This document shows, one piece after another, positions 1-64,000 of a stretch of 64,000 nucleotides of DNA (positions within the stretch are counted from its first letter, which is position 1; each line of letters begins with the position of its first letter). The stretch spans positions 2,609,001 through 2,673,000 of the forward strand of contig CM049414.1 in NCBI GenBank assembly GCA_026929865.2, in the 5' to 3' direction. Made by a program: the position numbers and the translations under genes. The DNA comes from Hyperoplus lanceolatus (lineage: Eukaryota; Chordata; Actinopteri; Uranoscopiformes; Ammodytidae). The notes under the pieces are model-generated. The model ran no database searches, had not been told where the DNA came from, and saw nothing but the letters and a program-made list of their open reading frames with translations.

Positions 1-994
1 TTTGAGTCAAGCTACATATGAAGTAATTTGGGGCGTAATTTCCTCTGGGGACATGGGGAAAAGAAGCACACAGACAGCCTGCCTCTGTGGACGCTGCCGG
101 TTGTGTGTGTAGGTGTGTTAACTCCCGTTGCTGCGATTACCTAGAATTGGCCAGAATTGGATCCCAAGCCAGAACTGGAACTGTGTAGGTGTGAACGCCA
201 TATGAGAGCGAGACAAATAGAAAGGGCTGTGGTGTGAGTACTTTAAATCAGTATAAAAATCAGTTATGTGAAAGAACAGATCTGGTAAACACTTTGCTTA
301 GCGTTTCAAGGACAGTTTTTCATGGTTTGCCAGCTCAGTATATAAGGCTGTAATGGACCCTTTTGGACCCTACAGAAATGTAGCAAGAATGTGGATATAT
401 TTACTATAATTGGAACAGGAATGGTTGGTCAACATCATCATTTCCAAACAGGTTTTATTGGAGAAGCTATTATTATTTGGTTATTTGGCATGAAAAGGCA
501 TGCTCTTCCATATTATATAAGGTCTTTTTGTATTAGTTTGTCCCCCCATTTTCTGCCAATTTGGAATGCCTTGTACCCTTTGTACTGCGGTCGTCATCAT
601 TGCTCTAACTCTAATTGGACTCTAAACCTGAGGAGGGTGCAGCCTGTATGTGCTACCTCTGATGGACGGAGCCCACGATGCAGGAAAATGCCAAAACAGT
701 TTGAAATTAAGTGATAAAAATAATTAATGTTTAAAGCTGTAATCTTGAACTCTTGAGTTACACTGTTGTTTCTTGTTTCTAAAAACGAAATTAGAAAAAT
801 TACAGATTTAATGAAATGCATACAGGTTTGAGTCTGAAGCTCCAAAGTCTTGAGAACAAGAACACACTGCTGAAGTGTGGCAAATATGAGGTCGCCTCTC
901 CGATAGTATTACTGGGCAAAGCAGCAAATACAAGAGCTTTCATCAGTGGGTCATATGCTCAATCACCATGGTTTTAACCATAGATATTATATAA
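1..994. other. Unassigned flanking DNA
   Basis: I see no gene, RNA or recognisable repeat here. Short open frames exist on both strands, but none resembles a known domain or has plausible exon structure. Confidence 0.5.
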
Positions 995-1508
995 CATGGA
1001 TGTAGCATCCGGGCTGACCTCAGTTATTCCAACTTCATCCAATCGTCCTGGCCTATGCGCGTCGCCATCTTGTCAGAGTTTTACTTCACCTCAATTCCTC
1101 TTACCGAAAAAGGGCATTGATGTGACGTTTGGGGGAGGGAGAGACACCCATCTTGCTGACGTGTACCTCAGAGGCGAAGTGAGGGCCAGCGGGCGGCTAG
1201 CTGTCACTCAAGAGGCCGTGCCCCCCATACATTTTAACCTCCAATAGAATAAAAACTAGCCTGCATCATAAAAATTCACCACCCTCAGTGTTGTCATGGA
1301 GATATGACGTAAACATACAGACTAGAATGTTTGTACCAGGCCGTAAATAGGTTTAATAATGCTGTGAAAATGGCCTATTTAACATGGGAGTCAATGAGAA
1401 ATTGCTCTGTTTTGATTCCACCTCTTAGTGGCCACTCGGTGAACTGCAATTTGTCACTTTCGCATTGGATGCTGGTAGAACTCGCTGTGGTTGGGGCTTG
1501 GTTTTAAC
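995..1508 (+). repeat. REP1 dispersed repeat, copy 1
   Basis: This roughly 500-bp block shares extended similarity with 25808-26266 (same strand) and, for its last 200 bases, with 52435-52642 (opposite strand). All three copies stop at the same terminal word, GTTGGGGCTTGG, which makes this a real family boundary. Copy 1 carries an extra segment near 1105-1135 that is absent from copy 2. The short open frame starting at 996 lies inside the repeat and is not conserved as a protein. I see no inverted ends and no transposase, so the class is unknown; a non-autonomous element is likely. Confidence 0.75.
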
Positions 1509-2211
1509 TCACTACGGATAACATCTTTAAATCACTCTCTCGCTTTAAAAGACAGCAAGGGAGTAGCATCTAATGTTTTTCAGTGAGATTCATGTAATGC
1601 TGGGTAACAAACTTGTTATTATTTGGCAAAAATTTATTTTTCTAATTAGAAATGGTGAACTTCTCACTCGCTTCCAGCGCAGTCCTGGAACGGTGGTAGA
1701 CAGCTGCGTTGGTATGAAGTAGGGCTGTGAACAATGTGTCAACTCAACCATTGATTCTCGACTCATGCTCAAGACAACTGCTGTGCAGAAAAACTCTGTG
1801 GTTTGACGGCTACAATGATAGTCAGGGATATCCTGCCTGTTAACGTTGTCTAGGGAAATGGCTTCCGCAATCTATGTATGTCTCGAGGCCGAAACATCAC
1901 ACAGCCATATCGGCAAACTGACTGCACGACTAAGGGGACTGTACAGTGGGCCGCCTCCCTCCCTGTTATTTTCAGTGGAGTAAGTTAAATTCACCTCCGA
2001 TGCATAGACAGCGTTTTAATAAAACCTCTAATTTCATTATCAAAAAGGCTTTGATGCAAATGAAGTTTGGCCTACAGGGCTCCAGACTGCAACCAAATGC
2101 ACGCATTTGCGACATTTTGGAGACAGTGCGATTACTTTTTAAAACTAGGGGCATGTTACAATTTGTATCTTGTTAGCTTGCTATTAAAGTATTTACACAT
2201 CTATTACTTAC
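1509..2211. other. Unassigned DNA downstream of the hAT-like gene
   Basis: On the minus strand this would be the intron or 3' continuation of the interrupted hAT-like gene whose last visible exon ends at 2212. I could not find the expected C-terminal dimerisation region here. Nothing else is recognisable. Confidence 0.4.
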
Positions 2212-2319
2212 TGAGGAGTTGTTGCTTTTCCTTTAGGACGACTTTAGCCATGTGGGATCTCCTCATCCATACAATCACAGAACGAATCCTTGCTGCCCAG
2301 TTGGAAACTGTATTGCAGT
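2212..2319 (-). pseudogene. hAT/ZBED-like transposase, exon piece beyond the ERV
   Basis: Read on the minus strand, this piece continues the transposase fragment at 10990-11433. If the provirus and one CAGT duplicate are removed, the reading frame passes from one piece to the other without a shift. The residues match the hAT/ZBED-type segment that follows the second catalytic aspartate (a W-x-x-R-I-R-S-V motif, then a basic K-V-V-L-K-E-K-Q-Q-L-L stretch). The piece ends at a consensus splice donor, GTAAGT, at 2211-2206. The further C-terminal exons, including the hAT dimerisation domain, were not found. The gene is therefore incomplete as well as interrupted. Confidence 0.75.
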
Positions 2320-3270
2320 TGTAGAGAAAATTAACCTTTATTGATGCCCCCCCCCCTTGCATATACATATTATATATAATACACATATTACACATATTAG
2401 CTTTAAATCAGCAGCAGGCCCCAGATTGAGTGAGAATTGTTGAGAGAGATGAAATCACCAGATAGTTTTATTTCGGCTGTCTGTACATAGAAAGAAGTAG
2501 CACTCTCAGGGAACTCTGACTGACCCTTTAGCACATGCATTTAAGAGAAGTGACCCTGGTCTTAAACTCGGGCTGACCCTTAACACTTGCAAACTTAGAG
2601 CAAGAAAGGGAACAACTGAAGAAAACCCCCTACATGACATAAACGTACAAACTGCCAACTGACAGTTGAACATGTGCCTTGGGCCCCAGATTAATTAGTG
2701 AGACAAGGCCCCTTCCCCTTTCACCCAACAACATGCACACACTACTGATTACCAAGACTGTCAACTGACAGTCTAACATAAGACATAGAATGAATCATGA
2801 TAAGCCCCCCACCCAACTTAACATGCACACTACTGATTGCAAGATTGTCAACTGACAGTCTAACATATGAGCCATATAATGAATTATGATAAGCCCCCTT
2901 TCTTTACACCGACAACATGCACACACTACTGACAGAAGAGGAACCAGAAGATCCGAGCCGGACATGAGCCAGCCCGGTGGCCATATTCAGTGCTTCAACC
3001 AGACCGCGTGCAGTAGAATACGTTCCGTCTGCATCATTTGACTTTGACCAATAGGACTTCACAAGAAGAATCCTACTTATGCTTCCGCACTCTGTTTAGC
3101 CTTTTCTTTGTGAGAGCTCAGCCAGTTGTTCACTGTCTAGAGTCACGTGCACGTTTAACTGTACGAGACATCTACTCTGCTTTTGGTAATATTACTTTTA
3201 TAACTAAACCTTTTTGACTGGAACCTCCGTCCTTCATGCTATTTTGTCCTATTTTTGACAATTCTTAACA
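2320..3270 (+). repeat. 5' LTR of the endogenous retrovirus
   Basis: 951 bp with TG...CA ends. It matches 10024-10989 along its whole length with scattered substitutions and small indels (for example around 2528-2550), so the insertion is not brand new. The U3 part holds a tandem repeat block. The pyrimidine-rich right part reads into the primer site with no gap. I could not assign the exact U3/R/U5 borders or a convincing TATA box. Confidence 0.93.
2729..2933 (+). promoter_or_regulatory. U3 tandem repeats with inverted-repeat cores
   Basis: About two and a half copies of an 85-90-bp unit start with ACATGCACAC...CTACTGA and end with ATGATAAGCCCCC. Each full unit contains the near-perfect inverted repeat GACTGTCAACTGACAGTC (with GATTGTCA in the second copy). 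A shorter version, AACTGACAGTT, lies just upstream. The 3' LTR keeps the same arrangement (about 10430-10635). Tandem repeats in U3 are the usual position of retroviral enhancers, so I infer an enhancer array. No specific factor is claimed. Confidence 0.6.
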
Positions 3271-3289
3271 TGGTAGCAGAGGATGGTTT
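3271..3289 (+). other. Primer binding site, initiator-Met tRNA
   Basis: The 19 bases immediately after the 5' LTR (TGGTAGCAGAGGATGGTTT) are the complement of the CCA-tailed 3' end of vertebrate initiator methionine tRNA as I know it, with no mismatch seen. The site starts directly at the LTR end. It would prime minus-strand DNA synthesis. Confidence 0.85.
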
Positions 3290-3437
3290 AAAAAGATCAT
3301 AACTTGGAGAAAAGTTGCTAAACTACTTTCTCCTCACTGTCCACAGGACCCGGCGTGATTGGGCCGAGAGTTTCAGTAGGCGTTGCGTCTTCAGACTGAC
3401 CTCGGGAACCTGATCACAGAGAGCGCTCTCATCAATA

Positions 3438-3447
3438 AAGGGTAAGC
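3438..3447 (+). promoter_or_regulatory. Candidate proviral splice donor
   Basis: AAAGG/GTAAGC sits about 170 bases after the LTR and fits the vertebrate donor consensus. The position is suitable for the major donor that makes spliced env message in simple retroviruses. No acceptor was chosen, so this is an inference from position and consensus only. Confidence 0.4.
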
Positions 3448-3941
3448 AGGACCTTTTTAACTAAACTCTGCATTTCTTAGTCTAGTCAATATCCAAATCA
3501 AGTGATCAGTGTACCGAGTGTGAGTATTGAACACGTAGTTAATTCAGTAACTGTAATACAATCATACAGCAGAGTTGGTGGCTTGATAAAATAAAATCTG
3601 CCATAGTGTACACATGAATGAACGGGTTTAACAGAATTGATAGCTTAGAATAAGTGATTTGAGACCGCATACCTCACGAGGCTCTTATGGGTTGTATCTG
3701 ATCGCCGAAGCATGCCATTGGTGTGAAGTAAGCGATTGTCAAACGACCTGTGGGGTCATACGAGAAGGCTTGTCCGCTCAATGATCTGAATACAAGCTTG
3801 AGATTAAACCACTAACCTTGCATATTTGTATTTTCTTTTTGTTTATATTACTAGAGACACCCTGTATCAATTATTGTTTTGAATTTTATGAGAAACACCC
3901 TGTGGTGTGAGAATCCAGTTACTGTGTGCGTGTGTGCTTCC

Positions 3942-4593
3942 ACAGCCTATGCTGTAGTCGCGTGTGGTTGCTTTAGCAAACCAAGAGTGTGTGTGTGTCT
4001 ACCACAACCTTGTTGTGGTTGAGTGTGTGGGTGCTTTGACTTCCCCAGAGTGCCTGTGTGTGCGAGCTCTGCAGCCTATGCTGTGTTTGAGTAGTTAATC
4101 AAAGTCTTGAGTTCACTATAACAGCCTAAGGGTGCAGATTTAGTTATTTTTCGACCTGTGTCGAGTTTTTGTTTGTTTACTTTCCGGCCTGTGCCGTTTA
4201 AGAAGTAGATTTTGTTACTTTACGACCTGTGTCGTGTTGAATTATTTGTTTTGATTCACTACCTGTGTAGTGTGTGTGTGATTTTCACGACCTGTGTCGT
4301 GTTTGAGAGTTTAGTTTTGAATCCTGTTGCTTCTCGGCCTGTGCCTTATCGTAACCTATCGACCTGTGTCGTGTTGGATTCAGTTACTTTTGAATCCTGT
4401 TGCTTCTCGGCCCGTGCCTTATCGTGACCTATCGACCTGTGTCGAGTATTGGATTCAGTTACTTTTCGGCCTACGCCTTATCGTAACCTATCAACCTGTG
4501 TTGAGATTTTGTTTTATTTACTTTTCGGCTTGTGCCGTGATAAAGTGTTATTGATTCAGCCTGTGCTGTGGTTTTTGGAGCGGCCTGCGTCGC
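3942..4593 (+). repeat. Array of CTGT-loop mini-hairpins in the proviral leader
   Basis: About sixteen short inverted repeats lie in the leader, spaced 20-60 bases apart. Most have the form C-N-N-C, CTGT, G-N'-N'-G. Clear examples (first base of the left stem) are 3942 ACAGC/GCTGT, 4001 ACCACAAC/GTTGTGGT, 4151 TCGAC/GTCGA, 4185 CGGC/GCCG, 4222 ACGAC/GTCGT, 4257 CACTAC/GTAGTG, 4286 CACGAC/GTCGTG, 4360 CGAC/GTCG, 4432 TCGAC/GTCGA, 4491 TCAAC/GTTGA, 4526 CGGC/GCCG, 4556 TCAGC/GCTGT (CAGC/GCTG paired), and 4580 GCGGC/GTCGC with one wobble. Weaker copies are at 4071, 4336, 4409 and 4467. The loop is mostly CTGT (also CTAT, CTT, CTAC, TTGT). Stem bases change on both sides together. Confidence 0.85.
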
Positions 4594-4778
4594 GGTTGAG
4601 TTCGGGTCATATTCAAGAGTATTTCCTATCTAAGGCACTGTTGCCTGGTTGCTTGCTGTATGTGTTAAAGTAGGGCCTTGCTGTGCCATCCAGCTCCAAT
4701 CAGGAAATATTCCAAAGAATAGTGAACGACTCTGGTTGTCTTAAGAATTTGAATTGTCTTAAGAGTTGATTTGTTTTT

Positions 4779-4890
4779 GAAGTGTTTTGAATTATTTTTT
4801 AGTTGTGTTTTGAATTGTTTTTTAGTTGTGTTTTGAATTGTTTTTTCTGTAGTGTTTTGAAGTGTTTTTTAAAAAAAAAAAAAAAAAAAA
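4779..4890 (+). repeat. Short tandem T-rich repeat and A20 in the leader
   Basis: Four units of about 23 bases share GTGTTTTGAA(T/G)TGTTTTTT (4779-4800, 4801-4823, 4824-4846, 4847-4870). They are followed directly by twenty A residues (4871-4890) and a short AAAT-type run. This makes the leader upstream of the gag-like start low in complexity. Confidence 0.8.
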
Positions 4891-4974
4891 GGAGACAGTA
4901 CTGCTAATAGATAACTAAATAAATAAATAAATAAATATAAAATAAAAGTAAATAACGTTTTATAAATTTATGGT

Positions 4975-5226
4975 ATGGCTGAACATTGGACTATTGCAAT
5001 AGAGTTTGAAGAACAAGCTGCCACACCACGAGTGCACGATTCACCAGTGCACGAGGACCAACTTCCCGTTTCCCACCCCCATAACTCAGCGAGTGCACAT
5101 GCTGACCACGCGGACACTTTTAACATCCCCCTTGTAACGTGGTTGCAGTGGAAAAAGGTTGTTGTGGATTGGGTGCGTTTGAACCATTGGTTCTCCAGCG
5201 CAGTTCCTGTTAGGCAACACTGCTAG
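4975..5226 (+). pseudogene. Short gag-like open frame (N-terminal remnant)
   Basis: This is an 83-codon frame beginning with ATG, the first sizeable frame after the leader, in the place where gag should start. It shows no zinc knuckle, late-domain motif or other gag hallmark. It ends just before the SINE that begins at 5232, so the SINE insertion or a linked deletion may have removed the rest. The assignment rests on position alone. A chance open frame is a fair alternative. Confidence 0.3.
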
Positions 5227-5231
5227 TAATT

Positions 5232-5535
5232 GGGCGGCAGTGGCAAAGTGGGTAGGAAGTTCGCCTCTGGTGTGCAGGGTCGGAGGTTCGATCCCCCGTC
5301 TCCCCGCCACATGTCCCAAGTGTCCCTGGGCAAGACACTGAACCCCAAATTGCTCCCGATAGTAAGCTTGGATTAGCTTAGCACCCTAGTGCTAAGCCTA
5401 CCTGCGTGGTAGCTGCTGCTATCGGTGTATGAATGTGTGTGTGACTGGGTGAATGTGTACAAAAAACAATGTAAAGCGCTTTGAGTCTGTGATAAGCGAG
5501 TATAGCTATACAGAATCCATTACCATTGCCATTTA
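5232..5535 (+). mobile_element. tRNA-derived SINE (SINE-A), inserted in the provirus
   Basis: The head has an A box (TGGCAAAGTGGG, 5241-5252) and a B box (GGTTCGATCCC, 5285-5295) at tRNA spacing, closed by matching GGC and GCC ends. The body contains CTGGGCAAGACACTGAACCC and GGTAGCTGCTGCTATC, both also present in the minus-strand copy at 54741-54977. The tail reads TAAAGCGCTTTGAGT and ends in CCATT-type repeats. RNA polymerase III promoter function is inferred from the boxes. The element sits between the gag-like frame and the integrase region. Confidence 0.85.
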
Positions 5536-7145
5536 GTTATCAATTTAGGGATCCTTATTATTGTATCTACCACCTATGAGAGACATAGATAAATAGGGAA
5601 TTGAAATATTGTCCCCAACGCGTGCCCGCGCGGTTTCCTCACTGAATTGACTCGCTGTGTATATCTAGCCTTGGGAGGAAGCTTTTGAACTACTTGGTTT
5701 TGAAATCTTGGACCTGACATTATAGATTGATAAATAGATTGACACTTTATTTATCCCCAGGGGAAATTCAGATAACCAGTAGCACAAAGACAGTACAGGC
5801 TTGTGGCGAGCTCAGATGGCAGAGTTGTAGCCCCAGCAAAATTGCTAAGCCCTGCTCCTGCCAGAGAGCACACAGACCCACTCATGAAGGACAGAGAACC
5901 ACACTCTCGAACATTACAGCTCAATGGTGGCATCCAGAGATGGAAAGCATAGTTCGCTATTTACAACGAGTGCCATGTTTGTGGTGCACACAATCCCAGA
6001 AAACCTTTGCGACACCTATGGGGTCCTACCCCGTACCATCCAGCTCCCTTCCGTTGTTAGTATGAACTATACTGACATGGGTTCTGAAAATGTAGTACAG
6101 GGCAAGAGATACTGTTGGTAATGGTAGATAGGTTTCAAAATGGGTGGAGCGATCAGCAAAACATGAGTATGCAAAAACAGTAGTCAAGTGGCTAAAAACA
6201 GAACTGTTGCTAGATACGGAGTACCAGCTAGAATCAGGTCCGACAACGGAACACATTTCAGTAACAAGATGTTGCAGGAGGTGGAACAGGGGTTGGGAAT
6301 CGTGCACAGTTTTGGGTCAGTGTAGTCCATTTACCATTTACCATTTAGTTATCAATTTAGGGATCCTTATTATTGTATCTACCACCTATGAGAGACATAG
6401 ATAAATAGGGAATTGAAATATTGTCCCCAGCGCGTGCCCGCGCGGTTTCCTCACTGTGAATTGACCCTCTGTGTATATCTAGCCTTTGGAGGAAGCTTTT
6501 GAACTACTTGTAGTTTTGAAATCTTGGACCTGACATTATAGATTGATAAATAGATTGACACTTTATTTATCCCCAGGGGAAATTCAGATAACCAGTAGCA
6601 CAAAAAGACAGTACAGGCTTGTGGCGAGCTCCAGATGGCAGAGTTGTAGCCCCAGCAAAATTGCTAAGCCTGCTCCTGCAGAGGCACACAGACCCACTCA
6701 TGAAGGACAGAGAGAACCACACTCTCGAACATTACAGCTCAATGGTGGCATCCAGAGATGGAAAGCATAGTTAAGCTATTTTGCGCAGAGTGCCATGTTT
6801 GTGGTGCACACAATCCCAGAAAACCTTTTACGACACCTATGGGGTCCTACCCGGTACCATCAGCTCCCTTCCAGACATTAGTATAGACTATACTGACATG
6901 GGTTCTGAAAATGTAGTACAGGGCAAGAGATACTTATTGGTAATGGTAGATAGGTTTCAAAATGGGTGGAGGCGATCAGCAAAACATTGAGTATGCAAAA
7001 ACAGTAGTCAAGTGGCTAAAAACAGAACTGTTGCCTAGATACGGAGTACCGCTAGAATCAGGTCCGACAACGGACACATTTCAGTAAGATGTTGCAGGAG
7101 GTGGAACAGGGGTTGGGAATCGTGCCACAGTTTTGGGTCAGTGTA
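5514..7145 (+). repeat. Twofold tandem duplication of the integrase region
   Basis: The block at 5514-6324 is repeated at 6325-7145 at an offset of about 812-820 bases. Each unit begins in the CCATTTA-type tail of the SINE and ends with TTTGGGTCAGTGTA in integrase. The two units differ mainly by many one- or two-base insertions and deletions, for example near 5810, 5860, 5950 and 6145 of the first unit. Because the SINE tail is inside the duplicated unit, the duplication happened after the SINE insertion. Confidence 0.9.
5930..6324 (+). pseudogene. Retroviral integrase fragment, first copy
   Basis: Pieces of the integrase zinc-binding region (an H-x-C-G-A-H-N-P-like motif, spread over two frames) and of the catalytic core are readable. 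The first catalytic aspartate lies in a D-Y-T-D-M context near 6065-6080. The second lies in an S-D-N-G-T-H-F-type motif near 6240-6262, out of frame with it. The copy stops at the duplication junction before the region of the third catalytic residue. Several frameshifts separate the pieces, so no functional product is expected. Confidence 0.75.
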
Positions 7146-7480
7146 CCACCCCAGTCCCAGGACTGGTGGAACGGGCAAATCAGACATTGAAAGCCAAAAT
7201 AGCCAAAGGTTTTGCTCAGGAAGCAAAATGACGTGGGTTGAAGCCCTCCCACTGGCCCTTATGGCCATGAGAAGCTCAAAGGGCAGCCACGCACCTCTCC
7301 CTGTGAGCTTCTCACAGGGTGTGCCTGGTCCACCCAGGACGAGAGGTCATATGCCGCGAAGGTCCTCGAGGAAAAACCAGAACAGACAGAGACACAGCTA
7401 GACAAGTGGGGACTGGGTCAGAGTTAAGGTCCACAAGCGAAAGTGGACTGACCCCAGGTGGTCCGGACTAAATGCAGTAA
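6750..7480 (+). pseudogene. Retroviral integrase, second and longer copy
   Basis: This copy repeats the zinc-binding and core pieces seen at 5930-6324. It then continues past 7145 into the part with the third catalytic residue (V-E-R-A-N-Q-T-L context, about 7165-7190) and the C-terminal basic region to about 7480. All three DDE positions can be located, but in different frames with single-base indels between them. Integrase normally inserts viral DNA into the host genome and is the last product of pol. Its upstream partners RT and RNase H are absent here. Confidence 0.8.
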
Positions 7481-7754
7481 AGGAGGTTACTTCACACTCG
7501 GTCCAAGTCAAGGGCAAATCAGGAGCGCCCTGGCATCACATAGCACACTGTACATCAGCACCTCCCCTACCACTTACTTGGAGCTAAGACAAGATCTAGC
7601 TAACCTGAGTAATAGCGAACACGAGGAGAAACGTGACTGAGAGAGAGATGAGGAGAACAGTGAATAGATTGTTGGGGACTACTCAACAGGAGAACCCGCT
7701 TCGGTACAGGAGTTGGTCCCTTAAGGACATGGGTTTTTAGGAGGAAACCATAGC

Positions 7755-9712
7755 ATGGGGTGGGTTTACAATTGCAATGTGCGTGTCCTACTAATGTGGG
7801 GTTCGAATCTTGGATACTCCTTAGTAAAACTAAAAACCATTTCAACACTGCCACCTCCCACCCGACTAATAACACAGCTGTATGAAAGTCAGACATGACC
7901 AAATTGACCCGTAGCAAGAGAGCTGCAGACACCAAAAGTAAGAATGCCAACGTAAGACTGTGTCCAGCAAAATTGTAGTCGAATTTGTTGAAGGTGTAAC
8001 AGCCACAGCCCTTATTGATTTCTGTACCGTGGTCCAGTGCCATGGTAGGGAGCAGGGCTGGACCTGGTCTGAAAAGTATGTCTGTACTGCCTTTGGGGCC
8101 CATGACAATCCCCTGCGATACAAACAACGCCCTTCCTTTTCCTCTAACTATGCCCCTGAAATGTATTGTGCAAATTGGAAACACTGTATTGCTAACTCAG
8201 GTGCTAAGGACTGGGGATATGGTTCAAGTCATGACATGAAAGGAAGATTGTCCATTTTTAAGGGAAACCAACCAGTCCCACTTTGTGCTAAGAATAACTG
8301 TAACACCCTATTTCTAACCCTAACTGACCCCAAGCTATCTGACTCTGGCATTTACGTACTAGGTTCATGGGAAACAGGGACAGATCCGGTGGGGCAATTT
8401 AAGATCCAGGTAAAGAAATCTCCTAGCATACATGCTGCCAGTTGGGGATCAATACCACAACATCCTTAAACTCCCCTGATCCAGACTTAGGCATCACGCA
8501 TGTGATGGCCCAGGATTTTTTCCAAATTGACACCTCAGACTATCCTTCAAATGGGCACAAGGCTATGGGATAGAATGTCTGGCTAGATTGGATTGTCCAG
8601 TCTGCCAAAGACCAGCAGATGGAAGGCTGTGTGTGCCTGTGCTAGTGCACGACCACAATTGACCACTAACCCTGCACCTCTGTTTCCAGACACCGGCCGA
8701 GTAGGTTATGCATGCATGATTGGACTATTTGGGAGGCTACTCCATCGAACTGCAGCACCTTAGCAGCCATATTTCCTACTGCCTAACAAACAAAGACTGG
8801 AGTGTTCTCCCCACAACGGGGGGAGCCCAAAAGATATCGCTGTTTCAATTTTACCGCTTCTGCCACTTTAAATGTAGGGAAGGTCCCTCAGGACTGGTGT
8901 AATTCTACAAGCAGTGGTTCTGTCATTGGACCTTGGACCCTGTGGTCTGTGCTAGTACTGCGGGGGTCTGCGCCTGTTATCCAGGATTGTTGCTGATAAG
9001 ACCTATGGGGTGTGCGCCATGGTTAGACTTGTTGCACCCCTGAAGCTAATTGGAAATAAGGCAGTTAGAGACTCCACACTAGCCCAGACTTTGACCAAGC
9101 GCAGGAGACGACATATCTTGACCAGGCTCACTGATTCCGAAGGTGTGGTGACCATAACCCCCTCTACTTCGGCGGCACAGCAGAATCCCAAGAGGGGTCC
9201 CCAATAGGTACAAATTAGCTGACCAGGTAGCTGCTGGTTTGGAAAGCATTCTCCTTTGGATAACCCCAAACAAGAATGTGGATAGGATCAATTATGTTTG
9301 GTACACCCTGCTCAGACTGACTAACAGCACTAGAGACGGTATGGAGGCCGCTGCTGAACAAGTGGCTCAACTTCTCTCATGACCCAGTCCAGAACTTCGT
9401 ATGGCTTTGGATATGCTGCTAGCAGAAAAAGGGGGTGTCTGTGCAATGTTTAGGGACATGTGTTGCACAGTTATCCCCAATAATACTGCACCCGACGGCT
9501 CTATGACTAAATCTATTACTGAACTGCGTGCACTCTCTAAGAGAGCGCATGAGCACTCTGGAATCGACAATCCATTCAGCGATTGGTTGGACTCGGCCTT
9601 TGGCAAGTGGAAGTCCCTAATTATGTCTATCCTCATGTCCCTAGGGGTGTTTGTGGGGATCCTGGTCACTTGTGGTTGCTGCATTCCTTTCCTTAGAGAC
9701 TATGGTCGCTAG
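7755..9712 (+). pseudogene. env: Envelope gene, frameshifted (class I retrovirus type)
   Basis: The probable start at 7755 is followed by a moderately hydrophobic leader. The surface subunit is readable mainly at 7960-8469, which has several cysteines and a D-S-G-I-Y-V motif like that of Ig V-type folds. A polybasic cleavage-like run (K-R-R-R-R) lies near 9095-9112. The transmembrane subunit contains the C-X6-CC motif at 9440-9466, typical of gamma-type class I envelopes. A hydrophobic membrane span follows (about 9618-9695) with a short tail, ending at the stop 9710-9712. At least four frame changes and in-frame stops (for example near 7897, 8468, 8530-8660 and 9375) break it. The normal role is receptor binding and membrane fusion; this copy cannot encode a full protein. 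Confidence 0.85.
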
Positions 9713-9993
9713 GCTAATCACCACTACACTTACCAAGAGAAAACACCTCCTATGATGCAGGGACATACCCCACATTAGCTCAGAACTTGGAGGTAGACTG
9801 TTTTCCTCTTAACCTTGAACCCTTTCCCCAGGTAAAACTTGCCCCTTATGAACAACCCAGTTGAATCTTGTCCTCTAAGGACCACCTTTCTTTTCCTGCC
9901 CATTAAGCTCTGTCCTCTTTTAAAAAAAAAAAAAAAGCGCTTACCAATATTTAGCATTAGCTTGCCTATGCAGACTAAAGATTAAGGTTTGGT
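9713..9993 (+). other. Proviral 3' untranslated segment
   Basis: This lies between the env stop and the polypurine tract. It holds a run of about fifteen A (9921-9935) and no further reading frame of note. No accessory gene is visible. Confidence 0.6.
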
Positions 9994-10023
9994 CCACACC
10001 TATCAGGTGTGGAAAGGGGGATT
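9994..10023 (+). other. Hairpin plus polypurine tract before the 3' LTR
   Basis: A perfect 8-bp stem (CCACACCT 9994-10001, AGGTGTGG 10005-10012) with a 3-base loop is followed directly by AAAGGGGG (10013-10020), three bases, and then the 3' LTR. The purine run is the expected plus-strand primer site. The adjoining hairpin is seen in the sequence; any role is inference. Confidence 0.8.
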
Positions 10024-10989
10024 TGTAGAGAAAATTAACCTTTATTGATGCCCCCCCCTTGCATATACATATTATATATAATACACATATTACACATATT
10101 AGCTTTAAATCAGCAGCAGGCCCCAGATTGAGTGAGAATTGTTGAGAGAGATGAAATCACCAGATAGTTTTATTTCGGCTGTCTGTACATAGAAGAAGAA
10201 GTAACACTCTCAGGGAACTCTGACTGACCCTTTGCTTTACCTGCACATTTAGAGAAGTGACCCTGGTCTTAAACTCAGGCTGACCCTTAACACTTGCAAA
10301 CTTATAGCAAGAAAGGGAACAACTGAAGAAAACCCCCTACATGACATAAACCGTACAAACTGCCAACTGACAGTTGAACATGTACCTTGAGCCCCAGATT
10401 AATTAGTGAGACAAGGCCCTTTCACCCAACAACATGCACACTACTGATTGCAAGACTGTCAACTGACAGTCTAACATAAGACATAGAATGAATCATGATA
10501 AGCCCCCACCCAACAACATGCACACACTACTGATTGCAAGATTGTCAACTGACAGTCTAACATGAGCCATATAATGAATTATGATAAGCCCCCTTTCTCC
10601 CCCTACACCCGACAACATTACACACACTACTGATATGAAGAGGAACCAGAAGATCCCGGAGAGCCGGACATGAGCCAGCTTGAATGGCCATATTCAGTGC
10701 TCCAACCAGACCGCGTACAGTAGAATACGTTCCGTCTGCATCATTTGACTTTGACCAATAGGACTTCACAAGAAGAATCCTACTTATGCTTCCGCGCACT
10801 CTGTTTAAGCGCCTTTTCTTGTGAGAGCTCAACCAGGTTGAACTTTCACTGTCTAGGTCCGTGCACGTTTAACTGTAGGACATCTACTCTGCTTTTAGTG
10901 AAATAAATACCACTTTTTATAACTAAACCTTTTTGACTGGAACCTCCGTCCTTCATGCTATTTTGTCCTATTTTTGACAATTCTTAACA
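10024..10989 (+). repeat. 3' LTR of the endogenous retrovirus
   Basis: 966 bp, starts TGTAGAG and ends TTAACA, and is followed by the second CAGT target copy. It is colinear with the 5' LTR, with substitutions and small indels (for example about 10190-10200 and 10230-10250). It carries the same U3 repeat block. Confidence 0.93.
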
Positions 10990-11433
10990 CAGTTGTACAG
11001 CTTCTGAGCACCAAGGTCAAGTGTGTGCGTAAAACATGGAAACTTACTGATGTTAAGCTTTTTGACAGCTACATTCATGTTTGCTGCGTTATCCACAGTT
11101 GCTGCCACCACCTTCTCTTTCACTCCAAACTCCTCCAGGAGCCCCTCAATGTCCTCCGCAACAGCTATCCCTGTTTGAGCTTGGTACATTGCTTTGGTTT
11201 TAAGGACTTTTTCTTTACTCTGACCTTCCCTGACGTAGTGCATTGTTACGGCGAGGTAGTGGTCTTGACTGAAACTAGTCCAACCATCTGCTGTGATGGC
11301 TGCATTTGTGATATGTTTCAGGTCTGCAATCAGATTGCTCTTTTCAACCCCATACCAAGCAGGAATCAGGTGATTTGTTAAACTGTCTCTGTTTGGGGCT
11401 TTGTATTTTGAGTTGAGAATCTTTATCATCTTC
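10990..11433 (-). pseudogene. hAT/ZBED-like transposase, catalytic exon
   Basis: On the minus strand this encodes about 145 residues of a hAT-family DDE core. The first catalytic aspartate sits in a T-A-D-G-W-T-S motif and the second in a T-V-D-N-A-A-N-M motif, followed by C-F-T-H-T-L-D-L. The exon opens after a good acceptor (TTTTCTGTAG, ending at 11434). It joins in frame to the exon at 11558-11783 and, across the provirus, to 2212-2319. hAT transposases cut and paste DNA elements, and many vertebrate ZBED genes are domesticated relatives. This could be either an autonomous hAT with introns or a ZBED-like gene. The provirus interrupts it, so it is dead in this allele. Confidence 0.85.
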
Positions 11434-11557
11434 CTACAGAAAATATATGGTAGGACTATGAATAAAACAGAACTATACCGACATAAAAACTTTGAAATTT
11501 GTTATTTTCAGTTGAAAAGAAAAGCTGGACATACTGTAATACAGCATATTAACCTAC

Positions 11558-11783
11558 CGAAATTCAAGAGGACTCTACTTTGGCAAACGGGTGCAAACCC
11601 TTTACCACAAACTTAGTCACTGCGCTCGGTGACATTTGTTTATCCTCGCCTCGGTCATTTTATTCCTCCCTGCCTCTGTGAACGGAGTAGCTAGAACGAT
11701 AGCACGATAGCTACTTGCTGCAGACTCTGAGCCAGTGTAAGAGCCTGCCTCTGAGCCAGCCAGACTCTGGCCATCATCATCTT
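11558..11783 (-). pseudogene. hAT/ZBED-like transposase, linker exon
   Basis: The exon begins after an acceptor (TCAATTTTAG) and ends at a donor (GTAGGT at 11557-11552). It encodes an acidic, serine-rich linker. Then comes the segment ending K-F-V-V-K-G-L-H-P-F-A, which precedes the catalytic domain in hAT/ZBED proteins. A one-base insertion near 11620 and a stop near the exon end break the frame. The splice phase agrees with the next exon at 11433. Confidence 0.7.
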
Positions 11784-11900
11784 CTAAAATTGATGGACAA
11801 TGATAATGGAGATTATTCATATAGTATACATTTACACAATGAAATGGCACTCACATTAAGTAAGCAGACAGGGCCTATCCTGTCTGGAGTTTAAAGTTAC

Positions 11901-12150
11901 CTTCGGTATTAATAACAGACGGCGTCCCGATAGCTCTGCTGCTGCTTGACTCACTTGCGTTGCTAATTAGTAGTGTATCACCACGCGACATTCCTGCAAA
12001 TGAATTGCATGCTGTGTAGCCAAATGTTTCTGCATATTGGTAGTTCCCCCCTTTGATAAATGGAAACTTTACAATTGTTGCAAGTGGCTGTATTTCCGTC
12101 TTTTAGAGTGAAATCCAACCAACTTTAGAGCGCTTCTGCCTTGGCGCCAT
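11901..12150 (-). pseudogene. hAT/ZBED-like transposase, BED-finger exon
   Basis: A minus-strand start at 12150 leads into a BED-type zinc finger. The C-x-x-C half (A-T-C-N-N-C) and the H-x5-H half (N-M-Q-K-H-L-A-T-Q-H) are both present, but one-base shifts separate them. A stop falls early in the first frame. The exon ends at a donor (GTAACT at 11900-11895). BED fingers give DNA binding to hAT transposases and ZBED proteins. Confidence 0.7.
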
Positions 12151-12248
12151 GTTTGCTGCGTTCTGAACCAAAACAAAGCAGCGCATGTGGGACGTCATGA
12201 CTCGCTGATGATTCCGAGGAATTGATTCACTCGGCACTGGGTCTGAAC

Positions 12249-13642
12249 TAGGGCTGCACGATATGGACAAATCTTCATATCCCGATATGTTTAGGCTGAC
12301 TGGCGATATAAGATATATATATCGATATATAGCTATTGAGGAAAAACATATATATTTTCAATAGATATTTTCATATAAAATAGCTTAAGCATTAATATAA
12401 AAATTTCAAGAGGTGTGTCCTGTATTTTCTGGAGACACTGGTCTCATGATGTGGAAGCTCATATTTATTAATTTGTTAAATATAAATGAATTAGGCCTAC
12501 ACATTGTACATCAAAAGTCTGATACAGGAGCCATGACATTTAGTTTAATATCACATATGCATTGATAAACAGTCTGCATGAAGGTATTGAAAAACATCAG
12601 TTTTGTGTAAACTACACAGTATTTTATTGACATCAGAAAGTCTACACATCTTCCACTACAGGCTAAAAACACATTCTCTTCCAAATGCACCTTGGCTAAG
12701 AAGAATATGATGGTCTAAAAACATTTGAATAAAATAGCTTGATGCCAATAGGCTACACGTGTCTTGCTGTTCTGGGTCTGTTCCGTCATGGTTGAATTAA
12801 CTAATTGGAAGTCGCTTTGGATAAAAGTGTAAGCTTTTTCAATGTAAAGTATTGTGTTGACAGTCCTTAGAAACACTGCCGTTCAAAGTCAGAACGCAGA
12901 TTGTCCAACCTAAAACTAAGTTACCAGCGCTACTTCATACTGCTGTTGTAAATGCTAGAAGAGATTGGTAGTGCTTTGCAACGTTTGCAACTTGTTTCTG
13001 GCATTCTCTACAAACGCCCCGCTTCTGCTGCTCGTCTGTTCTTTTAAATCCGAGCCGATTCCAAGTAAACGAACCGTTGTTATATTCCCGTTTGGTTTAA
13101 TTCTACCGGCGCTGTGTCACTTTGCCTAGCTTCCCTCCATGCTTGTTATGTTGTGAACGGAGCGGAGAAAATCAGAGAGGGGAGGAGGAGGGCTCACTCC
13201 TCGGGAAGTCTCACACACACATACTCTTCATGCGATGCGAGGAAAACACGGACGCTCGAGGCAGAAACTGATTATTTTAGCGCAGAAAGACGTGTATCGA
13301 TATAAACAAAATTGGCCGTGTTTCCCAGATGACTTATGCGCTGATAAAGAGGTGGGTGATCGATTCGCCTGGCATCGATTTATTCAGTTTCAGCATCACC
13401 GCGGTGGACAGCTCCCACTAAAGAGCTTCTTTCGCTTCATTTTACGCGTTCTCCAAAGAAGGCACTTAAGATGGCATCTGGGAAACACCCGTATCTTAGC
13501 GCTCCTTCTTTGGCGAACCCTTCTTTCGACACTTCTTTGGTCCCAAAGATCGATCGAATCTGGGAAACGCGGCCATTGTCTAATCTTGTATCCCGTTAGA
13601 AATGATATCGATATATCTCACAAACTCGATATATCCTGCAGC
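12249..13642. mobile_element. hAT-like non-autonomous element with CGATAT-rich ends
   Basis: The left end reads TAGGGCTGCACGATATGG and the right end, inverted, reads TTGCTGCAGGATATATCG. The ends are thus degenerate inverted repeats rich in CGATAT. No transposase is visible between them. A short SINE tail (GTCGCTTTGGATAAAAGTGT, about 12811-12830) and a smaller inverted-repeat element (13314-13574) lie inside. Target duplications could not be confirmed, so superfamily and exact right end are tentative. Confidence 0.5.
13314..13574. mobile_element. Small MITE nested in the 12249-13642 element
   Basis: It has 17-bp inverted ends, GGCCGTGTTTCCCAGAT (13314-13330) and ATCTGGGAAACGCGGCC (13558-13574), with one mismatch. 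ATT stands on both outer sides as a possible 3-bp target duplication. It is 261 bp long and has no coding capacity. Confidence 0.7.
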
Positions 13643-13689
13643 AAACTCTTGACTGTCGTTTGTGCACCAAACAGCAGCTAAGATACTTC

Positions 13690-14260
13690 TGCCTTCTTGG
13701 AGACCCTGAATGGAGTCCTGCATGGGGGTCCGGGAAGGGAATTCATAGTTATGCTGGCAGACTCCAACGTGCACATTGGCAGAGATGGAGACTCCTGGAG
13801 AGGCGTGATTGGGATGGCCTCCTTGATCTAAACGTGGTTGTTTGTTATTAGACTCCTTAGCTAGTCATGGATTGTCTATGATGGACACCATGTTAGAAAT
13901 AAAGACGCTCATAAGTTTTCGTGGTCCCAGAGCATTCTAGACCAAAGGTTGCTGATCGATTTCGCGATCATATGGTCTGATCTTAGGCCACATATTTATG
14001 ACACTTTATTGAAGAGAGGGGTTGAGCTGTCAACCTATAACCATTTAGTGGTGAGTTTGGTTCAGGGGGTGGGGGCAGACTCTGGACCGACATGGTAAGC
14101 CCAAACAGGTAGTTCGGGTGAACTGGGAACGTCTGGAAGAGGCCCCTGTCCAGGAAATCCTCAACTCACACCTCCAATGGAGCTTTTCTGCCATCCCTGT
14201 GGAGGTTGGTGAACCCGAGTGGGCACTGTTCTAAGTTAATAGAAACTGCCAGAGAAATTG
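13690..14260 (+). pseudogene. LINE endonuclease-domain fragment
   Basis: Interrupted frames encode residues typical of the apurinic-type endonuclease of non-LTR elements. In order these are a segment like G-R-E-F-I-V-M-L-A-D-S-N-V-H (about 13733-13776), a D-G-D-S-W-R-G-V-I-G motif, and V-N-W-E-R-L followed by a conserved linker (about 14117-14235). The first resembles the metal-binding G-D-x-N block with a changed first half. It looks most like teleost RTE-type or related elements, but the clade is uncertain. There is no RT here. Stops near 13830 and 13850 and frame changes show decay. Confidence 0.6.
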
Positions 14261-14449
14261 CTGTTTCTTCAGAGAGCTGTGTGTTCCTGAATTGGGCCAA
14301 GGCAATGCTACACATTTCATCATACAATATGCATTAGTGATATATTCACATCCTCCATCTCTTTTTATCAAGAAGAAATTTTACCAAAACATGGAGCTCA
14401 GTAATAAAACATGTACCACAAGGGATTGCAGATGCCTTGTCTCTGTGAA

Positions 14450-14756
14450 GTTAGAAAAGGCCCCAAAGTTGTAGGTTTACAGTGTTTGATATTCCTTACA
14501 GTGTGTTAAGTTGTGTTTTGTTTAGTGTGGGTAGCTGTCAGTTGGGGTGGTGGCAGTCAGTCGGCGGAGAGTGTGTATTGTAAGTTTCCTTTTCTCCTCT
14601 CTCCCCGTCAGATGTTCGAGCGTGTATGTTAAGCGTGACGATCATTCTACAGTTTAACATGTCTATCGGACTTATTGGAATCACCCGTGTGTGAGTAAAG
14701 ACATGCAGTCACGATCGCTTTTATAATTTATAGTTTATGCAAGTTTAACGGCCCGT
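14450..14756 (+). repeat. Left LTR of the BEL/Pao element, 3'-truncated
   Basis: It aligns with the first part of 15104-15658, from AGAAAAGGCCCCAAAG through TTTAACGGCCCGT, with small indels. Its first bases are slightly altered from TGTAG. Confidence 0.85.
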
Positions 14757-15047
14757 TTCATTCGGCTTTATGTGCCAAGCCTTCAAGCTCGCCAGAAGTG
14801 GCAGTCTTCGCCAGCTGACACCGTGGAGGATTGTGTTGCCATGATCGCGGACCCACATTTCCCCAGAGCCCTCTGGCCTATTGGAAGGGTGGTCAAGACA
14901 CATCCCAGCCCTGACGGGCACATCCGATCTGCTGACGTGAAGGTGAAGGGGAGAGTCTACACTCGGCCAGTTGCCAGGCTGGTTGTGCTTCCTGCACTTC
15001 CTTCTGGTGAAGATGAGGACACTACCCCTACCGCTGCATCCCAATAG
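14757..15047 (+). pseudogene. pol: BEL/Pao pol C-terminal domain (DUF5641-like)
   Basis: A frame of about 91 codons carries the tail domain that follows integrase in Pao-type polyproteins. It has a W-P-I-G-R-V core, then H-P-S-P-D-G-H-I-R, a repeated V-K-V-K-stretch and R-P-V-A-R-L-V-V-L-P. It ends with tandem stops before the polypurine tract and 3' LTR, exactly where a pol terminus should be. Protease, RT, RNase H and the integrase core are missing. Family assignment is from motif recognition. Confidence 0.7.
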
Positions 15048-15103
15048 TAGAACTTTGTTGCCTTTATTGATGTGCAAATGTACTACATACATTTGGGGGC
15101 GGC

Positions 15104-15658
15104 TGTAGAAAAGGCCCCAAAGTTGTAGGTTTACAGTGTTTGATATGTGAAGTTGTGTTTTGTTTAGTGTGGGTAGCTGTCAGTTGGGGTGGTGACGTCA
15201 GTCGGCGGGAGAGTGTGTATTGTAAGTTTCCTTTTCTCCTCTCTCCCCGTCAGATGTCCGAGCGTGTATGTTGCGGCAGTGAGCGATCATTCTACAGTTT
15301 AACATGTCTATCGGACTTATTGGAATCACCCGTGTGTGAGTAAAGACATGCAGTCACGATCGCTTTTATTATTTATAGTTTATGCAAGTTTAACGGCCCG
15401 TCTGGTCGCAATAACAACTGTTGTAACGCGGCTCGTCGGGGGCGAAACCTTTTGTTCTTTTCCCGCGAGCTGTGTGCTGCGGTGTCTGTAAAGAAGGAAA
15501 TAAAGAGCGGATAAACTATACACCTCCTCTCCTAGTCTCATGCTTATAATTTGATGCTTTCGGCCATAAGTGGTGTTCTGGCCGACACCTCTGAAGTGAA
15601 ACCAGTGATACAAGCAAATCAGCGCGGTAAGCTACATTCACCAGTTTCCTCCGCTACA
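15104..15658 (+). repeat. Right LTR of the BEL/Pao element
   Basis: 555 bp with TGTAG and CTACA inverted ends. It is preceded by a purine-rich tract and contains AATAAAGAGC (15497-15506) as a probable polyadenylation signal. Confidence 0.85.
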
Positions 15659-16221
15659 GTGAGGGACCTTGAATTGAACCCCTTATCCTTTTTTGAAGTG
15701 CCCAATTAATCTGTCGCCAATAATACAACATTAATAACAGTTGTCACAATAGGAATATTATTATTGAAATGTAAATTCAAAAAAAAGTTGAAGGTTGAAG
15801 GAAACTGCTATTTTTTACAAAAAATTGTTAAAAAAAATTATATTTAAATGGAGATATCAATTTGTCTATCAGTTGTTGTTAATATACAACAATGTAAAAG
15901 TATTCAAAAGATCATTATGTCTACATTGTAAAGAATTGGGCCCTGATTTGTCTGCCATCCTTTGTTGGTGTTATCATATGTTCTCTGCGTGCTACGATGT
16001 AAACATAAACCTAAATGTCGGTCATTATGCTCTTGATTTTAGCATGTTTGAAGTGCTGACTTTAATGTGGGTAGGAAGAAAAAGAAGGATGATGCAGATA
16101 AGGAGTGTGGGTGGAGGTTAATGTGCATGGAGCATTTCAAAGATGTCTCGGCTTGACTCATAGGATGGTTGAGATCAGACAGAATGGTAGATTTCAGGTT
16201 TTACCCTCAGCTATTAGGATT

Positions 16222-16271
<50 letters not shown>
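16222..16271. repeat. (CT)n microsatellite
   Basis: About 25 uninterrupted CT units. Confidence 0.97.
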
Positions 16272-16274
<3 letters not shown>

Positions 16275-16598
16275 TCATCTCTTGCACTTTATTTCTCTTT
16301 GCTTATGTCCTCACCTGCTATCATTCCTTCTCTCTCTTTTTATTTCTCTGCCTCGCACACACACAAAAGATTTTCATCAGCACTTTCTTGCTCCACTGAC
16401 ACCCTGTAGTTCTCTTTTTCTGTTATTCTTGCTCCCTCTCCCTTGCCCATTACTTCAGCCAGTGAAAAGTCTGTGCTTCAGCAGTCTTCTCACGCTGCTG
16501 AAGACTGTCTTTATATGTCCACATCAAATTTGGTGAGGCAGGTAGGGGGTTGAGGGATGCAGCTAATATCTCTCTGTAGGTTTCTCTCATGGCGAATT

Positions 16599-16599
<1 letters not shown>

Positions 16600-16685
<86 letters not shown>
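16600..16685. repeat. (TG)n microsatellite
   Basis: About 43 uninterrupted TG units, likely highly polymorphic. Confidence 0.97.
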
Positions 16686-16686
<1 letters not shown>

Positions 16687-17981
16687 AGAGAGGGAGAACA
16701 TACACACTCTTAAGGGCCGAACCATTTTCCACCATCTCATTGCCTCTAAACTCAGGGAGGTGTGCTATTTCATACTATTTCCAATCCCAATTGGATTAAA
16801 GCGGGTAAAAAAAACTGTGGCTTCAGAAAGGAGGAGAAATCTTGTGTCAGTTTGGAGACACAAACACATACTGTACACCTGACCTGGGTACACTGTACAT
16901 ATATGGGCCTTCATCCAACATCGGATCACAAAAGGAATTAATTGGAAAATAAACCTTTTCTTTGGTGCATTTATGTTCTTTGTGCTGCAAAGATTATACA
17001 AATCAGACTGAAAATTCCTTAATCCTTTGTTAGAGGTTTAAAAGATAATGACAAATTAACGAAGAACCATAATATAGATTGTTCTAAGAATTAATATTTC
17101 CAAAAAGGCTAGCCATCGTCAATGGATCGCTGATAACATTATTCACCATGGAAACAAATGCTTGATCCTCCCACACTCTCAAAAAATTAACGAATGAGTT
17201 TATGGTATGAGGAAGAATTATCGGGGATATTATCTCATAACTCTGATCTAATCACCTCTGCAATTCAGAAAGAAATGGGGCAAACATTTTTTGTCAAGAT
17301 AATCATTACGCTTCCGTATGAGAAGCAATAGTCTATTTTAAGAATTAAGTTACGCATATCAGCAACAGCAAAAGTATTAAGCTGGCGCTGCACAGCATTG
17401 CTGACAGTGTTTTATATTCACTGTATTATGTAGGCAAGCTATAATTCTGTGCAGTAAACAGACTGTTGCTTCTTTTAAAGAGGGAGTGAAAGACAACGTC
17501 AGACAAATTAGGTGACAGTTTCCATTGTAGAGTCTGATTGATTTATTACCAGATCCCTTGTCCTCAAGTGATCACAGTTTAAATTATTATATTATTTCTA
17601 TATTCAAATAAGGCTATTTAACAAGGCTCGTCTGTGACGATATCACAAGAGAACAGTAACGATCGCGTACAGCCGCAGAATTACATTTCAACCTGACAGA
17701 AACCTGTTCAGTGGCACAGACGTTAAAAAGCTCCTTTTAATAAAAAAATAAGTGTATACATACAATACAAAAAGATTTATTAATCTGAATGTAGAGCATG
17801 TTCTCGATGTGTAAAGTGGCCGCTTATATGAACGACACGAGGGCTGAGAACTAGGCTACTGATCAGATAAATGATCGATCATACTGTACGTAAAATCATC
17901 AGTACATGATAAAAACATCCCGATGGAGATTTCTATGGAGGGATTTTGCTTTAAACTGTACAGGGACGCGTTGTGACAGTA

Positions 17982-18677
17982 GCCCCTTTTACACAGAGAT
18001 TACGGCATATTGACGGAACGACAGTGCGCCAATATGCCGAGAGAGCAGAAGCGCCGGTGCTTGCAGTCTTTTACTGTCCCTATGATGTGCTGGTTGATCT
18101 CGCGCTCACACACAAACAGTGTGTGAAGTCACGTTACTGTAGACTGAAATAATGTGTGGAGATAAACTCAGGCTGCTAGATAATAATAGCGGTGGCAATC
18201 CGGACACCGCCTAGCTCTGCCACTTCATTGAATAAATTCCTCCGGGCAGAAATAGACTCATAAACTCTGAAAAATGGAGCGTGGGGGTTTGGATTTATAA
18301 TCAGACAGATTAACCGCTGTTCCTTTTCTTTGGTGATTTTTACCGGACATCGTGCTTCCTTGATTCATGTTAAACATTTACATTATGTGATAGCCTATTG
18401 CTAAATTATCTATCGTCCTTCAACTGCTTACATGGTCGAATGTTTAGAACGTAGGCTATGGAACGTCACACTGTTCCGCATCAACAAGTGGCCGCATTTA
18501 TACAGAGAGGCGGAACAGATTGTGTCGGCAATTTTACTACCCCCCGAGGTAGTACAATTCCTGAAACAATCTTTTGCGCCTTTCTTCACCCGTTCCGCAA
18601 CGGTAGCATTTATACAGCAGGGTCAACGGCCGCAATGCCGGCATTTTCCCGGCTTTCACTGGCTGTGTAAAAGGGGT
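17982..18677. mobile_element. MITE with CCCCTTTTACACAG ends
   Basis: The inverted ends GCCCCTTTTACACAG (17982-17996) and CTGTGTAAAAGGGGT (18663-18677) enclose 696 bp without a transposase. TA or TAG stands just outside both ends, compatible with a 2- or 3-bp duplication. The superfamily is unresolved (Harbinger-like or mariner-like). The overlapping open frames near 18432-18680 belong to this repeat. Confidence 0.7.
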
Positions 18678-18689
18678 TAGTGACTCTTT

Positions 18690-18910
18690 CTTCAGTAGGA
18701 GCTGCAGCGTAAAAAACTCAGGGTAGGTCTAACCACCTATCCAGCAGGTTAGACCCACGGCGTATGTTGCCGCAGTAACTGACTCTGAGGTGCCCTGAAC
18801 CTGCTTCCTGAAACGGAAAACGCAGAGTTTCCACTAACTCAGAGCGAACATACTCTAGGTTGCCTCAAAGCCAGCTTCCTGAAACAGGCCTCTGTACTGT
18901 AAACTGCAAA
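18690..18910. repeat. Unclassified dispersed repeat
   Basis: Words such as AACTCAGGGTAGGTCTAACC and two direct copies of GCTTCCTGAAAC (about 18801 and 18870) resemble a repeat I associate with teleost genomes. Ends were not defined. Confidence 0.35.
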
Positions 18911-20010
18911 CCCACCCTGGAAAGCACTACCAGGGGGAGCAGATTCTTTATGTGGGGCAAGTATGAGTATGGAAAGCTGAACCTGTTCCATATAGGTGTA
19001 CAGCAGTACATGTATTAAGTTCTTCACAAATTTATTTCACTAAAATGGCCCTAAAGTGTACTGTTATGGACAGGAATCTGTAAGGACAATATGTGTTGTT
19101 TACAATGATGTTACAGCTTTGTAATATGTTGTAATGTTTTTGTTAATGCTGGAGGCAGAAAACGCAGAATGATATTGGCAGTGATATTTATTTAACACAA
19201 GTTAGAAACTTAAAAATACAGTACTATTTTTCCAGACGATGTTAGAGGTGTGGACATTTCTTGATTACAAGAAGCATCGTGATGCAGACGTCAGAGATTC
19301 GGTATCGATGCAGATACATAGTGGCTACTAGGGGTGGGCAAAATAATTGCTGTAACGATACAAAAACCTACGATTCGATTTGTATCACAATTTTTGACCC
19401 ACGATTCGATATACATTTGAGTTTGAACATGTCTTTTTCAAAAAGTCACACGAAATAATCAAATTCTTGAATGTATATCTACTCTCTCATTATTAATGAT
19501 GATGCCAACTTCAGTAGTCAAGTATTTTACACTGGCACATTTTTGATATTGTCCATACGTCATTATTTAAAAGAGGAAGCTTTGACTTTGTTTTCTGCCA
19601 CTGCTTCAGAGCATGCTATACTGTTCAACTGTGTCCCAGCACAGTTTCAGCTGAAAATGAAAATTGAAATTGAAAGTTGCCCTGGACTGCCTTCTCAGAG
19701 CGGGAACACTCTTTTACTAAGAGCCCGAACCCTCTGGTCACATCCGTACAGCAAGACTCTATCCCCGGCGTGGCCCGTCTTAAGCTGTGGAGGGAAAGGA
19801 ACACGGAGCCCTGCCGGTGATTAGCGGCTAGCCGCTACCTAGCCACTAGCTGCTACTCGGACCTAGGCTAACAACGAAGGATAGCTGCCTGCGGGCTGTT
19901 TGCCCAGAGCGGGAACACTCCTTTTAAGAGCCCGAACTCTCTTCTCTCTTTATTTCCCCAATATTTTTAGCTGACGCAGCTAGCCTTTTCGGCTACGAAA
20001 GCCAGCGGCT

Positions 20011-20740
20011 ATGCCCCCCAAGGTGGACTACGGTGAACTGAAGAAAGTCATCGATGCTCTGAGAGATGAAGTGGCTGCTGTGCAGGAGGGGCAGATCGAG
20101 ATTCACAGACTGCTCGAGAAGTTGACCGCCATCGACACAGAGAACAAGAAAAGAGATGAGAAAATCAGAGAGCTGGACGACAGGATGACGGATCTGGAGC
20201 AGTATTCACGGATCAATGATGTTATCATCTCTGGGCTTCGCATCCGACCCCGGTCATTCGCACGAGCAGTGGCCACTGACAACAGGTCCCTGACAGAGCC
20301 AGATGAGGAAGATGTGGCTTCTGCGGAGCAACAGGTGGTAGCCTTTCTACAGGCTAATAACATCCACCTTGACTGCAACCACATAGAGGCTTGTCACCTG
20401 CTGCCCATGAGAAAGTGCAAAATGGAGCGCAGCAAGGATAACAGATATCAGCGACCCGACTCCCGAGAGTTATCCTGAGATTCACTAACAGAAAGCACAA
20501 TCGCACTGCTGAAGGAGTGGAAGAAGCTGAAGAGACCAGAAGATGTTTACATGAGCGAGCACCTTGTCAAAGCGCAATGCCCCAGACATAGCCAAAGTAG
20601 CACGCGATCTGAGAAAAAACAAGAAGATTCAACAAACCTGGACGAGGAACTGCAAAGTGTTCATCAAACTCAACGGCGATACTCCAGAAGAAGCCAAAGT
20701 GATGGTCATCAGGAGCATCGAGGAGTTGGGCAAGTACTGA
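20011..20740 (+). pseudogene. LINE ORF1 (coiled-coil RNA-binding type)
   Basis: The frame starts at 20011 with an N-terminal coiled-coil of regular leucine and charged residues (about residues 8-60). The motif L-E-Q-Y-S-R-I-N-D-V follows, which in retrotransposon ORF1 proteins opens the RNA-binding part. The frame breaks near 20460. The remaining C-terminal part is readable in other frames to the stop at 20738-20740, directly before the ORF2 start at 20741. ORF1 proteins bind the element RNA. Confidence 0.75.
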
Positions 20741-23700
20741 CATGGCATCTGTCTCACATCACGCTAAAGTGTCCATATTACCACACACTGACGCGCTACA
20801 TTCCAACACACGCACTGTTAATTCACATCAATCCCAGGATGACATTACCTGTTTATCTGACTTGATTAGTGATTACGAGCATGTACAGCTGAACACTTCT
20901 GAATACCTGGTGCAAACACAGGATATTGATCATGATATAGACCCGGACAATAACTTTTCTTCAACCTCATTGAGAACTGTCATTATTACACTAGTGAGCA
21001 GTTCAATGCAAGAGTGACTTCAATACTGGTAAACTGTCATTAATTCACTTTAACAGCAGGCATTTGAGCAAAAATTTCCATGCAATCAAGGAATATTTAC
21101 GTCAATTTCCACAACCATTTAACATAATTGCAATATCAGAAACCTGGATCAACCCTGAAATGGGGGTGGACTTTGATCTAGATGGCTATGAACTGAACTA
21201 CAGAAGCAGAGAGAACAAGACTGGAGGAGGTGTGGCTCTGTATGTGGATATAAATCTTAATTGCAAGGTGGTTGATGAAATGACAACTGCAATCGGAAAT
21301 GTATTAGACTGTCTAACTGTTGAAATCTGCATGGAAAATAAGAAGAATGTGATTGCTAGTTGTATTTATAGAGCACCGGGTTCTGATATTGACATATTCA
21401 AGGAATGGATGGAAAAAATTTACACATTGTCAAAGCAAAAGGTCATATTTATCTGTGGGGATTTTAATATAGATCTTCTTAATCCCAATAATCACAAACC
21501 AACTGACTTTATCAATACAATGCACAGTCTGTCTCTATCCAAAAATCACCAGACCAAGCAGGATCACATCTCACTGTGCCACATTGATAGACAACATATT
21601 TACAAACGTTATAGACAATAATGCAATAAGTGGATTAATGATCAATGACATCAGTGACCATCTGCCAGTATTTCTTGTGTACAATAACAACTACAAGAGG
21701 GAAAAAAGGGAAAAACGGGAGAGTACATTCAAGTACAGAAGAGTACGGACAGAAGAGGCAATAAACACTTTAAAAAATGAATTATTATATCAAAATTGGG
21801 AACCATTATATAAAGAAGAAAATATTGATAAAGGTTATGAAATATTCTTGAGGATATTTAAATTGTTGTATGATAAATATTGCCCAATAAAAGAAATTAA
21901 AATGAAATTAAAATATTCAGATAGTCCATGGATAACTAAGGGATTACAAAATGCCTGCAAAAAGAAAAATACACATATAAAGAATTTATAAAGCTTAGAA
22001 CCAAAGATGCTGAACAAAAATATAAGAAATATAAAAATAAACTAACTAACATTATGAGAATTAGTAAGAAAGAATATTATAGAACATTAATAGATAATAA
22101 TAAAAACAATATTAATGGTCTATGGAAGATACTGAATAATGTTATTGGAAATGGCTCTAGACAAGTTAATTATCCGCATGAGTTTATTGAAAATGATATG
22201 ACTATTGATAATATGGATGATGCAGTAAATGGCTTCAACCAATATTTTGTAAATGTTGGACCAATACTGGCTGAAAAAATACCTGTTCCTGTGAGATCTG
22301 ATGACAGGATTAATGATTTCATAGACATTAATCCAAAATCAATGTTTCTAACAGCAGTGGAAGAGAGTGAAATTATAAAGATTGCCAATAAATGCAAAAA
22401 TAAAACTTCTACTGACTATAGTGACATTGATATGAGAATAGTCAAAGAGGTAATTCACGGAATTTCGAAGCCATTAACGCACATCTGTAATTTATCATTT
22501 AAAACTGGTAAATTCCCAAGAAAAATGAAAATTGCAAAAGAGTCATACAGCTGTACAAAACTGGAGACAAACACCACTTCACAAACTACAGGCCTATTTC
22601 ACTGCTTCCTCAATTCTCAAAAATCTTAGAAAAAGTATTTGCTGCTAGACTTAATAAATTCATCAATAAACACAATTTACTAACTGACAGCCAATACGGA
22701 TTCAGACCCTACCGATCCACTTCATTAGCAGTCATTGAGCTAATTGAAAAGACTACAAATTCCCTGGACCAAAATAAATATGCAGCTGGTGTTTTTATTG
22801 ATCTCAAAAAAGCACTTCACAAACTACAGGCCTATTTCACTGCTTCCTCAATTCTCAAAAATCTTAGAAAAAGTATTTGCTGCTAGACTTAATAAATTCA
22901 TCAATAAACACAATTTACTAACTGACAGCCAATACGGATTCAGACCCAACCGATCCACTTCATTAGCAGTCATTGAGCTAATTGAAAAGATTACAAATTC
23001 CCTGGACCAAAAGAAATATGCAGCTGGTGTTTTTATTGATCTCAAAAAAGCATTTGATACCATAAATCATGATATATTAATTAATAAATTAGAACGGTAT
23101 GGTATCAGGGGGGTTGTATTAAACTGGCTGAGGAGCTATATACAGAACAGGCAACAGTTTGTGAAGATGGGTGAATACGTGTCAGCTTGTTTGGACATTG
23201 CTTGTGGGGTCCCCCAGGGGTCAGTGTTAGGGCCAATTCTTTTTACTCTCTACATAAATGACATATGTAAAACATCAAATATTTTACAATTTGTGTTATT
23301 TGCAGATGACACAAATATTTTTTGTACGGGAGAGGACTTGCAACAGCTTCTGGAGTCAATTACATCTGAAATGAGCAAATTAAAATGGTGGTTTGACAAT
23401 AATAAATTATCCATTGAATTTAAACCAAAACAAAAATCATGTTGTTTGGAAACTGTAATTTAAATAGTGATGTAAATGTCAAGATAGATGGTGTTAATAT
23501 TGAAAGAGTGTATGTAAATAAATTCCTGGGTGTGACAATAGACCACAAGCTATGCTGGAAACCTCACATAAAACATGTTAAATCTAAACTATTTTGAAGC
23601 ATCTCAGTCCTGGGTAAAGCAAAGCATATATTGGATCACAAATCATTGCATATTCTTTACTGCTCAATGATCTTACCTTATTTAAATTACTGTGTGGAGG

Positions 23701-24135
23701 TCTGGGGACCCTTACAAAAGCTCTCTGCAACCACTAGTCACACTTCAAAAACGAGCCATAAGAATAATCAATAAAGCTGGATATTATGATCACACCAACC
23801 TCCTCTTTTTACATTCCGCATCAATCATAAAGTTCAATGACATCGTTGAATATCAAGTTGCACAAATCATGTTCAAAGCTAGAAATAAACTGCTACCAGG
23901 TAACATACAAAAACTTTTTCTTTGACCGAGAGGGGGTTACAATTTGAGGCAACTTAATTAAGAAACTTTAAGACACTGGCGGTACGCACAACTTTAAAAT
24001 GTCATTGCATCTCAATTGGGGGTGTGAAACTGTGGAATGGGATGAGCACGGAGCTAAAGCAATGTCCAAACATGATCCAGTTTAAAAAAAGGTTCAAAGC
24101 AATGATTTTCATAAGGTACAGGGATGAGGGTGTGA
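20741..24135 (+). pseudogene. LINE ORF2, endonuclease and reverse transcriptase
   Basis: The N-terminal leader is 20741-21017. The endonuclease spans about 21060-21690 with I-S-E-T-W (about 21137), a G-D-F-N box (about 21457-21470) and S-D-H (about 21651). The RT follows: N-Y-R-P-I-S (about 22584 and again 22822), G-V-P-Q-G-S-V-L-G-P (23205-23234) and F-A-D-D (23299-23310). The C-terminal region includes a segment ending L-P-G-N-I-Q-K-L-F (about 23895-23925). The product would nick target DNA and reverse-transcribe element RNA in place. Frame breaks near 21018, 21545, 21990, 22540, 23450 and 23595, plus a 238-bp duplication, make it inactive. Confidence 0.85.
22575..23050 (+). repeat. 238-bp tandem duplication inside LINE RT
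   Basis: 22575-22812 and 22813-23050 are direct copies with about three single-base differences. The unit covers the RT segment from the N-Y-R-P region to the I-D-L-K-K-A motif. CA(C/T)TT microhomology is visible at the junctions. The copy disrupts the RT frame. Confidence 0.95.
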
Positions 24136-24432
24136 AGTAAGAAGGTAATTATAATTATATGGATATATATACTGATTGTATAGATATGTATGTATATATG
24201 GATATATTGATTGTTTATAAATATAAATATAGATATATGCATTGTATAAATATATAAAATATAAAAAATGTATAGTATATTAAGTTGTATGTAAATGGCA
24301 AATATAGTATCGCCAATAGTACAGAGAATATATGGATAAGAGAAGCGAATATAATTATTTTTATTTTTTATTTTTTATTTAATAAATATTTTGATTTTTA
24401 ATTTTTTTAAGGAAAGGGGTAGGATTAAATTT

Positions 24433-24905
24433 TTTTCATTTCATTTAACTTTTATTTATCCTCGAGAGACCAATTGAGGGGTGACCCTCATTTCCAATGA
24501 CGTCGAGTCAAAACAAATTCAAAACAACAATACAAACAAAACATTCAATACCAAATACATCAAATACACAACAAGTGAAGAGAAGAGAAAAACGATTGAA
24601 ACATTTACAGAGTGGTGAAGAGTGGCAGCAACCAAAAGGCATAAAGTACAATATAGCCTAATTAAAACAGTTACAGGTGGAGTTTGGCAGATCCAAGATA
24701 GTCTGTTTAAATTGGCCAAAGGATATGAATGTATTTAGTTTAATTTTTAGCTGTAAGTTGTTCCAGGAGTCAGGTGCACTGAAGCTAAGCTGTCTTTCCC
24801 AGCTCAGACCGGGCTTAATGGGACATAAAGCATAAGCATGTCAGTGGAGCGGGTCTGATAAAGCCCATCTGAAACAAGCAGCATTTCTGTTAAATAACGA
24901 AAAAA
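24433..24905. repeat. Repeat-like insertion in the LINE 3' region
   Basis: The segment begins with TTCATTTCATTTAACTTTTATTTATCC and GAGAGACCAATTGAGG, words I associate with 3' ends of teleost retroposons. It separates the AT-rich part of the LINE 3' region from its (AAATC)n tail. The 15-base word AATAAGTGTATACTT occurs twice just downstream (24904 and 24942). The boundaries are uncertain. Confidence 0.35.
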
Positions 24906-25192
24906 TAAGTGTATACTTATTTAAATAAATAAGTGGAAAACAATAAGTGTATACTTCTTCCTGCTCCTTTTCAGGCATATTTATTGTATTTCCATGCTTT
25001 TCATTTTGTTTTGTATGTGGATGTCTGAAATAAAACTAAATCAAATCAAATCAAATCAAAAATAGGTGGATCAACTTATTCCCTCATTTCCCCTTTTTGA
25101 GTTTACACCCGAGACGGCACAGCTAATTAGCTGTCAGACCAGAACAAAGACATACAGAGGCACACTAGATTAATTATAGACCCTCACACATG

Positions 25193-25198
<6 letters not shown>

Positions 25199-25244
<46 letters not shown>
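25199..25244. repeat. (CA)n microsatellite
   Basis: About 23 CA units. Confidence 0.97.
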
Positions 25245-25245
<1 letters not shown>

Positions 25246-25629
25246 GCACCAACACTTAAAAGCCTAAGTGTTAATGGCGACACTTGACAAGTCAATAAGC
25301 CAATGGCTTATCTCCTATCCTGCTTCTCTACCTTACTCCAGTCTTTATTGATTGCTTCCACAATTATTCACTTTATCTAAAGCTGGAACTAGCCACCATA
25401 TAGCTGCCAAAACCCTGACCCAAAGTCTGTACATGCTTATATACTTTAACAGAGACCAACTCCCATGGACATTGTGTTTACGTGGTATCCCCTCTCACTG
25501 TCCTGTCTCCATACTTACACTAGGAAACCTTTTCAATAACATGCATACTGTAGGCTAACACAAAATGTACAGACAATGGGACAATAAATCATGGAGCAGT
25601 CCAACCCCTATATGTATGCAGACATGGTC

Positions 25630-25656
25630 TGTGTGTGTGTGTGTGTGTGTGTGTGT
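25630..25656. repeat. (GT)n microsatellite
   Basis: About 13 GT units. Confidence 0.95.
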
Positions 25657-25807
25657 TCTTTTTATTCCTTAACCTATTTAGTAGCACAGGGTTTGAGAGC
25701 CAATCAGGCAGGCCAAGATTAAAAGGTGAACAAACAACAGAGAGACAAACAAGCCAACAGCAAAAATCTTAGCACAGATGAGATACACTCACAGATAGTA
25801 AATAATA

Positions 25808-26266
25808 TGGATGTCGCATCCGGGCTGACCTCAGTTATTCACACGGCATCCAATAAACCTGGTTTGTGCGCATCGCCATTTTGTAAGATTTTTACTCCGC
25901 CTCACGACGGGGGGAGGGAGATAGCTGACGTATACCTCCGAGGCAAAGTGAGGGACAACGGGCGAAGAGCTGTCACTCAAGAGATCGCGCCAATACATTT
26001 TAACGTATTAAGCGTGGTCCAAAAAAATTCACCCCCCTCAGTGTTGTCATGGAGATATGACCTAAACATACAGACTAAAATGGTTTTGTGGATCAGGCTG
26101 TAAATAGGTTTAATAAAACTTTGAAAACGGCCTGTCTAACAAGTGAGTCAAAGAAAAATTGCTCGGTCTTGGTACCACCCCCCAGTGGCACTTCCGGGTT
26201 ACTACAGTTGTGGTCACTTCCTTATTGGATGCTGGTAAAAATCACTGAGGTTGGGGCTTGGATACA
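25808..26266 (+). repeat. REP1 dispersed repeat, copy 2
   Basis: Colinear with 995-1508, starting at ATGGATGTCGCATCCGGGCT and ending GAGGTTGGGGCTTGG. It lacks the extra segment seen in copy 1, so copy 1 has an insertion or copy 2 a deletion. Confidence 0.75.
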
Positions 26267-26749
26267 CTATAGATCTTAACAACAATACCAAAGCCATTTA
26301 TGTCAAATTGAGTTTGAGTTTGTGATATAATGCACACCTACACACTTACATGGCTTACGCTCAGGGTTCCCAGTCATAAAAGGTATTTGAGGTGGAAATT
26401 GCCACGATAAGAGGAGTTCTGAAATATTGAACTCAGTAGAAGCACTGGTAGATGTAGGTAAAGCAGCCAACTAGTAAATTATTAAATTTCCAAGTTACGT
26501 TTGGAATAAGATATTCTTTTTTTATTTGACCCAAGTACGTCCCAAACTGGAATTTGATGATAATGAATAAATATTTGACCATACTCTATTCATTGTGTAC
26601 ACATACCAAGTACACAGTTTCACCAGATGAATCTATGAGTAAACTCTAAAAAAATATATATAAAGAAATATTGAACATGCCATTTAAATTAGAAATCGTA
26701 TAAATAAAATTGATTCTGGGCATTCCACCCCCAACTCAGCCTTCCTTTT

Positions 26750-27650
26750 CAGACCAGTTCCGTAAATAGATTGTGTGACGGCCACAGGGTGGCCTTGAGG
26801 TGTTGTTGCTGCTGGTGTGTTTTGTTTTGCAGAGAGCTGGTGGGCGGAGCACAGAAGCCTCGCAGGGAAGAGGAGAGAGGAGGGACGGAGACCCGCGCTG
26901 GATAAAGCTCAGCCATGACCCGCTTGTATTCAGCCCGCTGCTTCACGACCTCCGCTTGCAGTCCTTCGTAGAACCGGAGCTTGTGGCCGTGGTACTCCAG
27001 CTTGCCCTGTTTACGTGCCTCCTTCATGATCAGGTCTTTAGTCTGGTATCGGTGAAAGCGGATAACGACGGATCGTGGGCCTCATGCGGGCCCGGTTTGG
27101 GTGCCAGAGTGCGGTGAGCCCTGTCCAGCTCTGGGGGGAGAAGGGAGAATCTTGACCACCAAACACCTCGACGAGGAGCTCGGAGAAAAGGCGGCGGGGG
27201 CGCGCACCCTCAAGTGACTCTGGTAAGTCCACAATACGGACGTTCTGTCCCCTGCTCCCTCCCTTCCAAATCCAATAGTTTAGCTTTCAACAGCTTGTTA
27301 TCTTCCTGCAGTGAGGAGCACGTAGCCTCAAGTTGCTCCAGGCGTCCGCAAACAGTTTCTGCATTCTCCTCGAGATCGGTTATACGCTTGAGACCACTGG
27401 CTTGAGACCACGGCCTGGATGCTGTCCAGCTTAGCGTCCATACTGGCGAAAGATGATTTAAACTCGCGGCTATCGCTGCTCTATGCTGTTCAAGCAGATC
27501 CGGAATGGAAGCCATTGAGCTAGCACCAACGTCCATGTTAACCACGCTGTCCGAGGACAGTATCTGACTCTGCCGAATATCTTTTTGCGTTTTTCTTGCT
27601 TCTAGGCATTTCTCCAAAACAGTATCAGTGTTACCGCAACACAAGCACAC
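26750..27650 (-). pseudogene. L1-type ORF1 relic
   Basis: Three consecutive minus-strand frames together resemble a teleost L1-like ORF1 protein. An N-terminal coiled-coil with a heptad-like E-x-x-E-x-V-C-G-R-L-E-Q-L-E series comes first (about 27290-27400). Next is a segment with G-L-P-E-S-L-E-G (about 27195-27230) and S-E-L-L-V-E-V-F-G. Last is a C-terminal K-E-A-R-K-Q-G-K-L-E-Y-H-G-H-K stretch (about 26980-27025). This order matches the coiled coil, RNA-recognition and C-terminal domains of L1 ORF1. Frameshifts separate the parts and no ORF2 follows to the left. Confidence 0.65.
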
Positions 27651-28138
27651 AAAAAATGACGAGAATAGGGTTCAATCAGTTAGGTCTGAAATATTTTGTG
27701 GGAGATATAGGAGCGATCGTGCCTACCCCATGCTCTGTAACCCGGAAGTCCTCTTGAATGGAGTTTCTACGATGAAGTATGAACGAGTAGGAACCATCAT
27801 AATTTTGCATGAAATATTAAAATTCATAAAAGTTGAATTTCTTTGAAATTTTTCACTGTAGCAAAAATTCTGAATCATACAAATTAATGTCCTGAAATAG
27901 CTGAACACTTCTTCTTCTTTCGTGTAACATCAAGAGGTCCAACTCAGTGATTTGTAGCCATGCCCTTTGTCTCTGGTCCCACGTCAAACAGGCTGGCTTC
28001 CGAGCTGAACAATTGGAAGGGCATATGAAGTTTCTGGGAATAAGTATGAATGAGTAGCAAGGATTTGAATATTTTTCATAAAACGTTGAAGAAGTATGAA
28101 ATTATGATTTTTTTTTGAAAATGTTGAAATGGTCCCAA

Positions 28139-31100
28139 GAAGGCAAGGCAAGGCAAGCAAGTTTATTTATATAAGCACAATTCAGACACAAGGCCACTCA
28201 AAGTGCTTTACAGGGGCAAGATTAGAATACATAAAACACATTATAAAACATTTAAAAGCGAATAAAAGAAGCAAATAAAAAAAAAATTAAAACTCGATTT
28301 AAAACTCGATTTAAAAACATTTAAAAGCAAATAAAATGAAAATTGCAGGTTAAAATGGAAACAAAAAAGTCTTCAGACTCGATTTAAAAGAACTGAGAGT
28401 TGCAGCAGACCTCAAGTTCTCTGGGAGTTTGTTCCAGATTTTTGGTGCATAATAACTAAAAGCTGCTTCTCCTTGTTTAGTCCTAACTCTAGGGACTGTA
28501 AGTAGACCTGTCCCAGACGACCTAAGGGCTCTGGACGGTTCATAACGTATCAGCATATCAGTAATGTATTTTGGCCCTAAACCATTTAGTGCTTTATAAA
28601 CCAACATCAGTATTTTGAAATCAATTCTTTGAGTGACTGGAAGCCAGTGTAAAGACCTCAGAACTGGGGTAATGTGATCTACTTTTTTGGTCCTAGTGAG
28701 GACTCGAGCAGCAGCGTTCTGAATTAGCTGAATCTGTCTGATAGATTTTTTGGAAGGCCAGCAAGGACACTGTTACAGTAGTCAAGTCTACTAAAGATAA
28801 ATGCATGGACAAGTTTTTCTAAATCTTGCTGAGACATAAGCCTTCTTTAATTCTTGATATGTTTTTTTAGGTGGTAGTAGGCTGATTTATTAATTGATTT
28901 TATGTGTTTCTTGAAATTCAAGTCGGAGTCTACAACAACACCAAGATTTCTGGCTTGGGGTGTGGTTTCTAACATAACGGATGTAAGCTGTGCGCTGACT
29001 TTTAATTGTTCATCTTTGGCACCAAAGACAATTACTTCAGTTTTATCGTTGTTTAATTGAAGGAAATGTTGGCACATCCAATCATTGATTTGTTCAATGC
29101 ACTTACTCAGTGCCTGTATCGGACTGTAGTCTCCTGGTGATATGGTTATGTAAATTTGTGTGTCGTCTGCATAATTATGGTAGCATAATTTGTTTTTATT
29201 CATAATCTGAGCTAGTGGGAGCATGTAGATGTTAAATAGAAGAGGGCCAAGAATGGAACCTTGGGGGACCCCGCCTTCAATATTTGTCCGCTCAGATGTG
29301 AAATTGCCTATTGACACATAGTAGTCTCTATCCTTTAAGTAGGATTCAAACCAGCTTAGTACAGTTCCAGAAAGTCCAACCCAGTTTGCCAGTCGATCTA
29401 GTAATATGCTGTGGTCAACTGTGTCAAAAGCGGCACTGAGATCCAGTAAAACTAAGACAGAACTTTTGCCACTGTCTGTGTTTAAATGGATGTCATTGAG
29501 GACCTTAACCAGAGCAGTCTCAGTGCTGTGGTGTTGTCGAAATCCTGACTGAAAGACATCAAAGCAGTTATTCATTGCTAAGTAGTTATTTAGCTGTTGA
29601 TAAACAGCTTTTTCAATGATTTTACTTAAAAATGGTAGGTTAGATATGGGCCTATAATTTTCCATGAGTGATGTGTCTAGATTGTTCTTTTTTAGGAGTG
29701 GCTTGATAACTGCTGTTTTCTAGGGCCTGTGGGAATACACCTGTCTGAAGGGACATGTTGACAATTTGTAGAACATCTGAGGCCATACAGCTAAAAACAG
29801 TTTTAAAGAAGCCTGTGGGCAGAATGTCAAGACAACAGGATGAGGAGTTCAGGTGTTGTATAATGTCCTCCAGGTTTTTGTGGTTTATAAGATAAAATTC
29901 TGTCATTGCATTTGAATTGATTTTAAGAGGGAATACATATGTTGAACTTGGTATTGATGCAGTGACAGCTTGTCTAATTTTGTGAATTTTCTCAGTAAAG
30001 AAGGAGGCAAATTCATTGCAGGCCCTCGTGGAAAGATGCTCAGACGCTACTGGCACAGGAGGGTTTGTTAATCTGTCGACAGTAGCAAACAGGGCACGTG
30101 CATTGTTGTTGTTTTTGGTGATGATGTCAGAAAAGAAAGACTGCCTTGCATTTCTCAGTTCCGAGTTAAACGTGCACAGTTTTTCCTTGAATATGTCATA
30201 ATGAACCTGGAGATTTGTTTTTCGCCACCTGCGTTCTGCTTTATGACCTGCGGGGCATTTCTCCAAGGAGATCTTTTCTTACCAGAGACAACCTTCATCT
30301 TAGTGGGCGCAATAGCATCTATAACACTTGTAAGTTTGCCGTTAAAGTTGTCTAAGAGCTCCTTAACTGAGTTACAGGGGAGGGGTGGTATCGAAGAAAA
30401 TGCTTGAATGAATGTTTCACTGGTATTTTCTGCAATATACCGCTTTTTGATTACTTTTGATTGATCAATTGTGTGCATAGACATTTTACTCTCAAAAAAT
30501 AAACAGGAATGGTCCGTGAGGGGACCCATATCTGCCACTGTTATGTCTGAAATGTTCATTCCTCTGGAAATGATAAGGTCCAGCGTGTGCCCTTTGTTAT
30601 GAGTTGGTTTGTCAACATGCTGATTTAGTCCAAAGTTGTCAAGGACACAGCACAGTTCTTTCGCACATCTGTCCTCTGGTTTGTCAGTATGAATATTGAA
30701 ATCTCCGACGATTAATACACAGTCAAACTCAGTACATATTACAGACAGCAGTTCAGTAAGTTCATCAAAAAGCTTGCATTGTATTGTGGTGGCCGGTAGA
30801 TATTGATGAAAATAGCTCTAGAGGCTGAATTTAACTGCAGAGCCACATACTCAAATGAATCAACATTTCCATAAGACATCTTTTTGCATTGTAGAGATTC
30901 TTTAAACAGAATAGCAACCCCCCCCTCCTTTTTTATGCACTCTGGATTCACTCACAAAATTGTAATTTGTGGGGGCGGACTCTATGAGAACAGCTGAGCT
31001 GTTATCTTGGTCTAACCAAGTTTCAGTTAAAAACATAAAATTAAGATTGTGCCTAGTAATAAGATCATTAATTAAAAATGTTTTACCTGCCAAGGATCTG

Positions 31101-31306
31101 ATGTTTAATAAAGCTAAATTTAGTGTGTTCGAAGCATTGTCAGCCCGATTTATTTGAGCACACTGTGGCTGAAGAGGAATGCTTATCAGATTTGATACAT
31201 TTACAGGATTTAAGAATTTCCTGTTACTTGAGATACACTTTGAGAAATAGGGCCCCAGCTTATACTGTGAGTCGTAGGCGTTAACTATGTAGGCGTGGCC
31301 CGGCAC
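28139..31306 (-). mobile_element. L2-like LINE, minus strand
   Basis: On the minus strand, endonuclease and RT are followed by a 3' end that reads toward 28139. The end finishes with GCCTT-type short repeats (AAGGC on the plus strand) after a conserved 3' sequence. The same 3' end occurs in plus orientation at 43765-44013. No separate ORF1 is visible upstream of 31306, so the element is probably 5'-truncated. Confidence 0.8.
28350..31306 (-). pseudogene. LINE ORF2, endonuclease and reverse transcriptase
   Basis: Endonuclease pieces: L-N-I-R-S-L and T-E-T-W-L-D (about 31000-31130), G-D-F-N-I-H (about 30685-30705) and L-T-D-H-S (about 30505-30520). RT pieces: N-Y-R-P-I-S-N-L (about 29640-29660), A-F-D-T-V-D-H (about 29410-29435), G-G-V-P-Q-G-S-I-L-G-P (about 29245-29275) and Y-A-D-D (29162-29173). 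The C-terminal part runs to the stop near 28350 and includes N-L-P-E-like and S-F-K-S-S-L-K-T segments. Breaks fall near 30915, 30740, 30200, 29690 and 28830. The RT frame 29665-28847 is the longest intact piece, about 272 codons. Confidence 0.85.
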
Positions 31307-31489
31307 ATATCAACAAGTGCTGACATCATCAGTCTCAGTCCCTTGAAGAGCTGAAAATGTTGATATATGGAAGATGTTTGAAGGTTGAAGTATGTTGAAG
31401 TTATTGAAGGCCAAAAAAGTGGCGGAATAAAAATAAGAATAAATACGCAGAATATTAAAGATGTGAATGCCAATTGTAATTGTCTTGTA

Positions 31490-31678
31490 CCTCTATGACA
31501 TCATAAGGGGAGGGTAATCTGACTTGGGTTATTGAACACAGGTTCTCAGAAAGGTGGAAGCGGAGGACAAAAGAATAATGGTTGTTTTTTCTCATATTTT
31601 GGGAGCCTCTAGTCACACCAGGGATTTTTATTAATGTTTAAAAACATGAAAACGTGCATTTTGCATATTAGGTGACCT
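31490..31678. repeat. Truncated copy of the TTAA-flanked MITE at 54294-54998
   Basis: It matches the right part of that element: GACATCATAAGGGGAG, then GAAAGGTGG, then GCATATTAGGTGACCT. It ends exactly at TTAA (31679-31682). The left part is missing. Confidence 0.65.
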
Positions 31679-31799
31679 TTAAAAGTAACACTAATCCAAA
31701 TACATTATTTTTTTTCAACAATCACAAAAAGTCTTTGTCTGTGTACTAAATGTTTGTACTCGCAGTGGCATCTTTTATAAAACAACAACTTGTAAAGTC

Positions 31800-31990
31800 G
31801 AAGTCAAAATTATTTCTATAGCACATTTAAAAACAACATCAGGTGACCAAAGTGCTGTGCAAGATACAATACAAAATAACATACAAGATACATGAAAAAA
31901 AAGTTAGGAGTGTCAAAGTATCAGCTTGTGTTAAAGGCCAATGCAACAAAAGTGAGTCTTCAGCAGCGTATTAAACTGTTATCAACTTTA
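31800..31990. repeat. LINE 3'-end-like repeat
   Basis: The sequence AATTATTTCTATAGCACATTT with a following AAAGTGCTGTGCAAGATAC resembles inverted 3' ends of L2-like teleost LINEs. Boundaries are not resolved. Confidence 0.35.
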
Positions 31991-32590
31991 CAGGGATCCA
32001 GGTTCTATTCATTCACACACAGTCATACTGGTGGTGGTAAACTACGGAAACAGTGATATGCTGCATCCCTAACCTGTGACCCTGAAAACCACCCGTCTTT
32101 GTTTGTAATATTAGAGCAGATAGGATTATGACAGGAGTGATGGATGACATAACAGCAGCAGTGCAGCAGTGAAGCCTGGTGGCTGTATGGAAGGTCAGGG
32201 CTGTGTCACGCGCTCCACACATGCTATACAGCCTCTTCTGAGCACAGTGGCTCAATCTCAAAACATACAGTATCTCTATCTCGACACACTCCCTCCATGT
32301 TATACCCAGGCTTACTGCATGGAGGGTCACTTATAAAAGGGCGAGGTCAATAAAACACAGTGGCAAAACTGCATCAGCCATCAGTCATGTGCGTATATGT
32401 ATAAACAACGCTCCTAACTTCCTCTGTTCTTATCTCCTGTGTTCTTTATAATACAATTTCACAAGATAACTCTGTTAAATTCACAATAAGCCCCATATTT
32501 GATTGGCCCACATGCGTAAAGTCAAGGTTGTGAGCCTCCGCTGAAGAAGACTCTGTGGTCGAGGGGCTTTATAACACACTACCAATTTAA

Positions 32591-33385
32591 AGGTGGAGTC
32601 AGCAATTCTGGAGAATGCCTGTTGTCAAAATAAGTGAATATTTCCGTTCATTGATTAGTTGGTTTTGATATTGTGGCTCCTGTTCCTTTGGAGTTAATAG
32701 TCTTTACCAAGGTCTCAAGTTGTCGATGCAGGTCTAAGTACTGACCAATTATAAGTCATGCTGCTTTTATTTGGCAAAAGGTAGAACAAATGTATAAATG
32801 TATTCACAAATGGCGTGGAAAGACTCCATTATTTCATGAAAATATGTTTCAGTCTGGAGGGCGACTGTTTACTCCCTTGCAGAGGTATAATGTGGGCATA
32901 CAAACCTTAGCGGATGTGATCGATGAAAATGGCTTATATTCTTTCCAAGGCCTTTGTGTAAACTATAATAATCCATCCACATGCTTTCTTTAAGTATCTT
33001 CAGTTGCAGTCTGCTATGCAATCAGTAGGGATACCTATCAATACGCAACCTCCCAATCACCCTCTTATGATATTAATAAATAACATTCAGTTAACCACTA
33101 AAGGTAAGATCAGAAATTCCCCTCATAAGAGAGCTATCATAAGAGTTTGGAATAAAGATATAGATTGTACTGACCCTTCAGTTAATTGGGACAGAGTTCT
33201 TAAAAATGTTACACTTTCATCACCTGCCTGGATAACCAAATTATTTATTTGAATTATATTCATAACTCTATTTTATTCAGCACACACACACAATACGGAA
33301 AGGTAGCGGATCATAGGGAGATATTCACTGATTTTTACAAAGTGATTTTGGCAACAAGCGTTCTCCAGAATTGCTGACTCCGCCT
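32591..33385. mobile_element. TTAA-flanked inverted-repeat element carrying LINE sequence
   Basis: The inverted ends start AGGTGGAGTCAGCAATTCTG on the left and AGGCGGAGTCAGCAATTCTG on the right (inverted). They agree over about 36 bases with four mismatches, with weaker similarity beyond. TTAA flanks both sides (32587-32590 and 33386-33389). That target is used by piggyBac-type transposases, but the terminal bases are not the classical CCC, so the superfamily is tentative. The interior contains an L1-type ORF2 fragment. Confidence 0.75.
32780..33252 (+). pseudogene. L1-type ORF2 C-terminal fragment inside the TTAA element
   Basis: Two frames, separated by one shift near 32985, encode residues like the region after RT in L1-type ORF2 proteins. 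They are L-x-D-V-I-D-E-N-G-L-Y-S-F then Y-L-Q-L-Q-S-A, and R-V-W-N-K-D-I followed by W-D-R-V-L-K-N-V. About 130 bases of non-LINE sequence and the inverted end follow. No poly(A), RT or endonuclease is present. The fragment is therefore not a normal 5'-truncated LINE insertion. Confidence 0.6.
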
Positions 33386-33389
33386 TTAA

Positions 33390-35152
33390 GGGATGACTGT
33401 TTTTAATGAAACTTAATATAGTGGACCTTCTGCGTATACGTACGGAGAATGGATAGGGTGTGTGGGGGGTGTCGGATTGCTTTGGAATGGGGCCCAGAGA
33501 CGACACCTGGGAACATTGAGCGCTCCCTCAAGAATGTGAGAGTGGCAGGGACAAAATGAGGCAGAAAAATTAATTACAGTCGCATGTGTGCTGGCTGTAA
33601 TTTGTTCTGGCAGTCTGCTGCATGTCATCAGCACATAGTAAACTGCAGCTTTAGCACACAGTTGTGTTCCTCTCCCTCGGCACTTCTCTCTCCCAACAAC
33701 CGCACACACTCACACGGCTCGCTGCTGCTGTCATTCCATTTAACAGCTTGTAGGATGTTTAACTGATGTGTAATATTCTGTTTAACTACCACTTTTTCTC
33801 TCTCTCTTCAAGACTATTTTTTTCCCTTTCTCCTTGCCTTGGCAAAATAAAAACATCTTTATTTTTTATTTTCTACATGTTGCCGGGTGTCATGAAGAGG
33901 GCAGATGTTTTAAAGCGAAAGACAGTTTGAGTTCTGAAGCGGTACTCAAGAGAGACGTCTGCATAATTCCAGCAGGCACATGAATAGGATTCCTCAGTCT
34001 GCAGTGCTGTCAATCCACTAGGCTTTCAAGTGTGCCAAGTTCACAAGGAAAACGCACCAGCAAAAAAGGGGGGAGGTGTGGTGTGGGAAACCAGGGAGAC
34101 AGAAAAAAAGTTGATGTCTGTATTATACAAAAGAACACAATGTGGGTTTTTTACCCTCCAAACTTTTCAGCAGGAGCTCTTATATATGGGCCCTAATGAG
34201 AAGAAGTGAGGAGCCGGAGGGAGAGGAATGGGTTGAGATGTGTTCCTGTTGATCACAGCAGAATTTTATTTTTTTGCGCCGTAGCAAGGCTGTTATTTCA
34301 ATTTGCATGTGTAGGTTTTCGGACAGACTACGGCAAAGTGCAGCGTCGTCAAGCAGGCAGAGGGTGAAAAGTCAATCACTTACCCAGCGTGCATACTAGA
34401 TTTTTTTTTTAGATTTGTTTTTTTAGATTTATTTATTTAGAAGGGACAGGGCACATTAATAAACATGAGCACCAGAGTTCAACATGTAAATGTGCCAGAT
34501 TTAGCCATGCAGGCAAATGTTCACATGTAGTCCCTGGCAGGTTGATGGCTTAAAAGAAACATTAAAAAAAACTACAAATATATAACAAATAAGCACAAAA
34601 ATCTTTCCTCATCACTCTGAATAGCATCTGATTTGAGGTGAGACACTGCATGTGAATAGGGTAACACATTTCAACTTATAGATATCATCATATAAGTTTG
34701 CCAGTTGATTGCTGATATTGAAACAGTTATTTATTGTATGTTTAGGGAATGTTTGAATGAATATGTAAATCTGGAGCTCAGGGATATTGAATAAACTATT
34801 TGACCGTATTCCTAATCGTAATTCCTATGTGGATACTGTGCTAAAAATAGGGCAGATTGCACGCAATCCATAATAGTGGATCTGCCCCTTGGTTTGTCTC
34901 TTTGTCGCTGATCTTCTCTGACATCTCAACACACTTTACCTTGCCTAGCAGTGGCTCATGAACCTGCCCCTCACTAAGTGTTTGTTGTCCACATTTCAAC
35001 ACTGTCCATCAGCCATCCACCCTCTGGCCTGCAGGCTGCCAGCACTGCTTTAGTAGCACCTCACTGACAGTCTGAGTCACCCAGAGTCCAGGCATCAGGG
35101 AGCGGGCTGTCAGGCTGACACGAGGGTAGGGGACCTATCCTGTAGTCACAAT
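33390..35152. other. Unassigned DNA
   Basis: Nothing is firmly recognised. A segment at about 34400-34480 (ATTTATTTAGAAGGGACAGGG, then CACATTAATAAACATGAG) resembles the end of a dispersed teleost retroposon; its limits are unclear. Confidence 0.4.
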
Positions 35153-35436
35153 CCCTGCGTTCCAAATCACATACTTTTTTTTTACTACACTACATACAAA
35201 AAGTACAGAAGAGTTTTAGGGCCACGGGAGAGAAAAAAAAATCAGATAAGGAAGATTTTTCTTTCTTTATGTCGAGAAATATCAAGAATAAAGACAAATA
35301 CTCCAAAATTCTATTGGAGTTAATTTGGCATTTATGTACTTTTAGCATACTACAATTGATGTGCATGTATTGGGACATTCTAAATCTTTTTCTGGCATAC
35401 TAAATAGTAGGGAAGTATGGGTATTGGAATACAGGG
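35153..35436. mobile_element. Harbinger-like MITE, copy 1
   Basis: It begins CCCTGCGTTCCAAATCACATAC and ends with GTATTGGAATACAGGG, which are inverted ends. The body (AAGTACAGAAGAGTTTTAGG, and AATACTCCAAAAT) is shared with 38720-38991 and 37990-38085. The flanking bases do not form a clear duplication. The short minus-strand frame here is shared between copies only because the repeat is. Confidence 0.75.
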
Positions 35437-37989
35437 TATGATGTCAAACTCACACAGTGGGAACACATTCAGCATTCAATACAGTATGGGGAAGGGTCAT
35501 TCATAACTGTCTGCTTTGATATAGTATAGCTTGTATCACACGGATAGACTCAAAAGAGCTCAACAGTGGCCGTCAACCTTTTTAGGAGTCTCTGGTCTGG
35601 GAGTTAATTTCTCCATTCAAAACCTTCATTGACAATTCAACAATTCCTTATATCAATATATTGAATCAAAGAACCAACCAGATACCCTAATATTTATGAC
35701 TATAAAACATGTCTTTCAGCCCTTAAAATGCATAGGTACAAGACAGGGCTTTTTCTGGGAGTGAAGGAACTGCTCCTCTCCTAGTGACACTAGGATTCTG
35801 GGTAGTGTAGTTCTTATCCCCCAGATTGCAAAATAAACCATGTTTTTCGTCAAACAAGGTTGATATAATGCAAACATGTGTCCTCTACCGGAGCATATAA
35901 CCATTGTCGCACACTCGGGTAGTCGAGGTAAGTCTACCTATGATGGTTATGACATTATGCCAAACAAATTGTTGCTGCTCCGCCATTGTTTTCAACCTGG
36001 ATCAATAAAGTTAATCTTGTTTTATCTCAACCTGAAAATGATAAAGGGGCTGGCAGGGTCACATAACACACAGAGCAGGATGGGCCTCTCTTCAACAGCA
36101 TACAGTATGCCTATGATTTCATGGCTGGATAAAGATAATTGACCTGTGAAGGATGCTTAATATGACACAAGTGTGCTGACTTGTAACTGACTGACCTGCC
36201 GGATCATTCAAATTAGAATACAAAAGGCAAAGCGTGGGATGGCAAGATGTGATTATGAATTTAATGGAGGTGCTCTTTAACCTCTCAGTGGAAAAACATG
36301 TTAAGCACTTGAGTCTAAGAACAGCTGTTAATCAATTTGCCAGTGGCCAGTTTGCACACGCTGCATGTTAGATAGCCTTTTTGATCACTGGCTACAACCA
36401 GGCCCCCAGGATGCTGCCTTCTCCGAGCAGCCAGCATGGACTAGTGGCCAACCCATTGGTACTGCATGCTGTGAATGGGAGCTTATTTTCATGGTAGCCC
36501 TAAGGCAGATTTCCCCGTCCACACCAATACAAGCGGCGAACAAGATTGTGTCGCCGCAAAATTTTTCTGGATATCAATCATAGGCTCAAACTTATCTTTA
36601 GACCATATACTATTAAAACTTAAGTTTTTTCATTTGAAAATGCCACATAAAGCGTTTTATTAGCCCAACGGCTTTTAACGGCTTTCATTTTGTTTTCGAG
36701 GGAGGAGGAGGGAGCGTGCCAGGGCTTACATGAAAGCAATATGGCAGCTTCCTTGTTGCTTCTCTGCGCCTGAGCAGCTTTCATAGGAATGAATGGGCGC
36801 CATTTTTCAATACGGTGTCCATTTCTTTATATGTCCATGGCTACAACCCATTCTACTGCCTGTGCTGTATAGCCACCCATGCTAATAGGACCAGTAGTTG
36901 ATGGTGACTAGTTTTCATTCAAGAAATTGTACTTAGCCATCACTGTCTAACTGACATTACTTAGTCAGTTCACGGATGGTAGGCCTCTTCTCTGCTTGTG
37001 CTTCTGTAACACCATTTAAGGAGACACTGCAATAGGGTAACCATTTCTAAACGATCGATATCCCACGATACTTTGCGAGTTGATTACTTACATCATGAGT
37101 TTCTTTGTTACAATATTTTTATAAATGTTTTTTTTTAATCTGTAGATTTGACAATATATAAGTAATAATGCCTACATTTGCATCTTTAAAAAGACTGATA
37201 TTTAGATGTTGGATATATTCTGGATACAGCCTTTTTGTGTACAGGTCTTAAAAATGCATTTTCATCATGTTTTTGAGAACAGTTTCCTTCTGAAATAACC
37301 TTCAGAATAGTGCTGTGAATGATTGTGGAAAATTGTGTCGATTTAAGTAATTTAGAAGTTGAGATTTTTAGTCTAGATTATTGAATAAAACAAATTTTAA
37401 GAAAATGGCCATTCAAGAAGGTTGTATAGAATAAATATACAGACGCAAATTGAGGCAAAGTAGACAAAAATATTATCATATATTGTACTAATGTCATTTG
37501 TGATTTGTATATGATAAAGTGAATGCATGTGTATATAAAACCTTTAACCAATAAACACCATTTTCAGTTCTATTCATGTGGACATGACATCACCCTGCTC
37601 TGAGTCACGTTTGAAAGATCTGTATCGTAACATTAGCATTCTGCACATAGAGTATTACTATAATGGAGTCTGCTATCTTTAACAGATGGAGGGGGTATTC
37701 CTGTGTCAGCTTTAGACAGTGTAACATTGTGCGTTGTTAATCTGTCTGTGTACCACTGTATGCCACTTTCTTTTTTAAATTCAGTGGGCAGGATGACTCA
37801 CATGCTGATAAAATCAAGCCATTACCCTGCAGTCCACTGACTTTCTTCCCCGACTGCTGGCTCACATTCCCTTCCACAATCCTAGGTTTTTTTTCATCCC
37901 AATTGCATACACCACATATAAAAAGCACACACACCCTGTTGTATTCTTCTTGATTCTTTACATTTCTTGACATAATAAAACAAAAAAAT
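35437..37989. other. Unassigned DNA
   Basis: No gene or confident repeat is seen. A possible composite at 36495-36830 (CCCCGTCCACACCAATACAAG at its left side) resembles ends of teleost DNA elements but has no matching right end that I could find. Confidence 0.4.
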
Positions 37990-38085
37990 CCCTTCCTTTT
38001 TTTTGTCTCCTGTGGCCCTAAAACTCTTCTGTACTTTAGTATGTAGTATAGTAAAAAGAAAGAGTATGTGATTTGGAAGGCAGGG
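37990..38085 (-). mobile_element. Harbinger-like MITE, truncated inverted copy
   Basis: Inverted relative to the other two copies. It retains the terminal part ending GATTTGGAAGGCAGGG and the GGCCCTAAAACTCTTCTGTAC segment. Confidence 0.7.
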
Positions 38086-38559
38086 TGAGTTACAGTGTGC
38101 ACTTTCAAAGAAACAAAGCCGGAGCAAAATCTAAGCAAAATTGTCCCCTGCTTATTTGAGAGAGAAAAATATCACATATGAATAAGATCTCCACGCTGGT
38201 ATGCTGCTGCCTACAATGATCTGGGGTTCTTTTGAAGAGAGAGACATGGAGAGACATTGCCTGGTGTGTTTCATGTTCCATTGTTCTGACAAGCTGGCTC
38301 TCTACTTTGTGTCTAGGTTAACATAAAAGCTGAAAACGTAATGATATCAACAGACAGCAATCTATTTTTAAAGGCAGGTCAGAGGGAGTTCCCAGTAATA
38401 TGTCATCCATTAGTAGTTTTTGTGATTTATTAATATTAAATTGAATGTGCTGTAATTGCAATGTCTTGCACTCTTGCTTTTAATTGTGATTGAGATATGT
38501 TATATAACTGAACAATTAAGCTGTATTCAGTATATTGTATTATCGGTGTCACTGACTGT

Positions 38560-39066
38560 ATCAGAAGTTAGCCGGGGGCATCTTCTTTTTCGACTCAAGG
38601 ATAAATTGATACGTTTTGGAGGTCAAAGGTCAAGGTTACTGTGACCTCACATCTTGTGATCACGATATTTTAATTGTGCATTGAGAGATCTGTGTACATT
38701 TATTAAAAACGTACACTTACCCTGCATTCCAAATCACATACTTTTTCTTTTTACTACACCACATACTAAAGTACAGAAGAGTTTAAGGGCCACAGGAGAG
38801 AAAAAAAATCAGATAAGGAAGACATTTTTTTCATTGTGTTGAGAAATGTCAAGAATAAAGACGAATACTCCAAAATAATATTGGAGTTAGTGGGGCATTT
38901 ATGTATTTTCAGCATACTACAATTGACGTGCATATATTGGGACATCCTAAACCTTTTTGGCATAGGAAAGTATGGTAATTGGAACACAGGGTTAGAGTGC
39001 AGGGTGAACTGATTAGATTTTGGAGGTCAAAGGACAGTGCAACCTTACATTTTGTGAGGTCGCAGT
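38560..39066. repeat. Dispersed repeat split by a MITE
   Basis: GGAGGTCAAAGGTCAAGGTTACTGTGACCTCAC (about 38619-38649) and a related stretch at 39020-39065 flank the MITE at 38720-38991. They look like parts of a repeat I associate with percomorph genomes. The identification is from memory of sequence style only. Confidence 0.35.
38720..38991. mobile_element. Harbinger-like MITE, complete copy
   Basis: 272 bp with inverted ends CCCTGCATTCCAAATCACAT and, inverted from the right, CCCTGTGTTCCAATTACCAT. TTA stands on both sides (38717-38719 and 38992-38994), the 3-bp TWA duplication expected of PIF/Harbinger elements. It has no transposase, so it must be mobilised by an element elsewhere. Confidence 0.85.
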
Positions 39067-39429
39067 GAACTTTTATTTTAAATTTCTGTTTTGTGTTGCT
39101 CTTCTTGACCCATCACTTCACTTTTAATGTCTGGCAATAGTATACTGCTTTACACATTTGATAACATCGCACTTTATTAACTTTCCTTATGCATAGGCCT
39201 ACATGGATGGGGGGTGAAAAGTTTAGTGAAAAGTTGACGGCCTTGTTTGATCGAGTTCAACTAGGGTGCCAGAACTGAAAAAAGACAAAGCCCTGTTTCC
39301 CATGTACTGTATCTGAACCCAGGCTTTGTTAGAGACTTTAAATTATTGATTACCAACTAAAGTCTTTTTAATGGGGATTATTCTGTGTAAAGTTACAAAG
39401 CCGGGATAGTCTTTGTGGCTCTCAAAACA

Positions 39430-39587
39430 TCTATATATGTGTGTACATATGTGTATGTGTGTTTATATGTATGTATGTGTATATGTATGTATGTGTATAT
39501 GTGTGTGTGTATGTATGTGTGTATGTATATGTATGTATATATATATGTGTGTATATGTATGTATGTGTATGTATATATATATATAAT
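39430..39587. repeat. Mixed (TATG/TG/TA)n microsatellite
   Basis: An imperfect array of TATG, TG and TA units about 150 bases long. Open frames across it are artefacts. Confidence 0.95.
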
Positions 39588-39738
39588 TTATCATTACTAC
39601 ATTTTGTTATTTTTGTTTATTTATTTACTTATTCATTTATTTATATTGTTTACATTTATAAAAAAAAAAAAAATGTTTGTAGGATGATGTAAATATAAAA
39701 ATAACTTACTAGGAATACTATATGATCCTACAATAAAG

Positions 39739-39741
<3 letters not shown>

Positions 39742-39775
<34 letters not shown>
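39742..39775. repeat. (A)34 run after an AATAAA
   Basis: A pure A run of about 34 bases follows CAATAAAGTAT. The layout resembles the 3' end of a retroposed transcript, but no source body was recognised upstream. Confidence 0.85.
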
Positions 39776-39776
<1 letters not shown>

Positions 39777-40089
39777 ATCTATACCCATCATATTCAAATC
39801 AAGAGAATAGAAGCATTAGATATTTCATGAATCTAAATTGAATTATATCCAGATACATTCAGAAAAGTAAAATTAAAAGTAACACCAGTTAATTAGCTGT
39901 AATTAACACAATGACTAAAATGTCTTCCATTTCTCAGTAATGCCAAGCAAAAAAACTACACGCAAATCAAACTGTGCTAAACAGTGTCTGTGGTATGCGA
40001 GAGACGTAATATATCAGCTTTGTATCGCTGCCATGCACACTGTTAAGTTACTTTATTAGTCAATGATTGGTTACATTGAAATGTGTCTT

Positions 40090-40323
40090 TTTGCATATCC
40101 CCTCTCAAGTTACCACTCTTCGGGGGGTCAGAGCGCAGGGTCAGCCTGCTCAGTTTTGGGGCTAAGTGTCTTTCTCAAGGACACAATAGTGGAAATGGTG
40201 GGCACCATAGACATAATCTGCTGGTTTAACAACTAACACCCTCCTGTGCGGTACCGGGGATCGAACAAGCGACCTCATGATTACTGGTCGGCCACCTTTC
40301 CTCTAGGCCATCCTACCACCCCT
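40090..40323 (-). mobile_element. SINE-A-like element, minus strand
   Basis: Read on the minus strand, it has an A-box-like TGGCCTAGAGGA and a B box (GTTCGATCCCC, near 40257-40267). A body with GTGTCCTTGAGAAAGACAC follows, as in the copies at 5232 and 54741. The 3' part is diverged. Confidence 0.6.
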
Positions 40324-40455
40324 GGCATGAGTGCCACCTGAAGGACTTTGAAGCATTCTGAAAAAAAAGTAAGAAAATGAGCGATCAATTCCTGTGGAGT
40401 TAGAGCAATTGGTAAAGGTCTGCATTAGCCTCCTCCCCTCCTGCCCAGAGCGTAC

Positions 40456-40470
40456 GGGGGGGGGGGGGGG
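40456..40470. repeat. (G)15 run
   Basis: Fifteen consecutive G residues. Confidence 0.95.
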
Positions 40471-43400
40471 CTGGTGTTTCCGTGTGCATATGTCACCTGT
40501 AACATTCATTTTAATAATAACCCAATTGGTCTCTCTTCACTGTTAACCTTATCCTCCGTTGCCCTCGTAGCCTCTGGAGCGTTAAAGGTTCTTCTCATTT
40601 GACTTCCTCATTGTTCCCACACGTCTGTGGGCGTCAACAAAGCTTTTAGAATCAACATATGCTGAATGTCAACACTCTGAGCCGTCAACGGGAAACCGTG
40701 GTATTCACCTATTTGATAATCATATTAAAGGAGAAGTAAGTGATATGGTCCTTTGAACTCACTTCCTGTCAGAGACTGCAGTTAGCAGTCCCCTCCACCA
40801 TCCATATATGTCACCACCACATGAACACACAGCCGTCCTTGTCGGATTACATGTCTCCTGAAACATTTCGATGAGACACCTTTAATCATGTTCACCACAA
40901 TTTTACTTTAATTTTCTTTCATGTACAGGTTTAAAGGCAGAAATATATGTATCTAATACAAAAAAAAAAATATATATATACTGTATATTTTTGGTAATTG
41001 TTGTGACCTTCCCTACCCCTTATTTTCCATACAACTCCAGTGCCTTGCTCATAATTTCAGGTCTACTCTGGTGGGGACAATGAGGGGACTGAGTTTGGCT
41101 TACATTTTCAGTACAGTTCAATTCGACACTCCCAGCCTCCACTCTCCTCATTATCCTGCTAGTGGCTCATTCTCAACGTGCCACCCAGGTCCGCCAATTC
41201 CATCTGAAACCTCTGATGTGCACGGCTGATATTTTTCTGCATATGTAACCATAGGTAACTGCTCCATTTCTATTCTTACAAGGTGTTTATCTTTGCCAGT
41301 CTCCAAGCTTTATCCATACCTATAATTAGTTGCCAGGTTTGAATTGGTTCACCCTCTAATTTCACGACCGCGTCTGGCAAGAGGAAATGAGAGAGAGAAA
41401 AAAAATCACAAGGTGTTCCATTTTAACATGACCTCTGTGTGAATAAAGGGGTCCTTTAAAATTGGCATTCTACACACACACACACACACACGCACACACC
41501 ATATGATGCAGATTTAAACGTGGCTGAGCCCTCAGCAGGTCTTTTTGGCAAACAGGAATGTGACGCTTGGGCTAAAGTGAAGTGAGGTATTGGTTTAGCA
41601 CATGGTAAATGTGGGTGGTATGTTCTCACCAAGTATAGGCTAAAGAAAGTGAAGTATCAAGTAACAAAGTAAGTTCCAAGCACAGAACATAGATGTAGAA
41701 TTAAAAAAATAAATAATCTGGACAGTGTGCAATCTGTCACTTGTTTTCCGACCATACTTCCATTCAGAATAAACTCACTGTTTGTTCTTTTTTTAGATAC
41801 ACCTTAAATGCTGCATCCTCTGACAATATGTCACCTTGAATTAAACGTAAAGCTATTGTGCGTTTTCAAATGAATGAATGTCGGTTGCATTCAAGCCAAA
41901 TTAATTTACACAAAGTTGATAAAGCCTATCAACTCCACAAAACTCTCAAGTTGCTCAAGAATCGGCCACAAAATGTTTCAGTTATTGATTCTACGGCTAA
42001 GAAAAAACCTGGACGTACAGCAGAAGGAAGAAAGTCCATGCTCAATCACGAAAGGATTACGTCATGTAGATGTGCCGACATCATTGTTGTAATTTCTCAG
42101 AATTCCTCATGGGGGCGACAAAAGCTACGAACAATGGCTTTAAAATCTGCATAGAACAACCACCCTAGTTGTCTGTTTGAACACCTAAATTACCTTGGTA
42201 AGTTAACATTTTTTTCCAAATCTCATCTTGTGGTTGTTCAACAGCTACTCTTCTCTCTTGCCAGCAAAGGCTGAAGTAGTGTCACATTGTTTTAAAACGT
42301 GTTACAGGCTTTATATACCTGCACAAGGTTTAGCTGAGATTGTCCCCTGTGCTGAATATTAAAAAAGTAAAACACCACAAAGTTATGCTGTCAGCTCACT
42401 GAGGCCAAATACGTATGTCAACATGCTAACATACTCATAAATACAATGCTAGCGAATCATGTTTAGACTGTGTAAAGTTTACCATGTTCTCCATCTAAGT
42501 TGCCGCTTACATTCTGCAAGTATGGCTAAAAGAATAACATTAAAGGGAAAAAAAACGTTGATGATGAAATATCATGGATCTACAAACCCTTTTACCAGTT
42601 CAAATCAACATACTCAGACCATAAAGATAGAATGGCAAAGCTAAAAATCTATAAAAACAATTGTAACAACATGATTTTTTGTAGGTATTTCATAGCCTTT
42701 TCATCATCAATTGTCCTTTTGATCTTGCGGAAGATAAGCGCACCATTGGTCTTGCGTCAGCATATCTTGGTGGCAGGTTGCACTTACCAGCCCACTGATC
42801 CTCTTGATTGACTTCATGTTAGGACCTTAATTCAGCCAACACCACAAAGCTCCATTTCATGGGGATTAATTGTTGCTTGGCATTCCGGGCAGAAGACTTA
42901 AGGGCGTCTCACAAGCCCCACATATTCCGAGCAGGTTGCTTTAATTCCCTTTTGAGCGAGGCACCGACTTTAATTCAATTTGGAAAAGCTGATAAAAGAG
43001 CGAGATTGATGAAGGGCTGGATGGAATTCACTTTATTGCTATGAATTATGGGTATTAGGGGGCGGCTGAAGACTGCTTTTTATCAATAATCCATTGGCTT
43101 TTCATAATACTTTAATGGGCAGGCACAAACAAATACAGAAGTAGATATTGTTCAATTCAGTCTGAGGGCGGGAGAAATCAGCACGGCAAAATCGCTGGAT
43201 CTTATCAACACACCTGGTATGTGAATATACAGCCAAGTCTCCCAGAAGGGGCTGTGTGTGGATAATAAAAAGATTTAACATTGTATAAATGATTTCAGGT
43301 ACTTCACCTGAACCATTTTTATGTTAGAGCCATGAAAAGTTAAAAACATCGCTTGACAGAAATACACCTGGGACAATTTACACGTCTTTGCCTCCCTCCC

Positions 43401-43764
43401 TTTCTCACCTCCTCCATTTTATTTGTCTTTTTTCTTCCCCTTGAGTTTAAAGAGAGAAAACAAACTCATCTCGAAAGTGTGGAAGTGTTCACAAAGCACC
43501 GTGTTGGGGACAGCCTCCCTGTTGGGTTCTTGACAGCAGACTTTGTAGCAACCACCGGGGATGTGCCTCGTTGTACAGCCACTGGCATCATCTCTTGACA
43601 AGCCCTTTTAGCCCGTTTTAAATGGAAGAGCCGAACCAGTTCTCATGGAGCCGGAGCTAACGGGTCATAAAGAGGTGATCTGCATTTCATTTCAGCCCAA
43701 CAGCTTTTCTGCTCTTTTTGACTTCAACAAAACATAAAGAGCATACATTTCCAGAAAACTTGAG
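40471..43764. other. Unassigned DNA
   Basis: No gene recognised. A short (CA)n lies at about 41471-41491. Scattered short open frames show no domain features. Confidence 0.45.
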
Positions 43765-44013
43765 GTTTGCTGCAACTCTCAGCTCTTTTAAATCAAGTCT
43801 GAAGACTTTTCTGTTTCCATTTTAACCTGCAATTTTTATTTAATATAAATGTATTCTATTTCTACTCATTAGCTTTTAAATGTTGTATGTCTATTAATCG
43901 CTTTTCTAATGTGTCTTCTGTATTTTAATCTTACCCCTGAAAAGCACTTTGCATGGCCTTGTGTCTGAATTGTGCTATACAAATAAACTTCCCTTGCCTT
44001 ACCTTGCCTTACA
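43765..44013 (+). mobile_element. Isolated 3' end of the L2-like LINE
   Basis: It matches, in opposite orientation, the 3' end of the LINE at 28139-31306. It covers the last ORF2 codons (CTTTTAAATCAAGTCTGAAG), the AAAGCACTTTGCATGGCCTT segment and a terminal GCCTT-type repeat. This is the usual result of a 5'-truncated LINE insertion. Confidence 0.75.
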
Positions 44014-44439
44014 TTCACCTATGGAAGTCATCATCTATCTCTATTCAAGGTTTTGTTGAGAGATACTTTTCAAACTTGGTGCTGTTTTTGTGGATTCTGT
44101 TTGAAGGAATCATTTTACATTTTGGAAATGTAATAAAAGGTTCATTCAATTCAGCCAGCAACTGCTTAGCTTAACATTTATAGTAGAAACAGCTCTTTTG
44201 GATTGTTCAAAAAAACACCTCAGTTTGTTTTCCATTGTCAGCTATCTGAATTTGGTATTCATAGGGATGCGAATGAAAAACTCCTGCACTGATGAGGCCG
44301 CCAAGCACTCTATAAAAATGGCACAACAAAAAGGGGTGGGAAGAAGTAACTTAAACCTTTATTTGTACTTTTATTTATCCTCAGCGTAACTTGCTGCAGA
44401 GAACAAAATATATCTGTCAACTTCAGTCATCAAAAGTCA

Positions 44440-44457
44440 GGGGGGGGGGGGGGGGGG
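44440..44457. repeat. (G)18 run
   Basis: Eighteen consecutive G residues. Confidence 0.95.
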
Positions 44458-46274
44458 TTAAAGCTTCTTATTGGTGAATGAACCAGCAAACCGGCTACGA
44501 TTCAGCAGATGAGTCTGTCCTCACCAGACAAATGCCAGCTTTTATCATCAGTTCCAATGCGTCACTGCCGATTAGGGACTTGGCTTGTGAACTGGGAGAT
44601 GGTCAGTAAAGTCAAGCATGGACCATGGAATAGAGTGTGAACTGGTAGTTATATACAGGTCTGTGTGAGCCTATGGGTATATTTGAAGCTTATGAGTGTA
44701 TATGAGAGAAAATAACAGTTACAGAGTGTAAAAATTGGATTTCCCCGAAAGGGATTAGTGAAGTGCTATAGATTTAATACCACCTATATCTACTAAAGGC
44801 CAGGTGTCTGTCAGCACTAGAGAAAGAGTTGCATGACGATGTGTTTAGTGTAAGCTGTGATGGTAGGAAGAAGAGGGTGGGTGTGTTAGAAAAAGGAGAG
44901 AACACTATTATTTTCCCTTTTCTTATAGACAGTGTTTGTATTGGTACCTAAACATAACAAAAACCTTGATGCTTAGAGCTGGAAATCAGTCAGTGGAGGT
45001 AGTTTGTACACAATTGTTTTGCAATTGCAGAACCAGTGCTTAGATGTTTCAAATTGTGCAGCTAGACTAGCTAAAGCAAATAACCAGTAACCATCATGGC
45101 TTATCTGTATATGAAGAAAAAATGCCAAAGACATCTTTTGAGGTATTTGAAATTCATTTGAGTTAAGAGTTTTTAAACGTTTATCAATAGTTACTGTAGA
45201 ATTAGCAAATTAATGTGTTATAGATTGTTTAAAATGTACAAAAAACAAAATGATAGAGATAAGATTTTAGGGTATAGCAAAAGGAAGCCTTTTTATTGAA
45301 ATATTTGTAAATATTTGCGTTCTTCTTTGAACACAGACTTCATCTGTGGTGAGCATCCAACTATCAGGACGGGTCTGTTTAGATAACATGGATTCTTCAA
45401 TACCACTGTTACCAAATCCTATTGTATATCTGTAAGGTAGCATTAGCAGTTACTTAACATTGGGTCTCATGCCCCTGCTGGCCCAGCTGTCTGTCAATCA
45501 TTTATGAAAGGCGGTCCCAATCATGAGCCTGGAAGCTTAAGGGAGCATTTATTGTTTCCCCCAGACTGCTCATCCTTTCAGTTACATAAAAACATGTGTG
45601 ACTTTAATGATCACAAGAATATACAGAAACAGGAGCTGGTGATGGCGTGTTTTCCTCAGGCGCTGAGTTACCAAACACGCACAAATGCATCACTCACTGA
45701 CTCACTCTCAGGAGAGCATCGACAGTATGGGAGAATGTAGGCCAGCAGTAAAGGCTGTATGCACTATTGGGTCCATGAGTATTTAGTGCAGTAATTAGGG
45801 CAGGCTATACTGTATGTCAAATCAGAGACATGCACGCATGATTTGCTAAACAGCTAAACGAAAAGTTCATCATAAAAAATAAATTGGGCGAATTTCTAAA
45901 ATGGCAAAATTATTCTAAAGAGGCTTTGCCGAACACGCGCACACACTCGTCAAGCTTCAAGTGATTTATGCATTTTCATTTTGCAAGCGCTACCAAAATC
46001 CATGTTAGATATTTTAATGTTGCAAGGTTTTTATTTGCCGTTTTATGCTTGCATGTGTTGCAGGGATGATGCAGCGCGAGTTGGGAGAAATGTTTTCAGA
46101 TGTTTTTACAAATTGAGAAGTGGGAGAGGAAATAATTCTGACAGCCTGATCAGGAGGGGGATGTCTGGAGAAGGTTTGGCACGATGGTTCAGTCCCCAGA
46201 GGAGGCACCATGATCTCTCTATCTGCATTCCCAACACACTGAAAGAGATTATGTAAGTATGTGAAGGAAACGGG

Positions 46275-46276
<2 letters not shown>

Positions 46277-46316
<40 letters not shown>
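46277..46316. repeat. (GA)n microsatellite
   Basis: About 20 GA units, followed by CAGACAGA and a G-rich stretch. Confidence 0.95.
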
Positions 46317-46324
<8 letters not shown>

Positions 46325-46917
46325 GGGGGGATGAGGGGGGAGATCTCCCTGGGAAAACTTTTAGAAGCTGAGAAGTTTACTCCTGTTGTCCTAGTTGATT
46401 AGCTACATTAAAATGAGTATATACTGTATGTTGTTATGTTGTAGAACAATTATTTCCAAAATGTTTTTAAAGCTGCAAATTTGGCACTGTGTAACTAGTT
46501 AGGCGTAAATTTGCATATCTTTAAATGAACAGATGTTGGATAAAGCCAAAGTTGAAACATTTATTTCATTTTTAAAAACAATTATGTGTCCAAAGTTTTT
46601 ACAGAACTGATTTTTGGAAACATGTACGTGCTAAACATTTTCATTTTGTCTGGATTAAACATTAGTTTTTTAGCCAAGGAAATCCAAATGATGGTGTCAA
46701 TACTGAAAATAAATAAAAATCAAACTAAACTATACTATACCACACCATAATTCAATTTGGCTTTCTCTTTGCTATGCCTCTGAGCAGATATATAGAATGG
46801 CATTTATTTGGTGTTCTTCACCAGAATCAATAAATAATATGTTTTATTCATTCCATATGTGAATTACATTCAATTCAATCATTTGGTCCGGTTTTGTATT
46901 CCTGAATACAGCTTGAT

Positions 46918-46921
<4 letters not shown>

Positions 46922-47007
<86 letters not shown>
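46922..47007. repeat. (GT)n microsatellite
   Basis: About 43 GT units, passing into GTTTGTTTG repeats up to 47029. Confidence 0.97.
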
Positions 47008-47010
<3 letters not shown>

Positions 47011-47848
47011 TTTGTGTGTTTGTTTGTGTGGAAAATTAGCCCACATTCTGGGAGACAGTTAATTTGTGCCAGAAAGCCGACTTTATGTTGATGTCCCATA
47101 TTAATCACACACACCACTGACAACTGTCGACATTTGTGTCCTCCCTTGCTCCGAACAGAGCAGACAATATGGCTCCTTTTGCTTCCTAGAGCCGGTCAAA
47201 GCCTAGTGTGCTGCTATGTTTGTCCGTGCGTAGCTGCACAATGCTTTCATACCTAGAGCTCATCCTGGGTCACCCATAACATTAGCATGATGACACAGTG
47301 CACCGCTATCATCCACAGTGCAGATCCTGGGTCAGCCATAGCAAGCGACCATAGTGCAGAGTGGGTGGGATATACGGGGCAGGTCATTCTGGGCATGCGT
47401 TAATGCGTTAAAAACGCATTTTCAGCACGTTTTTAAGAAGAAAATAGGAGAGATATATACAGTGCTGCTTGAAAGTATGTGAACCCCTTGAGCCTATTGG
47501 AATTTTATTTATTTTAACCCTTATTAATTAATTTGATCAATAACAGTATTTTTTTATATGAAATAACAGATGTTTGTTTATCAATTCAACTTTTTTCTTT
47601 TCCGGAAATCAATTGTTTAAACAGATAGAACAAAATATTTGCCAATTTCTGTATGTGCAAAAGTTTGTGAACCCTAAGCTGCATTGCTTCAATCAAGCAG
47701 GTAAACACAATCAGGTGGGCAAAATTGAGTGATGAAATGGACCAATGTAATGAGGGGTCTTTAGGGAAGAAATTGGGCAGCACTAGATAAAACAGAGATA
47801 AAACCAGGTCAGTTTAGGCTCACCAAAGTGAACCCATACAGTTCAGAC

Positions 47849-48470
47849 ATGCCAAGAGGAAACAAAATCTCAGAGGATCTCAGGAATAGAGTTGTGATGT
47901 TGAACATTTGTCTGGAGATAGCTACAAATACATTTAAAAAAAGTTTGAGCTCCATCGGTCCACCGTGAGGCAAATCATATACAAATGGAGAGCTTTATGA
48001 GTGACTGAACATCTGCCTAGAAGTGGACTTCCTTAAAAAATGTCCACACGCGCCACACAAAAAGTGCTTTTTCAGCTAAAAGCCAACCCAAACATTACAT
48101 CTGGAGATTTGCAGACCTCTCTTGCAGCATCTGGGACATATGTGCATGGTTCCACAGTAAGAAGAAAACTCAGTCAAGATGGCTTTTATGGGAGGGTTGC
48201 TGAAGAAGCCTCTGCTCTCAAAAAAGAACAAAACTGCTGGTCACAACTTTGCCAGAGAGCACCTGGAGATACCGAAAGTCTTCTGGATGTCTATTTTGTG
48301 GACAGATTAGTCCAAAATGAAACTGTTTGGTCATAACCAAAACCGCCATGTTTGGGCAAAAACGCAACTCTGCCTACCACCAAAAGAACCTTCTTCCATG
48401 TGAAGAATGGTGGTGGCAAATGGTCTGCAAATCACTAGATGTAATGTTTGGGTTGTTTTTAACCTGAGAA
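47849..48470 (+). pseudogene. Tc1-type transposase, 5' half
   Basis: It starts at 47849 with a helix-turn-helix N-terminal domain. The residue pattern is S-E-D-L-R-N-R-V-V near the start and then S-S-I-G-P-P, where Tc1 transposases have an S-T-V-like linker. Stops occur from about residue 45. Later pieces (about 48090-48330) match the middle of the protein, up to H-L-E-I-P-K-V-F-W and a following W-T-D, which is the region of the first catalytic aspartate. The catalytic C-terminal part is missing. The product is non-functional. Confidence 0.7.
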
Positions 48471-48692
48471 ATCACTTTTCTTGTGGCACTTGTGGATATT
48501 TTTGAAGGAAGTCCACTTCTAGGCAGATGTTCAGTCACTCTTAAAGCTCTCCATTTGTAGATGATTTTCCTTATGGTGGACCGGTGGAGCTCAATTTTTT
48601 TTAAAAAATGAATTGATAGCTGTCCCGAGACAAATGTGTAACATCACAACTCTATTCCTGAGATCTTCTGAGATTTTCTTTCCTCTTGGCAT
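48440..48692 (-). pseudogene. Tc1-type transposase N-terminus, inverted copy
   Basis: This is the mirror of 47849-48100, with a minus-strand start at 48692. It encodes the same N-terminal part with its own frameshifts. It belongs to the right inverted arm. Confidence 0.75.
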
Positions 48693-49083
48693 GTCTGACC
48701 TGTATGGGTTCACTTTGGTGGGCTTAAACTGATCTGGTTTGATCTCTGTTTTATCTAGTGCCGCCCAATTTATTCCCTAATCTCATTACATTGGTCCATT
48801 TCATCAATTAGTTTGGCCCACCTGATTGTGTTTACCTGCTTGATTTAAGCAATGCAGCTCAGGGTTCACAAACTTTTGCACATACAAAAATTTGCAAATA
48901 ATTTGTTTTAATCTGTTTTAACAATTGATTTCCGGAAAATAAAAATGTTGAATTGATAAACAAACATCTGTTATTTCATATAAAACATACTGATATTGAT
49001 AAAAAAAAATTAATTAATAATGGTTAAACTGATTACAATTACAAAATGCTCAAGGGGTTCACATACTTTCAAGCAGCACTGTA

Positions 49084-50539
49084 TGTATTTGGGAGAAATA
49101 CAGTATACAAACGCTAGCAGACAATGTTTAGTTAATAAAAACACCTTTATGCACCTTTGGACCTTTTAATTCATACTAGTATGAAAGAGGTCAATATGAC
49201 CATTGCTTTAAAAAAAAGTATTTGTCTGCAGTGCATGGCTTGCATTAAAGGAGTGAGGAGTGTAATGCATATGAGAAAGAACATGCATTCTCATTTGCAA
49301 AAGAGGAAATCTGCATTTCTTCTGGTGTGATTATGGATGGAGACGTGCAGCCACCTGGAGATCCTGGCATCCTCATCCCACTCTCTATTCCCCTCTGCAG
49401 GTTCAGCCCCAGTCATTTTGGGGGAATCAATTAGAGCTGGTCCCGACACTGTCCCATGTGTTGAAGGGATTAGCGCTTGACTTGCTCCGCTGCATTCAGC
49501 CCCCCGCCTGCCTGTTCTATGCAGCTTTACATGCTGAAACAGGCTTACTGTACGCATGCACCGGCAATATCAGACAGATACAACAGATGGTATGGGGAGA
49601 TTGCTAAAAAAAAAAAAAAAAAGCCCCCACCATCATAAGCTGAATTCCCCCTAAAGCACTGCAAAAACTCAAAATCATACCAAGTATATTGGTATGATTT
49701 CTAGTCAAAATATCTCATGACACTTATGTCACACATGGGAAAATGTATACGTCAATAATATCCCGTAATAATCTTATATTAAGTAGGTGATTATCTTAAA
49801 TTTTGAACAGAGCCACTAATGTGTTACTTTAAATGAGTACACTTGAAATGAAGAAAATTACGTGGCCAGGTCGGGGGGAAGAATACTGCTTTTGAGCATT
49901 AAAGTATTATGATACAACACTAGTGACATATAGCTCAAAATGCCTTCCATTGGCAGATGTTTTACTTATTACAAGTGGAATACACCTTGTATTGCTTCTT
50001 TTCTTCCTACTCATTTATGAAGAAGAGGCTTCTTTTCCAGTGAGGATGTGTTTCCGAGAGATTAAAAAAAGAAATTGACTGTCTGTATCTGAAGCATGAG
50101 GATAAATTATGGGTGAATAAAAAGGATTATAGGATTACGGAGAGAGGAGACACTTGTCTGTATCCAAGACAGAAGGGGGTCAGGAGTTCAGCGCTGCCCA
50201 GGAGTGTGTGGACGCTGGTAGAGATCTATCCAAACAGAGGCTGTGATGGTGTGCCAGGGCCTCCGGGGCTGCCCATACAGTCTAGGCTGCCAGAGAGAGG
50301 AGGTCGGTGCTGGACAGCAGATAAAGACAGCCTGCTGCTTTGGACCAGAATGACGGACACACAAACACACCACCGTTATACTCAAGAACATACAGTACTG
50401 TCCACAACATGGTCAGGAGAGCATACTACATTATGTGTGGCCCATAGTAAGCTTCACAGTGAGTGCCCGAGTGCATTAACAGGGCCACACCCAGACATGT
50501 TGTTGTCCCTTGGCCATTTTTTTTTTTAAGATTATCTTT
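49084..50539. other. Unassigned DNA
   Basis: Open frames at 49291-49557 and 50113-50529 have no recognisable domain. No repeat family was identified. Confidence 0.45.
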
Positions 50540-50705
50540 ATGCTTTTTTTTTCATTAGACAGTTTTTTGAAGCGACAGAGATGAAATGGGGCAGAGAAAG
50601 ATATGACTTGCAGAGAACAACCACGGACCGGATTCTAACCAGGGTCTGCTGTGAAGAGGACTGAGACTCTATAGTGGGGGGGGGGGGATTGCCTTGGGCC
50701 CCAAG
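50540..50705 (-). mobile_element. tRNA-derived SINE (SINE-C) with poly-C, minus strand
   Basis: On the minus strand, an A-box-like TAGCGCAGTAGC is followed by a run of 12 C (plus-strand G 50676-50687). CAGCAGACCCTGGTTAGAATCC comes next as a decayed B box, and then TCTGCAAGTCAT. The copy at 52319-52434 has the same order with a C15 run at the same place. An A/T-rich tail lies at 50520-50560. Confidence 0.65.
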
Positions 50706-50758
50706 CTACTGCGCTACAAAGGACCCCATAAAATAGCTTGGTAGCATGACTCCACTGG

Positions 50759-51413
50759 CATATGCTAGCCTGGTAATCTAGACCTGTTGCTGGCAAATTT
50801 AAATTTGCTCAGCCTGTTGTTCTGGACACGATCCATTGGAGCTCATTAACTATGTCGGAAAATGTGGAGCTGCCAATCAAATCGTTCTATCTGATATGGA
50901 TGGGCCAGAGCCATATGTATGGGGCTCTGAGGCGGGCGTAAACAGATGATGCCAGTGCTGTGCATGCGCTGTCGAAGCCGTGATAGTAAACAACAAATAT
51001 GGCTGTGGATACGTTGTTTGAGTTTGAGACGGCTAAGACCTCGACACTTAACGATTCGGAAGACTGCGGCAGTACCAGGCTAGCATATGCCTTTAGTAGT
51101 GTAGGAAATTTGGATTGTGTTCCTTAACTTTTCCAGTGGAGTCATGCTACCAATTGTTTCATTAGCAAGAGAAAATTACTTTTCTGTTGCCGACCGACCA
51201 CTGCAAAAGTTTACAGTTTTTAACCAGTTTACCCCGCTGTTCGCTAAACGGACGGGGCTGAATATGTCACCTTGTTCATTGCTCTGATTGGTTGTAGTGC
51301 GATCCAATTTGCGTGCAGTATTATTTTAAATTAACGCGTAGGTGCCGCCCCTTGAGTTGGAAAGGTCTATTGATCGTGGCCTGATCGTGGATTTCCAGGC
51401 TAGGCATATGCTT
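50759..51413. mobile_element. MITE with GCATATGCTAGCCTGG ends
   Basis: Inverted ends: CATATGCTAGCCTGGTAATC on the left and, inverted from the right, GCATATGCCTAGCCTGGAAA. A third copy of the end word (ACCAGGCTAGCATATGCC) at about 51076-51093 suggests nesting or an internal duplication. No transposase is visible. Confidence 0.65.
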
Positions 51414-52318
51414 AAGATCGTCAAATCTTTATCCTTCGTCCCAGCAACCTGATGACAAACCTACTTGTAGGACGGATGAATCATCTTTTATTTTAGCATC
51501 AGAATTGACTGTTTATTGAGCCTACCATTTAACATTTAGGAAACTGAGCCTGACGAAGGATGGCACAGACACTGGTATCTAGATGCGCTTGAAATTGCTA
51601 ACAGTAATTATATCCGTCTCATTTTGCCTGCATTCTAACACAGCACTGAAAAATGCTGATTGGCTAATCACATCATTTCATGGTCAGTTATTTCTCCATA
51701 ATTCCCGCTGTGAAGGATAATTCACAGTTGGAATTATGGAATTACAGGCATTGTTCTGATCTATCCCTTCCTGTCATCCATTAGATTGATAACAAATAAG
51801 TCACCATTGGGGCTGTAAGGCAAGTTTAGGAACCATAGCAGCCAGTTCAGTTATGTTGTGTACATAACTGATGTGTGGCTGTTATCCTCAAAAGATGGTA
51901 GAAAGGCTGTCTGTGTCTGTGTGTCTGAGGTACGACATAGCAGCAGGTACAGTGGAGGGTCAGTGCTACGGGGTCATCCATATGTTACCACATCCCTATG
52001 ATCCCACATTTCTAAGGATTTTTTTTTCCTGAACATTTTGAAAATGAGGCCCTATGTTCCCACAACTCGATGGTCCCACAGCCCTATGGTCCTGAACATG
52101 GCGATTACGTTCAGACATCACAGCTTGGTGCTAAGGGTAAGGGTGAGGGGACAGGGAGAGGTTAGAATAGGAGTGATACCGACACACAGACAAACCTTTT
52201 CTCTATTATATAGTTAGATTACTTGAAATGTGGGACCATTCGGCTGTGGGAAGATAGACACGCTCCTGTAGGAACATAAGGCAAAATTTTGAAATAAATC
52301 TTAGAAATGCGGGAACAG
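51414..52318. other. Unassigned DNA
   Basis: No feature recognised. Confidence 0.45.
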
Positions 52319-52434
52319 GGGGCGCCCTTAGCTCAGTTGGTAGGGCGTACACCCCCCCCCCCCCCCGCGCGGGTCTGGCCCAGCAGCAGACCCGGGTTCG
52401 ATCCCCACCCGCGGTCGATCTCTGCATGTCACTC
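52319..52434 (+). mobile_element. tRNA-derived SINE (SINE-C) with poly-C, plus strand
   Basis: The head GGCGCCCTTAGCTCAGTTGG contains a strong A box. The B box GGGTTCGATCC is at 52394-52404. Between them lie C15 (52352-52366) and a GGGTCTG...CAGACCC stem where the anticodon region would be. The tail GATCTCTGCATGTCACTCCC abuts REP1 copy 3 directly. It is not a functional tRNA gene because the anticodon arm is replaced. Confidence 0.8.
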
Positions 52435-52642
52435 CCAAGCCCCAACCTCAGCGACTTTTACCGGAATCCAATAAGGAAGTGACCAAAATTGTAGTAGACC
52501 GGAAGGGCCACTGGACAACCAAGACTGAGCAATTTTTCTTTGACTCACTTGTTAGACAGGCCGTTTTCACAGTCTTATTAAACCTATGTACAGCCTGGTC
52601 CACAAAACCATTCTAGTCTGTATGTTTAGGTCATATCTCCAT
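52435..52642 (-). repeat. REP1 dispersed repeat, copy 3 (3' part only)
   Basis: In inverted orientation it matches the last 205 or so bases of 25808-26266. It starts at the family end (CCAAGCCCCAACC) and stops near the TCATATCTCCATCAC segment. The missing 5' part suggests a truncated insertion. Confidence 0.8.
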
Positions 52643-54289
52643 CACAAATAGTGTAGTCATATAGTCAATTGCATAGAAATGCTGTTCGATTACAGTCACT
52701 ACAGTTCGGTGAGTCAAAAGGCAAAGCCCTTTCTAATAGCCTACATCTTGGAGCATCTGCCGCTTATGTTCATGCTTGTCTTAATGTGGAGCGCATATTG
52801 TAGTGTATTAAATGAAGTGCCACAAGGGGCTGGTTCATGTATATTTGAAGGGATATAATGCCAGGGAGACCTGGCCTTGTATGGTCGCTTGTTAAATATT
52901 GTAAATTACAATAAAGTCTCAGTGCGGAAATATCACTTGCGCTATTAACATATTTAATGAAAGACATTCTGCAGTAAAGAGGATGTTTCACCAAAGACGG
53001 TGAAGTAACCCAAACCAACCGCACCAAGGGCTTAAAAGGCTCCATGGTTCGATTCTACCGCACTAAACAGAGCTGGTGTGATTGCAACCTCAGATGCTGT
53101 TACCAATGAAGCAAGTTGCTCTACCGGTGGGTATGACTCAAAGGTTGTCGAGGTGCCAAAAATATGCTTCCAAAACATCTTACTTGACATGTGTCCATGT
53201 GCACTGTTCTTTCCATTGTGTATTTTGGCACTTTGATGTTTGCTCTCGATCAAAATTTATTTTTTGCTGATCCCTACTGAAACTTTGAACTACCGAAATG
53301 CTTCCGAGACCACATTCTCAGATTTTTTCACTGCTCAAATTGCACTTACAACTGCATAATCATACATTTTGATCATTTGCAAGTCATTAGCTTTCCTTAC
53401 CAAGAAAGAAAGTCAAATAACATTCCATTATGAATGATTTTGGATATCTCTCATCTTGGAGAAGTGCCCAGAGAGGAGGAAAATAGAGTTCAGCTGAGTA
53501 GAATTAAAGGAATCCGATCTGATCCAAGCAGCTCCCACTGCAGATGCCAAACAGACACTTTACAGTGTATGGTAGTGAGCGTCCAACAGCTTCTCATTCT
53601 GTCTGTCAGTTTGTACCAGATGATTATGAGTTCCAGGCAGTTGGAGCGTACATTAGGGATCTATCTTTATTTTCAACTCAAAAACTGGATGATGGCTTTT
53701 CAATGAGGCAGGAGAGGACATGCGTTATGTAACAACTCAGCACTTCTATCGAGGCAAAAATATTGAATTTTAATGGGGATTTCAAAATGCTGGGGCTGTG
53801 CAGCAGGCTTCAGTGTTGCCTCCTCAAGGACAGAGTGAGATCCTTTTGAGCTGTGGACATGCACCATTTCTATGATACTGATAGATTTGTTTTCCATCTC
53901 AGCTGATATTACCTAATAGCTATCAGGAGCTAATGAGATGTGTCCATGCTACCAGTGTGGGAGAGTGTCTCTGTGACCCCCTCTGAAAGGATATACTACT
54001 CCAACACACAACGCCAGCTGAATCCAAATCTACGTCACACACAGACACCCACTGTGAGACCTCTTAGCAGCAATGTGTCTTGTGTGCACTGTACTGTATT
54101 TCAAATTCCTGTGCTACTCATTGATTTGTGCTCAAGAACAATATTGATGTCTGTATCTGGAGTGGCTGTGTGAACACGGGGCTGTGTTTTTCCAAAAATC
54201 AACGATCCTGTCTTTAGTACATTAATCCTCAGATAAAAATGAATACACCAAGACACACAATTATCACTCCATACTAGGCTTGTTATCAT
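52643..54289. other. Unassigned DNA
   Basis: No gene or repeat recognised; short frames only. Confidence 0.45.
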
Positions 54290-54293
54290 TTAA

Positions 54294-54998
54294 AGGTCAC
54301 ATATGATGCTCATTTTCAGGTTTAAAATTTTAATTTGGGTTTCTACAACAAAGTGTTTTCATGGTGGAGTGTCCAAAAAGCCTTTATATTTATCTCAGGG
54401 CCATTGCTCAATCTCCTCTTTTCAGCCTCTATCTGAAATGCTCAGTTTTTAAGCCTGTCTCTTTAAGCCCCGCCTTTTCAAAAATCCCATTCTGCTCTGA
54501 TTGGCCCTGAATCTAACTGCAGGTTTGGATCTAACTGCGAGTTGGATTCAGTGGCATTTAGGGGCTTATCACAGGTGGAGGAAGTTCAAATAAGGTTGGT
54601 AATGAGGGGGCGTGGCTTCTCCCTTTATCATGTCATAAGGGGAGAGAAATCTGACTTTTCAGAAAGGTGGAGGTAGTTAAAAATTGTTCTTGTCACATCT
54701 GAGACCCATGTTAAAGTTGAAAAACCATGAAGTGCATTTTACATTACATGTCATTTAGCAGACACTTTTATCCAAAGCGACTTACCTCTGGAGCACACAT
54801 TCATACACTGATAGCAGCAGCTACCACACAGGGTGCTGGCTAACTACCAGGAGACATTTAGGGTTCAGTGTCTTGCTCAAGGACAATTGGGCATGTTGTG
54901 GGGAGACTGGGGATCGAACCACTGACCCCATAGTTGCAGGTCCACCATCCTATCCACTTTGCCACAGCCCCCCCAAAGAATTGCATTATAGGTGACCT
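54294..54998. mobile_element. TTAA-flanked MITE with a nested SINE
   Basis: The inverted ends AGGTCACATATGATGC (left) and GCATTATAGGTGACCT (right) abut TTAA (54290-54293) and TTAG (54999-55002). A truncated relative ends exactly at TTAA at 31679-31682, which supports a TTAA target. The SINE at 54741-54977 interrupts it close to the right end. Confidence 0.75.
54741..54977 (-). mobile_element. SINE-A, minus strand, nested in a MITE
   Basis: On the minus strand it has a tRNA-like head (GCTGTGGCAAAGTGGATAGG), a B box (GGTTCGATCCCC, about 54910-54921), the body CTTGAGCAAGACACTGAACCC and GGTAGCTGCTGCTATCAGTG. The tail is GTCGCTTTGGATAAAAGTGT. Head and body match the SINE at 5232-5535 but the tail differs. 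Confidence 0.8.
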
Positions 54999-55002
54999 TT
55001 AG

Positions 55003-55529
55003 GAAACTGACAATGACAGTCTTCAGTGAACTTCCAAACTGTGCCTGTTATCATCAGTGTTTATACAGTCATTAATTTACTGTATGACAAAGAGAATGGG
55101 TGTCAGGACAAACCCCTTTGAAGAGCATACCTGCAGAGGAGTGCAATGACCCTCACACACTGAGACATGTGCAAGATATACGCAGATGTAAGTGTCAGTA
55201 AGTCATCAAGAAAGGCACATGGTTTTCTCACTTTTCAAAACTGCAGTTTATTTTCCATTGAACAATGAACTAAAGCTAATCAGTCAAAACAATGGAGGTA
55301 CAGAAATAAACAATAGCCTAATACAATTGTCTTATTAGGACACAATGGAAAATACACAAAGATTCAAAGGTAATATCAGTAATCCAATATTGTGTGTGAT
55401 ATGTGAGAATGTATAACACTCTTGGGTGATTCAGCATAATGAGACTTTAACTTTTTAGAATTGATGTAAATTAAGTTTTAATAGATCTTTACTTTACTTG
55501 TGATTGAGTAGGAGTTAACAGCATGCAGC

Positions 55530-55567
<38 letters not shown>

Positions 55568-56509
55568 AACATAATTACGGAGGGTCTTCCTTTTATTTTC
55601 ACAAAGAAACAAAATTGTCACCAGTATATTATCTTTTATGTGCCACATAAATTGTACCTTTATCAGGAAAGCCAGTTCTATCCTACACTGGACAGTACTG
55701 AATATAGATGAAACAGCTGTGATAATAAGCAGCTGTTTTTGAGTCATTATTAAGACTCCCATGGGTTTGACTAGAGATGTGAATTGGTAACATTTTCCTT
55801 TCTATGTTTTTTTTTCTATCACTTAGTTGGAGATAAAAACTCTCCGGGAAGCACACACCCTCGACAGGTGCATATCAGCTTGGAATAATTGGATACCCCA
55901 GATGACTTTGATACATGTTTTGCCTTCATTTCACAGTGTAAAGAAAAATCCTCTGAGGGAGAGAAACGGGAATGACATGTAACAGAATTTTTCCGGGCAT
56001 GTTTGAACCCAGCAGGGAATAGTTAGCACACACAAAAGGGAGATGATGAAATTTGATTCTAAAATTTAAATTGAATTTGAAACTGATATCCAATCACAAG
56101 AGAGAAGGCTACACACCAACAATGTAATGTGTATGTGCCTACAATGGCGGAGCAGGTAAAAATCCTTCCCAATGTCTGTTTTGATGGTTTTTATCACACT
56201 TACTTATCTGAGATGATGCTAGATAACTCGCTGCTTGAAGACCGCAGTGCATTAATGTGGTGACGTAGGGACGAGGGAGAGGACTGCTAACTGCAGGAAG
56301 TTAGCAAAACTGACCATTCCACTTACTGAACCTTTAAGTCTATGTGTGCGGCGTCAAGTCACATAAGCATACTGGAATACTCACAGTGCTACCTGGTAAA
56401 CAACTGTACTGAATGGCTAAGGGTCAGTCACTGAAGCTACTAGCTTTCATTTTGTTGGCAGCTAGCTAGACAGCTAATAAACCATGCTACTTTGCTCTCC
56501 TTTCTCAAA
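55003..56509. other. Unassigned DNA
   Basis: Contains a (CA)n microsatellite at 55531-55562. Otherwise no gene or confident repeat. Confidence 0.45.
55531..55562. repeat. (CA)n microsatellite
   Basis: About 16 CA units. Confidence 0.95.
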
Positions 56510-57493
56510 GGGCCCACTCACACTAGGGCCGTTTGTCTGTTCCGTGCTGCAGGAACATTCAGCACGATCCCCCCCCCGGCCCGTGGTCACACTGCTCGTG
56601 GCCTGGGCACGATTGCACCTTGCCTACTTCACCGTGCACGTTTAGGATTTCGAGCGTAGTCTACTCGTAGGCTATACAACTGTTTGTGAATATTTTCATC
56701 CGGCCAAATTTGCATCATATATTCCACTTCCACATTAGAGCAACGAGAATCCTTAAGCGATTGTTTTTTTTAAAATGTAGCCTTGACGTAATAGGTCGCG
56801 GTGGACAGTCTCATATTTGTGCAGCACGCTGTTTATTATTAATATAACTGCCCGTCATCAGACCATACGTACCGGATGGTTTTATACACATCGATCGCTC
56901 TATCAAGTAATCCAAGTCAGAACTTTTTGTATGGGCAGAGATTGTTATTTATAAAGTAGCTACTGTTTCCTTATCACCGGGCCGCGGAGTCCCACTGTGT
57001 GTTGTGTTGGGTTCGTCTCAACCGCCATGCGTAAAGGCATTATTATGACAGCTGATGGGAGGATAAAGAAAAAAATCATCTGACGAACGTGAGTAAACAC
57101 GAAAACCTTTTTTCTTTGCTTTCTGCGCTCACCTATTTAGCTCTCTCCCTTTTATTAGCCCACACCTAGGCCTACACACACGTTAATTCTCAAACATTTT
57201 ATGTAGCTACAAGTCCAAGTGGTGGGCAATTCTGGTGCCGACTAGTAATGCAGCGGACGTTAACGGACTATGCATCCTTAATAAATTCACGTCAGGAACG
57301 CCGCCTGTGCGCTTGCTTGTGCGCGTCATCTCATTAGTACTTTGGCCACGGCACACCTCTCCCAAGTGTGCCGTGGCCAAGGGGCTGTTCCGTGCTGGAA
57401 TACGGATGGCATGGTCACACTAGCCAAACGTTCTAGACTTTAGTATGCAAATGAGCTTGGGCACGGGGCTGCAGCCCTAGTGTGAGTGGCCCC
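56510..57493. mobile_element. Inverted-repeat element with GGCCCACTCACACTAGGGC ends
   Basis: The left end is GGGCCCACTCACACTAGGGC. The right end, inverted, is GGGGCCACTCACACTAGGGC (57474-57493). The word CTGTTCCGTGCTG occurs near both ends in direct orientation. There is no transposase. Target duplications were not resolved, because another element begins three bases after the right end. Confidence 0.7.
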
Positions 57494-57496
57494 TAA

Positions 57497-58469
57497 TGCC
57501 TCGTTTCCACCGAGTAGAGCGGGTCGGATCGGAGCGGCTCAGAGCGGGACAGCTCACTTTTAAGAATCTCGGTGTTGTTTCCACCGCCGACCCTACCCTT
57601 ACTGGTAGGGCGGGGTTTAGGCTGGACTGCGATAGCCGCCGCCAGAATGTGGGTCAAACTATCGGGCTGTGGAACAACTGCGGTCAAGCCAGCGGTCTCT
57701 TGTTTTTGCTTGGTCAAACCAGCCGCTTCTTTATTTATTTCCCCCGTGTTGTGAGCGCAGAGACGGCTCGTTGCAACTGATAGAGACAGTGAGCGAACAG
57801 CGCTGGCTGCGGCAGCTACGTGACATTGTAGCAGTGGGACACAGTGTAGCCAACTGATTCATTTAATGACGAGGAAAAACACCACACAATAAACAGTGCC
57901 GCGCTCACATTTTCGCCAAAACTCTCTTCACTCTAGCCGAGGTGACTACAAACGGCGGAAATGATTCAAACCAGCTGCTTCTTTATTGATTCCCCCCGTG
58001 TTGTTGTGAGCGTGTATTTACTACTATCTATGGCGTAAACACACAGAGACGGCTCGGCGGCAACTCATAGAGACAGTGAGCGAACAGTGCTGGCTGCGGC
58101 AGCTACGTGACTATGGGACACAGTGTAACCAACTGATTAATTTATTGACGAGGAAAAACACCACACAATAAATAGAGCTGTGCTCACATTTTCGCCAAAA
58201 CACAAGACTATCTTCACTCTTGCCGAGATGACTACACATGGCGGAAATGATTCTTTCGGCCAATCAAATGATGGCAGTGTGTAGCTCCGCCTTTTAGGCA
58301 CTCTTTCAGGCGGCTAGTACCCCTACGGAGGAGTACTGAGATTTGGAGCGGCTCAGAGCGGTTAGGTGCGCTTAAACTGTACCCTACCCAACTTTTGGCA
58401 AATGAAAAGCCAAACTACCCGGACCAAACCGCTCCGATCCGACCCGCTCTACTCGGTGGAAACGAGGCA
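57497..58469. mobile_element. Harbinger-like MITE with 41-bp perfect inverted ends
   Basis: The first and last 41 bases are exact inverted copies (start TGCCTCGTTTCCACCGAGTA). TAA flanks both ends (57494-57496 and 58470-58472), fitting the TWA target of PIF/Harbinger transposases. The interior holds a tandem duplication and no transposase. The subterminal word GGAGCGGCTCAGAGCGG occurs in direct orientation near both ends (57531 and 58345). Confidence 0.88.
57716..58253 (+). repeat. Tandem duplication inside the Harbinger-like MITE
   Basis: 57716-57967 and 57968-58253 are direct copies, each from AAACCAGC(C/T)GCTTCTTTATT to GGCGGAAATGATTC. The second has a 30-40-base insertion after the GTGAGCG word. 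Differences between the copies show that the duplication is old relative to the perfect ends. Confidence 0.9.
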
Positions 58470-58472
58470 TAA

Positions 58473-60017
58473 GAGATCAGGACTCTGTTATTGTTTAACA
58501 GAGCACATTCTTGTCAGTTGTGTTCACCCAATTTGAAGTTGATCTGAAAAGAAAATTGGCTCATTAAATACCCTTTTGAAATAAATACATTTAGCTATTT
58601 TAACTGCCGTGACACAGAGCATTGATATATCAACGACTTTGAACAGTCGATGGCCCACATTTACCAGTCTGGCACCATCACACCACTGCAGAAGAAGAAA
58701 GAATGATGCATGGAGAAAGAGCTCCAATCAAATCTGAAACACTTGGACAACTGTGGAAAGAAGTGATGGAATGAAATATGACGAGTTGTGTTCCTTATGA
58801 AGCATGGATTAGTAAAGGAGCGCTACACTCATCACTCCACACAGATCGGATGTTTTCCTGGTAGGACACACAAGGCTTATGTCAGACAGAGTGAGTACAT
58901 CCTCAGCCAAATGAGCCATCAGTCACAGACAATCTTGAATTCCATAATCAAAATGATTAGTTTGGCAGCAGCTGCCCACTACAGCCACCACAGCCCTCAG
59001 CTGCTTCTTTTGTTAACCCCCCAAAGAAGCCAGTTGAGTTGATAATCAGGCACCATGACAGCTGCTGCAAACAGAGCAGTCATTTTGGGATTCAAACTGG
59101 CAACTCTGTGCTCACAGCACGACACATCCAGACTCCACTAGCGCCCTCTTCAGTCTTGTCTGAAAGAGAATTAAAGAAGCACTTAATATGCTTTTGAGAA
59201 CGAGTGCCCATGCTCTTAAGAGGTGACCTGGGTGGTGGTTTTGCTTTCTTTTTTTTTCCCTTTTCTTAATCTTTGAACCAGACAATTGCTTACCCTGACA
59301 GCATAGCTGCTCTCGCCCATCACTTCATCAAATAGAGCAAGCTGCTTACTATTCCTCTCATCCGGAGACACTTAAGTTAAGTAGCTGTTTTGGCTGGAGG
59401 TAAGCCTTAGACCCTTGAAGGAAGCCGCCAGCTGCTTGCCATCGTTGCCCCCCTCGGGCAACTCTGGAGGAACGTTCAAAGACCAGTTCTACCAGTGAGG
59501 AGGCGTATCCACACAGCCAGTCTAAACAGTATGATAATGGGATGAGGCCCCTAACAGTAGACCTACGAGGTAAATGCTAAATGGTACAGTATCTGATTAT
59601 CTACCTGCTGCTCCTTCACACTGAGCAATACCACTGGCTTAATCCCCCTTCTATCCATGGGCAGGAGGTCTTAGCTGTACAGTAAGTGCAAAGTAAAGTC
59701 TCTCTCATCATCCCACAGCAGGAGTGTGTGATGCCTCCGTCTGTATCCGTGGAGACTGTTCAAATCAGACCTACAAACACAGCCCCGCCATTGAGGAGGG
59801 AGCTTTCTCTCTTTCTCTCCATTTCCTCTCAGCATTCACTGCTTCACTAGCATATCGCTGACCTTAGCTGCTCAGTACACACAAGGCAGTCGGGTAAATT
59901 ACATACTTTGCCAGCGCCTGTGATTGATCGCATATGTCATGATGAAGAGAAGTGAAAACTGTGCACCATGATATATAGCTCTCTGACTGAAGGCCACTCC
60001 TGACAAACAAACTATCT

Positions 60018-60050
<33 letters not shown>

Positions 60051-61589
60051 TTTAGTGTCTTTTTTACTTATTTTATTTAGGTCTAGTTCACAAACGTGTG
60101 AATGGGCTCCCGACTCATCAGTGATATTCAAAAGATGCACAATTGCTATAGGTCAAAACTTCAATAATTGTTTGTCTTTGAGTCAATTGATACCACTAAC
60201 AAGTGTTGCGTGTGCATACAACACTTGATATATGAAATACTAAGACCTTATGAGCCACAACTTGTTCATCATTCAAATAGATCTAGTATTCAGGCTAACA
60301 TGCTGTTATCATGCTAATATAGTCGTGTTAGTCTTAGTAATTTTTTTGTTGCACACAGTGGATGATTGACTTGGCTATCGCAGATGAATTGATTTTGCTC
60401 TCTTATGATGAAGTCAAAGCAAATTAAGTCTGTAGAGTGTGTGATTTTTTGCACAAATCAATCCAGCTCCCAGACTGACAGGTTTGCTCCTATGGACTTG
60501 TGGCTCTATGAACAGTCAGTTTCCAAGAACCGAAAGATCCAGGCTTGAGGAAAAATCATCAACATATTGATTTGGATAACTCGGTTGTCCACATAACAAC
60601 ACTGCAATTCAGTCTGATTATAAGGCTGGTGAATGTTCTCTGGCAAGCCCTAAACAGATGCAACATTCCCCGCCTGTTTGAACAACTTTTACTAAATGAA
60701 AATAGAATACAGTGGCCAGTGGTTCAGAACTTCCTGGACCTTTTGTAAAGGAAGGACAATATCTGTGAGCTATTTTCTTTGAAAGATTTACAACTTCAGT
60801 AGGAACCAGTTGGCTTAGAGCTAAGAGGCACAGACAAGGGTAGGGAGGTCAGAAAGTAGAGATGGCCCTGACACATTGTTGGTTTTGGTCTTTCACTGGA
60901 TTTGGATTTATGTCTGTCTGTTTAGTTCTTGTAACATAAATATGTAGGCTATATACTTTCGTTACCAAATTCACTCGGGTCGCACGTCAACATTTTTTTT
61001 TCTCACATCTTGTCTCATCTCAGACGTTGTGGCCCGTCTGCGCCATATACAAAATGGGGTATTTTGCCTTTTCAGTTCCATGGTTATGATTTCAGACATC
61101 TCAGACAGGGATTGTTGTATTACCACAAGAAGCATGAAGCACGCAGAGTCTTTTTGGTGTGGTAGGAAACTGGCACACACACAGCCATAACATGCAAACC
61201 TCACGCTGAAAGGGCCGGGGCCAAGACTTAAACAAGGGGTGGTTGCTATGAGGAGGCAGCACTAACCACTCACCATGCTGCCTGTGATCACTGTGTTTAG
61301 GCACTCCGAGTGCAACAGGAGGCTACATGTGCAATGTGTCATGATCAAATAAGAAACAGAAAAAACTAAAGACACCAACATTGGAAAATGTTGATACACA
61401 CCATGAAAGCTCTTTAAAATGATATATACTCTTTCGGCTAACTCAGATGTGTTAGCCAATACATACATCAATATCATTTGATCAAGTGATTTTTATTCTA
61501 CTTACTGTACTGCTATGCATACATTCTTTTTAGCACACGAGAGTAGTTGTAGGGACGGCATTGTAGCCTTCATTAGTCCTTCTACACTG
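58473..61589. other. Unassigned DNA
   Basis: No gene or confident repeat, apart from the (GT)n array at 60019-60049. Confidence 0.45.
60019..60049. repeat. (GT)n microsatellite
   Basis: About 15 GT units. Confidence 0.95.
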
Positions 61590-62125
61590 AAATATCTTGA
61601 AAAGCTATTTTAATGGATTGGAATGGAATTTGGCACAGGTTCATGTTCCCAAGGCATCAATCCTAATGACTGATCCCCTGAGGTTTGCTCCACTGCCACC
61701 AGACTGGCTCCCATTTGTGATTTTAAGTGATACTATGTCACAAGAAAGATTGTCTTGATTTTAATGACATTTGGTACAAAATCTCTCAGGATGAACTGAA
61801 ATAACTTTGCTGATTCTCTTTCATTTTTATCAAGCACTATCATTAATTAATAAGTTCAGCTTGTAAAATGCCTGTTTATGACCAAATACCTGCAAAACTA
61901 ATGACTCTCCCATAAGCCTAAACTGCAGCCTACTTTGTGTCTAGTGCTAATGTTAGCATGCTAACATGTCAAACCAAGATGGTTAACAATATTACCTGCT
62001 GATCCTCACCATGTACGCACTGTCATAGTGATTATCTTAGCATGTTGATGTTAACATTTAGTTCAAGACCCCACTGTGCCGGAGAAAAGCATCACAGAGC
62101 TGCTAGCATGGCTGGACTTTATGCA
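61590..62125. repeat. Teleost-type dispersed repeat
   Basis: The sequence contains words I associate with an abundant percomorph repeat: GGAATGGAATTTGGCACAGG, TTTATGACCAAATACCTGCA, GTTAGCATGCTAACATG and ACAGAGCTGCTAGCATGGCT, in that order. No coding capacity. The identification is from recollection of style and should be treated as tentative. Confidence 0.5.
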
Positions 62126-62774
62126 AAATACGTATTTATAACTTCCCACAGTTTATTAGACAGTCAGACCCATGAGGGTTTATAAATGACTTAGTAACAT
62201 TTAGAATATACCTTTTAGTGAGGAACTCATTGCCCTTTACTGATGACTATTAATGACCCATTATAATAGCTTATAACAGATTTATAAAACATGAATCAAT
62301 CATTTATTCAGCTATTTTAGGCCACTTTACAAAGAGAGACACATTACCAAATTGCATTCTCTTTTGACCCAATTTTTTTTTATGTGTGCGTGATTGCATG
62401 CATATTTATTTGTTTGTGTGTGTGTGTATGTTCAAGTCAGAGCAATTTATCTGTGTAAATGAATAAATGGCCTGTGTGAGCTATTAAAAGGCTGAGTGCC
62501 CACGTCTAGTCTGGGAGTAGTGCTGGTAATCACTGCAAACAGATTCATGCTCCAACAGATCAGCTGCAGGAAATGGAAGTGTGTTTCGCCCGCAATCTGA
62601 TTTTCTCCAGCTTCAGCAGCCGCTCAAGTGTCTGATATCAGCTTAATGGAAGTGAGTAGCTGTTACTGTCAATATGTTGTCACACGCGACTGGGCTGCTG
62701 CTCACATTATGGGGGATGTGTGGGTGGCTCCATATCAATCCTTACCTGGCATGCCAACACACTATGGAGCAGTA

Positions 62775-64000
62775 GGGGAGACCGGGGTAAGTAGGCACAC
62801 TTTTTACTCTAGTGAGAATTGCTCATCACCTAAACATCTTTCAATAGTCATTCCTACATTAAATTGAAGCTTAAGGTGTTGGCTTGAAATGTGAACCCCT
62901 CACTTTTTCTAACTTATTGTAATAAAGAAGAAATTTACCATCAAAGACAAAGACTCTAACACATTGTGACAACCAACCCCATCAAGGGGTCGGTTGTCAC
63001 ACACTATGGGGTTGTTTGTCACAATGTTATCTTTATGGGAAAAATCTTAAAAAGAAGGCAAGAAAGCAGAACTACATTTGAAAGTTGAATTTCATTGTCA
63101 AGTTGGAAAAATAGGCCTACATAACTTTATGCATCTTAACACAAAATGAGCAAGGAATGAACAAAAAGGAAATCCATATTAAGACCAACCTACTGTATGT
63201 AATAACATAAAGAACAAAACAAATAGGTCTAACAATAATAGCCTACTCAACTAGGATACACACATTCACTATCTGAGTTACAATGATGGCAAATGTAGGG
63301 TCTGCTCACTCTAACTAAGCAGAGATTGTGTGCCCACTGGTTGCACATACATCACTTCTCCCTTACCTCCCCTGAACGGGTGCTGGAGAACGCTTCCATA
63401 CAAACCAAACAAAAACTATCCTCTTCATCTGATGAAGATTCCTCCTCCTGTCTCTTTCTCTTCTGTTTCTTCTTCCCCAGCTGGGGTGGAGTGCACTGGG
63501 GTGCAGTAGCCTTGGCAACTGGTCTAGTTTGGGATGCACTGGGTCGTTTTGATTTTGTTGCCCTTTATCTCTTTTGCATGCTAGCTGCCTTTCCTGCTCA
63601 ATTCTCTCCTTCTCTAGGGTGTCAGTTAGGATACAGCTCAACATTTTCTTTTGTTATTGGGTTCCTTTCCTGGCTACACCCTTTCGATAACATGTGACAA
63701 CCAACCCCCCAAAAAATGTGACGACCAACCCCAACTGGAATTTATTGCTAGCATCAAGGCCAACAACCATCTGACAAGTAATTAGCTTGCTAAAAACAAT
63801 CTAAACTATAGCTTACCCTTCACACTTTTTTAGGGTAACTAGTGTTTTGTTATAAACCCATTGTGTAAAAGCCTAGAAGAAAAATACTGAGGAGCTAAGT
63901 ATTTTCAATTTGACATGAAAAACACTAACAGTCTTCTCACCTCAAATGCAGCAGTCTATCTCCAAGGAAGACCATGTAGGTGACCTCTGATCCCAGTAGT
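62775..64000 (-). mobile_element. Pogo/Tigger-like DNA element, one end, runs off the window
   Basis: The end GGGGAGACCGGGGTAAGT follows TA (62773-62774). The interior has repeated GACAACCAACCCC words in both orientations (62968, 62989, 63008, 63693 and 63718) and a minus-strand PHD-like finger. The transposase core, if present, lies beyond the right edge. Confidence 0.5.
63245..63660 (-). pseudogene. C-terminal PHD-like finger of a transposase-type protein
   Basis: On the minus strand, a basic and then serine/acidic stretch (E-E-S-S-S-D-E-E-D-S) leads into C-x-x-C (63400-63411), a later C-x-C, W-A-H-N-L-C, and a final C-H-H-C (63280-63291). This spacing resembles the PHD-like finger found at the C terminus of many fish pogo/Tigger-type DDE proteins, which probably binds protein or DNA. 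A stop lies inside the finger just before the C-x-C, so this copy is broken or misassembled. N-terminal parts would lie to the right. Confidence 0.5.

What the first reader, a model, noticed from the sequence alone, without database searches (positions are those of the whole stretch)
3942..4593. Array of covarying CTGT-loop mini-hairpins in a retroviral leader
The leader between primer site and gag-like start contains about sixteen short inverted repeats with nearly the same loop but different stems: CGAC/GTCG, CGGC/GCCG, CAGC/GCTG, CAAC/GTTG, CTAC/GTAG and longer forms up to 8 bp. Because the left and right stem bases change together, ordinary decay of a tandem repeat does not explain the pattern. 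Either the RNA hairpin is selected (packaging, dimerisation or translation in a 1.7-kb leader), or a template-switching process rewrites one arm from the other. I know of no retroviral leader described with such a serial array. The proposed function is inference; the covariation is visible directly.
Basis: partly seen in the sequence, partly recalled or inferred. Interest (0 to 1): 0.88.

Follow-up and report, generated by a model that had tools for sequence, protein, structure and literature searches.

The report
Repeated RNA hairpins in fish retrovirus leader
A degraded retrovirus in a fish genome carries, in front of its genes, a row of small RNA hairpins whose stems differ from one to the next yet still pair; this points to selection on the RNA, probably to help package or translate the viral genome.

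Summary
Confirmed and sharpened. The leader of a class I fish provirus (window 3271-4974) holds about 18 short hairpins of the form C-[CTGT-like loop]-G, with mostly 3-6 bp stems, from 3895 to 4593; two other hairpins lie within or just after. There are 15 loop-4/stem>=4 hairpins in 3942-4593, against 1.65 in shuffles (0 of 1000). Among 18 units the two variable inner pairs are paired 18 of 18, in four pair types each. The covariation score is 0.571 against 0.211 shuffled (0 of 500). Among six copies in the same genome, stem columns vary less (12 of 175) than spacers (76 of 514) or loops (13 of 70). AUG is the most depleted trinucleotide of the leader (10 against 32), on the sense strand only. 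A conserved splice-donor-like site precedes the array, so it should be confined to unspliced RNA. Two sister lineages carry only two such hairpins; one more distant leader has none. The array is thus a lineage-specific expansion with stems diversified under pairing. Zebrafish ZFERV is described with a 517-bp region of nine direct repeats, so repeats in such a virus are not new; I found no description of a covarying hairpin array. Function (Gag docking, or translation) is inferred.

The parts
2319..3270 (+). 5' LTR (its partner is at about 10023-10989, 91.7% identical)
   Evidence: self-comparison
3271..3286 (+). primer-binding site, matching the 3' end of initiator tRNA-Met (tRNA identity recalled)
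   Evidence: sequence
3442..3447 (+). splice-donor-like site (AAAGG|GTAAGC) upstream of the array; present in 5 of 6 copies of this lineage (C14a lacks the matching leader part), 5 of 5 lineage-B copies and C6b
3895..4593 (+). array of 18 CTGT-type mini-hairpins (loops start at 3900, 3947, 4054, 4076, 4156, 4189, 4227, 4263, 4292, 4339, 4364, 4412, 4437, 4471, 4496, 4530, 4561, 4585)
4001..4019 (+). longest stem in the array region, 8 bp (loop CTT here, CTTT in copy C14a); not one of the 18
4288..4529 (+). part of the array that is visibly a tandem duplication (periods 73 and 59)
4633..4646 (+). hairpin AGGCA-CTGT-TGCCT after the array (closing pair A-T, not C-G)
4599..4700 (+). block conserved downstream of the array in lineages A, B and C6b, with a palindrome-like core at 4670-4681 (perfect GTAAGGCCTTAC in B and C6b); possible dimerisation or core packaging element (inference)
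4975..5226 (+). ORF of about 100 codons with a hydrophobic C-terminal segment, cut by a SINE-like insertion here; longer in sister copies; not gag
9383..9709 (+). fragment of a gamma-type envelope (TLV_coat, below the curated cut-off)
10023..10989 (+). 3' LTR

Best explanation
The array is a run of RNA stem-loops kept by selection on base pairing in the unspliced leader RNA of one lineage of class I fish retroviruses. It grew by tandem duplication of one hairpin-bearing unit (sister lineages keep two), after which the stems diverged by paired changes while the closing C-G and the CUGU-type loop stayed. Shown: hairpin excess, pairing, covariation between units, lower variation of stems among copies, AUG depletion of the leader. 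Inferred: each hairpin presents an unpaired G in a pyrimidine context (C-CUGU) to the nucleocapsid zinc knuckle of Gag, so the array acts as a multivalent docking platform that enlarges the packaging region. Different stems keep each hairpin folding locally and make deletion by reverse transcriptase between identical repeats less likely. Short stems are weak enough to let scanning ribosomes through.
For: Excess over shuffles; arm permutation 0 of 10000; 18 units: 87.8% of cells paired against 70.9% shuffled, score 0.571 against 0.211, slid controls at most 44.4% paired; 29 units from three lineages: 90.3% against 74.0%, score 0.578 against 0.234. Stem columns 12 of 175 variable, spacer 76 of 514, loop 13 of 70; as few in 8 of 749 circular shifts of the mask. 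Donor-like site upstream of the array, so spliced RNA would lack it. A gag ORF piece of sister copy L134 has one CCHC motif, the only one a motif scan found in six fetched pieces. MoMuLV NC, also single-knuckle, binds UCUG and inserts the G; RSV and HIV-1 NC bind G in hairpin tetraloops (PMC7599994, passages). Four of five lineage-B copies show no gag-like frame of 60 codons or more in their first 3.5 kb, yet are 94.9-99.8% alike over the matching stretches and keep the leader hairpins, as expected if this part carries signals needed in cis.
Against: No binding or packaging data. The loop is CUGU, not UCUG, and loop columns are the most variable class among copies (13 of 70), which is unexpected for a strict recognition site. 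Among copies, 10 of 14 changed pairs still pair against 8.6 expected for the same substitution types, so no excess there. In folding of the whole leader 10 of 18 hairpins tested are in the minimum-energy structure and mean pairing probability is 0.57 (0.53 in local context), so they need not all form. Orthologous columns show almost no double changes. CpG decay can make some apparent compensations. The array is short or absent in relatives, so it is not essential to the clade.
Confidence: 0.42

Rival explanations
1. [quoted passage not shown]
For: AUG is the most depleted of 64 trinucleotides in the leader (10 against 32.0, z -4.9), while its reverse complement CAT is not (13 against 16.6); 20 control stretches of the window give z from -2.3 to +1.0; depletion repeats in C10 and C14b. 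PCE is described as a redundant 5' UTR stem-loop structure acting in cap-dependent translation (PMC2657110, passages).
Against: AUG depletion concerns the whole leader, not the hairpins. It is not seen in C6b (17 against 19.6), which has only two CTGT hairpins; this could also be read as a link between array and scanning. PCEs were not compared here by sequence or structure.
Confidence: 0.25
2. Non-functional: a palindromic unit was duplicated in tandem, and quasi-palindrome correction (template switching inside the hairpin by reverse transcriptase) kept arms matched while they drifted.
For: The array contains tandem duplications; unit number differs between copies; loops change freely among copies; changed pairs among copies are not kept more often than expected.
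Against: At least six stem classes, with little variation of stems among copies compared with spacers; wobble states are present; correction would not explain the fixed closing C-G, the near-constant loop between units, or the AUG depletion.
Confidence: 0.17
3. The hairpins bind a host RNA-binding protein for nuclear export or stability of unspliced RNA (constitutive-transport-like).
For: Confined to unspliced RNA if the donor-like site is used; serial similar loops suit multivalent protein sites (general knowledge).
Against: No specific evidence; a search of Rfam over 2300-5500 gave one weak minus-strand hit (E 0.55) far below its cut-off.
Confidence: 0.1
4. DNA-level array: palindromic protein-binding sites in the leader, like the insulator in the leader of the fly gypsy retrovirus (site array recalled; only search listings seen).
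For: Serial sites in the same part of a retroviral element.
Against: A DNA-binding protein would keep the arms fixed; here arms change together and the central word stays, in one orientation (no paired CTGT of stem >=4 on the minus strand of the leader).
Confidence: 0.03

Closest known systems
ZFERV (zebrafish endogenous retrovirus, epsilon-like, related to SSSV) and its 517-bp repeat region with nine direct repeats
   Same: Class I fish provirus with a block of serial repeats of about 57 bp on average (517/9); here 59 and 73 bp units. That the region lies between the 5' LTR and gag is recalled; the passages seen list LTRs, repeat region and ORFs without stating the order.
   Different: Described as direct repeats; no hairpins or covariation mentioned in the passages seen. 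No ZFERV sequence was available here, so homology is untested.
MoMuLV packaging signal (tandem stem-loops and UCUG sites bound by a single-knuckle NC)
   Same: Leader RNA, several short stem-loops, pyrimidine-rich G-containing sites, one CCHC knuckle in Gag (PMC7599994 passages).
   Different: MoMuLV UCUG is a linker exposed on dimerisation, not a loop; it has a few stem-loops rather than about 18 similar ones.
RSV and HIV-1 Psi hairpins
   Same: NC binds G in hairpin tetraloops.
   Different: Few and different hairpins; other loop sequences.
Retroviral post-transcriptional control element (PCE)
   Same: Redundant stem-loops in the 5' leader (PMC2657110, passages).
   Different: No similarity tested.
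gypsy insulator array in the leader of the fly gypsy retrovirus
   Same: Serial protein-binding sites in the untranslated leader (recalled).
   Different: DNA sites with a fixed sequence; here stems vary and co-vary.

Membership tests
Class I (gamma/epsilon-type) endogenous retrovirus | LTR pair, tRNA primer site, Gag with CCHC knuckle, gamma-type Env | tested here: met
   LTRs, primer site, CCHC in a gag ORF piece of sister copy L134, TLV_coat at E 2.6e-4 but 20.3 bits against a cut-off of 22.5
Class I (gamma/epsilon-type) endogenous retrovirus | Placement by RT phylogeny | not tested
   RT relatives listed in the same genome only; no tree built, no reference RT compared
ZFERV/SSSV group | Serial repeats in the provirus | tested here: met
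   tandem units at 4288-4529 and hairpin array
ZFERV/SSSV group | Sequence homology to ZFERV or SSSV | not testable with these tools
   no zebrafish or SSSV sequence found to compare; one scan of viral contigs with a PR-RT piece found no relative; original papers not held
Retroviral packaging signal (Psi) | Lies in unspliced RNA between splice donor and gag | tested here: met
   GTAAGC site at 3442; gag start in sister copies downstream; splicing itself not shown
Retroviral packaging signal (Psi) | Conserved secondary structure | tested here: met
   covariation between units; lower stem variation among copies; not shown between orthologous columns
Retroviral packaging signal (Psi) | Binds Gag/NC and directs packaging | not testable with these tools
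   needs bench work
MoMuLV-type Psi | UCUG NC sites as the repeated motif | tested here: not met
   TCTG occurs once in 3895-4593, CTGT 18 times
Post-transcriptional control element (PCE) | Redundant stem-loops that bind RNA helicase A and raise translation | not testable with these tools
   only AUG depletion of the leader was measured
Known Rfam RNA family | Match above gathering score | tested here: not met
   1 hit at E <= 1 in 2300-5500: E 0.55, 22 bits against 40.4, minus strand

The most novel reading that the evidence does not exclude
A modular cis-acting RNA element of a kind not described for retroviral leaders: an expandable array of some 18 mini-hairpins that multiplies by tandem duplication and then diversifies its stems by compensatory change while holding a C-CUGU-G head, giving the virus an adjustable, multivalent binding platform for its own Gag or a host factor.
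Probability: 0.45. Interest if true: 0.76.

Novelty: new variant of a known kind. Interest (0 to 1): 0.6.

Why it matters
Well-studied retroviral packaging signals are a handful of unlike stem-loops, hard to dissect because each is unique. An array in which nature has varied stem, loop and number within one RNA would allow direct tests of how many sites Gag needs, what the loop must be, and why stems differ. It could also give a structural reading to repeats in fish retroviruses such as ZFERV, described as direct repeats in the passages I could read.

Tried and rejected
PR-RT search of viral contigs and gag search of the protein database (7993 candidates scored): no relatives. A genome-wide count of arrays by pattern did not complete, so the number of arrays in the genome is unknown; the DNA searches that did answer score only the best candidates. 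Consensus folding of the six copies gave 1 of 192 pairs with a double change: the copies are too alike to test covariation by column, so I used units within the array. A second hairpin class in sister leaders (8-bp stem, loop with AAGCCTAYGG) looked covarying by eye, but permutation of 5 distinct arm pairs gave 466 of 5000 as high: not significant. L203 (RT 60%), L201 and L204 (RT 96%) gave no recognisable leader and are not counted as lacking the array. The first script for the second class failed. Rejected: simple decay of a tandem repeat (arms match); strict DNA-binding sites (arms vary).

Rows dropped: 19 sites passed 'C-loop-G, loop within one mismatch of CTGT' in 3861-4660. For A4/A5 I left out two with loop GTGT (3930, 3962), which pair poorly, and added one with loop CTAC (4471), which pairs at three positions; this favours the pairing count, but the permutation used all 19. 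The 11 added rows of A5 were picked by hand; an earlier set had two rows out of register and was not used. The site at 3748 (1 bp stem) lies outside that interval. In some searches stems were defined on the window copy; repeating without the window copy gave 10 of 174 against 74 of 498. One search used a wrong loop position for the 4471 hairpin; one search left that hairpin out.

Full report
What is there. The window lies in a genome of 807 Mb (G000:C20:2609001-2673000). Positions 2319-10989 are a degraded provirus with LTRs 91.7% identical, a primer site at 3271-3286 fitting tRNA-Met (recalled), a leader of 1.7 kb to an ORF at 4975, fragments of integrase (weak), a duplicated 0.8-kb internal unit and a gamma-type Env fragment (TLV_coat, E 2.6e-4, below cut-off). 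The C9 copy is identical to this one in the parts compared, flanks included, so the two are one duplication and count once.

The hairpins. In 3942-4593 there are 15 hairpins with loop 4 and stem >=4, against 1.65 +- 1.32 in 1000 dinucleotide shuffles, none reaching 15. In a scan of 652-base stretches the densest starts at 3901 (15, against a mean of 3.8). Twelve have a CTGT-like loop. The word CCTGTG has stems >=4 bp at 10 of 12 places in 3880-4620 and 2 of 34 elsewhere in the window. The array begins at 3895. Tandem duplication is part of the story (periods 73 and 59 in 4288-4529).

Covariation. Using all 19 sites with a C-G closing pair and loop within one mismatch of CTGT, stem positions 2-4 pair (Watson-Crick) in 46 of 57 cells against 26.8 +- 3.0 when right arms are permuted. 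With each distinct arm pair counted once the figure is 23 of 33 against 12.0 +- 2.3 (0 of 10000 both times). The pair counter on 18 units gives 87.8% paired against 70.9%, score 0.571 against 0.211, and at most 44.4% for slid partners. The number of pairs with any double change (4 against 2.6) is reached in 47 of 500 shuffles and is not by itself remarkable. The pair next to the closing one is GC 8, AU 7, GU 2, CG 1, and the next GC 11, AU 5, UA 1, UG 1, so 18 of 18 are paired at both; the outermost counted pair is unpaired in 8 of 18. Adding 11 units from other copies and lineages keeps this. These units are related by duplication, so the shuffles overstate significance; the slid controls share that relatedness and stay low. 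Some compensations (CGNC to CANC with GNCG to GNTG) could be paired CpG decay; CGAC to CGGC and CGAC to CTAC cannot.

Copies. Five further loci of the same lineage were aligned with the window copy (A1): C10, C14a, C6, C11 and C14b. Unit number varies: C11 lacks several units and C14b most of the middle. Counting columns with letters in at least three copies, variable columns are 12 of 175 in stems, 76 of 514 in spacers and 13 of 70 in loops (Fisher stem against spacer 0.006). Without the window copy the stem and spacer figures are 10 of 174 and 74 of 498. Circular shifts of the stem mask reach as few in 8 of 749. Of 14 changed pairs 10 still pair, against 8.6 expected for the same substitution types: no excess at that level. 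Consensus folding gives almost no double changes.

Relatives. Lineage B (five loci) and C6b carry two CTGT or CTGC hairpins each; the first one of C6b has lost its fourth pair. They are joined to a second, longer hairpin type whose covariation is not significant. B copies C3, C23, C2a and C15 show no gag-like frame in the first 3.5 kb and are 94.9-99.8% alike over matching stretches; B copy C2b has the small ORF and gag. The leader of a family at 60% RT identity (L202) has no CTGT hairpin with stem >=4; it is the only such leader seen. The long array is thus a feature of one lineage here, grown from a short ancestral form (inference).

Leader context. A GTAAGC donor-like site at 3442 precedes the array; the same site is found in C10, C6, C11 and C14b, in 5 of 5 B copies and in C6b; C14a has no match to window 3271-3890 at all and lacks it. 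Downstream lies a block conserved in all three lineages with a palindrome GTAAGGCCTTAC in B and C6b, slightly changed in A. AUG is the rarest trinucleotide relative to shuffles in the leader of the window copy (10 against 32.0), C10 (12 against 30.1) and C14b (12 against 26.1), but not C6b (17 against 19.6). CAT is not depleted, and 20 control stretches give z -2.3 to 1.0 (leaders of 4 of 12 copies could be cut out by the anchors). The leader of lineage A is therefore AUG-poor on the sense strand, as expected if ribosomes scan it.

Folding. Eighteen hairpins tested singly (16 of the 18 array units counted above, plus those with loops at 4009 and 4638) have -2.9 to -9.6 kcal/mol; mean pairing probability is 0.53 in local and 0.57 in full-leader context, and 10 of 18 closing pairs are in the minimum-energy fold. 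The 776-nt piece folds better than 20 shuffles (z -3.8). The hairpins are plausible but individually weak, and not all need form at once.

Function. Packaging through NC is my first choice because of position, multiplicity, the CCHC knuckle in related Gag (L134) and the known taste of NC for unpaired G in such contexts (PMC7599994, passages). Translation is a serious rival because of the AUG depletion and the known redundant stem-loop PCE (PMC2657110, passages). Neither was tested. Loop variability among copies (13 of 70) argues against a strict loop sequence.

Literature. Nine answered searches of the library listed no paper whose title or abstract start describes a covarying hairpin array in a retroviral leader. 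Most subscription journals are not held, and the two papers most likely to matter (ZFERV 2004, SSSV 2006) are not held. PMC3382231 (passages) describes the ZFERV repeat region. PMC4977317 (passages) places ZFERV with epsilon-like viruses and SSSV.

Noticed in passing
window 4975-5226; L133, L134, L160: An ORF of about 100 codons with a hydrophobic C-terminal segment lies between leader and gag. It is conserved between lineages (91 codons compared, dN/dS 0.56), so probably a real small membrane protein gene; it is placed like orf-c of walleye dermal sarcoma virus (recalled).
   Followed up: partly
L131 (C10 copy); window 5516-7145: A 0.8-kb integrase-region unit is repeated head to tail: twice in the window, and four full units plus one cut by the end of the piece in the C10 copy, 97.6-97.8% identical to the window's second unit.
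   Followed up: partly
L157, L158, L159, L161 against L160: Four lineage-B copies show no gag-like frame in their first 3.5 kb, and all four share parts of their leader with the L202 family, suggesting recombinant non-autonomous elements mobilised by others.
   Followed up: partly
G000:C9:2643000-2660000 and window 1-14000: Identical provirus parts and flanks on two contigs: a recent segmental duplication or an assembly artefact.
   Followed up: partly
G000:C15:28590487 (L172, L204): RT protein is 96% identical to copy C14b but a 621-base gag stretch only 74% identical in DNA, which suggests recombination.
   Followed up: no
L004 (C14a copy) against window 3271-3890: C14a has the array and LTR but nothing matching the first 0.6 kb of the leader, including the donor-like site: another recombinant or a replacement.
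   Followed up: no
window 10423-10593: An 86-bp unit is tandemly repeated in the 3' LTR.
   Followed up: no
window 5232-5439: A tRNA-like SINE-type insertion interrupts the small ORF; a related stretch lies at 54794-54973, opposite strand.
   Followed up: no
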